Origin: Pusillimonas caeni
Lineage (GTDB): Bacteria; Pseudomonadota; Gammaproteobacteria; Burkholderiales; Burkholderiaceae_B
Length of the DNA: 64,000 nt
Assembly: GCF_003545815.1 (NCBI RefSeq)
Contig: NZ_PDUW01000002.1
Coordinates: 62,001 to 126,000 of the forward strand
Direction: 5' to 3'
The translations under genes were made by a program, and so were the position numbers. Positions within the stretch are counted from its first letter, which is position 1, and each line of letters starts with the position of its first letter. Positions 1-64,000 of the stretch are shown in pieces. The notes below the pieces were generated by a model that saw only the letters and a program-made list of their open reading frames with translations, did no database searches and was not told where the DNA came from.

Positions 1-621
1 ATTGGTGGTGCCGACTTCGACCAGGCGGGCCCCCGCCCGCTGCATGATGTCGGGAATGCGGAAAGCGCCGCCGATCTCAACCAGCTCGCCGCGCGAAACG
101 ACGACTTCACGCCGGTTGCCCAGGGCGTTGAGCATCAACAGCACGGCGGCGGCATTGTTGTTGACTACCGTGGCGGCCTCTGCGCCCGTCAGCTCGCACA
201 GAAGATCGTCTATGAGGTCGTCGCGGTCGCCGCGCCGGCCCGTCGACAGGTCGAACTCGAGGTTGGCGGGCGCCTGCATGGCCTGGACCACCGCCTGTAT
301 CGCCGCATCGGGCAGCAATGCACGGCCCAGGTTCGTGTGCAGCACCGTGCCGGTCAGATTGAAGACGGCGCGCAGGCGGGGGCGATCCGCTTCGCTGAGT
401 CGGCTGCGCGCCTGTTCGATCAACTTCCCGTCGCGCAAGGCGTCGGCGGCAAGCTCGCCCTGCAGGGCCTGCCGGCGCAAATCGGCCAACAACTCACGCA
501 GCACGTCCAGGACGCGGCTGCGACCGTACTGGGCAACGAGGTCGGCGGCCGAGCCCAGCAGGCGTTCGACCGAAGGGATATCGGAAGCGCCCGCCGGCGC
601 AGCATGAGGCGTCGCCCCCAT
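1..621 (-). CDS. selA: L-seryl-tRNA(Sec) selenium transferase, N-terminal part (cut by window edge)
   Basis: SelA is the PLP enzyme that converts seryl-tRNA(Sec) to selenocysteyl-tRNA(Sec) using selenophosphate. Reading the minus strand from the ATG at 621 gives [20 protein letters not shown] and onward. It contains the family blocks [38 protein letters not shown] and [20 protein letters not shown], which are diagnostic of SelA. About 207 of roughly 470 residues are present. The PLP lysine region and C-terminus lie beyond position 1. The start codon overlaps the fdhE stop (TGATG), so the two are translationally coupled. The gene sits downstream of a formate dehydrogenase whose large subunit needs selenocysteine, which explains the linkage. 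selB is expected just outside the window (inference). Confidence 0.93.
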
Positions 622-1553
622 CAGGACTCCGGGCCCTGCCACAGCAGCGGATTGCCGCTGGCTCGCGAGTAGCCTTCTTCGCCCATCAGCATGTCGAGCG
701 TGAGGCTGGCCAGGTCGTCGGCAACCGGGTCGACGTTGTAGTCTTTTTCCTGGTAGAAGATTTTGCGGTAGCTGTGGCAGTCGTCGCAGGATTCGGCCTT
801 GATGCCCTCGGGACCGCCCTCGACGGAATGAAAGGCGATGGACTTGGTGCCTTCGCAATGCGAGCAGGTAACCCGCACCAGATGCCATTCGGACGAACAC
901 AGCGAGCAGCACAGGTAGCGGCAGCCGTCGGCCGACCCGCCCACGCGCACCACGCTGGACACCGGCAGGCTGCCGCATAGGGGACATACGCCGAAGGGGC
1001 TGACCACCGGCAGCTTGCTGGTGTCGAAATCGATGGCCAGGCTGGTCCAGTACACCTGCAAGGCCGCCATGATGAAGGGCGCCGACGCCCCATCGATCTC
1101 GGTGTCGCGCTCTGCCAGGATGGCGTCGGCCTGGGTTTCGATGGAATCGGGGTCGGAGTCCAGGCGCTCGCGCAGTGAAGCCGCCACCGCGCGGGCCTGC
1201 TCGGGCACCTCGGCCTGCCCGGACATGTGGTCGGCCAAGGCCTTGAGGATGTCGCGCCATTGCGGCGCGCGGCTCCAGCCCATGGCTTGCAAGGGCGGCA
1301 TGCCATGCGCCTGGGCCCGCGAGATTTGCTCTTCGCCGGCCGAGGGCACCGCGCAATGTTCAAGCGCGCGATGCTGCGCGTCGACCAGATGCGCCATCAG
1401 GGCCAGATAAGCCGAGGCGGGGTGGTCTTGCGCCAGTTGCCGCAGACGCGCCGCGCGGTCGGTAAACACGGAGGCACGCACAGGGATGCGCAGCCGTGGA
1501 ATGGACGTATGGTCCAGCGATTCGATTTCGCCGCGCTCGAGAATTCGCTGCAA
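621..1553 (-). CDS. fdhE: Formate dehydrogenase accessory protein FdhE
   Basis: FdhE is a cytoplasmic zinc/iron-binding accessory protein needed for maturation of respiratory formate dehydrogenases. The product shows four CxxC pairs in its second half (CPLC, CSLC, CSHC, CDDC), the rubredoxin-like metal knuckles typical of FdhE. It also has the N-terminal pattern [21 protein letters not shown] chose the TTG at 1553 because AGGAG lies 6 nt upstream and the protein then begins like other FdhE proteins ([11 protein letters not shown]). An in-frame ATG at 1586 would add 11 residues but has no ribosome binding site. The gene is preceded by the cytochrome b subunit and overlaps selA by one base. Confidence 0.93.
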
Positions 1554-1642
1554 GGCATTCTCCTGAAAAACATGGCTGCCCAGCATGGAGGCCGGGCAGC
1601 CATGGCAGACTGCGATGCCCCGAGGGCATCAATGAATAGACG

Positions 1643-2287
1643 CTACTTGCGGGACGGAGCCCCTCGCACCTGGCGGAACCACGCGCGATGGTGTTTCCAG
1701 GCCCAGCCCGGAGTGACCGTGCCGCGGGTCATGGCCCGGACCGAACCCTTGACCCAGAAGCCCGCATAGATATGCACAATGATCGCGCAAATCATCACAA
1801 AAGCAAAGATAGCGTGCAGAACCGAGGCGAGCTGGATGAGCCACAAGCTGAAATAGAGGCCGAAAAATTCGCGCCACATGACGATGCCCGTAAGCAGCAG
1901 CCCCAGCATGAGCACGATCAGCGCAAAATACAGCACTTTCTGCCCGGCGTTGTAGCGGCCCACCTCGGGCAGCCTGTCTTCGCGATTGTTGACGACGTCG
2001 TCGAACTGCCGGAGCCATTGCCTGTCGTTCCTGTCCATCTTGTTGTGCCGGAACATGCGCACAGCAAGAATGAAGAACAGCAGGAACATGAACACGCCCA
2101 CGAAGGGATGCAGGATGCGTGTCCAGGTACCGCCGCCGAACAGGTTGGTCAGCCAATAGAAGGCCGGATGGAACAGCGCCAGCCCCGACAGCGCCAGCAC
2201 GATGAACGCAATGGCGACGATCCAGTGGTTGGCCCGCTCGCCCGGCGTATAGCGCTCGATGAGCCTGGTTTTTTTGACGTCATTCAT
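1643..2287 (-). CDS. fdoI: Formate dehydrogenase gamma subunit, cytochrome b556
   Basis: This is the membrane anchor of formate dehydrogenase-N/O type enzymes. It carries two b hemes and passes electrons from the Fe-S subunit to quinone. The 214-residue product starts [22 protein letters not shown] and has four hydrophobic segments. Candidate heme-ligand histidines are visible in [14 protein letters not shown] and [17 protein letters not shown]. The ATG at 2287 is preceded by CGGAGG at 6 nt and overlaps the fdhB stop by 8 nt. An in-frame upstream extension to 2389 lies inside fdhB and was rejected. fdoI and fdnI paralogues cannot be separated by eye; the symbol is a family name. Confidence 0.93.
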
Positions 2288-3200
2288 GAGTAGCCTCCGA
2301 TTCGCGTTGGCTTTCGTCCGCCGCCCGGCGCTCGTCCTCTTCATCGACTTCGTTCGGGCCGACCCGGATGTAGTGGAAGAAGCCGGCAAGCGCCGTCAGC
2401 GCCATGGCGGCGACCCCCAGCGGTTTGGCCATGCCCTTCCAGAGCGACACCATGGGACTGATGGCGGGGTCTTTGGGCAGCTCGTTGTACAGCCCCGGCT
2501 TGTCGGCGTGATGCAGCACGTACATGACGTGGGTGCCGCCCACGCCGGCCGGATCGTACAGGCCGGCATTGTCGAAGCCCCGCGACTTGAGGTCGACGAC
2601 GCGGTCGTCCGCGTGCTTGATCATGTCTTCTTTGGTGCCGAACACGATGGCGCCCGTGGGACAGGTCTTGACGCAGGCTGGCTCTTGCCCCACCGCCACG
2701 CGGTCGGAACACAAAGTGCACTTGTACACTTTGTCGTCCTTCTTGGAGATGCGCGGTATGTCGAAGGGGCAGCCGGTGATGCAATAGCCGCAGCCGATGC
2801 AGTTCTCTTGGTGGAAGTCGACGATGCCGTTGTTGTACTGCACGATGGCGCCCGGCGAAGGACAGGCCTTGAGGCAGCCCGGGTCTTCGCAGTGCATGCA
2901 GCCGTCCTTGCGGATCAGCCACTCGAGATCGCCGGCGTCGTTCTCGTACTCGGAAAAGCGCATGACCGTCCACGAGTTCTCGGTCAGGTCCATGGGGTTG
3001 TCGTACACCCCCACGTTGCTGCCGATTTCGTCCCGCACGTCATTCCACTCCATGCAGGCTACCTGGCATGCCTTGCAGCCTATGCACTTGGTGGTGTCGA
3101 TGAGCTTTGCCACGCCGCCGCCGACGACCGCATCGCGCTCGCTCGGCATGGGGGTCGTGGTCGCGGAGCGCCTTTTGATATCCAATGATTGCAATGCCAT
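2280..3200 (-). CDS. fdhB: Formate dehydrogenase beta subunit, four [4Fe-4S] ferredoxin-type protein
   Basis: This is the electron-transfer subunit linking the molybdo/tungstopterin subunit to the cytochrome b anchor. The 306-residue product carries four cysteine-rich cluster motifs: [35 protein letters not shown], and CTLC continued by [10 protein letters not shown]. It ends in a single membrane helix ([17 protein letters not shown]) followed by an acidic tail, as in FdnH/FdoH. AGGAG stands 6 nt before the ATG. It lies 9 nt downstream of fdhA and overlaps the gamma-subunit start, so the three subunits form one transcript. There is no Tat signal of its own; by family knowledge it is co-exported with FdhA. 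Confidence 0.95.
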
Positions 3201-3209
3201 GGCTTGCTC

Positions 3210-6200
3210 CTATGCTTTCTCGACGTTGACGAGGAAGGACTTGAACTCGGGCGTCTGCGTGTTGCCGTCTCCCACGGGCGGGGTCAGGGTATTGGCCAGG
3301 AAGCCGGGCTTGGCCAGGCCGACGAACCCCCAGTGAATCGGGATGCCCACCTGGTGCACTGTCTTGCCTTCGACCGTCAGGGCCTTGATGCGCTTGGTGA
3401 CCACCGCCACCGCCTTGATGTGGCCGCGGTTGGAGGACACCTTGACGCGCGCGCCGTTGGCGATGCCCAGTTCCTGGGCCAGGGCCTCGCCGATCTCGAC
3501 GAACTGCTCGGGCTGCAGAATGGCATTGAGCTCGACGTGCTTGGTCCAGTAGTGGAAGTGCTCGGTCAGGCGATAGGTAGTGCCCACATAGGGGAAGTCG
3601 GCCACCTTGCCCATGCTTGCCAGGTCGTCCTTGAAGACGCGCGCCGCCGGGTTGCTGACGGCGCGTTTTTCTTCAGGGTAGACCGGGTTGTAGCCCAGCG
3701 GATTCTCGAACGGCTCGTAGTGCGTCGGGAACGGCCCTTCGGTCATGCCCTTGCGGGCGAAGAAGCGCGCCACGCCTTCGGGATTCATGATGAACGGCCC
3801 CATGCCGTCGAGCGGGTTCTCGTCCACCTTGAAGTCGGGCACGTCGGCCCCGACCCAGGCCTTGCCATCCCAATGGATGAGGTCGTGGCGCGGGTTGAAC
3901 GGCTTGCCTTCGAGGTCGCAGGACGCACGGTTGTACATGATGCGCCGGTTGGCCGGCCAGGCCCAGGCCCAGTTCAGCGTCTGGCCGATGCCGGTCGGAT
4001 CGCTGTTGTCGCGACGGGCCATGAGGTTGCCCGCCGGCGACCAGCATCCGGCGTAGATCCAGCATCCGCACAACGTGGAGCCGTCGTCCCGCAGTTCGCC
4101 GAAACCGGCCACCTGCTCGCCCGCCTTGCGCAGTACGCGCGTCGGGTCCTTGGGATCGACCAGATCGACCCTGGCGCGCCCGCTGTACTCTTTGGCCAGT
4201 TCTTCGGCCGTGGGGTTGCCGGGGTTCGCGTACGGCCACCAGAGATTGACGATGGGATCGGGGAAGGTGCCCCCGTCTTTCTCGTACATGTCACGCAGGC
4301 GATTGAACAGCAGCGCCATGATTTCGATGTCGCTCTTGCCTTCGCCCGGCGGATTGGCGCCCTTCCAGTGCCATTGCAGCCAGCGGCCGGAGTTGACCAG
4401 CGCGCCTTCCTCTTCGGCAAAGCAGGTGGTGGGCAGGCGAAAGACTTCGGTCTGGATGGATGCGGTGTCGACATCGTTGTGCTCGCCGTAGTTGCGCCAG
4501 AACTCGGAGGTTTCCGTGACCAAGGGGTCCATGATGACCAGGAACTTGAGCTTGGAGAAGGCGTCGATGAGCTTGGCCTTGTACGGCGCCGCCGCCAGCG
4601 GGTTGAAGCCCTGGCAGATGTAGCCGTTCATCTTGCCCTGATGCATGAGCTCGTAGACCTGCAGCATGTCGTACGGACGGTCCATCTTGGGCAGGTAGTC
4701 GTAGCCCCAGTTGTTGTCCGGACGCGCTGCGTCGCCCCACCACGCCTTCATGAGACTGACGTGGAACTTGCTGTAGTTGCGCCAGTAGCTGAGCTGGTTG
4801 GGGCGCAAGGGCATCTGCGTGCGGTTGGCGATGTAGTCTTCGTAATTCTGCTCGGCGTCGTTGGGCAGGGTGAGATAGCCCGGCAACAGGTTGGACATCA
4901 AGCCGATGTCGGTCAGGCCCTGGATGTTGGAGTGGCCGCGCAAGGCGTTCATGCCCCCGCCCGGAATGCCGATATTGCCCAGCAGCAGCTGCATCATGGC
5001 GCCGGTGCGGATCATTTGAGACCCGATGGAGTGCTGGGTCCAGCCCAGGGCGTACATGATGGTGCCGGCGCGATCCGGCGTGGCCGTGGAGGCCAGCATC
5101 TCGCACACCTTCAGGAACTTGTCTTCGGGGGTGCCGCAAACCTTCGACACCATTTCGGGGGTGTAGCGGGAATAATGCTGCTTGAGCATCTGGTAGACGG
5201 AACGCGGATGCTTCAGGGTGGGATCGACCCGCACAAAGCCGTCGTCGTCCAGTTCGTAGTCCCAGGATGCCTTGCTGTAGGTGCGATTTTCTTCGTTGTA
5301 GCCCGAAAACAGGCCGTCCTGGAACGCGAAGTCTTCGCGCACGATGAACGGCATATCGGTGTAGTTGCGCACATATTCGTGCTGGATCTTGTCGTTTTCG
5401 AGCAGGTAGCGAATGACCCCGCCCAGGAAGACGATGTCGGTTCCGGTGCGTATGGGCGCGTAGTAGTCCGCCACGGATGCCGAGCGCGTAAAGCGCGGAT
5501 CCACGACGATGAGCTTGGCCTTGTTATGGGCCTTGGCTTCGGTGACCCATTTGAAGCCACAGGGGTGCGCCTCGGCGGCGTTACCGCCCATGATCAGCAC
5601 AATATCGGCGTTCTTGATGTCGACCCAATGGTTCGTCATCGCTCCACGGCCAAACGTCGGGGCAAGACCTGCCACCGTCGGACCATGTCAGACACGAGCC
5701 TGGTTGTCGAATCCAAGTGCGCCAAGGCTGCGAATGACCTTGTGCGTAATGTAGGCAACCTCGTTGGAGCTGGCCGACGCGGCCAGCATGCCGGTGGTCA
5801 GCCAACGATTGACCAGCTGGCCTTTTTCGTTGCGCTCGATGAAGTTGGCGTCACGGTCTTCTTTCAGCAGCTTGCTGATGCGGGTAAGCGCGTCGTCCCA
5901 AGAGATACGCTCCCATTTGTCGGAGCCGGGGGCGCGATACTCGGGGTATTTCAGCCGGTTGGGGCTGTTGATGAAGTCGACGAGGCCCGCGCCCTTGGGA
6001 CAGAGCGTCCCGCGGTTGACGGGGTGGTCGGAATCGCCTTCGATGTGGACAATGCGCGCGGTGGCGTTTTTTGCGCCATCGCCCAGACCGTACATCAGGA
6101 CCCCGCAAGCCACTGAACAGTATGGACAGGTGTTGCGCGTTTCTGTCATGCGCGCAAGCTTGTATTGGCGAACCTCAGCCATTGCCGGGCTGGGGGCGGC

Positions 6201-6278
6201 CCCCAGCAGCGTAAGACTGGAACCCGCCAACGTTGCCCCTGTCACCTTGAAGAATTGACGTCGACTCATGTTGACCAT
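3210..6278 (-). CDS. fdhA: Formate dehydrogenase alpha subunit, selenocysteine-containing (in-frame UGA at 5690-5688)
   Basis: This is the catalytic subunit that oxidises formate to CO2 at a bis-MGD molybdenum or tungsten centre. Read through one UGA, the gene encodes 1022 residues, near the 1015 of E. coli FdnG. Residues 5-12 (SRRQFFKV) form a twin-arginine signal. A [4Fe-4S] site follows (CPYCSVACGV ... LCPKGAGL). Codon 197 is TGA in the context NQARV-U-HGPTVAGLAPTFG, exactly where FdnG/FdoG have selenocysteine. A SECIS-type hairpin follows at once. The remaining 825 residues run collinear with FdnG to the C-terminus (QTPEFKSFLVNVEKA). GGAGAG precedes the ATG. Automatic gene callers would split this into two pieces at the TGA. 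It heads the fdhA-fdhB-gamma-fdhE-selA operon. Confidence 0.95.
5645..5690 (-). promoter_or_regulatory. Bacterial SECIS element directly downstream of the fdhA UGA
   Basis: On the minus strand the TGA (5690-5688) is followed by an outer stem, CATGGTC (5687-5681) with GGCCGTG (5651-5645), two of the seven pairs being G-U. An inner stem pairs G5676-G5675 with C5660-C5659 and GGCA (5673-5670) with TGCC (5664-5661). U5674 is bulged and the loop is GGTCT. The bulged U and GGUCU loop are the SelB-recognition features of E. coli fdhF/fdnG SECIS elements (established knowledge). Folding was done by hand. Confidence 0.9.
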
Positions 6279-6300
6279 GACGCTCTCCAGATGATTGAAA

Positions 6301-6365
6301 ACAACAGTTCTTGTTGTATCGTTTCGAAATAACCCTATTTTTTATCGGGTATACGCCAAAGTATA
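6301..6365. promoter_or_regulatory. Two inverted repeats in the fdhA / LysR divergent intergenic region
   Basis: ACAACA-GTTCT-TGTTGT (6301-6317) is a perfect 6-bp inverted repeat 23 nt upstream of the fdhA start. TATAC-GCCAAA-GTATA (6350-6365) is a second perfect repeat. Both lie between divergently transcribed fdhA and a LysR-type gene, a usual place for a LysR operator. Neither was tested for statistical significance. Confidence 0.4.
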
Positions 6366-6479
6366 GGACCCGCCATCTGAAAAAGCCATGCAAACGCGCC
6401 ATTTCAGTGCAGATCGTTGTTGAGTCTTATTCCCATTGGTTTTTGACCAGTTCTTCAGCCGAGTCATCAAGCAATATCC

Positions 6480-7418
6480 ATGCCCTCCGCCGCTCCGTCC
6501 CTGCCTCCCGTTTCACTGCACCGGCTCAAGCTCAGGCCCCTGCTGATCTTCGAACGCGTGTTCAATTCGCCTTCCATTGCCAGTGCCGCGCGCGAGCTCA
6601 ATATGTCGCAGTCGGCCGTCACCAAGGCCATACAGGAACTCGAAGCCAGCCTGGACGTGCCCCTGTTCGAGCGCAGCAACCGGGGCATCGTCCCCACCTG
6701 CTACGGCACACTGCTGGGCGAGCGCGTGCGCACCGTGATCTCCGAACTGCGCTATCTCACCGACGAATTGAATTCATTCCGCTCCGGCGAAAGCGGCCAC
6801 GTCATCGTCGGCACCCTCATTTCGGCGTCGGCGCAACTGCTGCCCAAAGCCATACTCAAGCTCAAGAAACAGTATCCCGACGTGCTGGTCACTGTCCGCG
6901 AGGGCCCGAATGAGCCGCTGTTCCGCGATCTGGCCAATGGAGAGCTGGATATCGTCGTGGGCCGGCTGCCCGAAGAAAACCTGCCCCTGATGCGCCGCTT
7001 CCCCTTCAGCCACACCGTGCTGTATCCGGACGAAATCTGCGTCGTGGCGGGCCGCAGGCACCCCTTGGCCGAACAGAAGGGCCTGAGGCTGCTCGACCTG
7101 CTGGACTTCCCGTGGGTGCTTCCTTTGCAGGAGTCGCCGACTCGCGCCATCACTGAGAAACTGCTGCACGATTCGGGCCTGAGCATGCCCCGCAACATTA
7201 CCGAGTCGCTCTCGTTGGTCACCAACATCGGGCTGCTGCAGGATTCGGCCTCTATTCTGTTCATGCCCCTGGCCGCGGCGCGGCATTTCCAGCGGCTCGG
7301 GCTGGTGGCGATTCTTGACGTGGGGCAATTGGGCAAGTTCGGCGACGTGGGCTACACCATACGCGCCGACCGCCTGCCCACACCGGCTACTCAGCGCTTC
7401 ATAGACTGCCTGCGCTGA
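6480..7418 (+). CDS. LysR-type transcriptional regulator
   Basis: This is a 312-residue regulator. The N-terminal winged HTH spans about residues 14-75 (LLIFERVFNSPSIASAARELNMSQSAVTKAIQELE condensed over this range), followed by the linker helix and a type 2 periplasmic-binding effector domain. The pattern HVIVGTLISASAQLLPKAI with EICVVAGRRHPLA resembles the GbpR/PcaQ-like subgroup. It is divergent from the formate dehydrogenase operon (201-bp gap) and upstream, in the same direction, of nbaC-nbaD. Either could be its target; divergent placement favours fdhA, while the aromatic-catabolism neighbour also fits a LysR activator. The ligand is unknown. Confidence 0.88.
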   Translation: MPSAAPSLPPVSLHRLKLRPLLIFERVFNSPSIASAARELNMSQSAVTKAIQELEASLDVPLFERSNRGIVPTCYGTLLGERVRTVISELRYLTDELNSFRSGESGHVIVGTLISASAQLLPKAILKLKKQYPDVLVTVREGPNEPLFRDLANGELDIVVGRLPEENLPLMRRFPFSHTVLYPDEICVVAGRRHPLAEQKGLRLLDLLDFPWVLPLQESPTRAITEKLLHDSGLSMPRNITESLSLVTNIGLLQDSASILFMPLAAARHFQRLGLVAILDVGQLGKFGDVGYTIRADRLPTPATQRFIDCLR

Positions 7419-7470
7419 GGGGTGGCCGGCCGGTCGTCGAACCGCGCCCGGCTATCGAAAACAGGAATAG

Positions 7471-9179
<1,709 letters not shown>

Positions 9180-9272
9180 TTCGCGCAATTGCACAAAAGG
9201 GGCGCTTTTGCGTTTACTCTTGTATCCTGACGTTACCTTCTGGATATTTCGTCACAATCTAAAGGAAGAGAC

Positions 9273-10445
9273 ATGCAGACAACGCACATCAAGAAATTGC
9301 TTCTGGCCTCGGCCATTGCATTGGGGCTGGGATCCGGCGCGGCACACGCCGAGGTCAAGATCGGCTTGATCACCACCCTGTCCGGCGGCGGCGCGGCGCT
9401 GGGCCAGGACCAGCGCGACGGCTTCATGCTAGCCGTCGAGCAGAACGGCGGCAAGCTGGGCGGGCAGGACGTCTCGGTCATTATTGAAGACGACCAGCTC
9501 AAGCCCGAGCAGGGCGTGCAGATCGCACGCAAGCTGGTCAACAACGACAAGGTCGACTTCGTCACCGGCATCATTTTTTCCAACGTGATGATGGCGGCGC
9601 GCACGCCCATTCTCGACTCCAAGACATTCCTGATCGGCTCCAACGCCGGCCCATCGCCCATTTCGGGCGCCGAATGCTCGCCGTATTTCTTTTCCACCTC
9701 GTGGAACAACGACCAATTGCACGAGGGCGGCGGCCAGATCGCCACCGATCAAAACTATAAAAAGATGTACATCATGGCGCCCAACTACCAGGCGGGCAAA
9801 GACGCCCTGGCCGGGTTCAAGCGCTTCTACAAGGGCGAAGTGGTGGACGAGGTCTACACCCAGATCGGCCAGATGGACTACTCGGTTGAAATCGCCCAGC
9901 TGCAGCAGGCCAACCCCGACGCCGTCTATGTGTTTTATCCCGGCGGCATGGGCGTGAACTTCGTCAAGCAGTACCGCCAGGCGGGCCTGCTGGGCAAAGT
10001 GCCGCTCATTTCCGCCAGCACGGTCGACGGTTCGACCCTGCCCGCGCTGCAGGACATCGCCCTGGGCGTCATCACCCACGCACCGTATGCGCCCAACCTG
10101 GACAATGCGCAGAACAAGCAGTTCGTGGAGGCCTTCGAGAAGAAATACAATCGCTCGCCTTCCCTGTATGCCGCGCAATCGTACGATGCCGCCAACCTGA
10201 TCGCTTCGGCCATCAAGAAGGTCAACGGCAACCTGCAAGACAAAGAAGCCGTACGCAAGGCGCTCGAAGCCGCCGACTTCGACTCGGTGCGCGGTGACTT
10301 CAAGTACAACACCAACCACTTCCCGATTACCGACTGGTATCGCGTCGACGTCGTCAAGGGCGAAAACGGCAAGGTCGAGCTGGCGGCGCAAGGCGTCGTC
10401 TTCAAGGACCACAAGGACGCCTACTACGAGCAGTGCAAGATGTAA
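9273..10445 (+). CDS. Branched-chain amino acid/aromatic-type ABC transporter substrate-binding protein
   Basis: This is a periplasmic type 1 solute-binding protein (Peripla_BP_6, LivJ-like), 390 residues. The signal peptide is cleaved probably after AHA (residue 26), giving EVKIGLITTLSGGGAALG. The two lobes are typical, with the hinge segment VDFVTGIIFSNVMMAARTP. No permease or ATPase of this family is adjacent, so it is an orphan binding protein here. It lies 93 bp after nbaD on the same strand and could bind an aromatic acid or kynurenine-type ligand (inference from position only). It is followed by a clear terminator. Confidence 0.88.
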   Translation: MQTTHIKKLLLASAIALGLGSGAAHAEVKIGLITTLSGGGAALGQDQRDGFMLAVEQNGGKLGGQDVSVIIEDDQLKPEQGVQIARKLVNNDKVDFVTGIIFSNVMMAARTPILDSKTFLIGSNAGPSPISGAECSPYFFSTSWNNDQLHEGGGQIATDQNYKKMYIMAPNYQAGKDALAGFKRFYKGEVVDEVYTQIGQMDYSVEIAQLQQANPDAVYVFYPGGMGVNFVKQYRQAGLLGKVPLISASTVDGSTLPALQDIALGVITHAPYAPNLDNAQNKQFVEAFEKKYNRSPSLYAAQSYDAANLIASAIKKVNGNLQDKEAVRKALEAADFDSVRGDFKYNTNHFPITDWYRVDVVKGENGKVELAAQGVVFKDHKDAYYEQCKM

Positions 10446-10467
10446 GGCGATCGCTTCGGCATGCCCG

Positions 10468-10503
10468 AACCGGCTCCCGGCTGCCGCCCGGAGCCGGTTT
10501 TTT
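10468..10503 (+). terminator. Rho-independent terminator after the solute-binding protein gene
   Basis: The 10-bp perfect stem AACCGGCTCC / GGAGCCGGTT has a 12-nt GC-rich loop and is followed by a run of T residues. It ends the nbaC-nbaD-binding protein transcript(s). Confidence 0.85.
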
Positions 10504-10650
10504 ATTCATGCGGCTGCCCTTTTAGTGTTAACGGGCCTTTGTCTACTTGTGCCGCGCTTTTGACCCCTATACACTTTCAACGCCCTCCCGCGCCGGCCGC
10601 AGGCCAGACCTCCTGCGGCAGGGTTCAATAGCAAGGATGCACCGCTTTTC

Positions 10651-11871
10651 ATGAACTCCACCTCCGTACCCGGCAACGATCATTCTTATTTCTGGGTATG
10701 CGTATCGATGTGCGTCGGCGTCATGGGCACGGCGCTGGCCAGCCCCCTCTATCCCCTGTACCAGGAAGCCTGGCATCTCGCCCCCAGCCAGATCGCCCAG
10801 CTTTACACTGCCTACATGATCGCCGCGCTGGCTACGCTGCTGTTCCTGGGCCGGCTGACCGACCGGCATGGCTTTCTGCCCGTGCTGCGCGGCGGTGTCA
10901 TCCTCGTCACCGTGGGCATCACCGTTTCGGCGCTTGCATGGGATGTGCTCAGCTTTACCATCAGCCGCGTTCTCATCGGCCTGGCGTCGGGGCTGATCGT
11001 CACCTCGTCCTCGCTGGGCCTGGGCCAGTTGCGCAAGGGCGGCAACAGCCAGCGCGTCGCCGCGACCATCAGCCTGACACTGGCCTTCGGCTTCGGACTG
11101 GGCCCCGTGGTGGGCGGCCTGATCGCTCAATGGACGCCTTATCCGCTCGTCAGCGCCTACCTGCCTTCCATCGTTCTGGGCCTGCTGGCCGTCTACGCGC
11201 TTTTTCGCATCAAGCTCAAGCCCCAGCTGCCGCATCCGGCCGCCGGCGCCGGAGGCTGGCGCCATTGGCTGCCGGCGCTGTCGCTGCCGGCTGCGCCACT
11301 GACCCGGCCCTATCTCATCGGCGGGCTGGCGGCCTTCAGCGCTTTCGGCATGTTCAGCCTCTATGCCTCGTTGGCGCCCAGCTTCATGGACCGCATGGTG
11401 CCCTGGCATGGCCCGGCCGTCAGCGGCCTGTCCATCGGCGTGATCCTCTTTCTTTCGGCCGCCTTCCAGTTCGTGGCCCGCCCGTGGATCACCAAGCGCG
11501 TGATCATCTGGGGCCTGCTCGGCCTGGCGCTGGCCAATGTCCTGCTCATGCTCAATACAATGACGACGTCGCCGCTGCTGTTCGCCTCCAGCGTATTGAC
11601 CACGGCCTTCGGCCACGGCTTGTGCAATCTGGGCGGCATATCGGTCGTGAACAAGGTGGCGCCCCCCCATCAGCGCTCCAGTCTGCTGTCCACTTATCTG
11701 ATGATCGCCTACCTGGGCAGCATCCTGCCCGTGCTCGGCATGGGCTGGCTGGCCGACCACATCGGCCTGAGCAATGCACTGCTGGTCTTCTGCACATGCA
11801 TCGTCCTGCTGACCGGCTGCCTGGCCTTCATGGCCCTGCGCACGCCCGTCATTGCCGCGCCGGAGAGCTGA
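10651..11871 (+). CDS. Major facilitator superfamily transporter
   Basis: This 406-residue inner-membrane protein has about 12 hydrophobic segments. The MFS loop 2-3 motif is GRLTDRHGFLPVLRGG (family pattern GxLaDrxGrrxxl), and the corresponding motif in the second half is GMGWLADHIG. A charged central loop (IKLKPQLPHPAAGAGGWRHW) separates the two six-helix halves. The substrate cannot be told from sequence. Sugar-efflux and drug-resistance exporters of this general type are common in Burkholderiales. It stands alone between a terminator and a convergent gene. Confidence 0.85.
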   Translation: MNSTSVPGNDHSYFWVCVSMCVGVMGTALASPLYPLYQEAWHLAPSQIAQLYTAYMIAALATLLFLGRLTDRHGFLPVLRGGVILVTVGITVSALAWDVLSFTISRVLIGLASGLIVTSSSLGLGQLRKGGNSQRVAATISLTLAFGFGLGPVVGGLIAQWTPYPLVSAYLPSIVLGLLAVYALFRIKLKPQLPHPAAGAGGWRHWLPALSLPAAPLTRPYLIGGLAAFSAFGMFSLYASLAPSFMDRMVPWHGPAVSGLSIGVILFLSAAFQFVARPWITKRVIIWGLLGLALANVLLMLNTMTTSPLLFASSVLTTAFGHGLCNLGGISVVNKVAPPHQRSSLLSTYLMIAYLGSILPVLGMGWLADHIGLSNALLVFCTCIVLLTGCLAFMALRTPVIAAPES

Positions 11872-11908
11872 GCCGCAGTACATCCGCGGCCGGTGCGGCG
11901 GGCGGGCG

Positions 11909-12907
11909 TCAGGGCACCACGCAATCACATCCCGCCAGGGACGGCGGGAGCTCGATCCGATAATGCTCCATCAAGCGTTGGCTGATCACAGGATGCATGT
12001 CCGCATCGCCGGGCCGATAAGGAGGGAGGCTTTCGGTCGAGCTTCCCTTCAATACCTTGCCCGCCATGATCCCGGCCGCCTCTCCGACCTTGAACCACTC
12101 CACGGTGAGAGCCGCAAGCGCCTGCCCATGCTCGACGGGGTCGCCGTGGGTGCCGATAATCGGCCAGCCCATGCTTTGCGCAACCGCCGCGATGGCGGCC
12201 ATTGACGAGTAGATTCGGCCCGACGACGCGGGAATGAGCGCATCGATGCGCTTTCCGGCCACGCTGCGCATGCGTTGCGGAATTTCCGCCGGGCTGTCCA
12301 TGCCTATGGGCACGACCTCCAGGCCGTGCTTGACCGCCGCAGGAGTAATGGCGTGGAGAAACGACGTGGAGCTGTCGTCGGCCGTATCGTATAGAACTCC
12401 GATGCGCTGCAGTTTGGGCAGCAGCGTGCCCATGAAGTTCAGCATGCTGTCCCAGTCGGGCATATTCGACGCCCCGGTCGCCATCTTTCCGCCCCTGTCC
12501 CACGACGGGACCAGCCCCGCTTGCACGGGGTCGCCTACCGGCGCGAATACGATCGGGAAATCCCGCCCACGCAACAGTATCTGCGCCGTCTGGGAAGGAG
12601 GTGTCGAAACGGTGATCATCAGGTCGGGCCGCGTCCCCGCCAGCTTGGTCAGCATCTGCGGCAAAAGCGACCGGTCGAAGTTGACGTGGCTTTCTTCTAT
12701 GGCCAGATTGCCTTTTTCTGTCGAATAGCCTTGCTCCGCAAGGCCGTGAAGCACCCCGTCTACGACTTCGGTCAATGTAGGATGCGGCCCCCAGCCGGCG
12801 ATCGCGACGTGTTTGACCGTATCGGCCGCCATCGCCCGAAAAGGCATGGCTAATGCGGCAAAAGCCAATGAGGCGGCTACGATGGTAAAGGCATGGCGGA
12901 TTTTCAT
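11909..12907 (-). CDS. ABC_sub_bind-family periplasmic binding protein (orphan)
   Basis: This is a 332-residue secreted protein with signal peptide MKIRHAFTIVAASLAFAALA ... AMA|AD. The body matches the ABC_sub_bind (TrpX-like) family: GVLHGLAEQGY near the start, LTKLAGTRPDLMITVSTPPSQTA, FPIVFAPVGDPVQAGLV, and RIGVLYDTADDSS. Such proteins normally work with a two-gene permease/ATPase module, which is absent here. It lies 44 bp downstream of, and co-directional with, a PhyH-family dioxygenase gene, so the two probably form an operon. The ligand is unknown. Confidence 0.85.
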   Translation of the reverse strand: MKIRHAFTIVAASLAFAALAMPFRAMAADTVKHVAIAGWGPHPTLTEVVDGVLHGLAEQGYSTEKGNLAIEESHVNFDRSLLPQMLTKLAGTRPDLMITVSTPPSQTAQILLRGRDFPIVFAPVGDPVQAGLVPSWDRGGKMATGASNMPDWDSMLNFMGTLLPKLQRIGVLYDTADDSSTSFLHAITPAAVKHGLEVVPIGMDSPAEIPQRMRSVAGKRIDALIPASSGRIYSSMAAIAAVAQSMGWPIIGTHGDPVEHGQALAALTVEWFKVGEAAGIMAGKVLKGSSTESLPPYRPGDADMHPVISQRLMEHYRIELPPSLAGCDCVVP

Positions 12908-12951
12908 GCGTGTCGTCTCCTGTCGTTTTCAGGCCGGGCTACAGCTCGGCA

Positions 12952-13821
12952 TCACTTCTTGCCGCGAGCCAGCGCCTCGTATTTATTGGCTGGTTTTGCG
13001 GCCATCAGCTCAGGCACGGTTACCTCGCCGCCTTCCCGCCATATCACGGGCCATCCGCCGGATATCGGCTGACCGGGAGTCAGGATGGCGCGATACTCCG
13101 CCGGCGTCAGGGTGTTGGGCCTAGGGTCGTAGATCGCATCATCCCCGAGAAATCTCATCGAATAGCCCAGGCGGCGATCTTGCTTGCTGAGATTGGCGCC
13201 CGTGTAATGCAATGTCCATCCCGTGAACGCGATGGCGTCGCCGGGCTCCATGTCCCAGGCCCGGATATTGATGGCGCCTGGATAACGCGCATCCAGGTCG
13301 GCGAAATCAGGCGGAACCTCGAAGTCGGCGCTTTCGACGATAGCTTTGACGGACGCCGCCGAAGAAGGGATATGCGGCTTGAACATCCGCTTCCATTTGT
13401 GCGAGGCCGGGATCAGACAAAGCGCGCTCATATCCCGCGTGACATGGCGCAACGCGACCCATATGGACACCAGCGTGGCATCGCTGAATGGATAGTAGGA
13501 AATATCGTTGTGCCAGCGAATAGGCTCCTGCTCGCCGGGATCCTTGGAAAACAAGTCGGCGCCGTACAAGCGGAGCTTGTCGACGCCGGCCAGCTGCGAC
13601 GCGGCGCGGGCGATGCCCGATCGCCAGACGAAATGGTGAAAGACGGGGTTCCATTCATGGATGGAAGGCACGATGTGGTAGCCGGGCGGATAGGGTCGAA
13701 GCTCGCGATCGGCCGCTGCCGCAAGTCGGCCAGCCTGTTCCCGGTCCACCAGGCCGCGCAATAGCACGCATCCCTCGCGCTCGAATCGGCTGCGATCCTC
13801 GTCGTTGATGTTGGCGATCAT
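12952..13821 (-). CDS. Phytanoyl-CoA dioxygenase (PhyH) family protein
   Basis: This is an Fe(II)/2-oxoglutarate-dependent oxygenase of the PhyH fold, 289 residues. Metal ligands are visible as the HxD pair His104/Asp106 (RWHNDISYYPF) and the distal His205 (LHYTGANLS). A nearby arginine (RRLGY or SMRF) is the likely 2-oxoglutarate anchor. The ATG at 13821 was chosen because GGGAG stands 7 nt upstream; a farther in-frame start at 13920 is not supported. Bacterial relatives hydroxylate varied small molecules, and nothing here fixes the substrate. The gene lies between a MarR regulator and an orphan binding protein, all leftward. Confidence 0.88.
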   Translation of the reverse strand: MIANINDEDRSRFEREGCVLLRGLVDREQAGRLAAAADRELRPYPPGYHIVPSIHEWNPVFHHFVWRSGIARAASQLAGVDKLRLYGADLFSKDPGEQEPIRWHNDISYYPFSDATLVSIWVALRHVTRDMSALCLIPASHKWKRMFKPHIPSSAASVKAIVESADFEVPPDFADLDARYPGAINIRAWDMEPGDAIAFTGWTLHYTGANLSKQDRRLGYSMRFLGDDAIYDPRPNTLTPAEYRAILTPGQPISGGWPVIWREGGEVTVPELMAAKPANKYEALARGKK

Positions 13822-13964
13822 AGACATTCTCCCGAATGGTCCGGTTGAGCCATTGCACCGCATGGAGCCGATGAGAGCACTCCAGACACGCAGTTTAGAG
13901 ACAGCTCGCCAATTAGTCAATAATGTTGACCGTAGATTCGCAGCGCCTTGGCGCTATCGATCGC

Positions 13965-14471
13965 TCAAGCCCGCCGACGGCGATAAGTGGGGCTGGGGGA
14001 AGAAGCGTGCAAAGCGTCGGAGGCGTTGGCTCGTACCAATAAAGTACGCAGGTATTCCAGGTCGTCGGCGCCCAGCGCCGCGGCCAGATCCTCCTCTGCC
14101 TGCTTGAGCGCCACCACGCTGTCGGCAAGCAGCTTGCGGCCGTCGTCGGTGACGGTCACGAGGCGGTTGCGACGGTCACGGGGATCGTAGTTCCACTGCA
14201 AGAAGCCATAGTCGACAAAAGCCATGACCAGCTTGCTCATGGCCTGCTTGGAAATGTTGGCCTGGCGGGCCATGTCCGTGATACGGGCGCCTTCGAAACG
14301 CATGGTCCGGAACAAGTGGCCATGCGCCGCGGTAACCATGGGGTAGCCTTTTTGATGCAGATAGTCCATGGCCCGCTTGTCGAACAGGATATGAACCTGG
14401 TCCAGCAGCCGTCCCATATTGGACTGGCGAATGCGGTCGAGTTCTTGATCGGAGGGTAATGACGGGTTCAT
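13965..14471 (-). CDS. MarR-family transcriptional regulator
   Basis: This is a 168-residue winged-helix protein. The recognition region is GARITDMARQANISKQAMSKLVMAFVDYGFL and the wing is NYDPRDRRNRLVTVTDDGR, both classical MarR features. It has a C-terminal dimer helix and a basic tail. It lies 143 bp upstream of the PhyH gene in the same direction and is a plausible regulator of the PhyH/binding-protein pair (inference). The effector is not predictable. Confidence 0.87.
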   Translation of the reverse strand: MNPSLPSDQELDRIRQSNMGRLLDQVHILFDKRAMDYLHQKGYPMVTAAHGHLFRTMRFEGARITDMARQANISKQAMSKLVMAFVDYGFLQWNYDPRDRRNRLVTVTDDGRKLLADSVVALKQAEEDLAAALGADDLEYLRTLLVRANASDALHASSPSPTYRRRRA

Positions 14472-14537
14472 ATCGCGTTGAATGTAAACAAGACTGTGTC
14501 CGCGTATCCTAAACCACTCGCGCCGCTGCTGAAATAT

Positions 14538-15590
14538 TTACCAATGCACGCCCAGGCCGACCGAATACCGCCGTTCATCGGTCGAAGGCTTTCCGGACAT
14601 GGTTATGTGGTCGTAGCCCGCTTTGGCATAAAGCGACATCCATTGCGTAACGCTGTAACGCAGGCCGAGCTCGGCCTCCAGGCTGTAGTCGGTCGCGCCT
14701 CCGAATGCGCGGTGAACCTCGCCGGTCGTGAACACCTGCCACTGCTTTCCCGCCAGATAGCGCGTGAAGTTCCAACCCAGGCCGGCCGTCTGGAAATTGT
14801 CGTGCGTGTGATCGTGGTACTTGTAGCGCGTATGCGTCAGGAAGGTCGATACCGAGAACGCCCCCATTTCGTCGTCCCAGAACTGATAGCCCGGGCCGGC
14901 GGCGAAAACGAGCTGGCGCGCCGGATTGTCGACACGGTCGCTGCCGTAGCGCAGACGGCCGCGCACGAACAGCTTTTCCGACAGGAAACGGTCGATCATG
15001 TAGGCGGCGTTGTAGTTATACGTGCCCACAACGCTGTCCTGGGTCTTGCGCGTATAGTCCAGCTCCACCCCATGGCGCCACCCATCGCGCCGGGCCGTGG
15101 CGTGCATGGCCGCAATCCAGTTCTGATTGCGTTTCGAAGCGTGCGTAGCGTCCAGGGCCATATCGATGCCCCCCTCGAAGCTCCAGTCCCTGAGAAACGC
15201 ATGCGGACGCACCATGCGCTCGATGTCGGCCAGCGCCACTTGGTCCGGGTCCGATGCGTCCATTGCTTCTTCGGGCCTCAACGCGGCGACGCTTCCGGGC
15301 TGTCCGCTCGACGCCAGCCGCGCCTCATATTCCGCCGGCAGGCCTTTGGCGCGCATGAGCATGGTGTCGCTCGTCTGAAGCTGCGCGACCTTGTCCCAGC
15401 TGATACGGATTTCGCCCGCGTAATCGGTATTCAGGACGAGCGTGCCGCCATCCATCAGCAGCACCTCGCCGCTGAGCCGGTCGCCGTTCGTCATCACAAT
15501 GGTGTCCGCCCAGGCGCAAGACACCGCCACACTGCCCCACAATGCCGCCCATGCCAGGCCGACACGTCCCATACCCGAAACTCGCACCAC
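14538..15590 (-). CDS. DUF481 family outer-membrane protein (YdiY-like)
   Basis: This is a secreted beta-barrel protein of the salt-induced outer membrane protein/DUF481 family, about 350 residues. The N-terminal signal ends at AWA|DTIVMTNGDRLSGEV. A small SH3-like segment (DTIVMTNGDRLSGEVLLMDG onward) is followed by a barrel rich in alternating aromatic strands (GYQFWDDEMGAFSVSTFL, RYSVTQWMSLYAKAGYD), ending in W as outer-membrane barrels do (YSVGLGVHW). The GTG at 15590 is used because AGGAGG lies 8 nt upstream and the signal peptide then fits; an ATG 18 nt further in is an alternative. Function is unknown for the family. Confidence 0.85.
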   Translation of the reverse strand: MVRVSGMGRVGLAWAALWGSVAVSCAWADTIVMTNGDRLSGEVLLMDGGTLVLNTDYAGEIRISWDKVAQLQTSDTMLMRAKGLPAEYEARLASSGQPGSVAALRPEEAMDASDPDQVALADIERMVRPHAFLRDWSFEGGIDMALDATHASKRNQNWIAAMHATARRDGWRHGVELDYTRKTQDSVVGTYNYNAAYMIDRFLSEKLFVRGRLRYGSDRVDNPARQLVFAAGPGYQFWDDEMGAFSVSTFLTHTRYKYHDHTHDNFQTAGLGWNFTRYLAGKQWQVFTTGEVHRAFGGATDYSLEAELGLRYSVTQWMSLYAKAGYDHITMSGKPSTDERRYSVGLGVHW

Positions 15591-15621
15591 CAAAAGCCCC
15601 TCCTCCCTTCGTCGAATGAAT

Positions 15622-15648
15622 GAAAACGGGCGCCTATACGAGGCGCCC
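15622..15648 (-). terminator. Probable terminator of the chemoreceptor gene
   Basis: Read leftward, GGGCGCC-TCGTATA-GGCGCCC forms a perfect 7-bp stem followed by GTTTTC. It sits between the chemoreceptor stop and the DUF481 gene start. Confidence 0.6.
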
Positions 15649-15675
15649 GCGGCGATAATGCTAACAGCCCTTGCC

Positions 15676-17286
15676 CTAATGCGACAAGGCCAGGCGAACG
15701 GGTGAGGCAGGCAGCGCAGCTTGAGTTCGCTGCATCGGCTCCGCCGAGTCATCGAGTTTGAACGTGGCCACCAGTCCGGCCAGCCGGGACGATTGCTCTT
15801 GCAGGCTGGCCGCGGCCGCGGCGGCTTCTTCCACCAATGCGGCGTTCTGCTGGGTGACCTGATCCATCTGGGACACGGCCTGGTTCACCTGTTCGATGCC
15901 CACGCTTTGCTCCCGGCTGGCCACCGTGATCTCGTTCATGATGTCGGTGACCCGCCGGATGCTGGCGACGGTTTCGTTCATCCGATCGCCCGCTTCGGAG
16001 GCCAGCCTGTTGCCTTCCGCCGCACGGGCCACAGAGGTGTCGATCAAGTCCTTGATTTCCCGGGCTGCCGAGGCGCTGCGTTGAGCCAGGGCCCGCACTT
16101 CGCTGGCGACCACGGCAAAGCCTCGTCCCTGTTCGCCCGCGCGCGCCGCCTCCACCGCGGCGTTCAAGGCCAGTATATTGGTCTGGAAAGCTATTGTGTC
16201 GATGACGTTGATGATGTCCACCACCAGTTTGGACGACTCATTGATTGCGCCCACGGTGTCGACCACCCTGGACACGACCTCGCCGCTCTTGACCGCCACC
16301 TGCACGGCCGTATCGGCAAGCCCGCTGGCCACTTCGGCATGATCGGCGTTCTGCTTGACGGTGGTGGTCAGCTGCTCCATCGTGGCGGCGGTCTCGGCCA
16401 GCGAGCTGGCTTGTTCTTCGGTACGGGAAGACAGGTCGACGTTGCCGGCGGCGATCTGGCTTGCCGCACTGGCGATCGACTCCGCGCCGCCGCGCACATC
16501 GCGCACGACGTCCTGCAGATTGCCGTTCATCTGTTTGAGCGCCTGCAGCAAGCGGCTCGTTTCGTCGCTGCCTTGCACGTCGATCGCGGCGGTCAGGTCG
16601 CGCGACGATACCGTCGCGGCAAGCGCCACCGCCCGGCGCATCGGGCCGGTGATGGAACGGGTAATGACATAGGCCATAAGCAGCCCGGCCAGCAGCGCCG
16701 CCACGGACAGGCCTATCAACATCTTCATGCCCGTATCGTTGTTGGCATCCAGTTCGGCCGCCCTGGTATCGATCAGCTTTCTTTCATACAGCAGCAGATC
16801 GTTGACACTGGCGGTGTAGGCATCGAGAAGCTTCTCCAGCTCCGTCTCGAAAAACTCGTTTGCGGCCCGATAGTCTCCCGCCAGCCGGGCCTGGAATGCC
16901 TTGTCTCGCTTGTCCCGGTATTCCGCCCGTCTTTCGAGCACGGTCTGAAAGAGCTCGAGGGCGCCGGGATCGGTCAACTGCTCGGACAGCTGTTCCTGCA
17001 GTCGCTGTATGTCGGCAGCCGTCGCCTCCATGGCCTGTTCGATGTCGTGGCGCACGTAGGGGTCGTCGATCTTGCCCGCCGCGATGGTGCGCACGGCGTT
17101 CAAGGCCGTGGCGCGGCTCCATTCAGTAATCGCGCGTTCGACCGCCAGGCGACGGCCGATGACCTCTTCGGCCATGGCCGAAGAACCTTGAATGCGCCAG
17201 AGCCCGATCCCGGCCAGCAGGGCCAAAAGCAGAAGCAGCAATAGAAAACCAAGCGCCAAGCGCGTACCGATATTGAGTTTGTTCAC
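15676..17286 (-). CDS. Methyl-accepting chemotaxis protein
   Basis: This is a chemoreceptor of the Tsr/Tar topology, 536 residues. TM1 covers about residues 9-30 (LALGFLLLLLLLALLAGIGLW). A periplasmic four-helix-bundle (4HB_MCP) sensor follows, then TM2 near residues 185-210 (MLIGLSVAALLAGLLMAYV), a HAMP domain and the cytoplasmic coiled-coil. The signature of the signalling tip is complete (QTNILALNAAVEAARAGEQG continuing RGFAVVASEVRALAQRSA). No CheR-tethering pentapeptide is present at the C-terminus. The start was placed at GTG 17286 (VNKLNIGTRLALGF), as in related receptors; an in-frame TTG at 17319 would add 11 residues. No che genes are nearby. Confidence 0.92.
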   Translation of the reverse strand: MNKLNIGTRLALGFLLLLLLLALLAGIGLWRIQGSSAMAEEVIGRRLAVERAITEWSRATALNAVRTIAAGKIDDPYVRHDIEQAMEATAADIQRLQEQLSEQLTDPGALELFQTVLERRAEYRDKRDKAFQARLAGDYRAANEFFETELEKLLDAYTASVNDLLLYERKLIDTRAAELDANNDTGMKMLIGLSVAALLAGLLMAYVITRSITGPMRRAVALAATVSSRDLTAAIDVQGSDETSRLLQALKQMNGNLQDVVRDVRGGAESIASAASQIAAGNVDLSSRTEEQASSLAETAATMEQLTTTVKQNADHAEVASGLADTAVQVAVKSGEVVSRVVDTVGAINESSKLVVDIINVIDTIAFQTNILALNAAVEAARAGEQGRGFAVVASEVRALAQRSASAAREIKDLIDTSVARAAEGNRLASEAGDRMNETVASIRRVTDIMNEITVASREQSVGIEQVNQAVSQMDQVTQQNAALVEEAAAAAASLQEQSSRLAGLVATFKLDDSAEPMQRTQAALPASPVRLALSH

Positions 17287-17476
17287 AAGATGCCTATGGA
17301 TGTCGTGCCTCGCAGGCAAGGAGGCGTATCCGTTTTACGGCACAAGTCGTGAAACTTTATTGAAACAAGGGAAAGCCGCCTATTGGTTACAAAATAATGG
17401 CGTAGCTCAAAGCAGTGGAACGAAGGGCCGGGCGTGCCAGTCCGTCCCACATAAGGATAAAAATCAATTTACGAAC

Positions 17477-17492
17477 GAGAATAGTTTGCATT
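17477..17492. promoter_or_regulatory. Candidate Fur box upstream of the iron-uptake operon
   Basis: GAGAATAGTTTGCATT reads on the opposite strand as AATGCAAACTATTCTC, matching 12 of 16 bases of the Fur-type palindrome AATGAGAATCATTCTC by hand alignment. It lies in an AT-rich stretch 44 nt upstream of the PepSY gene of a PepSY/TonB-receptor operon, a typical Fur-regulated context. Confidence 0.5.
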
Positions 17493-17535
17493 AATATCCA
17501 TATTTTATCGCCCAGCGAGATCGGGGATTCTTGCG

Positions 17536-18759
17536 ATGACAGCCGCCGCATCACTCAAAACCTGGTACTGGTGGCACAAGTGGACGAGCCTGGTCTGCAC
17601 TGTATTCCTGCTGATTATCTGCATCACCGGCTTGCCCCTCGTGTTTCACGAAGAAATCGACCATTGGCTCGAAGAGGGCAAGCCCTATGCCGTGGTCGAC
17701 GAAGGCACGCCGCGGGCGCCGGTAGACGGGCTCATGGCCTCGGCGCGAGCGCAATATCCCGACGAGGTGGTCGAATTCGTCTTCTTCGACGAGGACCATC
17801 CCACGGTTTACGTGGGCATGTCGCCCTCGCATACGGGCGACCCCAAGCTGACGCACTACATGCGCTTCGATGCCCATACCGGCGAAATGCTGCACGACGC
17901 GCCCACCGCCCGCGAAGAGCAGTTCACCTTCATGGGCATGATGTTCGCCCTGCACGTGGATCTGTTCACCGGCCTGCCCGGCCAGCTTTTCCTGGGCTTC
18001 ATGGGACTGCTGTTCGTCATCGCCATCGTATCGGGAGTAGTGTTGTACGGGCCTTTCATGAAAAAACTCGATTTCGGCACGGTGCGCAAGGAGAGGTCGC
18101 GCCGCCTGAAGTGGCTCGACTTGCACAATCTGCTGGGCATCGTGCTGCTGGGCTGGATGACGGTGGTAGGGGTAACCGGCGTCATCAACGAGCTGTCGCG
18201 CCCGCTGTTCGGCGTATGGCAAGCAACCGACCTGGTCGAGCTTACGTCCAGCTACCACGGCGCCGAGCCGCCGCAGCGCCTGGCTTCGGCCGATGCCGCG
18301 CTGCGGGCGGCCGCCCGCGCCGTGCCCGACCATCGCGTCATCAGCTTCAGCCACCCGGGCAATATGTTCGCCACGCCTCATCACTACATGGTCTGGACGC
18401 GCGGCGACACGCCTTTCACCTCGCACCTCATCATTCCCGTATTGGTCGACGCCGCCACGGCCGAAGTCACGGCGGTGGCGCGGCCGCCCTGGTACCTCAC
18501 CATGCTGGCGCTGTCGCAGCCCTTGCACTTCGGCGATTACGGCGGCCTGCCGCTGAAGATATTGTGGGTGCTGCTCGACCTGCTGACCATCGTGGTGCTG
18601 GCCAGCGGCCTGTATCTGTGGTGGGCGCGCCGCAAAGCCACCGATGCCCGCGTAGCGCAACTGACGCAGCGCCAGCGCCAGCCGGAAGCGGCCCTCGCCA
18701 AAGCATCGCATGCCCGGGAAGGTTCCGGTTCGGGCGCCGTTGCCGGAGGCGGCCCGTGA
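17536..18759 (+). CDS. PepSY-associated TM helix protein (iron-uptake-linked membrane protein)
   Basis: This 407-residue inner-membrane protein is of the PepSY_TM family (PiuB/FoxB/FsrB-like). These are often encoded beside siderophore receptors and implicated in reductive release of siderophore iron. TM segments are at about 18-38 (WTSLVCTVFLLIICITGLPL), 155-178, 200-220 and near 345-365. Conserved histidines lie in the membrane pattern WYWWHKWTS, MMFALHVDLF and LKWLDLHNLLG, candidate heme ligands. The C-terminal tail (residues ~375-407) is polar and looks cytoplasmic. The next gene overlaps its stop, and a TonB receptor follows. A candidate Fur site lies upstream. Confidence 0.86.
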   Translation: MTAAASLKTWYWWHKWTSLVCTVFLLIICITGLPLVFHEEIDHWLEEGKPYAVVDEGTPRAPVDGLMASARAQYPDEVVEFVFFDEDHPTVYVGMSPSHTGDPKLTHYMRFDAHTGEMLHDAPTAREEQFTFMGMMFALHVDLFTGLPGQLFLGFMGLLFVIAIVSGVVLYGPFMKKLDFGTVRKERSRRLKWLDLHNLLGIVLLGWMTVVGVTGVINELSRPLFGVWQATDLVELTSSYHGAEPPQRLASADAALRAAARAVPDHRVISFSHPGNMFATPHHYMVWTRGDTPFTSHLIIPVLVDAATAEVTAVARPPWYLTMLALSQPLHFGDYGGLPLKILWVLLDLLTIVVLASGLYLWWARRKATDARVAQLTQRQRQPEAALAKASHAREGSGSGAVAGGGP

Positions 18760-18944
18760 CATTGCACCGCTCTTCCTTCAAGAAAGTCTGGGGCGCGCCC
18801 ATCGCCCTTGCGGTACTCACGTGCGCCGGGCTGCTGTCGGCCCTGCTGGGCGCCGAAACCTGGCACTGGGTCTCGTGGCTCTGTCTGGCGATCCCCCTGG
18901 CCACCGGTCTTGGCTATTGGCTTCGGCCGCGCAAGAGAGCCTGA
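18756..18944 (+). CDS. Small 62-residue two-helix membrane protein
   Basis: A GTG start overlaps the stop of the PepSY gene (GTGA), with GGAGG 6 nt upstream. The product begins (M)TLHRSSFKKVWGAPIALAV and has two hydrophobic helices separated by GAETWHW, then a basic end (RPRKRA). This is the layout of the small conserved membrane proteins that sit between PepSY proteins and TonB receptors in other proteobacteria. Function is unknown. Coupling suggests it accompanies the PepSY protein in iron handling. Confidence 0.75.
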   Translation: MTLHRSSFKKVWGAPIALAVLTCAGLLSALLGAETWHWVSWLCLAIPLATGLGYWLRPRKRA

Positions 18945-18997
18945 TTGTTCGAGGGGCCTAAAGGCCGCCCCCACACCTTTTAAGCACCACGGAGCAC

Positions 18998-21142
18998 ATG
19001 ATGCCTCATCCATTCTCGAGCCCGCCCTCGGCCCGGGCAGCCGCCGTTCTAGCGTGGTCCGGATCTTTGATCCTGTCGCTGAGCCCCATGCACGCTTTCG
19101 CCCAGGCAGCTCCGGGCCAGCCCGCCGCGAGCGGGACGCTGAGTCCCATCACCGTCGAAGGCGCCGCCGACAACGCTCTGGCGCCGGTGGAAGGGTATGC
19201 GGCCACTTCGTCGCTCAGCGCATCCAAGACCGATACGCCCCTGATCGAAACCCCGCAATCGGTCACGGTGATTACGGCCGACCAGATACGGGATCAAGGC
19301 GCCCAAGGCTTGCAGGACGCACTGAATTACGCCGCTGGCGTGCGCTCGGACGCCTATGGGCTCGATTCCCGTTCGGACAATTTCAATGTGCGCGGCTCGT
19401 CGCCCACCACCTATCTCGACGGCCTGCGGACCAACTACCAGTACTACACCAGCACGACGCGAACCGAGCCTTATACGCTCGAACGCATCGAAGTGCTGCG
19501 CGGCCCGGCCTCGATGCTGTACGGCCAGGGCAGCACCGCCGGCGTCGTCAACATGGTCTCGAAGCGCCCGCAGGCCGAAACATCGCGCGAGATGGGCATT
19601 CAATACGGCACGCACAACCGGCGCCAAGTCCAGGCCGACCTGACGGGCGCCATCGACGAAGAAGGCCAATGGCTTTACCGCGTGGTCGCGCTGGGCCGCA
19701 AGTCGGACACCATGGTCGACCACGTGCCCGACGACCGCCTCGTGTTCGCGCCTTCGCTCACCTGGCGGCCATCGCATCGCACCTCCTTGACCCTGATGGC
19801 GCTGTGGCAGGACGACAAGTCCGGCTCCACCGCGCAATTTTTTCCGTACGAAGGCACGGTATTCGACAACCCCAACGGCCAGCTCGACACCCGCACGTTC
19901 ATCGGCGACCCGGACTGGGACCGCTATGATTCCAGCCGCCGCTCCATCGGCTGGGCTTTCGAGCATCAGTTGAACGACGACTGGACCGTGCGCCAGAATA
20001 CGCGCTGGTCGTATAACCATGTGGACTACCGCAGCCTTTACGGCGACCCCTTCAGCGTACGCGGGGAATGGGGCGCCGACCCGGTCAACAAGCGGATGAT
20101 CGGCCGCTACGCCTGGGGCTCGGACACCACCGTCCGCATGGTGCAGGCCGACCAGCACGTGCAAGGCAAGTTCTCCACCGGTCCGCTGCGCCACGACATG
20201 CTGATCGGGGTGGAGTACATCTATGCCAAGCATGAAGAAGCCACCGCCTACGAAGGGCCGGAGACCGTCCCGTTGATCGATGCCTACAACCCGGTGTACC
20301 CCAACTACACCCCGCCTGAATTCTTCGGCAGCCCCGCCATGCGGCAGCGCGACATGGGCATCTATATCCAGGACCAGATGCGCGTGGACAACTGGATACT
20401 GGTTGCGGGCCTGCGCCACGATCGCTCCGAGAACACCGTGGACGGCTCGCCCGGCCAGACCAGCCGCGCCACCAGCAAGCGCTTCGGCCTGATGTACGCC
20501 TTTCCCGTGGGCGTGTCGCCCTATGTGAGCTACAGCGAATCGTTCACTCCCGAACTGGGGCGCGACGCCAATGGCGAGCCCTTCGTCCCCTTGCGCGGCA
20601 AGCAGTGGGAAGCGGGGCTGAAATACGAATCGCCCGACCGCAACACGCTCGTCAACGCCGCGGTCTACACACTGCGTGAGGAAAACCGCCTGGTCGGCGA
20701 CCCGAACAATCCGCTGCAGAACATCCAGGCCGGTGAAACCCGCAGCCGCGGCTTCGAGCTCGAACTGAAGACCACGGTGGCAAACAAGCTGGACCTGATC
20801 GCCAACTACAACTATCTGGACCAGGACGACCAGCTCGAGGGCCAGCCCCGCCACCAGGCCTCTCTATGGAGCAAGTACCGCTTTGCGCTGAACGACATGC
20901 CCGGCTTCTCGGTGGGCGCGGGCGTGCGCTGGGTCAGCGGATTCAACGACGGCATCGGCCCGCGCGTGCCAAGCGTCACGCTGGTCGACGCCATGCTGGC
21001 CTACGACACGCCGCAATGGCGCCTGGCGCTCAACGCCAACAATGTCTTCGACAAGACCTATGTCGCCACATGCCTGGAGCGCGGCGATTGCTGGTACGGC
21101 GCGCGCCGGTCGGTGGTGGCAAGCGCCACGTACAAGTTCTGA
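18998..21142 (+). CDS. TonB-dependent siderophore receptor
   Basis: This is an outer-membrane gated porin for ferric-siderophores, 714 residues. The signal peptide ends near HAFAQA. The plug domain runs from about residue 65 (ETPQSVTVITADQIRDQG) to about 190 (VRGSSPTTYLDGLR, EVLRGPASMLYGQGSTAGVV). The 22-strand barrel follows and terminates ASATYKF with the expected C-terminal Phe. Architecture matches the TonB-siderophore (FhuA/FoxA/FpvA) family without an N-terminal signalling domain, so regulation is not through an anti-sigma factor. GGAG precedes a double ATG; the second (19001) has better spacing. The ligand is not determinable; hydroxamate-type is a guess from resemblance. Confidence 0.92.
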   Translation: MMPHPFSSPPSARAAAVLAWSGSLILSLSPMHAFAQAAPGQPAASGTLSPITVEGAADNALAPVEGYAATSSLSASKTDTPLIETPQSVTVITADQIRDQGAQGLQDALNYAAGVRSDAYGLDSRSDNFNVRGSSPTTYLDGLRTNYQYYTSTTRTEPYTLERIEVLRGPASMLYGQGSTAGVVNMVSKRPQAETSREMGIQYGTHNRRQVQADLTGAIDEEGQWLYRVVALGRKSDTMVDHVPDDRLVFAPSLTWRPSHRTSLTLMALWQDDKSGSTAQFFPYEGTVFDNPNGQLDTRTFIGDPDWDRYDSSRRSIGWAFEHQLNDDWTVRQNTRWSYNHVDYRSLYGDPFSVRGEWGADPVNKRMIGRYAWGSDTTVRMVQADQHVQGKFSTGPLRHDMLIGVEYIYAKHEEATAYEGPETVPLIDAYNPVYPNYTPPEFFGSPAMRQRDMGIYIQDQMRVDNWILVAGLRHDRSENTVDGSPGQTSRATSKRFGLMYAFPVGVSPYVSYSESFTPELGRDANGEPFVPLRGKQWEAGLKYESPDRNTLVNAAVYTLREENRLVGDPNNPLQNIQAGETRSRGFELELKTTVANKLDLIANYNYLDQDDQLEGQPRHQASLWSKYRFALNDMPGFSVGAGVRWVSGFNDGIGPRVPSVTLVDAMLAYDTPQWRLALNANNVFDKTYVATCLERGDCWYGARRSVVASATYKF

Positions 21143-21151
21143 ACGCTGTGT

Positions 21152-22375
21152 TCAAGCCGCCCTGGCGCGCGTCAGCACGCCCTGGGCGGCAACTTCTATG
21201 TGTTGCATCAGCTTTTCGCACAAGACCGAAGGCTGGGCGTCCCGGCGCAGAATGAAGCCGATGTCCCGTTCGGTGCCGGGCAGCTCTATATCCAGGACCT
21301 TGACCGAGCCTGAAGCGATCTCGTCCGCCAGGTACTGGGGCGATACGGCCGATATGGCGTCGCTCTCTTGCAGCAGGCCGCGCAACAGCCCCAGGTCTCC
21401 CGCCTGGACCGCGACGCGGGGCGGAGCGAGGCGCAAGCGCCGGAAAATATTGTTCAGCAGTTCCCGTGTAGGCGCGCCCCGGTCGCGCAAGATCCACGGA
21501 TACTCCAGCAGCGCCCTTACGTCGATATTGCTTTGTCCACTCAGCGGATGGCCCGCGCGCGCCACCACCACCAGACGGTCCTGGCCGATGATCCGGATAT
21601 CGAAATCCCGGTGGTGATAGTCGGCGTTCAGGCCTGTAAGAATGAAATCGATCTCGCCCGAGTGCACTCCGGCGAACAGGATTTCGAACGGCGCATCGAT
21701 CATGGACACCTGCACATTCGGATGCTTGCTGTTCAACGCGGCAATGGCCTGCGGCAGAACACGAGTGCGCAGAGACGGCAGCGCCGCGAATTGAATGCGC
21801 CCCGCCATTTCGCCCCGCAGCTGGGCGACGTCCGCCTCCAGATGCCGCAGTTCGGCCAGCACGCGCCGCAAGCGGAAGATGAGCAGGTCGCCCGGTTCGG
21901 TCACGATCATGCCTTTCGCGGTACGGCGGAACAAGGGCAGCTTCAATGTGTTTTCCGCCTGGCGCAGCACGGCGCTGACCGCGGGCTGGGTCAGGCCAAG
22001 CACATTGGCCACGCTGGGCATGTGTTTCATCTCGCGCAGCCGCACGAGTATCGTCAGCTGGCGCTCTCCCGTCACCATAGAAAACAGGGGCGCATTCGAC
22101 CGCACCTCGTAAGGCGCCAATTCGATCTGGGCCGTGCGGAACTCGGAGGCAATGCGCCGGGCGCGACGATAGGCTGTCCGACCGAAGTCCGTCGGTGTCA
22201 CGCCGGTAGCCTGGCGGTCGAACAGGTCGGCCCGAAAGTGCGTTTCAAGTTGCCGTATGGAACTGGCCACCGCGGACGGAGTGCGCAAAAGCCGTTGCGC
22301 CCCTTTTGCGATGCTGCCTTCTTCAAACACCGCAATCAGCGCACGCAGGTGGCGCATGACATTTCTTTCGTGCAT
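21152..22375 (-). CDS. LysR-type regulator with two tandem winged-HTH domains
   Basis: The product is 407 residues from the ATG at 22375, about 100 longer than a normal LysR regulator. Residues ~7-66 form a LysR HTH (RHLRALIAVFEEGSIAKGAQ, then SAVASSIRQLETHFRADLFD). Residues ~103-165 form a second one (RQLTILVRLREMKHMPSVAN, then TQPAVSAVLRQAENTLKLPL, LFRRTAKGMIVTEPG). The effector-binding domain follows at ~190-395 (AGRIQFAALPSLRTRVLPQA onward). It is divergent from the ABC importer/aldolase/hydrolase operon and probably controls it. An in-frame extension to 22465 (TTG) would run into the AT-rich promoter region and was not used. Confidence 0.87.
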   Translation of the reverse strand: MHERNVMRHLRALIAVFEEGSIAKGAQRLLRTPSAVASSIRQLETHFRADLFDRQATGVTPTDFGRTAYRRARRIASEFRTAQIELAPYEVRSNAPLFSMVTGERQLTILVRLREMKHMPSVANVLGLTQPAVSAVLRQAENTLKLPLFRRTAKGMIVTEPGDLLIFRLRRVLAELRHLEADVAQLRGEMAGRIQFAALPSLRTRVLPQAIAALNSKHPNVQVSMIDAPFEILFAGVHSGEIDFILTGLNADYHHRDFDIRIIGQDRLVVVARAGHPLSGQSNIDVRALLEYPWILRDRGAPTRELLNNIFRRLRLAPPRVAVQAGDLGLLRGLLQESDAISAVSPQYLADEIASGSVKVLDIELPGTERDIGFILRRDAQPSVLCEKLMQHIEVAAQGVLTRARAA

Positions 22376-22516
22376 CTGGTTCGTTTCGAAATATGGGGCG
22401 GAAGCCTGCCAATAAATAAAATTGCGGTCTAGTAAAGAATAACTTGCTTTCTGCGGCATGGACAAGCGCCTACAATGAAAAGAAAAACAATGGCCGTGTT
22501 CCTCCAGGAGACAAGC

Positions 22517-23494
22517 ATGTCAACATTTCTCAAAGCTTTGGGCTGTACTCTTTTTTCCGCATTTTTCATATATTCATCATATGGTTATGCAGAGCCGCTA
22601 AAGATCCGCGTAGGGCATGGGTCGGCTGCGGAAGAACCCTTGTGGACCATGAAGGCGGCGCCCGAAGTCACTCCGCATCAGGGCAAATCCTACGAACTCG
22701 AGTACACGCTGTTTCGCGGCACCGATAAGCGTTTTCAAGCATTCGAAGCGGGCGAGCTCGATGTAGCCGTCGGTTCGGCGCATAGTGTCATGATGGCGGC
22801 CGCGCAGGGCGTCAAGTTCAAGGTGATCGCCTCGCTATCGCGCGAGGGCGGCGAAAACGGCTTCGCCACCCAGTACATGGCCTTGGAAGATTCTCCGATC
22901 AAGTCCATTGCCGACCTCAAGGGCAAGACGATCGGCATCAATGGCGCCAGGTCCTCTTCGGAAATCTGGGCCCGGCTGGCTTTGGCCAAGAACGGCCTGA
23001 ACCCGATGCGCGACGTCAAATGGGTGGCGCTGCCGTTCCCGAGTCAAGGCGAGGCGGTGCGGGCGGGCAAGCTCGATGTCGGCGCATTTCCCCAGCCCTT
23101 TGCGGCATTCGAAGAAGAGCGCGGCGGGATGCGCACGGTCTTTACCTCCACCGACGGCATCGGACGGCAGGAAGACTTGATGCTGCTGCTGGTCAAAGAA
23201 GATTTCGCCCGGGATCATCCACAGATATTGCGCGACTTTCTCAGCGACCTCGTCGCGGCGACCCACTTCTACGTGAACAGCCCCGAACAAAGCCACCAAA
23301 AGCTCATCGATGCCAAGTTCGTGAACATACCGCTCGACCTGTCATTGAAGATGCGCAAGTACGAACATCCCATGGACGCCCGGGTCGACGAAGAGTCTCT
23401 GCGGGAGATGGTCGGGACACTGCGCGAATTCGGCTATATCGACGGCGAACTCGATCTGAAAAGCGTGGTCGACATGAGCTATTTGCCGGAGTAG
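22517..23494 (+). CDS. ABC transporter substrate-binding protein, NMT1/SsuA-like
   Basis: This is a periplasmic binding protein, 325 residues, with a hydrophobic signal ending near GYAEP. The type 2 fold is recognisable: FRGTDKRFQAFEAGELDVAV, SIADLKGKTIGINGARSSSE, LALAKNGLNPMRDVKWV, and GKLDVGAFPQPF. These are typical of nitrate/sulfonate/thiamine-precursor (NMT1) importers. The start was set at the ATG with AGGAG 6 nt upstream; an in-frame ATG at 22475 would give an unlikely longer leader. It is the first gene of an operon with its own ATPase and two permeases. The ligand is unknown. Confidence 0.89.
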   Translation: MSTFLKALGCTLFSAFFIYSSYGYAEPLKIRVGHGSAAEEPLWTMKAAPEVTPHQGKSYELEYTLFRGTDKRFQAFEAGELDVAVGSAHSVMMAAAQGVKFKVIASLSREGGENGFATQYMALEDSPIKSIADLKGKTIGINGARSSSEIWARLALAKNGLNPMRDVKWVALPFPSQGEAVRAGKLDVGAFPQPFAAFEEERGGMRTVFTSTDGIGRQEDLMLLLVKEDFARDHPQILRDFLSDLVAATHFYVNSPEQSHQKLIDAKFVNIPLDLSLKMRKYEHPMDARVDEESLREMVGTLREFGYIDGELDLKSVVDMSYLPE

Positions 23495-23496
23495 AC

Positions 23497-24285
23497 ATGG
23501 CAGCGTCCGACTACCTCAAGGCCCAGGGCATCTCGAAAACCTTCATGCGCAACAACCAGGCGGTCGTTGCACTCGAGGATTTCGACCTGTCCATCGCGGA
23601 GGGCGAGTTCGTCAGTATCGTAGGCCCATCGGGCTGCGGTAAAAGCACTTTTCTTCACATCGTGGGCGGCTTCGAACCGAGAACAGGAGGCTCCATCACG
23701 CTGGCGGGCAAGGCGGTTTCCCGGCCCGGGCCCGATCGCGGCATGCTCTTCCAGGACTATGCCCTGTTTCCGTGGCGCACCGTGCTAAGCAATGTGACCT
23801 GGGCGCTGGAAGTCAAAGGCATGTCCAAGGCCGAGCGCGAACAGCGGGCGCGCAAGTACATCGACATGGTGGGGCTGTCCAGATTCGAAGGCGCTTATCC
23901 CGCCGAGTTGTCCGGCGGCATGAAGCAACGCGTCGCGCTGGCCCGGACACTGGTGTACGAGCCCCAGATCCTGCTCATGGACGAGCCGTTCGGCGCCCTG
24001 GACGCGCAAACCCGCGAACTGATGCAGGAAGAGCTCACCGACATCTGGCAGGCCGACCGGCGTACCGTGCTGTTCGTCACCCACGACATCGAAGAAGCGC
24101 TCTACCTCAGCGACCGGGTCATCGTGTTCACCGCCCGTCCCGGTCGAATCAAGGCTGATATCCGCATCGAGCTGCCCCGGCCGCGCCATGCGCATATCCG
24201 AAAAACGCCCGAGTTCATGAACTACCACACGCAAATCTGGGACATGTTGCGCGACGAAGTCTTGCGCGCCCGAGAAGCGGCATGA
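23497..24285 (+). CDS. ABC transporter ATP-binding protein, SsuB/TauB-like
   Basis: This 262-residue ATPase energises the adjacent importer. It has Walker A GPSGCGKSTFLHIVGG, Q-loop FQDYALFPW, signature LSGGMKQRVALAR, Walker B ILLMDEPFGALD and the switch histidine in FVTHDIEEALYLSDRV. The D-loop/H-region composition is that of the nitrate/sulfonate/taurine subfamily. The start is 2 nt after the binding-protein stop, and its stop overlaps the first permease start. Confidence 0.93.
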   Translation: MAASDYLKAQGISKTFMRNNQAVVALEDFDLSIAEGEFVSIVGPSGCGKSTFLHIVGGFEPRTGGSITLAGKAVSRPGPDRGMLFQDYALFPWRTVLSNVTWALEVKGMSKAEREQRARKYIDMVGLSRFEGAYPAELSGGMKQRVALARTLVYEPQILLMDEPFGALDAQTRELMQEELTDIWQADRRTVLFVTHDIEEALYLSDRVIVFTARPGRIKADIRIELPRPRHAHIRKTPEFMNYHTQIWDMLRDEVLRAREAA

Positions 24286-25070
24286 TGGCCAGGCAATTTG
24301 GATTCACGGCATTGCGCTGGGCGGCCGGGCTGACCCTGCCTGTCGCGCTGCTTGTCGCCATGCAATTGACCGCCGGCCAGGAGGGCATGCCGCGGTATGT
24401 CGTCGCGCCCACCGATATTGCGGCGACCTTGTGGCAGCTGCTGGCAAGCGGCGACTTGATCAGCGATGCTTTGGCGTCCATGTCCCGCTCTTACAGCGGC
24501 TTTGTTCTGGGCGCCGTGTTCGGTGTGGCCATCGGCCTGCTGAGCGCGGTGTGGCGCCAGGCCCAGGCGTTCTTCGACCCCTTGGTGTCCACGCTGTATC
24601 CGGTGCCCAAAATCGCCTTGCTGCCCGTCATTATCACGTGGCTGGGGTTCGGCGATGTGTCCAAGATCGTACTCATTTCGCTGGCCGTGTTTTTTCCGAC
24701 CTTCATCAATACTTTGTATGGGGCGCGAAGCACGCCGGTCAATCTGGTCTGGGCCGCCCGCAACATGGGTGCGAACCGCTTCTACATTTTCTGGCACGTC
24801 GTCCTGCCGGCCGCCCTGCCCCAGATATTCACCGGCCTGCGCTCGGGCCTGGCCCTGTCGTTCGTGGTGCTGTTCGCCACTGAAATGGTGGGCTCCCACA
24901 ATGGCCTGGGCGACATGATCATACGCGCGGAAGAGGCCATGCGCTACGACTGGATGTATGCGGCCATTCTTACCATCGGCCTGCTGGGCTTTCTGAGCGA
25001 CCGGGCTCTGCTGGTGATCCGCCGCAAGCTGCTGGCCAATAAGTACCCGGGGGAGGCCCGCCGAACATGA
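24282..25070 (+). CDS. ABC transporter permease 1, SsuC-like
   Basis: This 262-residue inner-membrane permease has six hydrophobic segments. The EAA-type coupling loop near the end is WAARNMGANRFYIFWHVVLP AALPQIFTG in two adjoining stretches. The N-terminal part SYSGFVLGAVFGVAIGLLSA and PVPKIALLPVIITWLGFGD are typical of BPD_transp_1 permeases of the SsuC/TauC group. It starts within the ATPase stop (ATGATG) and overlaps the second permease by 4 nt (ATGA). It probably pairs with the next gene product as a heterodimer. Confidence 0.92.
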   Translation: MMARQFGFTALRWAAGLTLPVALLVAMQLTAGQEGMPRYVVAPTDIAATLWQLLASGDLISDALASMSRSYSGFVLGAVFGVAIGLLSAVWRQAQAFFDPLVSTLYPVPKIALLPVIITWLGFGDVSKIVLISLAVFFPTFINTLYGARSTPVNLVWAARNMGANRFYIFWHVVLPAALPQIFTGLRSGLALSFVVLFATEMVGSHNGLGDMIIRAEEAMRYDWMYAAILTIGLLGFLSDRALLVIRRKLLANKYPGEARRT

Positions 25071-25867
25071 GGCAACGCATACTTTCCGCCGTGCGCCGCA
25101 TGTTGGCGACACTGTATCCGCTGGCTGTGCTTGCGGCGATCTGGGAGCTGCTGTCCAGATCGGGATGGGTGTCGCCCAGGCTCATGCCGCCGCTCGAGAA
25201 GATCTTTTCGGCCCTGTTCGCCGACATCGCCAACGGCGAACTCCTCTTCCATACGGGCGTGTCCTTTACACGGGCGCTGAGCGGCTTCGGCCTGGCCGTG
25301 GCCGCCGGCATCGTGCTGGGCGTGCTCATGGCGCGGGTCAGGTGGTTCGAGTGGATGTTCGAGCCGATTTTTTCCTTCGGATATCCCGTACCCAAGATCG
25401 CCCTGTACCCCATATTCATTCTGCTGCTGGGCTTCGGCTCGTCGTCGAAAATCGCGCTGATCGCCCTGGAGTGCACCTTTCCCATCGCCGTGAATACCTA
25501 CTTCGGAATCCGCGCGGTCGCGCCCCGATTCATCTGGAGCGCCCAGAACATGGGGGCCGGCCCTGCGCGCATTTTCTTCAAGGTCCTGCTTCCCGCCGCC
25601 CTGCCCTCGATCATGTCGGGGCTGCGCGTGGCCTTGCCCTTGTCGATGGTCATCGTGGTCATTACCGAAATGATCGGCGAAAGCGCCGGGCTGGGCTATT
25701 ACATCTCTTATGCATCGGCCTCTTTCATGTATGCCTCTTCGTACGCCGGCGTGATCGCAATCGCCCTGGTGGGCTTCGTCATGGATCGCACGCTGGTGCT
25801 GATACGCGATCGCCTTCTTTTCTGGGAGCCCAGCGGTGGCGCGCAGGCTTCGAAACTTTCTTATTGA
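25067..25867 (+). CDS. ABC transporter permease 2, SsuC-like
   Basis: This 266-residue permease is homologous to the preceding one. Shared landmarks are YPVPKIALYPIFILLLGFGS and the coupling-loop region IWSAQNMGAGPARIFFKVLL. It has six predicted membrane segments. Sulfonate and nitrate importers usually use one permease gene as a homodimer; two diverged copies in tandem imply a heterodimeric channel, as in some thiamine-precursor/riboflavin-type NMT1 systems. The ATGA overlap with permease 1 indicates coupled translation. Confidence 0.92.
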   Translation: MRQRILSAVRRMLATLYPLAVLAAIWELLSRSGWVSPRLMPPLEKIFSALFADIANGELLFHTGVSFTRALSGFGLAVAAGIVLGVLMARVRWFEWMFEPIFSFGYPVPKIALYPIFILLLGFGSSSKIALIALECTFPIAVNTYFGIRAVAPRFIWSAQNMGAGPARIFFKVLLPAALPSIMSGLRVALPLSMVIVVITEMIGESAGLGYYISYASASFMYASSYAGVIAIALVGFVMDRTLVLIRDRLLFWEPSGGAQASKLSY

Positions 25868-25876
25868 GATCCCGCA

Positions 25877-26602
25877 ATGATGCTTCAAGAACAACTCGAT
25901 CAACTGGCCACCGCATGCCGTGTGCTCGAAATGGAGGGCCATGGCGACATGACGCTGGGCCATCTTTCGCTTCGCGACCCGGAAGGCCGCGGCTTCTGGC
26001 TCAAGCGCAATGCGCGCGGCCTGGGCGAGATCCTGTCCCACAAAGACTTCGTCCTGGTAAGCTTCGACGGCGTCAAGCTGGAAGGAGAAGGCGGCCAGCA
26101 TTCCGAATGGCCGATTCATTCCGAGATCTTGCGGCTTCGGCCGGATGTGCAGGTGGTGGCGCATACCCATCCCTTCCACGCCAGCCTGTTGTCTTCTTTC
26201 GGCTCGCAGCTGGCGCCGTTCACGCTGGACGCCGACTACTTCGAAGCCCTGCCCTGCCATCGCGACGACGTCGCCCTGCTGAAAACCAAAGAAGAAGGAA
26301 CAGCCTTGGCGCATAGCCTGAGGCAGCACTTCGCAGTCCTGATGGCGAATCATGGCGTCACCTTCTGCGGCACCTCCATAGCGCATGCGGTGTGCGTGGG
26401 AGTTTTTCTTGAAAAAGCCGCGCGCATCCACGTACAGGGCGCGCAGATGCGGACCGAGGCCGACTTTCCGGCGCAGCCGGTCAGGCAGCGCCGCAACCAG
26501 CAAATCATGACGCCCGTGCACGTCGAGCACTCCTGGAATTACTTCGTCCGCAAGCTCGAACAACTCGAACGAGTCAACGGCGTTCCGGGCTTATTCACCT
26601 GA
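25877..26602 (+). CDS. Class II aldolase/adducin-family protein
   Basis: This 241-residue protein has the Aldolase_II fold (fuculose-phosphate aldolase, ribulose-phosphate 4-epimerase and several aromatic decarboxylases). Zn ligands match at His96/His98 (AHTHPFH) and His159 (MANHGVTFCG). Glu77 (SEWPIH) is in the catalytic acid position. It lies 9 nt after the permease and is co-transcribed with an isochorismatase-like hydrolase. Absence of kinases or phosphosugar genes makes a sugar-phosphate aldolase less likely. A decarboxylase or C-C lyase acting on the imported compound is my inference. The exact reaction is not assignable. Confidence 0.85.
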   Translation: MMLQEQLDQLATACRVLEMEGHGDMTLGHLSLRDPEGRGFWLKRNARGLGEILSHKDFVLVSFDGVKLEGEGGQHSEWPIHSEILRLRPDVQVVAHTHPFHASLLSSFGSQLAPFTLDADYFEALPCHRDDVALLKTKEEGTALAHSLRQHFAVLMANHGVTFCGTSIAHAVCVGVFLEKAARIHVQGAQMRTEADFPAQPVRQRRNQQIMTPVHVEHSWNYFVRKLEQLERVNGVPGLFT

Positions 26603-26613
26603 CGAGGCGCCAC

Positions 26614-27315
26614 ATGGGCATCATCGATTCTCTGCTCTCCACTTTACCGGCGCGTGATCGCGAGGTCATGGCGCAATCCGGCTATGGGGCCACCATGGAG
26701 CTGGGCGAGCGAGCCGCGCTGCTGGTCGTGGACGCCACCTACGGCTTTTGCGGCGACCGGCCCGAACCCGTTCTGGAGTCCATCAAGCGATGGCCGAATT
26801 CCTGCGGGGAAGAAGCCTGGCTTGCCTTGGCGCAGATCGAACGCCTGCTGAACCTGTTCCGGGAACGGCGGCTTCCGATCTTCTATACCCGGGGATCGTA
26901 CCGACAGGACAAGTGGGACATGGGTTCGTGGCTTTGGAAACATGCGCGTTCACGCCCGCAAGAGGCTCCGCCGACCATGTCAGCACATCACCACGACGAC
27001 ATCGTCGCCGCGATTGCCCCTCGAGACAATGAAATCGTCATCGGCAAGCAAAAGCCCTCCGCCTTCTTCGGCACCCCGCTGCAGTCCTACCTGACGCTGA
27101 CGAAAACCGATACGCTGGTGGCGGCCGGAGGCAGCACCTCGGGCTGCGTGCGCGCCACCGTGGTCGACGGCTTCAGCGCCAACTACCGCATCGCAGTCGC
27201 AGCGGACGCGTGCTTCGACCGCCTGCAATCCAGTCATGCCATGAGTCTGCTGGACATGCACGCGAAATATGCCGACGTCATGGAAACAAGCGAGTTGCTG
27301 GAACGGCTTCGATAG
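26614..27315 (+). CDS. Isochorismatase-family cysteine hydrolase
   Basis: This 233-residue cysteine hydrolase is of the isochorismatase/N-carbamoylsarcosine amidase fold. The catalytic triad is visible as Asp40 (LLVVDATYGF), a lysine in IGKQKPSAFFGTPL (about residue 145-147) and Cys178 (GGSTSGCVRATVVDGFS), including the usual cis-peptide region before the cysteine. An extended N-terminus (residues 1-35) is typical of the carbamoylsarcosine-amidase subgroup. Likely activity is hydrolysis of an amide or ureido group of the compound imported by the preceding ABC system (inference). It is the last gene of the operon and convergent with the next gene. Confidence 0.87.
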   Translation: MGIIDSLLSTLPARDREVMAQSGYGATMELGERAALLVVDATYGFCGDRPEPVLESIKRWPNSCGEEAWLALAQIERLLNLFRERRLPIFYTRGSYRQDKWDMGSWLWKHARSRPQEAPPTMSAHHHDDIVAAIAPRDNEIVIGKQKPSAFFGTPLQSYLTLTKTDTLVAAGGSTSGCVRATVVDGFSANYRIAVAADACFDRLQSSHAMSLLDMHAKYADVMETSELLERLR

Positions 27316-27367
27316 CCGGACGACATGCTTTGCCGGCAGCCGGCCGTGGCGCGGGTCGGCCCGCTGC

Positions 27368-27943
27368 CTATGGCTGCAGATACTGGAGAACCGGTGTCAA
27401 TTGAAGCAACGCCGGCGCGTGCGCATGCACCTCCGACGCCTTGCACCAGGGATAAGGCAAACGCGACAGCCAGCCATCCACCACCGTTTCAGCCAGCTCC
27501 GGAGGCAGCACTTCCATGGCTTCGATCGTGATCTCGAGTTCCCGGACCAGCCGGCCCGCGGCATGTCGGCCGAATTGCCACACATAGCTGCCGCAGCCCA
27601 CCCGGACGCTGCCGTCGGCCTTGGTGGTCATGCCGACGAGCCAGTCGCAGCGGTAGCTTTCAGCCGCGTCTTCCGGGCCTGTGCCCGCAACACAGAAGGT
27701 ATAGACGTTATCGTAGGCTTGCCCGAAGCGCCTGACCAGCACGTCGCTGATCGCCTGCAGCCCTTCCGTACGCGCCGGAAACGAGATGGCGTCCGACTTC
27801 ACCGCCATGCGCAGGGTAGCGTCCGGCGCGAACGCCCGCGCCATCAGATGCGGGCGATTCTCGTCCTTGGCCTGTATGTATGTGCGGATCAATGACGCGG
27901 CGTCAGAGCCTTCCGGGTACTTTGGGACATTCTTGTCGTCCAT
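27368..27943 (-). CDS. NTF2-like (SnoaL-type) protein of unknown function
   Basis: This 191-residue soluble protein has the sequence order of the NTF2-like fold. An N-terminal helix (ASLIRTYIQAKDENRPHLMA) is followed by FAPDATLRM and a beta-sheet with the conserved core YRCDWLVGMTTKADGSVRVGCG and YVWQFG. No catalytic residues can be assigned. It lies 36 bp downstream of gyrB on the same strand, possibly transcribed by read-through, and converges with the isochorismatase-like gene. Confidence 0.72.
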   Translation of the reverse strand: MDDKNVPKYPEGSDAASLIRTYIQAKDENRPHLMARAFAPDATLRMAVKSDAISFPARTEGLQAISDVLVRRFGQAYDNVYTFCVAGTGPEDAAESYRCDWLVGMTTKADGSVRVGCGSYVWQFGRHAAGRLVRELEITIEAMEVLPPELAETVVDGWLSRLPYPWCKASEVHAHAPALLQLTPVLQYLQP

Positions 27944-27979
27944 GTCGAGAACTTCCTGAAAACGCGTGGAGGCGCGGCA

Positions 27980-30493
<2,514 letters not shown>

Positions 30494-30513
30494 TCAAAGA
30501 GCATCCGGGGAAA

Positions 30514-31623
30514 TCAGATGCGCATTGGCATGACGACATATTTGAACTGATCGTCGTCGGGAGTGGTGAGAAGCGCCGAAGCGTTCACATCGGGTTGTAC
30601 CGACCACCTGACCATTTCGGTCTTGACGTTCGCGAGGACGTCGAGCAGGTAGCTGACGTTGAATCCGACGTCCAGCGGCTCGTGGCTGTAGTCGATGTCG
30701 ATTTCTTCCAGCGCCTCTTCCTGCTCTGCGTTGGATGAGGTTATTTTAAGCTGGTTGTCCGACAACTGGATGCGCACACCCTTGAGCTTGTCCGTGGTGA
30801 GAATGGCGGCGCGCTGCAGGCTGCCCTGCAGAATTTCGCGATCGACCATGAAATGCCGCGTGTAATTGGTGGGAATGACCCGGGTGAAATCGGGGAACTT
30901 GCCCTCGACCAGCTTGGAGACGAGCTCGACGTCGCCGAAGCGGAAGCGGATCTGTCCCGGCGCCACGTCGATGCTGACCGGCTCGTCGCTTTCGGCCAGC
31001 AGGCGCTGCATTTCAAGAACCGTTTTGCGCGGCACGATGACGTCGTGCTTGTTTTCGATGCCCTCGACCGGCGTGCCGCTATGGGCCAGGCGGTGGCCGT
31101 CCGTGGCCACGGCGCGCACCCAGCCGGGCTCGAACACGAACAGCAGGCCGTTCAGATAATAGCGGATGTCCTGCTGGGCCATGGCGAAGTGCACCATGTT
31201 GAACAGGTGCTTGAGCGTCTTTTGCGGCAGCGTGAACGAGACGTCCCATTTCTCGGGCTGGGCCAGGGTGGGGAACTCATCGGAGGCCAGCGTCTGCAGG
31301 GCGAAGCGGCTTTTGCCCGACTGCACGGTGAGCTTGCCCGAGGCAAGGGCCAGCTTGACCTCGCCCGAATCGGGCAGGGCGCGCAGGATGTCGAGCAGCT
31401 TGCGCGCCGCGACCGTGGTGGATTCATTGGCATCGCCCAGGCCGAACTGCGCATGCGTCGTGATCTGGACTTCGAGGTCGGTGGCGATAAAGGCAACTTC
31501 CTGGCCCTGCTTGCGCAGCAGGATATTGGCCAGGATGGGCAACGTATTTCTTCTTTCGACTATTCCCGCCACCGTGGACAACGGTTTCAACAAGGCGTCG
31601 CGAGTCGTTTGTACGAGTTGCAT
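30514..31623 (-). CDS. dnaN: DNA polymerase III beta subunit (sliding clamp)
   Basis: This 369-residue protein has three clamp domains and begins MQLVQTTRDALLKPLSTVAG. Conserved stretches include RNTLPILANILL, RRALDILRALPD-like segment KLLDILRALPDSGEVKLAL, and the C-terminal KYVVMPMRI, which forms part of the client-binding groove. It dimerises into the replication clamp. It starts 2 nt after the dnaA stop, so dnaA and dnaN are translated from one message. An 86-bp gap separates it from gyrB. Confidence 0.97.
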   Translation of the reverse strand: MQLVQTTRDALLKPLSTVAGIVERRNTLPILANILLRKQGQEVAFIATDLEVQITTHAQFGLGDANESTTVAARKLLDILRALPDSGEVKLALASGKLTVQSGKSRFALQTLASDEFPTLAQPEKWDVSFTLPQKTLKHLFNMVHFAMAQQDIRYYLNGLLFVFEPGWVRAVATDGHRLAHSGTPVEGIENKHDVIVPRKTVLEMQRLLAESDEPVSIDVAPGQIRFRFGDVELVSKLVEGKFPDFTRVIPTNYTRHFMVDREILQGSLQRAAILTTDKLKGVRIQLSDNQLKITSSNAEQEEALEEIDIDYSHEPLDVGFNVSYLLDVLANVKTEMVRWSVQPDVNASALLTTPDDDQFKYVVMPMRI

Positions 31624-31625
31624 GG

Positions 31626-33032
31626 TTATCCTTTTAAGGTTTGTTCTAATACGTGTAAAGCGTGATTGAGTTCGGATTGCTTGGAGCGCGCGTCGGAAAT
31701 CTTGCGCACGGCGTGCAGCACGGTGGTGTGGTCGCGGCCGCCGAACAAGTCGCCGATTTCCGGCAGGCTCTTCTGGGTGAGCTCTTTGGCCAGATACATG
31801 GCGATCTGCCTGGGCAGTGCAATATTGGCCGGCCGACGTTTCGAATACATGTCGGCCACCTTGATCTTGTAGAAATCGGCCACGGTCTTTTGTATGTTCT
31901 CGACCGTGATCTGGCCGTTGGAAACCGAAAGCAGATCTTTGAGGGCGTCTTTGCAGACCTCGACGGTCAGCACCTCGCGCCCGTGAAAGCGGGCATACGC
32001 GGACACCTTGCGCAGCGCGCCCTCGAGCTCGCGCACATTGCTGCGCAGGTGCTTGGCGATGAAGAAAGCCACTTCTTCCGGCATGGTCACGCCTTCAGTC
32101 TCGGCCTTGCGCAGCAGGATGGCCACCCGCATTTCGAGCTCGGGCGGCTCGATGGCCACGGTCAGGCCGGAATCGAAGCGTGAAATGAGGCGGCTGTCGA
32201 TATTGGAGAGTTCTTTGGGATAAGTGTCGGAGGTGATGATGATTTGCTTGCGCTGCGCCACCATGGCCTCGAAGGCATAGAAGAACTCTTCCTGGGTGCG
32301 GTTTTTGCCGGCGAAGAACTGGATATCGTCGATCAGCAGCAGGTCGAGCGAATGGTAATAGCGCTTGAACTCGTCGAAAGCCTTGCGCTGGTAGGCCTTG
32401 ACGACGTCGGACACGTACTGGTCGGCATGCACGTAGCGCACCCGGGTGCCTTTGCCGCTTTGCAGCAGGGCATTGCCGATGGCATGGATGAGATGGGTCT
32501 TGCCCAGGCCCACCCCGCCATATAGAAACAGCGGGTTGTACGACACACCGGGGTTTTCGGCCACCTGCAGGGCGGCGGCACGCGCCAGCTGGTTGGCCTT
32601 GCCCGTGACGAAGTTGTCGAAGCGCAGCTCGGTATTGAGGCGCGAGCGGTCGTGGACGGCATCCGCCACAGCGGCGGACGCGGCTTGCTGCGGTGCAGCG
32701 GCTTCGGGCGCCTGAGCCGGCGCATCGGCGGCAACGGCGGGGGCGCCGGCCGAGGCGGGCGCCGCCGGAGTCCGGACGGCGGCATTGCCGGCCGCCAGCT
32801 CGAACGACACCTGCACGGGGCGCTCGTACCATTCGCTGGCAAGGGTTTCGATCTGATGCGAAAAATTCTTGCGGACCCAATCAAGCTTGAAGCGATTGGG
32901 CGCGGACACGCGCAACACCGCCTGCGCTTCGTCGAACGCAAGCGGGATCAGGGGGCGTATCCATGCACTGATTTGCTGCGGAGGTAGGTCTTGCTCCAGA
33001 CGCTGAACGCAAGTCTGCCAAAATTCTTTCAT
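31626..33032 (-). CDS. dnaA: Chromosomal replication initiator DnaA
   Basis: This is the AAA+ initiator that binds DnaA boxes and melts oriC, 468 residues. Domain I is at 1-~85 ([20 protein letters not shown]). The Ala/Pro-rich domain II is at ~86-125. Domain III has Walker [19 protein letters not shown] (~170), Walker [15 protein letters not shown] and the sensor/arginine region [10 protein letters not shown]. Domain IV carries the DNA-binding signature [15 protein letters not shown]. The start is the ATG at 33032, with a GGTGG stretch just upstream; the frame remains open to 33119. A DnaA box at 33079 in the leader suggests autoregulation. Confidence 0.97.
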
Positions 33033-33078
33033 GTCCACCACTTGAGTAAACCTCGATTCTACCCTGTTGGAGGCCAAG

Positions 33079-33087
33079 TTATCCACA
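33079..33087 (+). promoter_or_regulatory. Perfect DnaA box upstream of dnaA
   Basis: TTATCCACA lies 47 nt upstream of the dnaA start codon, in the leader or promoter region. This position is usual for negative autoregulation by DnaA. Confidence 0.65.
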
Positions 33088-33242
33088 AGCAAGGACATCT
33101 TCGCCACCCTGGCAAACACCCTTATATTTGACTAAGGTGCGTTAATCTGTTGAAATAGCGGGCTTATTGCAATTTTTGAATTGCCTCTTGCCGCCGGGCG
33201 AGCCGGGTCTAGGGCTTTATCTACTTTAATCCCCTAGCTTTA

Positions 33243-33319
33243 TAACCCGGTCGAGCTTTTAACCCGGTCGAGCTTTACGGCCGCTTTTACCCCCGACCGC
33301 TTTTACCCGAGTTTTTACC
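33243..33319. repeat. Tandem and interspersed short direct repeats between dnaA and rpmH
   Basis: AACCCGGTCGAGCTTT occurs twice with a 17-bp period (33244-33259 and 33261-33276). It is followed by related units ending CGCTTTTACCC (twice) and GTTTTTACCC up to the rpmH start codon. The array lies between divergent dnaA and rpmH and replaces a conventional leader. Function is unknown. Confidence 0.7.
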
Positions 33320-33320
33320 C

Positions 33321-33455
33321 ATGAAACGCACATTCCAACCTTCCGTCACGCGCCGCAAGCGCACCCATGGTTTTCTCGTTCGCATGAAGACTCGCGGCGG
33401 CCGCGCTGTGATCAATGCCCGCCGTGCCAAGGGTCGCAAGCGCCTCGCTGTTTAA
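33321..33455 (+). CDS. rpmH: 50S ribosomal protein L34
   Basis: This is a 44-residue, highly basic protein beginning [20 protein letters not shown] and ending AKGRKRLAV, the universal L34 sequence pattern. It is a large-subunit protein contacting 23S rRNA. It heads the rpmH-rnpA-yidD-yidC cluster. No obvious Shine-Dalgarno precedes the ATG, which directly follows a repeat unit. Confidence 0.97.
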
Positions 33456-33496
33456 GCGCTCGCCGGCTTTCGACCGAAAGCCGCAAAAGACGATCC

Positions 33497-33862
33497 ATGC
33501 GTGCCACGCTTAGTCCGGCGGCGCGCCTGCACCGCCCCTCTGAATACGCTGCCGCCCTGAAAGGCCGGCGTGTCGCCAGAGGGGCGCTGCTCGTTGTGTC
33601 GACTCCGCGCGAACGGCCCGAGGCGGACGCTCAGGCGCGGCTCGGCATGGTCATAGCCAAGCGCTTCGCCGCTCGAGCCGTCACGCGCAACACTATAAAG
33701 CGGGTCATACGCGAGGCCTTCCGGCATCGGCGCGCCAGCCTGCCGCAGCGCGACTTCGTTTTCCGCCTGCACAGCCCCGTGGCGCCCGGTTCGCTGACCC
33801 AGCTCAAGAAGCAGCTGCGCGCCGAGGCCGAAGCGTTGCTCGATCGGGTGCAGTCGTCATGA
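33497..33862 (+). CDS. rnpA: Ribonuclease P protein component
   Basis: This is the basic protein cofactor of RNase P, 121 residues, which matures tRNA 5' ends. The RNA-binding signature appears as [20 protein letters not shown] (family RNRxKRxxRE), with the preceding beta-strand [10 protein letters not shown]. The stop overlaps the yidD start (ATGA), and rpmH lies 41 bp upstream. Confidence 0.95.
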
Positions 33863-34092
33863 TCAAGCCCCTGCTCATCGCGCCCATACGCTTTTACCGG
33901 TATTTCATCAGCCCGTGGGTGGGCCACAACTGCCGTTTCACCCCAACCTGCTCGGCTTATACGATCGAAGCGATTGAAAAACATGGGGCCCTGAAGGGCC
34001 TCTGGCTGGGCATGCGCAGGCTCGGCCGCTGCCACCCCTGGTCGCCCGGCGGATGTGACCCGGTGCCGGGCACCGAACACCGGCATTCTTGA
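33859..34092 (+). CDS. yidD: Membrane protein insertion efficiency factor YidD
   Basis: This 77-residue protein has the complete family core: [31 protein letters not shown] and [15 protein letters not shown], with the three conserved cysteines. An N-terminal amphipathic helix associates with the inner membrane. It assists insertion by YidC. It overlaps rnpA by 4 nt, and yidC follows after 98 bp. Confidence 0.95.
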
Positions 34093-34190
34093 ACGCCGGC
34101 CGTCAGCCACAGGCCAGTCAACGCTATTTCAGCCGGCCTACGTTAAACTAATGAGCTTTTGCTCCGCTTGAACCTATATCTACAGGCGCT

Positions 34191-35885
34191 ATGGATATCC
34201 GACGCACCATCCTCTGGATGATTTTCTCTTTCTCGCTCTTGCTGCTCTGGAACAACTGGCAGGTCTACAATGGCAAGCCCTCGCTGTTCACCGGCGCAAC
34301 CCAGAGCCAGAGCACGGAACAGACGACCGCCTCGGCCAATGGTTCAGCGGCCACGGAAAGCCATGTGCCGGAGGGCGTGCCCGCCACGCCGGCCGGCGGC
34401 GCACCCGCGGCTCCCGCGGCGCCCGCCCAGCAGGAACCTGCGGCGGCCTCCGAGAAAATCAATATCAGCACCGACGTATACAACCTGGTCTTCGATACCC
34501 AGGGCGCGCAGCTCGTACGCGCCGAGCTGCTGAAGTTCGGCGACGAGAAGAACGCTTCCGAGCCCATGGTGCTGCTGGACAACGAAGCCAGTTCGACCTA
34601 TCTGGCCCAGACCGGCATCGTCGGCGCGCCCCAGGGCCAGAGCTTTCCTACTCACCTGACTCCGTTCCGCCTGGCGTCGACCGAGAAGTCCATGACCGGA
34701 GACTCGCTGGACGTGGTGTTCGAAGCCGAATCCGGCGGCGTCAAGGTCGTCAAGACCTACACCCTGCACCGGGGCCGCTATGACATCCAGGTAAAGCACG
34801 AGGTGCAGAACCTGGGCGATGCGCCGATTTCGCCCTCGGTCTACCTGCAGCTGACCCGCGACGGCAACGACCCGCCCAACACTTCGTTCTTCTACAACAC
34901 CTTTACCGGCCCCGCCGTGTACAGCTCTGAAGACAAGTATCAAAAGGTCAAGTTTTCGGACATCGACAAGAACAAGGCCTCGTACATCAAGCAAGCGAAC
35001 GACGGCTGGGTGGCGATGGTTCAGCATTATTTCGCCACCGCGTGGGTGCCGGTCGAAGACCGCGCCCGGCACAACGAGATTCTGCGCGTCTCCGACAACC
35101 TGTATGCCGTCCGCACCATCCAGTCGATCGGCACCATACAGCCCGGCGCACAGCAGGCCATCGATGCCAAGCTGTGGATGGGACCCCAGGACCAGCAGGC
35201 CATGCAGGCCGTCGCCCCCGGCCTGGACGTGGTGGTCGACTACGGCTTCCTCACCATCATCGCCAAGCCGCTGTTCAAGCTGATGACCTGGCTGCATGGC
35301 TTCCTGGGCAACTGGGGCTGGACCATCGTGGTGCTGACCCTGCTGATCAAGCTGGTGTTCTACCCGCTGTCGGCCGCCAGCTACCGCTCCATGGCGAAGA
35401 TGAAGCAGGTGACCCCGCGCCTGCAGGCCCTGCGCGAGAAATTCGGCGACGACCGGGCCAAGCTCAACGCCGCCATGATGGAGATGTACCGCACCGAGAA
35501 GATCAACCCGCTGGGCGGCTGCCTGCCCATGGTGGTGCAGATTCCGGTGTTCATTTCCTTGTACTGGGTGCTGCTGGGCAGCGTCGAGATGCGCGGCGCC
35601 CCCTGGATACTGTGGATCCACGACCTGGCCGCGCCCGACCACTGGTTCATTCTGCCCGCCATCATGATGGGCACCATGTTCCTGCAGATCAAGCTCAACC
35701 CCACGCCGCCCGACCCCATGCAGGCGCGCATCATGATGATCATGCCGCTGGTGTTCGGTGGAATGATGTTCTTCTTCCCGGCCGGCCTGGTGCTGTACTG
35801 GTGCGTGAACAACGCAGTGTCCATCGCCCAGCAGCGCTACATCATGCATAAGCTGGACAAGGAAACCGAGGCCGCCAAGCGGTAG
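34191..35885 (+). CDS. yidC: Membrane protein insertase YidC
   Basis: This 564-residue inner-membrane insertase has N-terminal TM1 (TILWMIFSFSLLLLWNNWQV), a long periplasmic beta-supersandwich domain (about 95-345), and then the conserved insertase core. The core arginine of the hydrophilic groove lies in LSAASYRSMAKMKQVTPRLQ. Later segments are NPLGGCLPMVVQIPVFISLY and LMMPLVFGG-like MIMPLVFGGMMFFFPAGLVL YW with NNAVSIAQQRYI. A Pro/Ala-rich linker occupies about residues 60-90. This is the Gram-negative long form. Confidence 0.96.
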   Translation: MDIRRTILWMIFSFSLLLLWNNWQVYNGKPSLFTGATQSQSTEQTTASANGSAATESHVPEGVPATPAGGAPAAPAAPAQQEPAAASEKINISTDVYNLVFDTQGAQLVRAELLKFGDEKNASEPMVLLDNEASSTYLAQTGIVGAPQGQSFPTHLTPFRLASTEKSMTGDSLDVVFEAESGGVKVVKTYTLHRGRYDIQVKHEVQNLGDAPISPSVYLQLTRDGNDPPNTSFFYNTFTGPAVYSSEDKYQKVKFSDIDKNKASYIKQANDGWVAMVQHYFATAWVPVEDRARHNEILRVSDNLYAVRTIQSIGTIQPGAQQAIDAKLWMGPQDQQAMQAVAPGLDVVVDYGFLTIIAKPLFKLMTWLHGFLGNWGWTIVVLTLLIKLVFYPLSAASYRSMAKMKQVTPRLQALREKFGDDRAKLNAAMMEMYRTEKINPLGGCLPMVVQIPVFISLYWVLLGSVEMRGAPWILWIHDLAAPDHWFILPAIMMGTMFLQIKLNPTPPDPMQARIMMIMPLVFGGMMFFFPAGLVLYWCVNNAVSIAQQRYIMHKLDKETEAAKR

Positions 35886-35894
35886 GGCTTTCTT

Positions 35895-35915
35895 CGGCCG
35901 GCCATGTGCCGGCCG
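35895..35915 (+). terminator. Hairpin after yidC, possible terminator
   Basis: CGGCCGGC-CATGT-GCCGGCCG is a perfect 8-bp GC stem 10 nt after the yidC stop. Only TGTTG follows, so intrinsic termination would be weak. Confidence 0.4.
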
Positions 35916-36102
35916 TGTTGCGCCATTACCGATTCGCTCCCATTCCAGACGAGCGTTCAACCCCCGAGGTTTGCAAAGCATTCGATTCACCGCTTGCAAG
36001 ACCAAGGGGGTTTTCTTACGCCTGTCCGCTCTTCTCTCTCTTCAGCACGACATGCGGTGACAGCTCGTCGCCGAGCGACCTGTCCATTATTCGCTTTTCT
36101 AT

Positions 36103-36135
36103 ATAGTCAAATACTATTGATTTGTTTTAATCAAT
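36103..36135. promoter_or_regulatory. Candidate OxyR binding region upstream of the catalase gene
   Basis: ATAG-N7-CTAT (36103-36117), the half-site spacing of OxyR operators, overlaps a perfect inverted repeat ATTGATT-TGTTTT-AATCAAT (36116-36135). It abuts the -35 element of the catalase promoter, the place expected for an activator contacting RNA polymerase. The match is by eye. Confidence 0.45.
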
Positions 36136-36139
36136 CAAT

Positions 36140-36168
36140 TTCACCTTTTAAGCGGCCGTCCATATACT
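36140..36168 (+). promoter_or_regulatory. Sigma70-type promoter of the catalase gene
   Basis: The -35 is TTCACC (36140-36145), the spacer 17 bp and the -10 TATACT (36163-36168). This leaves about 95 nt of leader before the catalase ATG. The weak -35 and strong -10 fit a promoter needing an activator. Confidence 0.6.
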
Positions 36169-36270
36169 GAATTCGTGTCTCTCGCCTTCCGTCCAAAGGC
36201 GATGCGAAGGGCGAGGGAACATTGGCAGGCACGCCGTGGGGCGGGCAAAAAAACATAACAGGAAAACGCG

Positions 36271-37704
36271 ATGAAGAAACTTACCACCGCTGCGGGCGCG
36301 CCCGTAGCCGACAACCAGAACACCATGACAGCCGGCCCGCGCGGGCCGGCCCTGCTGCAGGACGTATGGCTGCTCGAAAAACTCGCCCATTTCGATCGCG
36401 AAGTCATCCCCGAGCGCCGCATGCACGCCAAAGGCGCCGGCGCTTTCGGCACCTTTACCGTCACCCGGGACATTACCCAGTACACCAAGGCCAGGATCTT
36501 TTCTGAAGTGGGCAAGCAGACTCCCGTATTGCTGCGCTTTTCGACCGTGGCAGGCGAACGCGGCGCGGCCGACGCCGAGCGCGACATCCGCGGCGTGGCC
36601 ATGAAGTTCTATACCGAACAGGGCAACTGGGATCTGGTCGGCAACAACACGCCGGTCTTCTTCTTTCGCGACCCGCTCAAGTTTCCCGACCTGAACCACG
36701 CCGTCAAGCGCGACCCGCGCACCGGCATGCGCAGTCCGCAGAACAATTGGGAATTCTGGACCGGCCTGCCCGAGGCCCTGCACCAGGTCACCATCGTCAT
36801 GAGCGACCGCGGCATCCCGGTCGGCTTCCGCAACATGCACCTGTTCGGCAGCCACACCTTCAGTTTCATCAATGCCGACAACGAGCGCTTCTGGGTCAAG
36901 TTCACCTTCAAGACCCAGCAAGGCATCAAGAACTACACCGACGCCGAGGCCGGCGCCGTCATCGCCAACGATCGCGAAAGCTCGCAGCGCGATCTGTTCG
37001 AAGCCATCGAGAACGGCGACTTCCCGCGCTGGACCGCCTATGTGCAGATCATGCCCGAGGAAGAAGCCAACACCTATCACATCAATCCCTTTGATCTGAC
37101 CAAGGTCTGGCCGCATGGCGACTACCCGTTGATCGAATTCGGCGTGCTGGAACTGAATCGCAACCCCGAGAATTTCTTCGCCGAGATCGAGCAGGCCGCC
37201 TTCACGCCCGCCAACGTCGTGCCGGGCATTGGCTTCTCGCCCGACAAGATGCTGCAGGCACGCCTCTTCTCCTACGGCGATGCCCAACGCTACCGCCTGG
37301 GCGTCAACCATCATCAGATTCCCGTCAACGCGCCCAAGTGTCCCTTCCACAGCTATCACCGCGACGGCGCCATGCGGGTGGACGGCAATCACGGCCGCAT
37401 CACCGGCAACGAACCCAACGCCCAGGGCGAATGGCAGGAGCAGCCCGACTTCCGCGAGCCCCCGCTGGCCATCGACGGCGCCGCCGACCGCTGGGACCAC
37501 CGCGTGGATGAAGACTACTTCTCGCAGCCCGGCAACCTGTTCCGCCTGATGAGCGACGAGCAGAAGCAGCAACTGTTCGACAACACCGCACGCGCCATGC
37601 GCGGCGTGACGCCCGACATACGGCAGCGCCACATAGACCACTGCACCCAGGCCGATCCGGCTTACGGGGCCGGCGTGGCGGCGGCGATCAAGGCGCTGGG
37701 TTGA
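36271..37704 (+). CDS. katA: Monofunctional heme catalase (small-subunit, clade 3)
   Basis: This enzyme disproportionates H2O2 and is 477 residues, the small-subunit type. Catalytic His52 lies in [14 protein letters not shown] and the distal asparagine in [14 protein letters not shown]. The heme-ligand tyrosine (about residue 335) lies in [35 protein letters not shown] and the NADPH-site region are as in clade 3 enzymes. There is no signal peptide, so it is cytoplasmic. It lies between yidC and mnmE, genes that are usually adjacent or nearly so, with its own promoter, candidate OxyR site and terminator, so it is an independent unit. Confidence 0.95.
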
Positions 37705-37773
37705 TGCGTCGGGCTTGCCGTGCAGGACAACCAATGAACGGCACAGCCATCACCTGTTGACCATGCCGCGAGC

Positions 37774-37805
37774 AAAGGGTGCGCCCACAAGGCGCACCCT
37801 TTCAC
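37774..37805 (+). terminator. Terminator downstream of the catalase gene
   Basis: AAAGGGTGCGCC-CACAA-GGCGCACCCTTT is a perfect 12-bp stem 69 nt after the catalase stop. The 3' side ends in TTT with only a short T tail. Confidence 0.65.
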
Positions 37806-37953
37806 GTCGCCCGGCCAGGCTCGCCAACAGCGCCTGGGGGATGTGGCATCATTGAGGGGACCCGAACCAGAGCCGGCCTACACGGCCGAACGGCGGGCTT
37901 CGCAATCCACGGGCCGTTCTCCTATTTCATCAGCACGCATTCTGAATCAAGCC

Positions 37954-39444
37954 ATGGCCGCTTCCTCGCACCAACCCATCGCAGCCATCGCCACCGCCCC
38001 CGGGCGCGGCGGCATCGGCGTCGTACGCATCTCGGGCCCCGATCTGTCGCCCATCGCCAAGCGCCTGTTCGATGTACCGCTGACGCCCCGGCACGCCCAC
38101 TACCTGCCCTTCAACGACGCTCAGGGCCTGCCCATCGACGCCGGCATCGTGCTGTTCTTCCAGGCTCCCCATTCCTATACCGGCGAAGACGTGCTCGAAC
38201 TCCAGGGCCACGGCGGGCCCGCCGTACTGCGCCGCCTGCTCGAGCACTGCCTCGAGACGGGCCGCCAGTTCGGCCTGCGCCCCGCCCAGCCCGGCGAATT
38301 CACCCAGCGCGCCTTCCTGAACGAGCGTCTCGACCTGGCCCAGGCCGAAGCCGTGGCCGACCTCATCGACGCCTCCTCCGAAGCGGCCGCCCGCAGCGCC
38401 ATGGCCTCGCTCAGCGGCGCATTCTCCGAACGCGTCAACGCCCTGAACGACCGCATCGTCCATTTGCGCATGCTGGTCGAGGCCACCCTGGATTTCCCCG
38501 AAGAAGAAATCGACTTCCTCGAAAAATACCAGGCCCGCGACACCCTGAACGACATCCGCCGGCAACTGGCCGAACTCGTGCGCCAGGCCCGCCAGGGCAT
38601 GATCCTGCGTGAAGGACTGCACGTCGTTCTGGCCGGCCAGCCCAACGTCGGCAAGTCCAGCCTGCTCAACGCCCTGGCCGGCGACGAAGTCGCCATCGTC
38701 ACCCCCATCGCCGGCACTACCCGCGACAGAGTCGTGCAGCAGATCCACATAGAAGGCGTGCCCCTTCACATCGTCGACACCGCCGGCCTGCGCGAGACCG
38801 AAGATACGGTTGAAAGCATAGGCATCGCCCGCAGCTGGGCCGAGATTGAAAAAGCCAACGTCATCATCCACCTTAAGGATGCGCGCGACCCGGCCGGTGA
38901 ACTGGAAGAGGCCATCAAGCAGCGGCTGCCCGCGCGGACCCCGGTGCTGGAGGTGCACAACAAGATAGACCTGTTGAAGAACGGAGCGTCGGGGCAGGCG
39001 GCTGCGGAAGGCGGCGTGCCAAGGGCAGCCGATGGCGGCGCCGCCCCCGGTAAATCAGAGACAAGCGGTTTGCAGGCAACGGAGCCTGCAGAAGCAGGTT
39101 CAGACGAGCGATCCCGAAGCGAGCTCAACGTATCCGTGCTGGCCATCTCCGCCAAAACCGGCATCGGCCTGGACGAACTGCGCCGCAAGCTGCTCGACAT
39201 TGCCGGCTGGAACCCCGGCGCCGAATCTCCCTGGCTGGCCCGCGAACGCCACCTCATCGCCCTGCGCAACGCGGCCGAACACCTCGAAGCCGCCGACGAA
39301 CACGCCAGCCATGCCGACAACGTGCTGGATCTGTTCGCCGAGGAACTCAGGCTGGCTCACGAGGACCTGTGCGCGATTACGGGTCAGTTCACCAGCGACG
39401 ATTTGCTGGGGGAGATTTTTTCGAGTTTTTGTATTGGCAAGTAA
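37954..39444 (+). CDS. mnmE: tRNA modification GTPase MnmE
   Basis: This GTPase forms, with MnmG, the 5-carboxymethylaminomethyl group on U34 of tRNAs. The N-terminal tetrahydrofolate domain begins [20 protein letters not shown]. The G domain has G1 [12 protein letters not shown] (~229), G2/G3 TTRDRVVQ and [10 protein letters not shown], and G4 NKID (~335). The C-terminus carries the conserved CIGK. Length is 496 residues against about 450 usually. The excess is an Ala/Gly/Glu-rich stretch of about 40 residues between NKID and the SAK (G5) motif, roughly residues 343-389. The start is the ATG at 37954 ([12 protein letters not shown]). Confidence 0.95.
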
Positions 39445-39503
39445 GGTGGGGGCCGTGGACACCATCGACGGCGTACTCGGTATCTACAGCCGGGCACAGT
39501 ACG

Positions 39504-39653
39504 CTAGTCGAACAGCTTGAGGAACGGCAGGCGCTCGACCTCACGATCCGACAGCCTGCTGCCCTCAATACGGGTGGAGGAGCCGATGCTCTTGATGTGG
39601 CGACCGTCGCAGCGCCGACAGCCGGTCAGGCGCCAGCCTATCCCCGGGCTTCC
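39504..39653 (-). pseudogene. Decayed fragment resembling the N-terminal part of a Fic-family protein
   Basis: On the minus strand one frame reads WRLTGCRRCDGRHIKSIGSS then TRIEGSRLSDREVERLPFLK LFD stop. The block SIGSSTRIEGSRLSDREVERL is very like the inhibitory-helix region (S/TxxxE/N pattern) of Fic AMP-transferases. No start codon, no Fic core motif (HPFx[D/E]GNGR) and no further open frame are present. I interpret it as a remnant. The rest of the 287-bp gap between mnmE and the next gene holds nothing else I can identify with confidence. Confidence 0.45.
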
Positions 39654-39732
39654 CCCACTTGCGCTCTCAATCGTTTTATTTATAATCGATAACAGTTATG
39701 TTTTATAACTATTATTCGAGAGCCTTCTTTCC

Positions 39733-40521
39733 ATGAGTCAACCCGCCCACTCTCCCCTGCTTCAAGTCGAATTCGTCGGCGCCATCGCCCAGGTGGGCAT
39801 CAATCGCCCTGAAAAACGCAATGCACTGAACGACGATCTGGTCAAAGCCATCAAGAATTGTTTCGAATCCATGCCGGAAACCGTCAAAGCTATTGTGCTA
39901 TATGGCGTCGGCGAGCACTTCTGCGCGGGGCTGGACTTGTCCGAGGTCTCCGCGCATACGGTGCCCGAATCCGTGCAGCATTCGCGCGGCTGGCACGCGG
40001 CCTTCGAGCAGATCCAGTTCGGCCGGGCGCCGGTGGTGGCGGTGCTGCACGGCGCGGTGGTGGGCGGCGGGCTGGAGCTGGCCTCGGCGGCCCATGTGCG
40101 CGTGGCGGAGGAATCGAGCTTCTACGCCTTGCCGGAAGGCAAGCGTGGCCTGTTCGTGGGCGGAGGCGGATCGGTGCGCATTACGCGGCTGATCGGAGTC
40201 TCGCGCATGACCGACATGATGCTGACGGGACGCGTGCTGAACGCCGAGGAAGGCCAGCAGATCGGCATATCGCACTATACCGTCGGCGCCGGCCAGGGCC
40301 TGGCCAAGGCGATGCAGCTGGCCGAAAGCATTGCCAGCAATGCATCGATGACCAACTATGGCGTGATGCACATGCTGCCGCGCATTGCGGACCAATCCAT
40401 ACACGACGGCCTGGCCACCGAATCCTTGATGGCCGCGGTAGCCCAGACGGATCCGGCAACGCTGGACCTGCTTGCCCAGTTTCTCGAAGGCAAGAAGAAC
40501 AAGGTGAAGTTCAAGCCCTGA
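39733..40521 (+). CDS. Enoyl-CoA hydratase/isomerase (crotonase) family protein
   Basis: This 262-residue crotonase-fold enzyme acts on acyl-CoA thioesters. The oxyanion-hole segments are visible as GVGEHFCAGLDLSEV and VLHGAVVGGGLELASAAHVR. The catalytic-acid region is FYALPEGKRGLFVGGGGSVR, with the glutamate in PEGK. It is first in a co-directional acyl-CoA oxidation cluster (SDR dehydrogenase, acyl-CoA dehydrogenase, MarR). The substrate could be an alicyclic, aromatic-derived or branched acyl-CoA and cannot be told from sequence. Confidence 0.9.
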   Translation: MSQPAHSPLLQVEFVGAIAQVGINRPEKRNALNDDLVKAIKNCFESMPETVKAIVLYGVGEHFCAGLDLSEVSAHTVPESVQHSRGWHAAFEQIQFGRAPVVAVLHGAVVGGGLELASAAHVRVAEESSFYALPEGKRGLFVGGGGSVRITRLIGVSRMTDMMLTGRVLNAEEGQQIGISHYTVGAGQGLAKAMQLAESIASNASMTNYGVMHMLPRIADQSIHDGLATESLMAAVAQTDPATLDLLAQFLEGKKNKVKFKP

Positions 40522-40633
40522 TCGGCCTGTAGAAGGCGATGGAATCGCGCCTGCCCGCGCAGCACCGGCTGCAGGCCGGCGCACCATGACGACACGCATC
40601 ACCATATATAGACATAGCGACAAGGGGGAAACC

Positions 40634-41398
40634 ATGGACATTCAAGGACAAAGCGCCCTCGTGACCGGCGGCGCTTCAGGCCTCGGTGCGGAGACCGTGC
40701 GCCAGCTGGCGGCGGCCGGCGCCCGGGTGGCGATACTGGACCTGAACGAACAGGCGGCACAAGAACTCGCCAAAGAGGTCGGCGGCCTGGCGTTCGCCTG
40801 CGACATCACCAATACGGACAGCGTAGAGAAGGCATTGGATGCGGCCGCCCGGGCCCACGGCCCGGCGCGCATCCTGGTCAATTGCGCGGGCATCGGCGGC
40901 GCCAAGCGCCTGGTGGGGAAGGACGGCAGCGCGATGCCGCTGGAACACTTCAGCCGCATCGTCAATGTCAACCTGATCGGCACCTTCAATGTGATGCGGC
41001 TGGCGGCGGCCCGCATGCTGGCGCTGGATCCTCTGGACGAAGGCGAGCGCGGCGTCATGATCTGCACGTCGTCGGTGGCGGCCTACGACGGCCAGATCGG
41101 CCAAGCCGCTTATTCGGCATCGAAGGGCGCGCTGGCATCGATGACGCTGCCCCTGGCGCGAGATTTGGCGCAGTTCGGCGTGCGGGTGATGACGATCGCG
41201 CCCGGCCTGTTCCTGACCCCCTTGCTTTACGAGCTTCCTGAAGAAGTGCAGCAATCGCTGGCCTCGACCATTCCCTTTCCCAAGCGGCTGGGCAAGCCCT
41301 CGGAGTTCGCTCAACTGGCGGTGCACATTGTGGGCAATCTGTCGCTCAACGGCGAAGTCATTCGCCTGGACGGCGCCTTGCGCCTGCCGCCGCGCTGA
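40634..41398 (+). CDS. Short-chain dehydrogenase, 3-hydroxyacyl-CoA dehydrogenase type II-like
   Basis: This 254-residue NAD(P)-dependent SDR has the cofactor motif TGGASGLG (residues ~11-18), NCAGIGG, and the catalytic set with Ser in ICTSSVAAYDGQ and the YSASK pair. The C-terminal region TIAPGLFLTPLLYELPEEVQ and PFPKRLGKPSEFAQL closely follows the 17-beta-HSD10/3-hydroxyacyl-CoA dehydrogenase type II group, so oxidation of the hydroxyacyl-CoA made by the upstream crotonase is likely. GGGGGAA precedes the ATG. Confidence 0.9.
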   Translation: MDIQGQSALVTGGASGLGAETVRQLAAAGARVAILDLNEQAAQELAKEVGGLAFACDITNTDSVEKALDAAARAHGPARILVNCAGIGGAKRLVGKDGSAMPLEHFSRIVNVNLIGTFNVMRLAAARMLALDPLDEGERGVMICTSSVAAYDGQIGQAAYSASKGALASMTLPLARDLAQFGVRVMTIAPGLFLTPLLYELPEEVQQSLASTIPFPKRLGKPSEFAQLAVHIVGNLSLNGEVIRLDGALRLPPR

Positions 41399-41416
41399 TC
41401 CACAGGAATCACGACC

Positions 41417-43237
41417 ATGTTCTCGTACCAGCCCCCGCTCAAAGACATCCGCTTCGTCCTGTCCGATCTGCTCGATGCGCCCGGCGCACTTTCTCAGCTT
41501 CCGCCCTTTGCCGAAGTGGACGACGAGCTGACGATGCAGGTGGCCGAAGAGGCCGGACGCTTTGCCAGTGAAGTGCTGTTTCCCTTGAACGCCGTGGGCG
41601 ACCGCGAAGGCTGCCGCTACGAGAACGGCGAGGTGAAGACTCCTCCCGGCTTTGCCGATGCCTACCGCCAGTTTCAGGAAGCCGGCTGGCCCGCACTGGC
41701 CTGCGATCCCGATTTCGGCGGACAAGGCCTTCCCAGTACGCTGAACAGCATGCTGTACGAAATGCTGAGCTCTTCCAACCATGCCTGGACGATGTACCCG
41801 GGGCTGCTGCACGGCGCCTATGCCTGCCTGCACAAGCATGCCGCCGAAGAACTCAAGCAGCGCTACCTGCCCCGCATCGTCAGCGGCGAATGGCTGGCCA
41901 CCATGTGCCTGACCGAATCCCATGCGGGCAGCGACCTGGGCCTGCTGCGCACCCGTGCCGTGCCTCGGGATGACGGTACGGTACGCATCACCGGCAGCAA
42001 GATCTTCATTTCGGGCGGCGAGCAGGACATGACGGAAAACATCGTCCACCTGGTGCTGGCCCGGCTTCCCGACGCGCCGGCGGGCAGCAAGGGCATTTCC
42101 CTCTTCCTGGTGCCCAAATATCTGCCGGACGGAGATGCCCTGGGCCGACGCAACGCCGTGACCTGCACCGGCATAGAACACAAGATGGGCATACACGGCA
42201 GCGCGACCAGCAGCCTGCAGTTCGACGAGGCGGTGGGCTGGCTGGTGGGCGAGCCCAACCGCGGCCTGGCAGCGATGTTCGTCATGATGAACGCCGCCCG
42301 CCTGGCCGTCGGCATACAGGGCCTGGGCAGCGCCGAGACCGCCTATCAGAACTCGCTGGCTTACGCGCAAGAACGCCTGCAGATGCGGGCCGCGGTCCGT
42401 CCCGCGCAGCGGCGCGGCGAGCCGGCCGACCCCATCATCATGCATCCCGCGATGCAGCGCCTGCTGATGAACCAGCGGGCCTATGTCGAAGGGTTCCGCA
42501 TGCTGGCCTATCACAGCGCCCTGGCGCTGGACGCGGCCGAGCACCACCCGGACGAGCGGATGCGCGCCGACATGGACGCGCAGCTGGCCCTGCTTACGCC
42601 CATCATCAAATCGATGATGACGGACCAGGGCTTCTACGGCTCGAGCCAGGCCTTGCAGGTCTACGGCGGACACGGCTTCATCACTGAGACCGGCATAGAG
42701 CAGTATCTGCGCGATTCACGCATCGCCATGATCTACGAAGGCACGAACGAGATCCAGGCGGTCGACCTGCTGCTGCGCAAGATATTGGCCGATGGCGGCA
42801 AGCGGCTGGAGCAGCTTCTGGCTCAGATCGATGCCACGATCGCGCAAGAAAACACCGGGCCGATGCGCGACCAGGCAGGCACCCTGGCGGCCCTGGCGCA
42901 GGACATACGCTTGCGGGTGCAGCGCATCGCCCTGGCCGCACCGTCCAATCCCGAGCTGCCTCATCAGATCGCGCCCGAAATGCTGCGCCTGGTCGGCCAC
43001 TGCGTGATCGCCTGGCTGTGGCTGCGCGCGGCCGCCGTGGCACGCGAAAAGGCGTCGCAAGACCCTGTCTTCTATCAGGCCAAGCAGGACACCGCCAAGT
43101 ATTACTACGACTTCATCCTGCCCGAAGCCATGCAGCAGCTTCAGATCGTGGACAACACGCTTCGTAGCGCGGAAAAGGGCGAGCCGTTGCGCCTGCTTTC
43201 CGATGTCATGCGCCAGTATGCCGAATCCAAAGCCTGA
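41417..43237 (+). CDS. Acyl-CoA dehydrogenase with extended C-terminal domain (DmdC-like subgroup)
   Basis: This FAD enzyme is 606 residues, longer than the ~380-residue classical acyl-CoA dehydrogenases. FAD-binding segments are MCLTESHAGSDLG and ITGSKIFISGGEQDMTENIV. The C-terminal helical bundle has YGGHGFITETGIEQYLRDSR and the flavin-site sequence MIYEGTNEIQAVDLLLRKIL. About 120 extra residues at the end match the acetyl-type Acyl-CoA_dh_C extension seen in DmdC/long FadE-like proteins. The exact acyl chain is unknown. It is 18 nt after the SDR gene and overlaps the MarR gene. Confidence 0.92.
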   Translation: MFSYQPPLKDIRFVLSDLLDAPGALSQLPPFAEVDDELTMQVAEEAGRFASEVLFPLNAVGDREGCRYENGEVKTPPGFADAYRQFQEAGWPALACDPDFGGQGLPSTLNSMLYEMLSSSNHAWTMYPGLLHGAYACLHKHAAEELKQRYLPRIVSGEWLATMCLTESHAGSDLGLLRTRAVPRDDGTVRITGSKIFISGGEQDMTENIVHLVLARLPDAPAGSKGISLFLVPKYLPDGDALGRRNAVTCTGIEHKMGIHGSATSSLQFDEAVGWLVGEPNRGLAAMFVMMNAARLAVGIQGLGSAETAYQNSLAYAQERLQMRAAVRPAQRRGEPADPIIMHPAMQRLLMNQRAYVEGFRMLAYHSALALDAAEHHPDERMRADMDAQLALLTPIIKSMMTDQGFYGSSQALQVYGGHGFITETGIEQYLRDSRIAMIYEGTNEIQAVDLLLRKILADGGKRLEQLLAQIDATIAQENTGPMRDQAGTLAALAQDIRLRVQRIALAAPSNPELPHQIAPEMLRLVGHCVIAWLWLRAAAVAREKASQDPVFYQAKQDTAKYYYDFILPEAMQQLQIVDNTLRSAEKGEPLRLLSDVMRQYAESKA

Positions 43238-43685
43238 GCCGCGGCCCGCGCAGTCGGAGGCCGGCGACATAGACCAGAGCCACTTGCTCGGGTCGGTGGG
43301 CTATTGCTGCCTGCAGGCCTATCTGGAGATCGTTCCCAATATACGGAAGCAGCTGGCCAAGCTTCAATTGCGTCCCGTCGAATATACGGTGCTGTCGCTC
43401 ATCAACAGCAACCCCGATCTCAACCAGAAGCGGCTTGGCCAGACGATCAGGGTGTCGCCGCCCAATCTGGCCACTCTGCTCGACCGCATGCAGTCCGATG
43501 GTCTGATCGATCGGCGGCGCAATCCGAACGACAGGCGCTCGCAGATACTGGCTTTGACTCCGGAAGGCCAGGAAATCTGCCTGAAGGCGCAAAGCGTGGC
43601 CGCCAGGGCCGACGTGACGCCCACGCTAAGCGACGCGGAACGCCAGCAATTGATCGGCTTGCTGATCAAGATATTCCATCCCTAA
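43203..43685 (+). CDS. MarR-family transcriptional regulator
   Basis: This winged-helix regulator of about 155-160 residues has the HTH LNQKRLGQTIRVSPPNLATL and wing DRRRNPNDRRSQILALTPEG. It starts inside the end of the acyl-CoA dehydrogenase gene (ATG at 43203, or 43218 with MPNPKPEPRP), so it is co-transcribed with the oxidation cluster and probably represses it in the absence of an acyl-CoA or aromatic ligand. That role is inference by analogy with other MarR-acyl-CoA gene pairs. Confidence 0.88.
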   Translation: MSCASMPNPKPEPRPAQSEAGDIDQSHLLGSVGYCCLQAYLEIVPNIRKQLAKLQLRPVEYTVLSLINSNPDLNQKRLGQTIRVSPPNLATLLDRMQSDGLIDRRRNPNDRRSQILALTPEGQEICLKAQSVAARADVTPTLSDAERQQLIGLLIKIFHP

Positions 43686-43795
43686 GCGCGGCCCACCGGC
43701 CTGCCGTTGCGTTCGCATCCATCCGTCTTGCTTCGTCGCCGGTATGGCTTCATTTTGCTGCGAAGTGTGGCCAAATGCGGTTATGCTTTGGCTAC

Positions 43796-44848
43796 ATGCA
43801 TCTAGTTCAAAAGCTTCCCGACAATCCGCTGGACATCATCGGCGACATCCACGGCGAACTCTCCGCCTTGGTCCGTCTGTTGCAGTGCCTGGGCTACGAC
43901 GCCCAGGGGCGTCACCCACAGCGGCGCCAGCTCGTCTTCGTCGGCGACCTCATCGACCGTGGGCCCGACAGCCACGGCGTGGTCCAGCTCGTCCAAAAAC
44001 TGGTCGAATCGGGCAATGCCCGCTGCATACTGGGAAACCACGAAATCAACCTGTTGATCGACGACGTCAAGGACGGCTCGGGCTGGTTCTTCGATGAACG
44101 CCACCAGCAGGATCTGAAGAACTATGCGCCTTTCAGGCGCACACCGCCCGAACAGCGCCAGGCTTTCAAGGACTTCCTGGGCAGCTTGCCGGTCGCCCTG
44201 GTACGCGACGACATCCGCATCGTCCATGCGGCGTGGACCGCTTCCGCCATCGAAGCGGTCGAGTCGGTCACTTTGGGCACCGTCACCGAACAGTACAAAA
44301 TGTGGGACTATGCCGCGCAGACCACGGCCAAGGCCTCGGGGCTCTATGAACGCTACCTGGGTGAGAAAGCACGCTGGGCGGTCGAACTGGAGGACGAGAG
44401 CCGGCCGCCGCCTTTTTTGTATTCCATCGCCGAATACGAGGCCACGCAACAGATGGTCAATCCACTGAAGGTACTGACGTCGGGGGTGGAAGTTCAGGCC
44501 GAAACACCTTTCTTTGCCGGCAATAGATGGCGTTTTTCGGACAGGGTAAGTTGGTGGGACGAGTACGACGACCCCGTGCCCGTGGTGATCGGCCACTACT
44601 GGCGCCTGATCAAACCCATGAAAAGCGCCAACATGCCGCGCTATACGCAGCTGTTCAAGGACATTGCCCCCAACGCATGGCATGGCAAACGGCATAACGT
44701 CTTCTGCATCGACTATTCAGTGGGCGCGCGCTGGCGCGACAGAAAGGCCAGCCGTTCGATCGAGAACTCGCGCTTTCGCCTGGCGGCCCTGCAGTGGCCT
44801 GAAAACCGGCTTGTATTCGACTCCGGCGAAGTAGTGCCCACCGCTTAG
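43796..44848 (+). CDS. Metallophosphoesterase, Ser/Thr protein phosphatase-like
   Basis: This 350-residue calcineurin-like phosphoesterase has the metal-binding series DIIGDIHGELSAL, FVGDLIDRGPDSHGV and ILGNHEINLL. A late histidine is in VVIGHYWRL and another in DDIRIVHAAW. This is the PPP-type (bacterial PrpA/ApaH-like) pattern. The family acts on phosphoproteins or dinucleoside polyphosphates, and which applies cannot be decided. The ATG at 43796 (MHLVQKLPDN) was chosen; longer in-frame extensions overlap the MarR gene in another frame. Confidence 0.87.
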   Translation: MHLVQKLPDNPLDIIGDIHGELSALVRLLQCLGYDAQGRHPQRRQLVFVGDLIDRGPDSHGVVQLVQKLVESGNARCILGNHEINLLIDDVKDGSGWFFDERHQQDLKNYAPFRRTPPEQRQAFKDFLGSLPVALVRDDIRIVHAAWTASAIEAVESVTLGTVTEQYKMWDYAAQTTAKASGLYERYLGEKARWAVELEDESRPPPFLYSIAEYEATQQMVNPLKVLTSGVEVQAETPFFAGNRWRFSDRVSWWDEYDDPVPVVIGHYWRLIKPMKSANMPRYTQLFKDIAPNAWHGKRHNVFCIDYSVGARWRDRKASRSIENSRFRLAALQWPENRLVFDSGEVVPTA

Positions 44849-44925
44849 TCCGGCGGCTGTAGAAACCGTTTGGGCGGCGGTACACTCCGCCTGCGTGAAT
44901 CCACCTAAAGCCATCTGGTTCCAGA

Positions 44926-44956
44926 AGGAATGAAGCACCATTCCTGGGACTTTTTG
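44926..44956 (+). terminator. Probable terminator after the phosphoesterase gene
   Basis: AGGAATG-AAGCAC-CATTCCT, a 7-bp perfect stem, is followed by GGGAC and five T residues. Confidence 0.5.
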
Positions 44957-45372
44957 CGTTCAAATATGATTTAGCACTGGCTCCGCCCTGTAATATGCTG
45001 GGTGTTTACAAAGCGATACAATATATTCAGCCTGTGGATAACTCCTGAGCGGAGCGATTGTGAACAAGCTGTGGATGCCCGAAGCATAACCACCCTCTTT
45101 TTCCACCGCTCAAAAATTATCCAGAATCCATCCTCTGCAAAACAATGGGTTATCAGACTTTTGAAAGCATTCTAAGCGCTTGTTTTATCTGGCTTTAAAG
45201 GGGATATGCCAGTTATCCACAAACACCCATCATTACTACCATTTTTAAATATAAAGAGTTATTGAAAACCTAAATTCCCCTCGCCAGCCTTGCTGCGAAC
45301 CCCTGTGTTCAAAACAAAATTCGCGCCGTATACTTCATCCGGTCGAAATTCAGAGACATAGCGAACTGGATT
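44957..45372. other. Gene-free region with a DnaA-box cluster and AT-rich segment (oriC candidate)
   Basis: It holds two perfect DnaA boxes in opposite orientation (TGTGGATAA at 45033-45041; TTATCCACA at 45213-45221). Near-matches are TGTGGATGC (45070-45078) and TTATCCAGA (45117-45125). An AT-rich stretch at about 45238-45270 could serve as an unwinding element. No reading frame is convincing. The layout resembles a bacterial oriC, about 12 kb from dnaA and 3 kb from the parS cluster. Confidence 0.55.
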
Positions 45373-46542
45373 TCAAACACGGGCAAGACGCTGAATAGCA
45401 AGGTCGAGCGTTTGGTCTTCTTTGGCAAAACACAACCTGATCAGACCGTGGTTGGACTGCTGCGCCGCAGGATCGGTATAGAACGCGCTAACGGGTATGG
45501 CGGTAACACCGTGTTCTGTGGTCAGCCAACGTGCAAAATCCGTTTCGGGCAAATCGGATACAGCGCTGTAGTCGGCAAGCAGGAAAAAAGTGCCTTCACT
45601 GGAAAGCGGGCGAAAACGTGTCTTTTGCAGGCCTTTTAAGATGTAATCGCGTCGTTTTTCATAGAAGGCGGCAAGCTGGGTGTAGGACAATGGGTTGGCC
45701 ATATAACGGGCCAGGGCGAATTGAAAGGGAGAGCTCACGGTAAACACGATGAATTGATGGACTTTACGGATTTCGGCCATGATGGCTGCCGAAGCCGTGC
45801 AATAGCCGACTTTCCATCCTGTTATGTGATAGGTTTTGCCGAACGATGAAACGATGACAGCGTTTTGAACCAAAGCCGCCCGGCTTGCAATGCTGAGGTG
45901 CTTGCGGCCGTCGAAGGTAATGTGTTCATAGACTTCATCGCAAAGCAGCAAAATGCCGTGTTTTTCTACCAGCGCTTCCAGTGCGTTCAAATCGCCTTCG
46001 GTCAGGACGATGCCCGTGGGATTATGCGGAAAGTTGAGCACCAGCATTCGCGTACGCTGGGTAATGGCGGCTTCGACGCGCTGCCAATCGACGGAGTAGC
46101 GAGGTGTCGTCCGGCTTGGCGGCTCCATGGAGACAATGACAGGCGTGCCGCCCGCAAGCTGGATGCCCGGAATGTACAGATCGTAAAAGGGCTGGATGAC
46201 GATCACTTCGTCTCCAGGATGCACCAGGGCCAGCAAGCTGGACATCAACGCTTCGGTGGCCCCGCTGGTAACCGTGATTTCGGTAATTTCGTCATACTGA
46301 TGGCCATATAGCGATTGGATTTTCTTGGCTATCTCATGGCGCAGCGCCGGCACCCCTGCCATAGCTGGGTATTGGTTGTGTCCATCGTGCATAGCCTGGT
46401 TGACCAGTTCGAGAAGCACCGGGTCCGGAGTGAAATCTGGAAAGCCCTGGCCCAAGTTGATGGCCTGATGGTCCAGAGCCAATTGGCTCATGAGGGTGAA
46501 TATATTGGTACCTACATTGGGCAAACGGGAAGTCAGGCTCAT
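45373..46542 (-). CDS. PLP-dependent class I/II aminotransferase (methionine aminotransferase-like)
   Basis: This 389-residue fold-type I aminotransferase has the PLP-lysine in SSFGKTYHITGWKVGY, the substrate-arginine region SNHGLIRLCFAKED, and landmarks LGQGFPDFTPDP, NQYPAMAGVPALR and LNFPHNPTGIVL. It most resembles YbdL, a methionine/aromatic aminotransferase acting with 2-oxo acids. The start was placed at the ATG at 46542 (MSLTSRLPNVGTNIFTLMSQ), as in the family; the frame is open up to 46635. It is transcribed away from cspA. The exact substrate is uncertain. Confidence 0.88.
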   Translation of the reverse strand: MSLTSRLPNVGTNIFTLMSQLALDHQAINLGQGFPDFTPDPVLLELVNQAMHDGHNQYPAMAGVPALRHEIAKKIQSLYGHQYDEITEITVTSGATEALMSSLLALVHPGDEVIVIQPFYDLYIPGIQLAGGTPVIVSMEPPSRTTPRYSVDWQRVEAAITQRTRMLVLNFPHNPTGIVLTEGDLNALEALVEKHGILLLCDEVYEHITFDGRKHLSIASRAALVQNAVIVSSFGKTYHITGWKVGYCTASAAIMAEIRKVHQFIVFTVSSPFQFALARYMANPLSYTQLAAFYEKRRDYILKGLQKTRFRPLSSEGTFFLLADYSAVSDLPETDFARWLTTEHGVTAIPVSAFYTDPAAQQSNHGLIRLCFAKEDQTLDLAIQRLARV

Positions 46543-46789
46543 GATCGAATTCGTCACTTGAGGTAGGAGGATGGCGGGTTTCAAAATCAGTATCGTCGCA
46601 CAGGAATACCGGTACTTGACGAAAATCTGCGACATAGGGGAAAACTAGTATTTGTGAAAGTAAGCACCTGTGGTTATTCTTGCCGTTGCAAAACCAAGCT
46701 GTACGCGGTGCTGTACCAGGTAGCTATTGCTTTCGTTGGTGTAGGCGTCCTTGGTTTTATGCATTTTTTTCATTTTTAGGACGCTACAC

Positions 46790-46996
46790 ATGGCTCAGAA
46801 GGGCAAAGTCAAATGGTTCAACGCCGACAAGGGTTTTGGTTTCATCACTCCTGACGACGGCGGTACGGATGTTTTCGCGCACTTTTCGGCTATCGAAGGC
46901 CGCGGTTATCGCAGCCTGAACGAAGGCCAGGAAGTCGAGTACGAAGTCAAGGACGGCCCCAAGGGCCCGCAAGCCGCGGAAATCCGCGCGCTGTAA
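46790..46996 (+). CDS. cspA: Cold-shock protein (CspA family)
   Basis: This 68-residue single-stranded nucleic-acid-binding OB-fold protein begins [20 protein letters not shown]. It contains RNP1 (KGFGFI) and RNP2 (VFAHF) and ends PQAAEIRAL. It acts as an RNA chaperone. The gene has a long leader (about 150 nt to the neighbouring gene) with a T-rich tract, usual for cold-shock genes, and two hairpins follow. The paralogue number cannot be given; the symbol is for the family. Confidence 0.93.
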
Positions 46997-47018
46997 TACA
47001 TATAGTAGTCATATGCTT

Positions 47019-47077
47019 GCCCGCAGCCGCGGGCATTTTGCTGACGCCCCACGCATTTTTATGCGCGGGGCGTTTTT
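47019..47077 (+). terminator. Two successive hairpins after cspA; the second is a strong terminator
   Basis: The first is a GCCCGC/GCGGGC stem near 47019-47034 followed by ATTTT. The second is ACGCCCC...GGGGCGT (47044-47072) with an inner CGCA/TGCG extension, followed by TTTTT. They insulate cspA from the gene-free region to the right. Confidence 0.8.
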
Positions 47078-47134
47078 GTTGTAGGCGCCGTTGATACATG
47101 CTGCCAAGCGAATGTAGCCGTCTGGAAAGCCGAG

Positions 47135-47143
47135 TTATACACA
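47135..47143 (+). promoter_or_regulatory. DnaA box
   Basis: TTATACACA matches the TTATNCACA consensus. It lies 60 nt after the cspA terminator. Confidence 0.55.
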
Positions 47144-47361
47144 ATTTCTATACTTGGCGCAGCTAGGCTCATTGTTCATATCTGGACTCAGCCAAGGCAG
47201 CTGCTATATTTTCTGTACTCGTAGCTAAGAGCCGGAAAACATAAGGCTTTTTACCGAATGTTCCTGCTACTGGCCGCCTTCATTTGTTCAAATTATTAGC
47301 TGCCCTTTCCTTTGAGTGGCTTGGGCATGACGTTCGTGTGAGTTGCTAGTTGCTCACAAAG

Positions 47362-47370
47362 TTATCCACA
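47362..47370 (+). promoter_or_regulatory. DnaA box (perfect)
   Basis: TTATCCACA stands in the gene-free region left of the first parS site. Confidence 0.6.
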
Positions 47371-47503
47371 GAACTATGTGGAAGGGCTACCCTCCGCTAG
47401 ATGCTCAGTACTCATGCCTGTTATCGGCTGAACGGCGTAGGGCGTCAGCCAAGATTTTCAGCTCCCTGACGTGGTTTCTTTGACTTTAGTCGAGAGCGAT
47501 TCT

Positions 47504-47519
47504 TGTTTCACGTGAAACC
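47504..47519. other. parS site 1
   Basis: TGTTTCACGTGAAACC matches the ParB target TGTTTCACGTGAAACA at 15 of 16 positions. It is the leftmost of four. Confidence 0.88.
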
Positions 47520-47820
47520 GCTGAATCATTTAATCCAGTACATTTGAGCCAAATAGACAGTATTGTTCCACGCTGCATTTGAAAGCCTTGTGTTTTTTGT
47601 CGACGGTGATGGAGGCCAAATCATTATAGAGGCAGTAATCTGCGCGTTTCGGTTTTATGCGTTTCAGTTTTATTAAAGGGCAACGTTATTTGGCTCTGAC
47701 GCGATAGGTGCTGTCCGGCGATAAGTCATAAGTTATGGGAGAACTTATGTTTTCGCTGTAATTAGTGTCGATTTAGTTTGGTGGGAGAATGTTTTTATGT
47801 AATCTTGGCGTCAACATCTA

Positions 47821-47846
47821 GACCATGTTTCACGTGAAACATGGTC
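47821..47846. other. parS site 2 (perfect, extended palindrome)
   Basis: The perfect 16-mer TGTTTCACGTGAAACA (47826-47841) is extended on both sides by GACCA/TGGTC, making a 26-bp perfect palindrome. Confidence 0.95.
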
Positions 47847-48389
47847 GGTACCTATCGTGGGATGGATATAAGGTGGCGGAAAAATTCTATTTAGCTTGTT
47901 CGATAGTTGGAGGATCCTGATTTCTATCCTGTGGTTCACACATTAGTCGCGCGGCTATGTTCGCCCAAGCGGGTGCTGCTGAGAACGATGTCTTGGTATA
48001 GCTCTCGATATGGCCAGCGTAACGTCGCTAACAGGCACCTACATTTCAATTTCTAGGCGCATGTCGCTGAGCCTTACACAGCGCTGGCAGAGCACGGCCC
48101 ATTAGCGTCAATGGATTTTAAAAACCAGTTATTTCCAGGGAGTCATTATGGAGCTCTCGACATGCGAGGGGCGAAGGATATCCTCACTATAGGCTTTGTC
48201 CCGTCGGCTACGTGTTAAGTCGAGTGAGCTATAAGTCGGTGGCATTCTCGAATGGAAAGAATGGTATTGAATTCTTCAAGATTAATCTGCACTTGAAAAA
48301 AGATCGCTCTATTTAGATAGATACGGGCCCCTTTCCATGCCTTCTATCGGCTAGCTATGTGGCTATTGCTTCCCACACCCTACAGTCCA

Positions 48390-48405
48390 TGTTTCACGTG
48401 AAACA
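48390..48405. other. parS site 3 (perfect)
   Basis: TGTTTCACGTGAAACA, a perfect parS, 73 bp upstream of the mnmG start and 23 bp centre-to-centre from site 4. Confidence 0.95.
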
Positions 48406-48412
48406 AGAAGCT

Positions 48413-48428
48413 GGTTTCACGTGAAACA
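48413..48428. other. parS site 4
   Basis: GGTTTCACGTGAAACA matches 15 of 16 positions. It lies in the mnmG leader, 50 bp before the start codon, so ParB bound here could influence mnmG expression. Confidence 0.88.
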
Positions 48429-48477
48429 TAAAAGGGTCGCAAGTATAATTATCCTTTCTCCTCTGTTTTTCCAAAAA

Positions 48478-50394
48478 ATGATTTACCCGGACGAATTCGA
48501 CGTCATCGTGGTCGGTGGCGGGCATGCGGGCACGGAAGCCGCGCTGGCGGCCGCTCGCACTGGCGCTTCGACCCTGCTACTGACCCACAATATGGAAACG
48601 CTGGGTCAGATGTCCTGCAATCCTTCCATTGGAGGGATAGGAAAGGGCCACCTAGTGAAAGAGGTTGACGCTCTCGGCGGCGCAATGGCATACGCAACGG
48701 ACTTGGCTGGTATCCAATTCAGAATCTTGAATCGGTCCAAGGGCCCCGCTGTCCGGGCAACCCGTGCGCAAGCAGATCGTTCCTTGTACCGACGCGCCAT
48801 CCGTCAGACCTTGCAGAACCAACCCAACCTGATGATTTTTCAGCAAGCAGTGGATGATTTGATGCTTGAGGGTGACAGGGTAGTCGGTGCAGTGACTCAA
48901 GTCGGCTTGAAGTTCCGTGGCAGGACTGTAGTGTTGACCGCCGGTACGTTCTTGAATGGCCTGATCCATGTTGGACTGAACAATTACTCTGCGGGTCGTG
49001 CGGGGGACCCGCCGGCAATTTCACTGGGCCAAAGGCTGAAAGAGTTGAAGTTGCCGCAAGGACGTCTCAAGACTGGGACGCCGCCTCGCATCGATTCCAG
49101 AAGCATCGATTTTTCAAGAACCGAGGTGCAACCGGGCGACTTGGATCCCATCCCCGTTTTTTCCTTCATGGGAAACGTCGATCTTCATCCCAAGCAGTTG
49201 CCTTGCTGGATCACCAATACCAATGAGCGCACGCATGACATCGTCCGTTCGGGCCTTGACCGGTCTCCCATGTACAGCGAGCACGGCGAGATCGAGGGTA
49301 TAGGCCCGCGCTATTGCCCATCCATCGAGGACAAAATCCATCGCTTTGCCGATAAGGCGAGCCATCAGATCTTTCTGGAGCCGGAAGGCCTGACGACCAA
49401 CGAGATCTATCCCAATGGCGTATCCACCAGCTTGCCTTTCGACATTCAGCTTGCCTTGGTTCGTTCTTTGCCAGGCCTCGAGCAAGCGGTGATTACACGT
49501 CCCGGCTATGCGATCGAATATGACTATTTTGATCCACGTGAACTCAAGTCTTCGTTGGAAACCCGGGCGATACAAGGGCTTTTTTTCGCCGGGCAGATCA
49601 ACGGCACCACCGGCTATGAAGAAGCCGCAGCTCAAGGGCTTCTTGCGGGGCTGAACGCTGCGCGTCAGGTGCAAGGACTGGAGCCGTGGTCACCGGCGCG
49701 GAGTGAAGCATATCTGGGCGTTTTGGTGGACGATCTCATCACCCGGGGCGTGACCGAACCTTATCGCATGTTTACTTCACGAGCTGAATATCGCCTGAGC
49801 CTGCGCGAAGACAATGCCGACTTGCGTTTGACCGAAATAGGGCGCCAAATGGGGTTGGTGGATGACAAGCGGTGGGATGCATTCAATAAAAAACGGGATG
49901 CCGTCGAAACCGAAATCCAGCGTCTGAAGTCTACGTGGGTGAATCCCAAGATCCTTGAGAAAGAAGCGGCCATTGCACTGGTGGGAAAGCCTTTAGAACG
50001 TGAGTACTCACTATTCGATCTGCTGAAGCGTCCTGAGGTGGCCTACGAGAGGCTCATGAGTTTTCAGCGGCCCGACGGGCGACTGCTGGCCGGGCCCGGC
50101 GTCGAGGACGGTATCGTGGCCGAGCAGGTGGAGATCCAGGTCAAATACGCGGGCTACGTCGCGCGGCAGCAAGAGGACGTGCGGCGCCAGGCCGCCCAGG
50201 AGGGCCAGCCCATACCCGAAGATCTCGATTACGATGCCATCGACAGCCTGTCGATCGAGGTAAGACAGCGGCTCAAGGCGGCGCGGCCTGAAACAGTGGG
50301 GCAAGCAAGCCGCATCTCGGGGGTTACGCCGGCCGCCATCTCGCTGCTGCTGATTCATATAAAGCGACATCAGCATGGACGACGGGCAGCGTAA
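48478..50394 (+). CDS. mnmG: tRNA uridine-5-carboxymethylaminomethyl modification enzyme MnmG (GidA)
   Basis: This FAD-dependent partner of MnmE in U34 modification is 638 residues. FAD-binding [17 protein letters not shown] is near residue 14, followed by the MnmG signatures [35 protein letters not shown] and [20 protein letters not shown]. The C-terminal helical domain ends [17 protein letters not shown]. The ATG at 48478 ([15 protein letters not shown]) was chosen; an in-frame GTG at 48421 would start inside parS site 4. The stop overlaps the rsmG start by one base. The 5' half is less GC-rich than the downstream genes. Confidence 0.96.
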
Positions 50395-51083
50395 TGGCCC
50401 GGACGCAATTGGCACAACAGCTGGCCGAGGCCGCCCAAGAGCTCGAACTCGATCTGCCGTCCGAACGACAGGCTTTGCTGCTTGATTATCTGGCGCAGAT
50501 GCAGCGCTGGAACCGAACGTACAACTTGACGGCCATACGCGACGCCGAGCAGATGCTGGTGCAGCACATTATCGACAGCCTTGCCGTCGTCGGGCCGTTG
50601 CGGCGGGCCCTGATCGATCGGGACGATGCCGTCATCGTCGACGTCGGGTCCGGTGCGGGCTTGCCGGGTGTGGTGCTGGCGGTGGCGTGTCCGCACTGGA
50701 CGATCCATTGCGTGGATGCGGTCGAAAAGAAAATGGCTTTTGTGCGCCAGATGTCGGGCGCGCTGGGCCTGGCCAATCTGCGGGCGGTGCATGGGCGTGT
50801 CGAGACAATGCCTTCTTTGCAGGCCGATGTCGTGGTTTCCCGGGCCTTTGCATCTTTGCTCGATTTTGCGACACTTGCTGGCAGGCATGCGCGAGCGGGG
50901 GGTATGCTTGCAGCCATGAAAGGCCGCCACCCCGAAGAAGAAATCACTGCTTTGCAGTCAGAGGGAAACTGGAAGGTTCAGTCCGTCCAGCAGCTGCAAG
51001 TGCCAAAACTGGATGCGCAGCGTTGCCTGGTTTGGCTAGAGCCTGAACAGGCCTTAGCGCCCAGCCGTCAAGGAATCACATGA
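50394..51083 (+). CDS. rsmG: 16S rRNA (guanine-N7)-methyltransferase RsmG (GidB)
   Basis: This 229-residue SAM-dependent enzyme methylates G527 of 16S rRNA. Motif I is IVDVGSGAGLPGVVLAVACP, followed by VDAVEKKMAFVRQM and SRAFASLLDFATL. The N-terminal helix has the family RWNRTYNLTAIRD. The start overlaps the mnmG stop (TAATG) and the stop overlaps the parA start (ATGA), giving a coupled mnmG-rsmG-parA-parB operon. Confidence 0.95.
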   Translation: MARTQLAQQLAEAAQELELDLPSERQALLLDYLAQMQRWNRTYNLTAIRDAEQMLVQHIIDSLAVVGPLRRALIDRDDAVIVDVGSGAGLPGVVLAVACPHWTIHCVDAVEKKMAFVRQMSGALGLANLRAVHGRVETMPSLQADVVVSRAFASLLDFATLAGRHARAGGMLAAMKGRHPEEEITALQSEGNWKVQSVQQLQVPKLDAQRCLVWLEPEQALAPSRQGIT

Positions 51084-51916
51084 ATCACAATAATGCCGCC
51101 GACGTCGTCAAGGTGTTTTGCATCACCAATCAGAAAGGAGGGGTGGGCAAAACAACCACGGCCATCAACCTGGCCGCCGCCCTGGCCGCGCTCAACAAGA
51201 AGGTTTTGTTGATCGACCTAGATCCGCAAGGCAATGCCACCATGGGTAGCGGCGTCGACAAGAATGCTGCGCAAAACAATCTTTACCACGTGCTGATCGA
51301 CGAGGCCAGCATCGCCTCGGCGCGGGTGCGGTCCGAAACCGGGGGCTACGATGTACTGCCCGCCAATCGCGAGCTTTCCGGCGCCGAAATCGATCTCATC
51401 CAGATGGAAGCCCGCGAGATGCAGCTCAAGCAGGCCATCGCCCAGGTCATCGATGAATACGACTTCATCCTGATCGACTGCCCCCCGACGCTCTCCTTGC
51501 TTACCTTGAATGGCTTGGCGTCGGCCGACGGCGTCATCATTCCCATGCAATGCGAGTACTTTGCGCTCGAAGGCCTGTCCGATCTGGTCAACACCATCAA
51601 GCGGGTGCACCACAACATCAACCCGGGCCTGCGCGTCATCGGCCTGCTCCGGGTCATGTTCGATACGCGCGTCACCCTTCAGCAGCAGGTATCGGCGCAA
51701 ATCGAATCGCATTTCGGCGACCGGGTTTTCGAGACGATCGTGCCGCGCAACGTCAGGCTGGCCGAAGCGCCCAGCCACGGCATGCCCGGCATCGTCTACG
51801 ACAAGAGTTCCCGCGGCGCCAAGGCGTATATCGAATTCGGCGAAGAACTGATCAAGCGGGTCAAGAAAGAGGCCTTGCGCGCCATTGCGCGGCCCCCAAA
51901 AATGATGAACTTGTAA
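51080..51916 (+). CDS. parA: Chromosome partitioning ATPase ParA (Soj)
   Basis: This Walker-type ATPase drives origin segregation with ParB and is 278 residues. The deviant Walker A is KGGVGKTTTAINLAAALA (the signature lysine before GVGK is present), with switch I LIDLDPQGNATMGSG and Walker B DFILIDCPPTLSLLTLN. It is the short form lacking an N-terminal HTH, so it does not autoregulate like plasmid P1 ParA. parB begins 9 nt downstream. The targets are the four parS sites upstream of mnmG. Confidence 0.95.
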   Translation: MNHNNAADVVKVFCITNQKGGVGKTTTAINLAAALAALNKKVLLIDLDPQGNATMGSGVDKNAAQNNLYHVLIDEASIASARVRSETGGYDVLPANRELSGAEIDLIQMEAREMQLKQAIAQVIDEYDFILIDCPPTLSLLTLNGLASADGVIIPMQCEYFALEGLSDLVNTIKRVHHNINPGLRVIGLLRVMFDTRVTLQQQVSAQIESHFGDRVFETIVPRNVRLAEAPSHGMPGIVYDKSSRGAKAYIEFGEELIKRVKKEALRAIARPPKMMNL

Positions 51917-51925
51917 GGACACAAC

Positions 51926-52846
51926 ATGGCAACGAAGAAACCCAAAGGGTTGGGCCGCGGCCTGGACGCCTTGCTCGGGGCGGATGCCGGCGTCATCGGC
52001 ACGTTGGGCGACAGGCCCGAAGCCGCGCAATCGCAATCGCCCAGCAAGCTCAGCGTCAAGGCTTTGAAGGCCGGTAAATACCAGCCCCGCACCCGCATGG
52101 ACGAAGGCGCCCTGAACGAGCTCGCTGAATCCATCCGAACCCAGGGCATCATGCAGCCCATCCTGGTGCGGCCGCTGGCCCAGGCGGGCACCTACGAAAT
52201 CATCGCCGGCGAGCGCCGCTTTCGCGCCGCCCAGCTGGCAGGCTTGAGCGAAGTGCCCGTGCTGGTGCGCGAAGTCGCCGACGAAAACGCGGCGGTCATG
52301 GCGCTTATCGAGAACATCCAGCGCGAAGACCTCAATCCGCTCGAAGAGGCCCATGGCGTCAAGCGCCTGCTGGACGAGTTCGGCCTGACCCACGAACAGG
52401 CGTCGCAGGCCATAGGCCGGTCGCGTTCCGCCACCAGCAATCTGCTGCGCCTGCTCAACCTGACCGAGCCGGTGCAGACCATGCTTCTCGCAGGCGACAT
52501 CGACATGGGCCATGCACGCGCCCTGCTGGCCGCCGAGGCCGCCCAGCAGATATTGCTGGCCAACGAAATCATCGCGCGCCGTCTGTCGGTGCGTGAAACC
52601 GAAAAACTCGTCAACCGCCAATTGCGCGAACTGGACGGTTCGGCCGCCTCGGGCCGCCGTGCCCGCAATGCCCCGTCGGGCGACGCCAAACGGCTCGAGC
52701 AGGCATTGTCCGATCATCTCGGCACGCGGGTAAGCCTGAAGGTCGGCGCCCGCAATCGGGGCCAGCTGGTCATCGACTTCCACGACTGGGAACACCTGAA
52801 CTCCCTGCTCGAGCGTCAGGGGCTGGCCAACGTCATGGACGCCTGA
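51926..52846 (+). CDS. parB: Chromosome partitioning protein ParB (Spo0J)
   Basis: This parS-binding CTP-dependent clamp has 306 residues. The N-terminal KKPKGLGRGLDALLG box contacts ParA. The ParB/Srx nuclease-like domain holds the CTP-site motif IIAGERRFRAAQLAGL and ALIENIQREDLNPLEEAHG. The HTH is LTHEQASQAIGRSRSATSNL, and the C-terminal dimer domain ends LLERQGLANVMDA. Arginines of the GERR motif are intact. It is the last gene before a tRNA cluster with its own promoter. Confidence 0.96.
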   Translation: MATKKPKGLGRGLDALLGADAGVIGTLGDRPEAAQSQSPSKLSVKALKAGKYQPRTRMDEGALNELAESIRTQGIMQPILVRPLAQAGTYEIIAGERRFRAAQLAGLSEVPVLVREVADENAAVMALIENIQREDLNPLEEAHGVKRLLDEFGLTHEQASQAIGRSRSATSNLLRLLNLTEPVQTMLLAGDIDMGHARALLAAEAAQQILLANEIIARRLSVRETEKLVNRQLRELDGSAASGRRARNAPSGDAKRLEQALSDHLGTRVSLKVGARNRGQLVIDFHDWEHLNSLLERQGLANVMDA

Positions 52847-52874
52847 CCGCTTGACGCGCACATTCTTTGGATAT

Positions 52875-52903
52875 TTGACAAGCCCAGAAAAAAGGCCCAT
52901 AAT
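52875..52903 (+). promoter_or_regulatory. Strong sigma70-type promoter of the tRNA-tuf cluster
   Basis: TTGACA, a 17-bp spacer, then CATAAT (5 of 6 against TATAAT), 15 nt upstream of the first tRNA base. It is the cleanest promoter seen in the window. Confidence 0.85.
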
Positions 52904-52918
52904 TCGTGGTTCTCTTTT

Positions 52919-53005
52919 GGTGGGATGCCCGAGTGGTTAAAGGGGGCAGACTGTAAATCTGTTGGCCTTGCGCCTACGTTGGTTCGAATCCAACTCCCAC
53001 CACCA
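52919..53005 (+). tRNA. tRNA-Tyr (anticodon GTA)
   Basis: The acceptor stem GGTGGGA pairs with TCCCACC, followed by A and encoded CCA. It has a long variable arm (class II), and the anticodon loop CTGTAAA gives GTA at 52953-52955. The T loop is GGTTCGAATCC. It is first of a tRNA-Tyr/Gly/Thr-tuf transcript. Confidence 0.97.
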
Positions 53006-53138
53006 GAGCTTACCCGCAGGCGCTGCCACGCATGCCCGGGCCCGGAGCCCGGGGCGGCTATAGGCAGAAACTCGGTGTCTGGCATGGCTGGCGGTATCAA
53101 ACCCCGGAAAGAACAGCGAGAAAGAACGGAATCCCCAT

Positions 53139-53212
53139 GCGGGTGTAGCTCAATGGTAGAGCAGAAGCCTTCCAAGCTTACGACGAGGGTTCGATTCCCT
53201 TCACCCGCTCCA
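53139..53212 (+). tRNA. tRNA-Gly (anticodon TCC)
   Basis: The acceptor GCGGGTG pairs with CACCCGC, with discriminator T and encoded CCA. The anticodon loop CTTCCAA gives TCC at 53171-53173. The T arm GGTTCGATTCC is standard. Confidence 0.97.
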
Positions 53213-53229
53213 GTTTTTCGAGGCTCGTT

Positions 53230-53253
53230 TTTTTACAGGGCAACCTGTAAAAA
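53230..53253 (+). other. Perfect hairpin between tRNA-Gly and tRNA-Thr
   Basis: TTTTTACAGG-GCAA-CCTGTAAAAA forms a 10-bp stem with a GNRA-type tetraloop. It may be a processing signal of the tRNA precursor or partial attenuator; no T run follows it. Confidence 0.6.
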
Positions 53254-53279
53254 GGCGGGTTTTTACGGTAAAGAAGTAT

Positions 53280-53354
<75 letters not shown>

Positions 53355-53402
53355 CTCACTACATTCATTTTTGTTGCTTAATTCCACAGTCAGGAGTCAG
53401 CC

Positions 53403-54596
<1,194 letters not shown>

Positions 54597-54613
54597 GTTT
54601 TAAAATGCAACAA

Positions 54614-54638
54614 ACGGACGGAGCCGCGCTCTGTCCGA
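54614..54638 (+). other. Hairpin after tuf
   Basis: CGGACGGAG...CTCTGTCCG (9 pairs, one G-U) with a short loop, 17 nt after the tuf stop. No T run follows, so it may be a 3'-end stabiliser or processing site before tRNA-Trp rather than a terminator. Confidence 0.45.
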
Positions 54639-54696
54639 GCAGTAAACGGGTCCTGTATCGCACCCTGTCACAGCACAGGACTCCTCAGCAGGTTAT

Positions 54697-54772
54697 AGGG
54701 GTATAGCTCAATTGGCAGAGCGTCGGTCTCCAAAACCGAAGGTTGTAGGTTCGATTCCTACTGCCCCTGCCA
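54697..54772 (+). tRNA. tRNA-Trp (anticodon CCA)
   Basis: The acceptor AGGGGTA pairs with TGCCCCT (one G-U), with discriminator G and encoded CCA. The anticodon loop CTCCAAA gives CCA at 54730-54732. It lies between tuf and secE, the conserved proteobacterial position. Confidence 0.97.
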
Positions 54773-54824
54773 TCATCGCCGCGGCAAAGCAGGCCGCACT
54801 AGCCGCGAGGTCACTCGCCCGGAT

Positions 54825-55205
54825 ATGTCGAACACCAGCGTAGAAACCGTTAGCAGCACCGTAGACCGCCTCAAGCTGGGTCTCGCGGTGCTCGTCATCA
54901 TTGCCGGCATCGTCGCGTTCTCGGTGCTCGATGACCAGCCCACCGTGGCGCGGGTCGGGATATTCATCGGCAGCGTCATCGTGGCGGCGCTCATAGCCTG
55001 GTTCAGCGAACCCGGCCGGCGCAGCATCGGCTATCTGCGCGATTCGTACAACGAAGTCAAGCGAGTCGTCTGGCCCACGCGCAAAGAAGCCACCCAGATG
55101 ACCGCCATCGTGTTTGCCTTCGTGGCGGTCATGGGCCTGTTTCTGTGGCTTGTCGACAAAACCCTGGGCTGGGTCATCTATGGCCTGCTGCTGGGCTGGA
55201 GATAA
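54825..55205 (+). CDS. secE: Preprotein translocase subunit SecE
   Basis: This essential subunit of the SecYEG channel has 126 residues and three membrane helices (about 18-36, 43-60 and 93-118), the long form of proteobacteria. The conserved amphipathic region RDSYNEVKRVVWPTRKEATQ precedes the last helix, the part that clamps SecY. It is 9 nt upstream of nusG and presumably in one operon. Confidence 0.95.
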   Translation: MSNTSVETVSSTVDRLKLGLAVLVIIAGIVAFSVLDDQPTVARVGIFIGSVIVAALIAWFSEPGRRSIGYLRDSYNEVKRVVWPTRKEATQMTAIVFAFVAVMGLFLWLVDKTLGWVIYGLLLGWR

Positions 55206-55214
55206 AGGGCACAC

Positions 55215-55748
55215 ATGAGCAAGCGTTGGTATGTCGTCCACGTCTATTCGGGCATGGAAAAAAGTGTGCACAAGGCGCTCCTCGAACGCATAGAGCGTGC
55301 CGGGTTGCAGACGTCCTTTGGCCGCATACTGGTTCCGTCCGAAGAAGTGGTGGAAGTCAAAGGCGGTAAGAAATCCATCACCGAACGCCGTATCTTTCCC
55401 GGCTACGTGCTGGTAGAAATGGATCTTACCGACGAAACCTGGCACCTGGTGAAGAACACCAACCGGGTCACGGGCTTCCTGGGCGGCTCGGGCAATCGTC
55501 CCGCGCCCATCTCCGATCGCGAGGTCGAGAAAATCCTCTCCCAGATGGAAGAGGGCGTCGAAAAGCCGCGTCCCAAGATTCTCTTCGAAGTCGGCGAGAT
55601 GGTGCGTGTCAAAGAAGGTCCGTTCGCCGATTTCAACGGCAACGTCGAAGATGTCAATTACGAGAAAAGCAAGGTGCGTGTGTCCGTGACCATTTTTGGC
55701 CGCGCCACCCCTGTGGAACTCGATTTCGGTCAGGTCGAAAAGACCTGA
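55215..55748 (+). CDS. nusG: Transcription termination/antitermination factor NusG
   Basis: This 177-residue protein has an NGN domain ([20 protein letters not shown], then [20 protein letters not shown] and VTGFLGG) that binds the RNA polymerase clamp. The C-terminal KOW domain ([20 protein letters not shown]) binds Rho or S10. GGGCACAC precedes the ATG. Confidence 0.96.
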
Positions 55749-55811
55749 ATTTTCAACCCCGGGGAGCCGGCCGCAAGGCGCGCCGGCGTTTGAACCCGCA
55801 AGGAGCAAAGC

Positions 55812-56243
55812 ATGGCGAAGAAAATCGTCGGCTTTATCAAGCTGCAAGTGCCGGCTGGTAAAGCGAATCCATCACCCCCGATCGGTCCGGCGCTGGGTCA
55901 GCGCGGCCTGAACATCATGGAATTCTGCAAGGCGTTCAACGCCCAGACCCAAGGCATGGAGCCCGGTCTGCCGATTCCCGTGGTCATCACCGCCTACGCC
56001 GACAAGAGCTTCACCTTCATCATGAAGACGCCTCCGGCGGCCATTCTCATCAAGAAGGCCACGGGCGTTCAAAAGGGTTCGGCTCGTCCGAATGCCGACA
56101 AGGTGGGCGTGCTGACGCGCGCGCAAGCCGAAGAAATCGCCAAGACCAAGACGCCCGATCTCACGGCTTCCGATCTGGACGCCGCGGTGCGTACGATCGC
56201 CGGCAGCGCCCGCAGCATGGGCATCACGGTCGAGGGGATATAA
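55812..56243 (+). CDS. rplK: 50S ribosomal protein L11
   Basis: This 143-residue protein of the GTPase-associated centre has an N-terminal proline-rich domain ([20 protein letters not shown]) where thiostrepton-type drugs act, and a C-terminal 23S rRNA-binding domain ([20 protein letters not shown]). AAGGAGC precedes the ATG. rplA follows after one base. Confidence 0.97.
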
Positions 56244-56244
56244 C

Positions 56245-56940
56245 ATGGCCAAGCTAGGTAAACGCGCCGCCGCGATCAAGGCCAAAATCGATCGCACCAA
56301 ATTCTATCCCGTCGCCGAGGCGCTTGCGCTGGTGAAGGAAACGGCCACGGCCAAGTTCGACGAGTCCATCGACGTCGCCGTGCAATTGGGCATCGACCCC
56401 AAGAAATCCGACCAGCTCGTGCGTGGTTCGGTGGTCCTGCCCGCCGGCACCGGCAAGTCGGTTCGTGTTGCCGTGTTCACCCAGGGCGACAAGGCCGAGG
56501 CCGCCAAGGAAGCCGGCGCCGACATCGTCGGCATGGACGACCTGGCCGAAAGCATCAAGGCCGGCAATCTCGATTTCGACATCGTCATCGCTTCGCCCGA
56601 CGCAATGCGCGTCGTGGGTGCGCTGGGCCAGGTTCTGGGACCCCGCGGCCTCATGCCCAACCCCAAGGTGGGCACGGTCACGCCCGACGTCGCAACCGCC
56701 GTCAAGAACGCCAAGGCCGGTCAGGTGCAGTACCGCACCGACAAGGCGGGCATCATACACGCCACCATCGGACGCGCCTCCTTCGGCGTCGAGCAGCTTC
56801 AGCAAAACCTGAACGCGCTGGTCGATGCATTGAACAAAGCCCGTCCCACGGCGTCCAAGGGTATTTACCTGCGCAAGCTGGCCGTCTCGTCCACCATGGG
56901 CGGCGGCGCTCGCGTCGAAATAGCTTCGCTGTCGGTTTAA
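56245..56940 (+). CDS. rplA: 50S ribosomal protein L1
   Basis: This 231-residue L1-stalk protein has the signature [20 protein letters not shown] and the start [20 protein letters not shown]. In other bacteria L1 represses its own rplK-rplA message (established knowledge); I did not identify the binding site here. A 248-bp leader separates it from rplJ. Confidence 0.97.
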
Positions 56941-57188
56941 TCAAACCGCGGCACAAGAACTTTGGGCTGTACCCGGGGCCTTCCCGGGTGCCGCTGTCAA
57001 AGACCGCTGGAGCCCCCAAACCGACCGCGAGGCCGGCCCAAGGGCTTAATCGCCGGGCTGCTTGCAGCCTGTATCCAGCGCAGACGGCGCCCATGGAAGA
57101 TTTCTTTTTTCAAGAACTCGACCAGGTGCGCCGCATTCGGTAGACACGAGAGACCCTCTCTCGTGTCGTTAGATGGAGTGTTCAAACC
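56941..57188 (+). promoter_or_regulatory. rplJ leader region (L10 leader) with a strong hairpin at 57144-57166
   Basis: The 248-bp gap before rplJ is the usual place of the L10 (L10-L12 complex) autoregulatory leader. It contains a perfect 10-bp stem, ACACGAGAGA-CCC-TCTCTCGTGT, ending 22 nt before the start codon. A GGAG follows 10 nt upstream of the GTG. No ORF of substance is present. Confidence 0.65.
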
Positions 57189-57713
57189 GTGAGTCTCAAT
57201 CGTGAAGAGAAAGCGGTCGTAATTGAGGAAGTCTCTGCAGAACTTGCAAAGGCCCAGTCAGTTATTATCGCCGAGTACCGTGGTCTGGACGTCGCTGCCG
57301 TCACCGTATTGCGCAAACAAGCGCGTGAGTCGGGTGTGTATCTGCGTGTTCTCAAGAACACGCTGGTGCGCCGAGCCGTGGCCGGTTCGCCTTTCGAGGC
57401 GCTTTCGTCCCACATGTCCGGTCCTCTGATGTACGCCGTCAGTCAGGATCCGGTTTCGGCCGCCAAGGTGCTCGCCGGTTTCGCAAAAACCAACGACAAG
57501 CTCGTCATCGCAGGCGGGGCATTGCCCAACAACGTCCTGGATATCGAGGGCGTGAAGGCTTTGGCCACCATGCCGTCTCGCGAAGAGCTGTTGGCGAAAC
57601 TGATGGGCACCATGCAGGCACCCGTCACGCAGTTTGTGCGTACGCTCAACGAAGTTCCCACCAAGTTCGTGCGCGGCCTTGCCGCCGTGCGCGACCAGAA
57701 GGAAGCCGCGTAA
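57189..57713 (+). CDS. rplJ: 50S ribosomal protein L10
   Basis: This 174-residue base of the L7/L12 stalk starts at a GTG, (M)[20 protein letters not shown]. Conserved segments are [31 protein letters not shown] and the C-terminal helix [20 protein letters not shown] that binds L7/L12 dimers. The GTG start is supported by alignment and by GGAG upstream. Confidence 0.97.
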
Positions 57714-57785
57714 GCGTTTCCGGGACTCGTCGAAAGACAGAGCGATACCCAACCCTGGCATTTATACCTATTTGGAGTTCTAAAA

Positions 57786-58166
57786 ATGGCATTGAGCAAA
57801 GAAGAGATCCTGGACGCAGTCGCTAACCTGACCGTCCTGGAACTGTCCGAACTGATTACGGACATGGAAGAAAAATTCGGTGTGTCGGCCGCCGCCGCCG
57901 CTGTCGCCGTCGCTGCCCCCGCAGCCGGTGGCGCTGCAGCTGTTGCTGAAGAAAAGACCGAATTCGACGTCGTGCTGGCTGAAGTCGGCGCGAACAAGGT
58001 CAGCGTCATCAAGGCCGTGCGTGAAATCACCGGCCTGGGCCTGAAAGAAGCCAAGGACCTCGTTGACGGCGCTCCCAAGACCGTCAAGGAAGCCATGGCC
58101 AAGGCTGATGCCGAAGCTGCTCAGAAGAAGCTTGAAGAAGCCGGCGCCAAAGTCGAGCTCAAGTAA
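57786..58166 (+). CDS. rplL: 50S ribosomal protein L7/L12
   Basis: This 126-residue acidic stalk protein has an N-terminal dimerisation helix ([20 protein letters not shown]), an Ala/Val-rich hinge (residues ~38-58) and a C-terminal factor-binding domain ([20 protein letters not shown], then [19 protein letters not shown]). TTGGAG precedes the ATG. Confidence 0.98.
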
Positions 58167-58180
58167 GCTTGTCGACGCCT

Positions 58181-58215
58181 GCCCGGGAAGGTGTTTTTAG
58201 CCTTCCCGGGCTTTT
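58181..58215 (+). terminator. Attenuator/terminator between rplL and rpoB
   Basis: GCCCGGGAAGG-TGTTTTTAG-CCTTCCCGGGC is a perfect 11-bp stem followed by TTTT, 14 nt after rplL. In this position other bacteria have a partial terminator that lowers rpoBC transcription relative to rplJL (established knowledge). Confidence 0.85.
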
Positions 58216-58326
58216 GCGTCTCCAGAAAACCCGTATTTGCGCCCTTGGGCGGCAAGCCGGGTTCTCTGGAGTCGTAAGCCAGGGCCGTGGTTGACGGCCC
58301 ATGTAACCCCTCGAGTCGGAGTGCTC

Positions 58327-64000
<5,674 letters not shown>

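Follow-up and report, generated by a model that had tools for sequence, protein, structure and literature searches.

A selenocysteine-type formate dehydrogenase-N gene with adjoining selenocysteine-decoding genes in Pusillimonas caeni

In Pusillimonas caeni, the gene for the large subunit of a respiratory formate dehydrogenase is interrupted by an in-frame TGA, which raises the question of whether this codon breaks the gene or is read as selenocysteine (Sec). The locus lies in a stretch of 64,000 nucleotides (C16:62001-126000 of the assembly), hereafter the window, and comprises the following features:

3210-6278, minus strand: fdhA/fdnG, formate dehydrogenase-N alpha subunit (TIGR01553, 1kqf_A, translation with TGA as U)
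5688-5690, minus strand: UGA read as selenocysteine, codon 197 (single in-frame TGA)
5635-5693, minus strand: SECIS element, Rfam RF01989 SECIS_3, UGA included, with a bulged U and a GGUCU loop (Rfam match, fold and pair counts)

Under the standard reading, the TGA separates an upstream open reading frame (ORF; 6278-5688, 196 aa) from a downstream ORF (5675-3210, 821 aa) with a GTG start at 5675, which, as the first-pass annotation anticipated for conventional gene calling, gives two genes. This is of consequence for annotation, since a large respiratory enzyme is cut in two right at the catalytic residue. Translated with TGA as U, fdhA encodes a product of 1022 aa with U197 in the motif NQARV-U-HGPTVAG and no further stops. 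This product is a full-length equivalog match to TIGR01553 (residues 4-1021, 1490.6 bits, cut-off 814.2), and its residues 3-1022 align with E. coli FdnG (1kqf_A, 1538.4 bits). In this alignment, residue 197 stands opposite the X, a non-standard residue, of 1kqf_A, in agreement with the earlier placement of the TGA (5690-5688, minus strand, in frame) at the FdnG selenocysteine position. The N-terminal MSRRQFFK is a Tat-like motif. Furthermore, the genome contains four other stretches that match FdhA, none of which has an internal stop.

The UGA is immediately followed by a hairpin that matches SECIS_3 over the full length of the model (5693-5635, 79.5 bits, E 3.7e-17, gathering score 63), with 16 of 16 model pairs being standard. 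The first-pass annotation had located a SECIS at 5645-5690, coordinates that are right and fall within the Rfam element (5635-5693), and this score bears out the SECIS predictor check that it had proposed. Among the 150 of 2224 first-look candidates that were scored in the 4.4 Mb genome, no other SECIS_3 match was reported. With the U of the UGA numbered as 1, the minimum-energy fold of 5693-5640 contains a bulged U at +17 and a five-base GGUCU loop with a G-U at +23/+24, as had been described from the sequence. In E. coli fdhF, the corresponding bases are the ones contacted by SelB. Bacterial SelB is described in an excerpt of PMC11881835 as touching bulged-out bases and the terminal loop. 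The folding energy of the hairpin is ordinary for its composition (z = -0.86; 38 of 200 shuffles fold equally well or better), and stability was therefore dropped as evidence for the SECIS, which is supported by the SECIS_3 match together with the comparative data.

In addition to fdhA, the same strand encodes further subunits of the enzyme, an accessory protein and the machinery for Sec decoding:

2280-3200, minus strand: fdhB, iron-sulfur beta subunit (TIGR01582, 474.1 bits, cut-off 334.7)
1643-2287, minus strand: fdhC/fdnI, cytochrome b gamma subunit (TIGR01583, 187.6 bits, cut-off 115.85; searched as 1643-2302, with the start at 2287 chosen afterwards)
621-1586, minus strand: fdhE, formate dehydrogenase accessory protein (TIGR01562, 280.7 bits, cut-off 187.65)
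1-621, minus strand: selA, 5' part (TIGR00474, 597.2 bits; continues past the left edge of the window to C16:61200)
C16:61203-59206, same strand as fdhA: selB (beyond the window; family confirmed by NCBIfam)
C16:59196-59101, same strand as fdhA: tRNA-Sec (beyond the window; 73.2-bit match and ARAGORN)
C16:59036-57975, same strand as fdhA: selD (beyond the window; family confirmed by NCBIfam)

The cassette has the order fdhA-B-C-E-selA-B-C-D on one strand, partly outside the window, and with the chosen starts selA overlaps fdhE by a single nucleotide and selB by four (ATGA). Both the beta (FdnH) and the gamma (FdnI) subunit expected of a formate dehydrogenase-N are encoded alongside fdhA, with matches to TIGR01582 and TIGR01583 above cut-off. 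The genome contains selA, selB, selC and selD; selA, selB, tRNA-Sec and selD all score above their cut-offs and are contiguous downstream of fdhA, and the families of selA, selB and selD were confirmed with NCBIfam. The search for selB, selC and selD suggested by the first-pass annotation, which had named their absence as grounds for rejection, thus recovered the complete set directly downstream; selA, whose 5' part occupies positions 1-621 of the window, had gone unmentioned. The tRNA-Sec gene is also called as tRNA-SeC with the anticodon tca by ARAGORN. As the tRNA-Sec model rings weakly elsewhere, with 13 matches in the genome (of which a second one, C18:333562, narrowly exceeds the gathering score of 47 at 47.9 bits) and further ones in 14 of 14 control genomes, we rely on the 73.2-bit, ARAGORN-supported match. 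The genome also encodes a tRNA 2-selenouridine synthase, so that SelD probably serves two pathways.

The codon and the hairpin were compared across 124 loci, consisting of 80 loci (the best 80 of 593 confirmed) and 44 from a set of 121 genomes (30 plus 14). The 44 include the window's own gene (L102) and several copies each from G038 and G069, and some of them may duplicate members of the 80. The codon was readable in all 124 loci and the UGA at the catalytic position is kept in 119 of them, the other five having a Cys codon (3 TGT, 2 TGC); this 5/124 is not a population rate, as the 14-locus set was picked to contain five near-full-length stop-free homologues. Each TGA locus has only this one stop within the aligned stretch. 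The same-genus loci L103 and L104 (genomes G001 and G002) have TGA and no other stop, and not the Cys codon with a disruption elsewhere that had been named as counter-evidence. The betaproteobacterial host proposed from the sequence fits the best matches (Achromobacter, Bordetella, Alcaligenaceae), although the best 80 of 593 loci include Gammaproteobacteria too.

All 119 TGA loci contain both the bulge U and the loop G-U, whereas the five Cys loci keep the bulge U and lack the G-U, with C at +23 and G (four loci) or A (one locus) at +24. Position +24 is the third position of a Gly (GGU) or Ser (AGU) codon, and coding alone therefore does not explain the fixed U. Furthermore, five TGA loci at comparable distance (L141, L142, L147, L148 and L149; 58-62% identity) keep the loop G-U that is absent from the Cys loci (57-63%). 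In the 14-locus set, the SECIS_3 gathering score is passed by nine of nine TGA loci (69.3-87.1 bits) and by none of the five Cys loci (37.6-53.1 bits); because Cys homologues reach such values, the score was dropped as purely RNA evidence. Third-position conservation in the 119 loci averages 0.878 over the 14 codons past the UGA versus 0.678 in the flanks (172 codons), and, with shared ancestry uncorrected, this 14-codon segment ranks 4 of 187, the top-ranking one starting three codons later.

Pairing was counted in 51 distinct TGA sequences. In 51 of 51, every cell of the upper helix is paired (100%), and three of its pairs are doubly changed (in 4, 5 and 10 sequences); for the lower helix the figure is 87.8% of cells. 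Over the whole structure, 20 cells are doubly changed versus a shuffled mean of 3.0, a value matched by 0 of 500 shuffles, and sliding the partners lowers pairing to 27-51%. Two of the five measures, doubly changed pairs (4; 12/500 shuffles) and further pair types (10; 105/500), are not clearly above the shuffles. The Cys loci (n = 5) pair in 78.8% of cells (upper helix 74.3%) and beat the shuffles on percentage paired and on covariation score (0.206), with 3/500 each. Pairing and covariation alone were thus not decisive as proof. As the Cys loci keep 11-14 of the 16 pairs and the TGA loci 13-16, the ranges overlap and pairing alone does not separate the two groups; what tells them apart is the sequence of the loop together with the SECIS_3 score. 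The pairing in these five Cys sequences may be a SECIS remnant or else an effect of coding constraint; SECIS-like remnants after Cys codons are reported in an excerpt of Zhang et al. 2006 (PMC1794560).

Across the 121 genomes listed, the window's own among them, selA occurs in every genome that has a near-full-length, single-TGA fdhA match (36 of 36) and in none of the five with a near-full-length stop-free (Cys) match (59-64% identity). The Fisher test table is 36/0 versus 12/73, with shared ancestry ignored. The 48 genomes with selA comprise these 36, two with partial matches (G040 and G101, set aside) and ten with neither (G029, G048, G052, G074, G076, G081, G083, G097, G107 and G117), of which G076 and G052 have a TGA, possibly at another codon position, within weaker matches (40% and 35%, respectively). 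G090, which lacks selA and has a stop-free match of 44-45% in two pieces, was excluded from the five Cys genomes. The 0.9 Mb genome G040 encodes selA, and its FdhA match (C1:139086-142129) is broken into two pieces that overlap each other (residues 4-660 and 644-1021), which suggests that this fdhA is frameshifted.

Gene neighbourhoods were called by tblastn (1e-10), with SelB hits below 33% identity removed to avoid EF-Tu, in the 68 of the best 80 of 593 loci that have at least 8.5 kb beyond fdhA. In these, fdhE was called in 68 loci, fdhB and fdhC in 67 each, selB in 66, and selA and tRNA-Sec in 63 each; fdhB, fdhC, fdhE, selA, selB and tRNA-Sec are all on the same strand in 60 of the 68. 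selD was called in 25 of the 68 loci, on the same strand in 18 and on the opposite strand upstream of fdhA in 7. Two loci in which a TGA-containing fdhA occurs with fdhB, fdhC and fdhE (L094 and L096) had no selA, selB or tRNA-Sec called within 10 kb on either side. In Oligella urethralis (L069, 9892-12957), the genes downstream of a Sec-type fdhA are fdhE, selA, selB, tRNA-Sec and selD, and fdhB and fdhC were not called at the same tblastn threshold. The fdhA of G024 (C9) has coordinates identical to those of L069, and selA starts approximately 1.1 kb past fdhA; the membrane and iron-sulfur subunits seem to have been lost from this site.

The window also contains a divergent LysR-type gene (6480-7418, plus strand) followed by a gene for 3-hydroxyanthranilate 3,4-dioxygenase (6480-8187 in total, plus strand). 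The LysR-type gene was considered and rejected as a selenium or formate regulator: it scores 91.6 with the selenium-metabolism LysR model (cut-off 250), and its top NCBIfam match, PcaQ, is below cut-off (181.7 versus 303.8). Among the best 80 of 593 loci, some of which have little upstream sequence, none is listed with a match to it at 40% identity or more. As it precedes the dioxygenase gene, it was set aside, and the pair seems to have no connection with the formate dehydrogenase cassette. Further along the window, positions 52919-54772 (plus strand) carry tRNA-Tyr, tRNA-Gly, tRNA-Thr, a translation-GTPase match (C16:115439-116572), which is probably EF-Tu, and tRNA-Trp. A second translation-GTPase match is located at C16:144221-145339.

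Three alternatives to a Sec-encoding fdhA were weighed. If the TGA were a nonsense mutation that had turned fdhA into a pseudogene, or if products of 196 aa and 821 aa were made separately, the two ORFs of the standard reading and the GTG start of the second at 5675 would agree with this. We regard this as very improbable, given the same TGA codon as the single stop of the aligned stretch in 119 of 124 loci, a SECIS_3 match above the gathering score, and the presence of selA in all 36 genomes whose fdhA is of the near-full-length TGA type. Since bacteria read through UGA to some extent, a near-cognate tRNA could in principle insert another amino acid and yield a selenium-free protein; this explanation is less probable still, since it is opposed by a dedicated, contiguous Sec machinery and by the occurrence of the loop G-U in every TGA locus and in none of the Cys loci.

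The hairpin itself could be a by-product of protein conservation that carries no RNA signal, as Cys homologues keep 11-14 of its 16 pairs, obtain SECIS_3 scores of 37.6-53.1 bits and show covariation above the shuffles, and as its folding energy is not unusual. However, the third-position U at +24 is fixed in all TGA loci, double changes occur within a fully paired upper helix, third-position conservation is raised exactly there, and the loop G-U persists in TGA loci that are just as distant as the Cys loci, where it is missing. In addition, the remnants reported after Cys codons (PMC1794560, in excerpt) offer another source for the pairing in Cys homologues, and we assign the by-product explanation the same minute probability as near-cognate decoding.

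We are nearly certain that fdhA is a working selenoprotein gene, with the gene order, the codon, the hairpin, its conservation and the presence of the machinery all observed here. The model that follows for Sec insertion, export, the metal and the route of the electrons draws on what is established for FdnGHI and the Sec pathway. The ribosome would translate fdhA as far as UGA 197, where SelB with Sec-tRNA(Sec) would bind the downstream hairpin at its bulged U and at the G-U of its loop and insert selenocysteine. Sec197 would then coordinate the molybdenum (or tungsten) cofactor in a predicted full-length, Tat-exported formate dehydrogenase-N, whose electrons would reach the quinone pool by way of FdhB and then FdhC, a cytochrome b. 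Selenophosphate would be supplied by SelD and Sec-tRNA by SelA, and FdhE would aid maturation, all of which are encoded in the cassette.

The SECIS loop might also shape the protein. Codon +7 past Sec (window 5669-5667) encodes Gly in 98 and Ser in 21 of the 119 TGA loci, and Ala in five of five Cys loci. As the Cys loci are few and possibly of common ancestry, this pattern is no more than suggestive; we lean slightly towards the hypothesis that a need for (G/A)GU in the loop dictates Gly or Ser at this codon. If true, a residue near the active site would be fixed by RNA and not by catalysis, with Ala appearing after selenium use is lost.

Like FdnGHI of E. coli (1kqf), the enzyme has an alpha subunit that is homologous end to end with the non-standard residue at the same place, and the beta and gamma subunits are present here too. 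In contrast to E. coli, where the fdhE, selA, selB, tRNA-Sec and selD genes are dispersed, these genes share the cassette in P. caeni. The hairpin is a full-length match to Rfam RF01989 (SECIS_3) and differs from it in nothing material. The first-pass annotation overrated the novelty of the locus: an excerpt of Zhang et al. 2006 (PMC1794560) already describes selA-selB-selC with an adjoining Sec-containing fdhA in Alpha- and Betaproteobacteria and Pseudomonadales, the same linkage as here, and proposes that the linked genes can move jointly by horizontal transfer. Horizontal transfer between Pseudomonadales and Betaproteobacteria is likewise reported in part of PMC5029168, and a 2005 study (PMC1273633, in excerpt) credits Burkholderia, along with other species, with selA, selB and selC. 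The P. caeni cassette differs from those of Zhang et al. 2006 in that selD is attached downstream as well, and selD is seldom contiguous with selA-selB according to the same 2005 excerpt. The identification of a Sec-encoding fdhA with adjoining Sec genes is correct, ordinary and already known in kind, and the locus, which neatly illustrates the linkage of Sec-decoding genes to fdhA, leaves existing knowledge unchanged.
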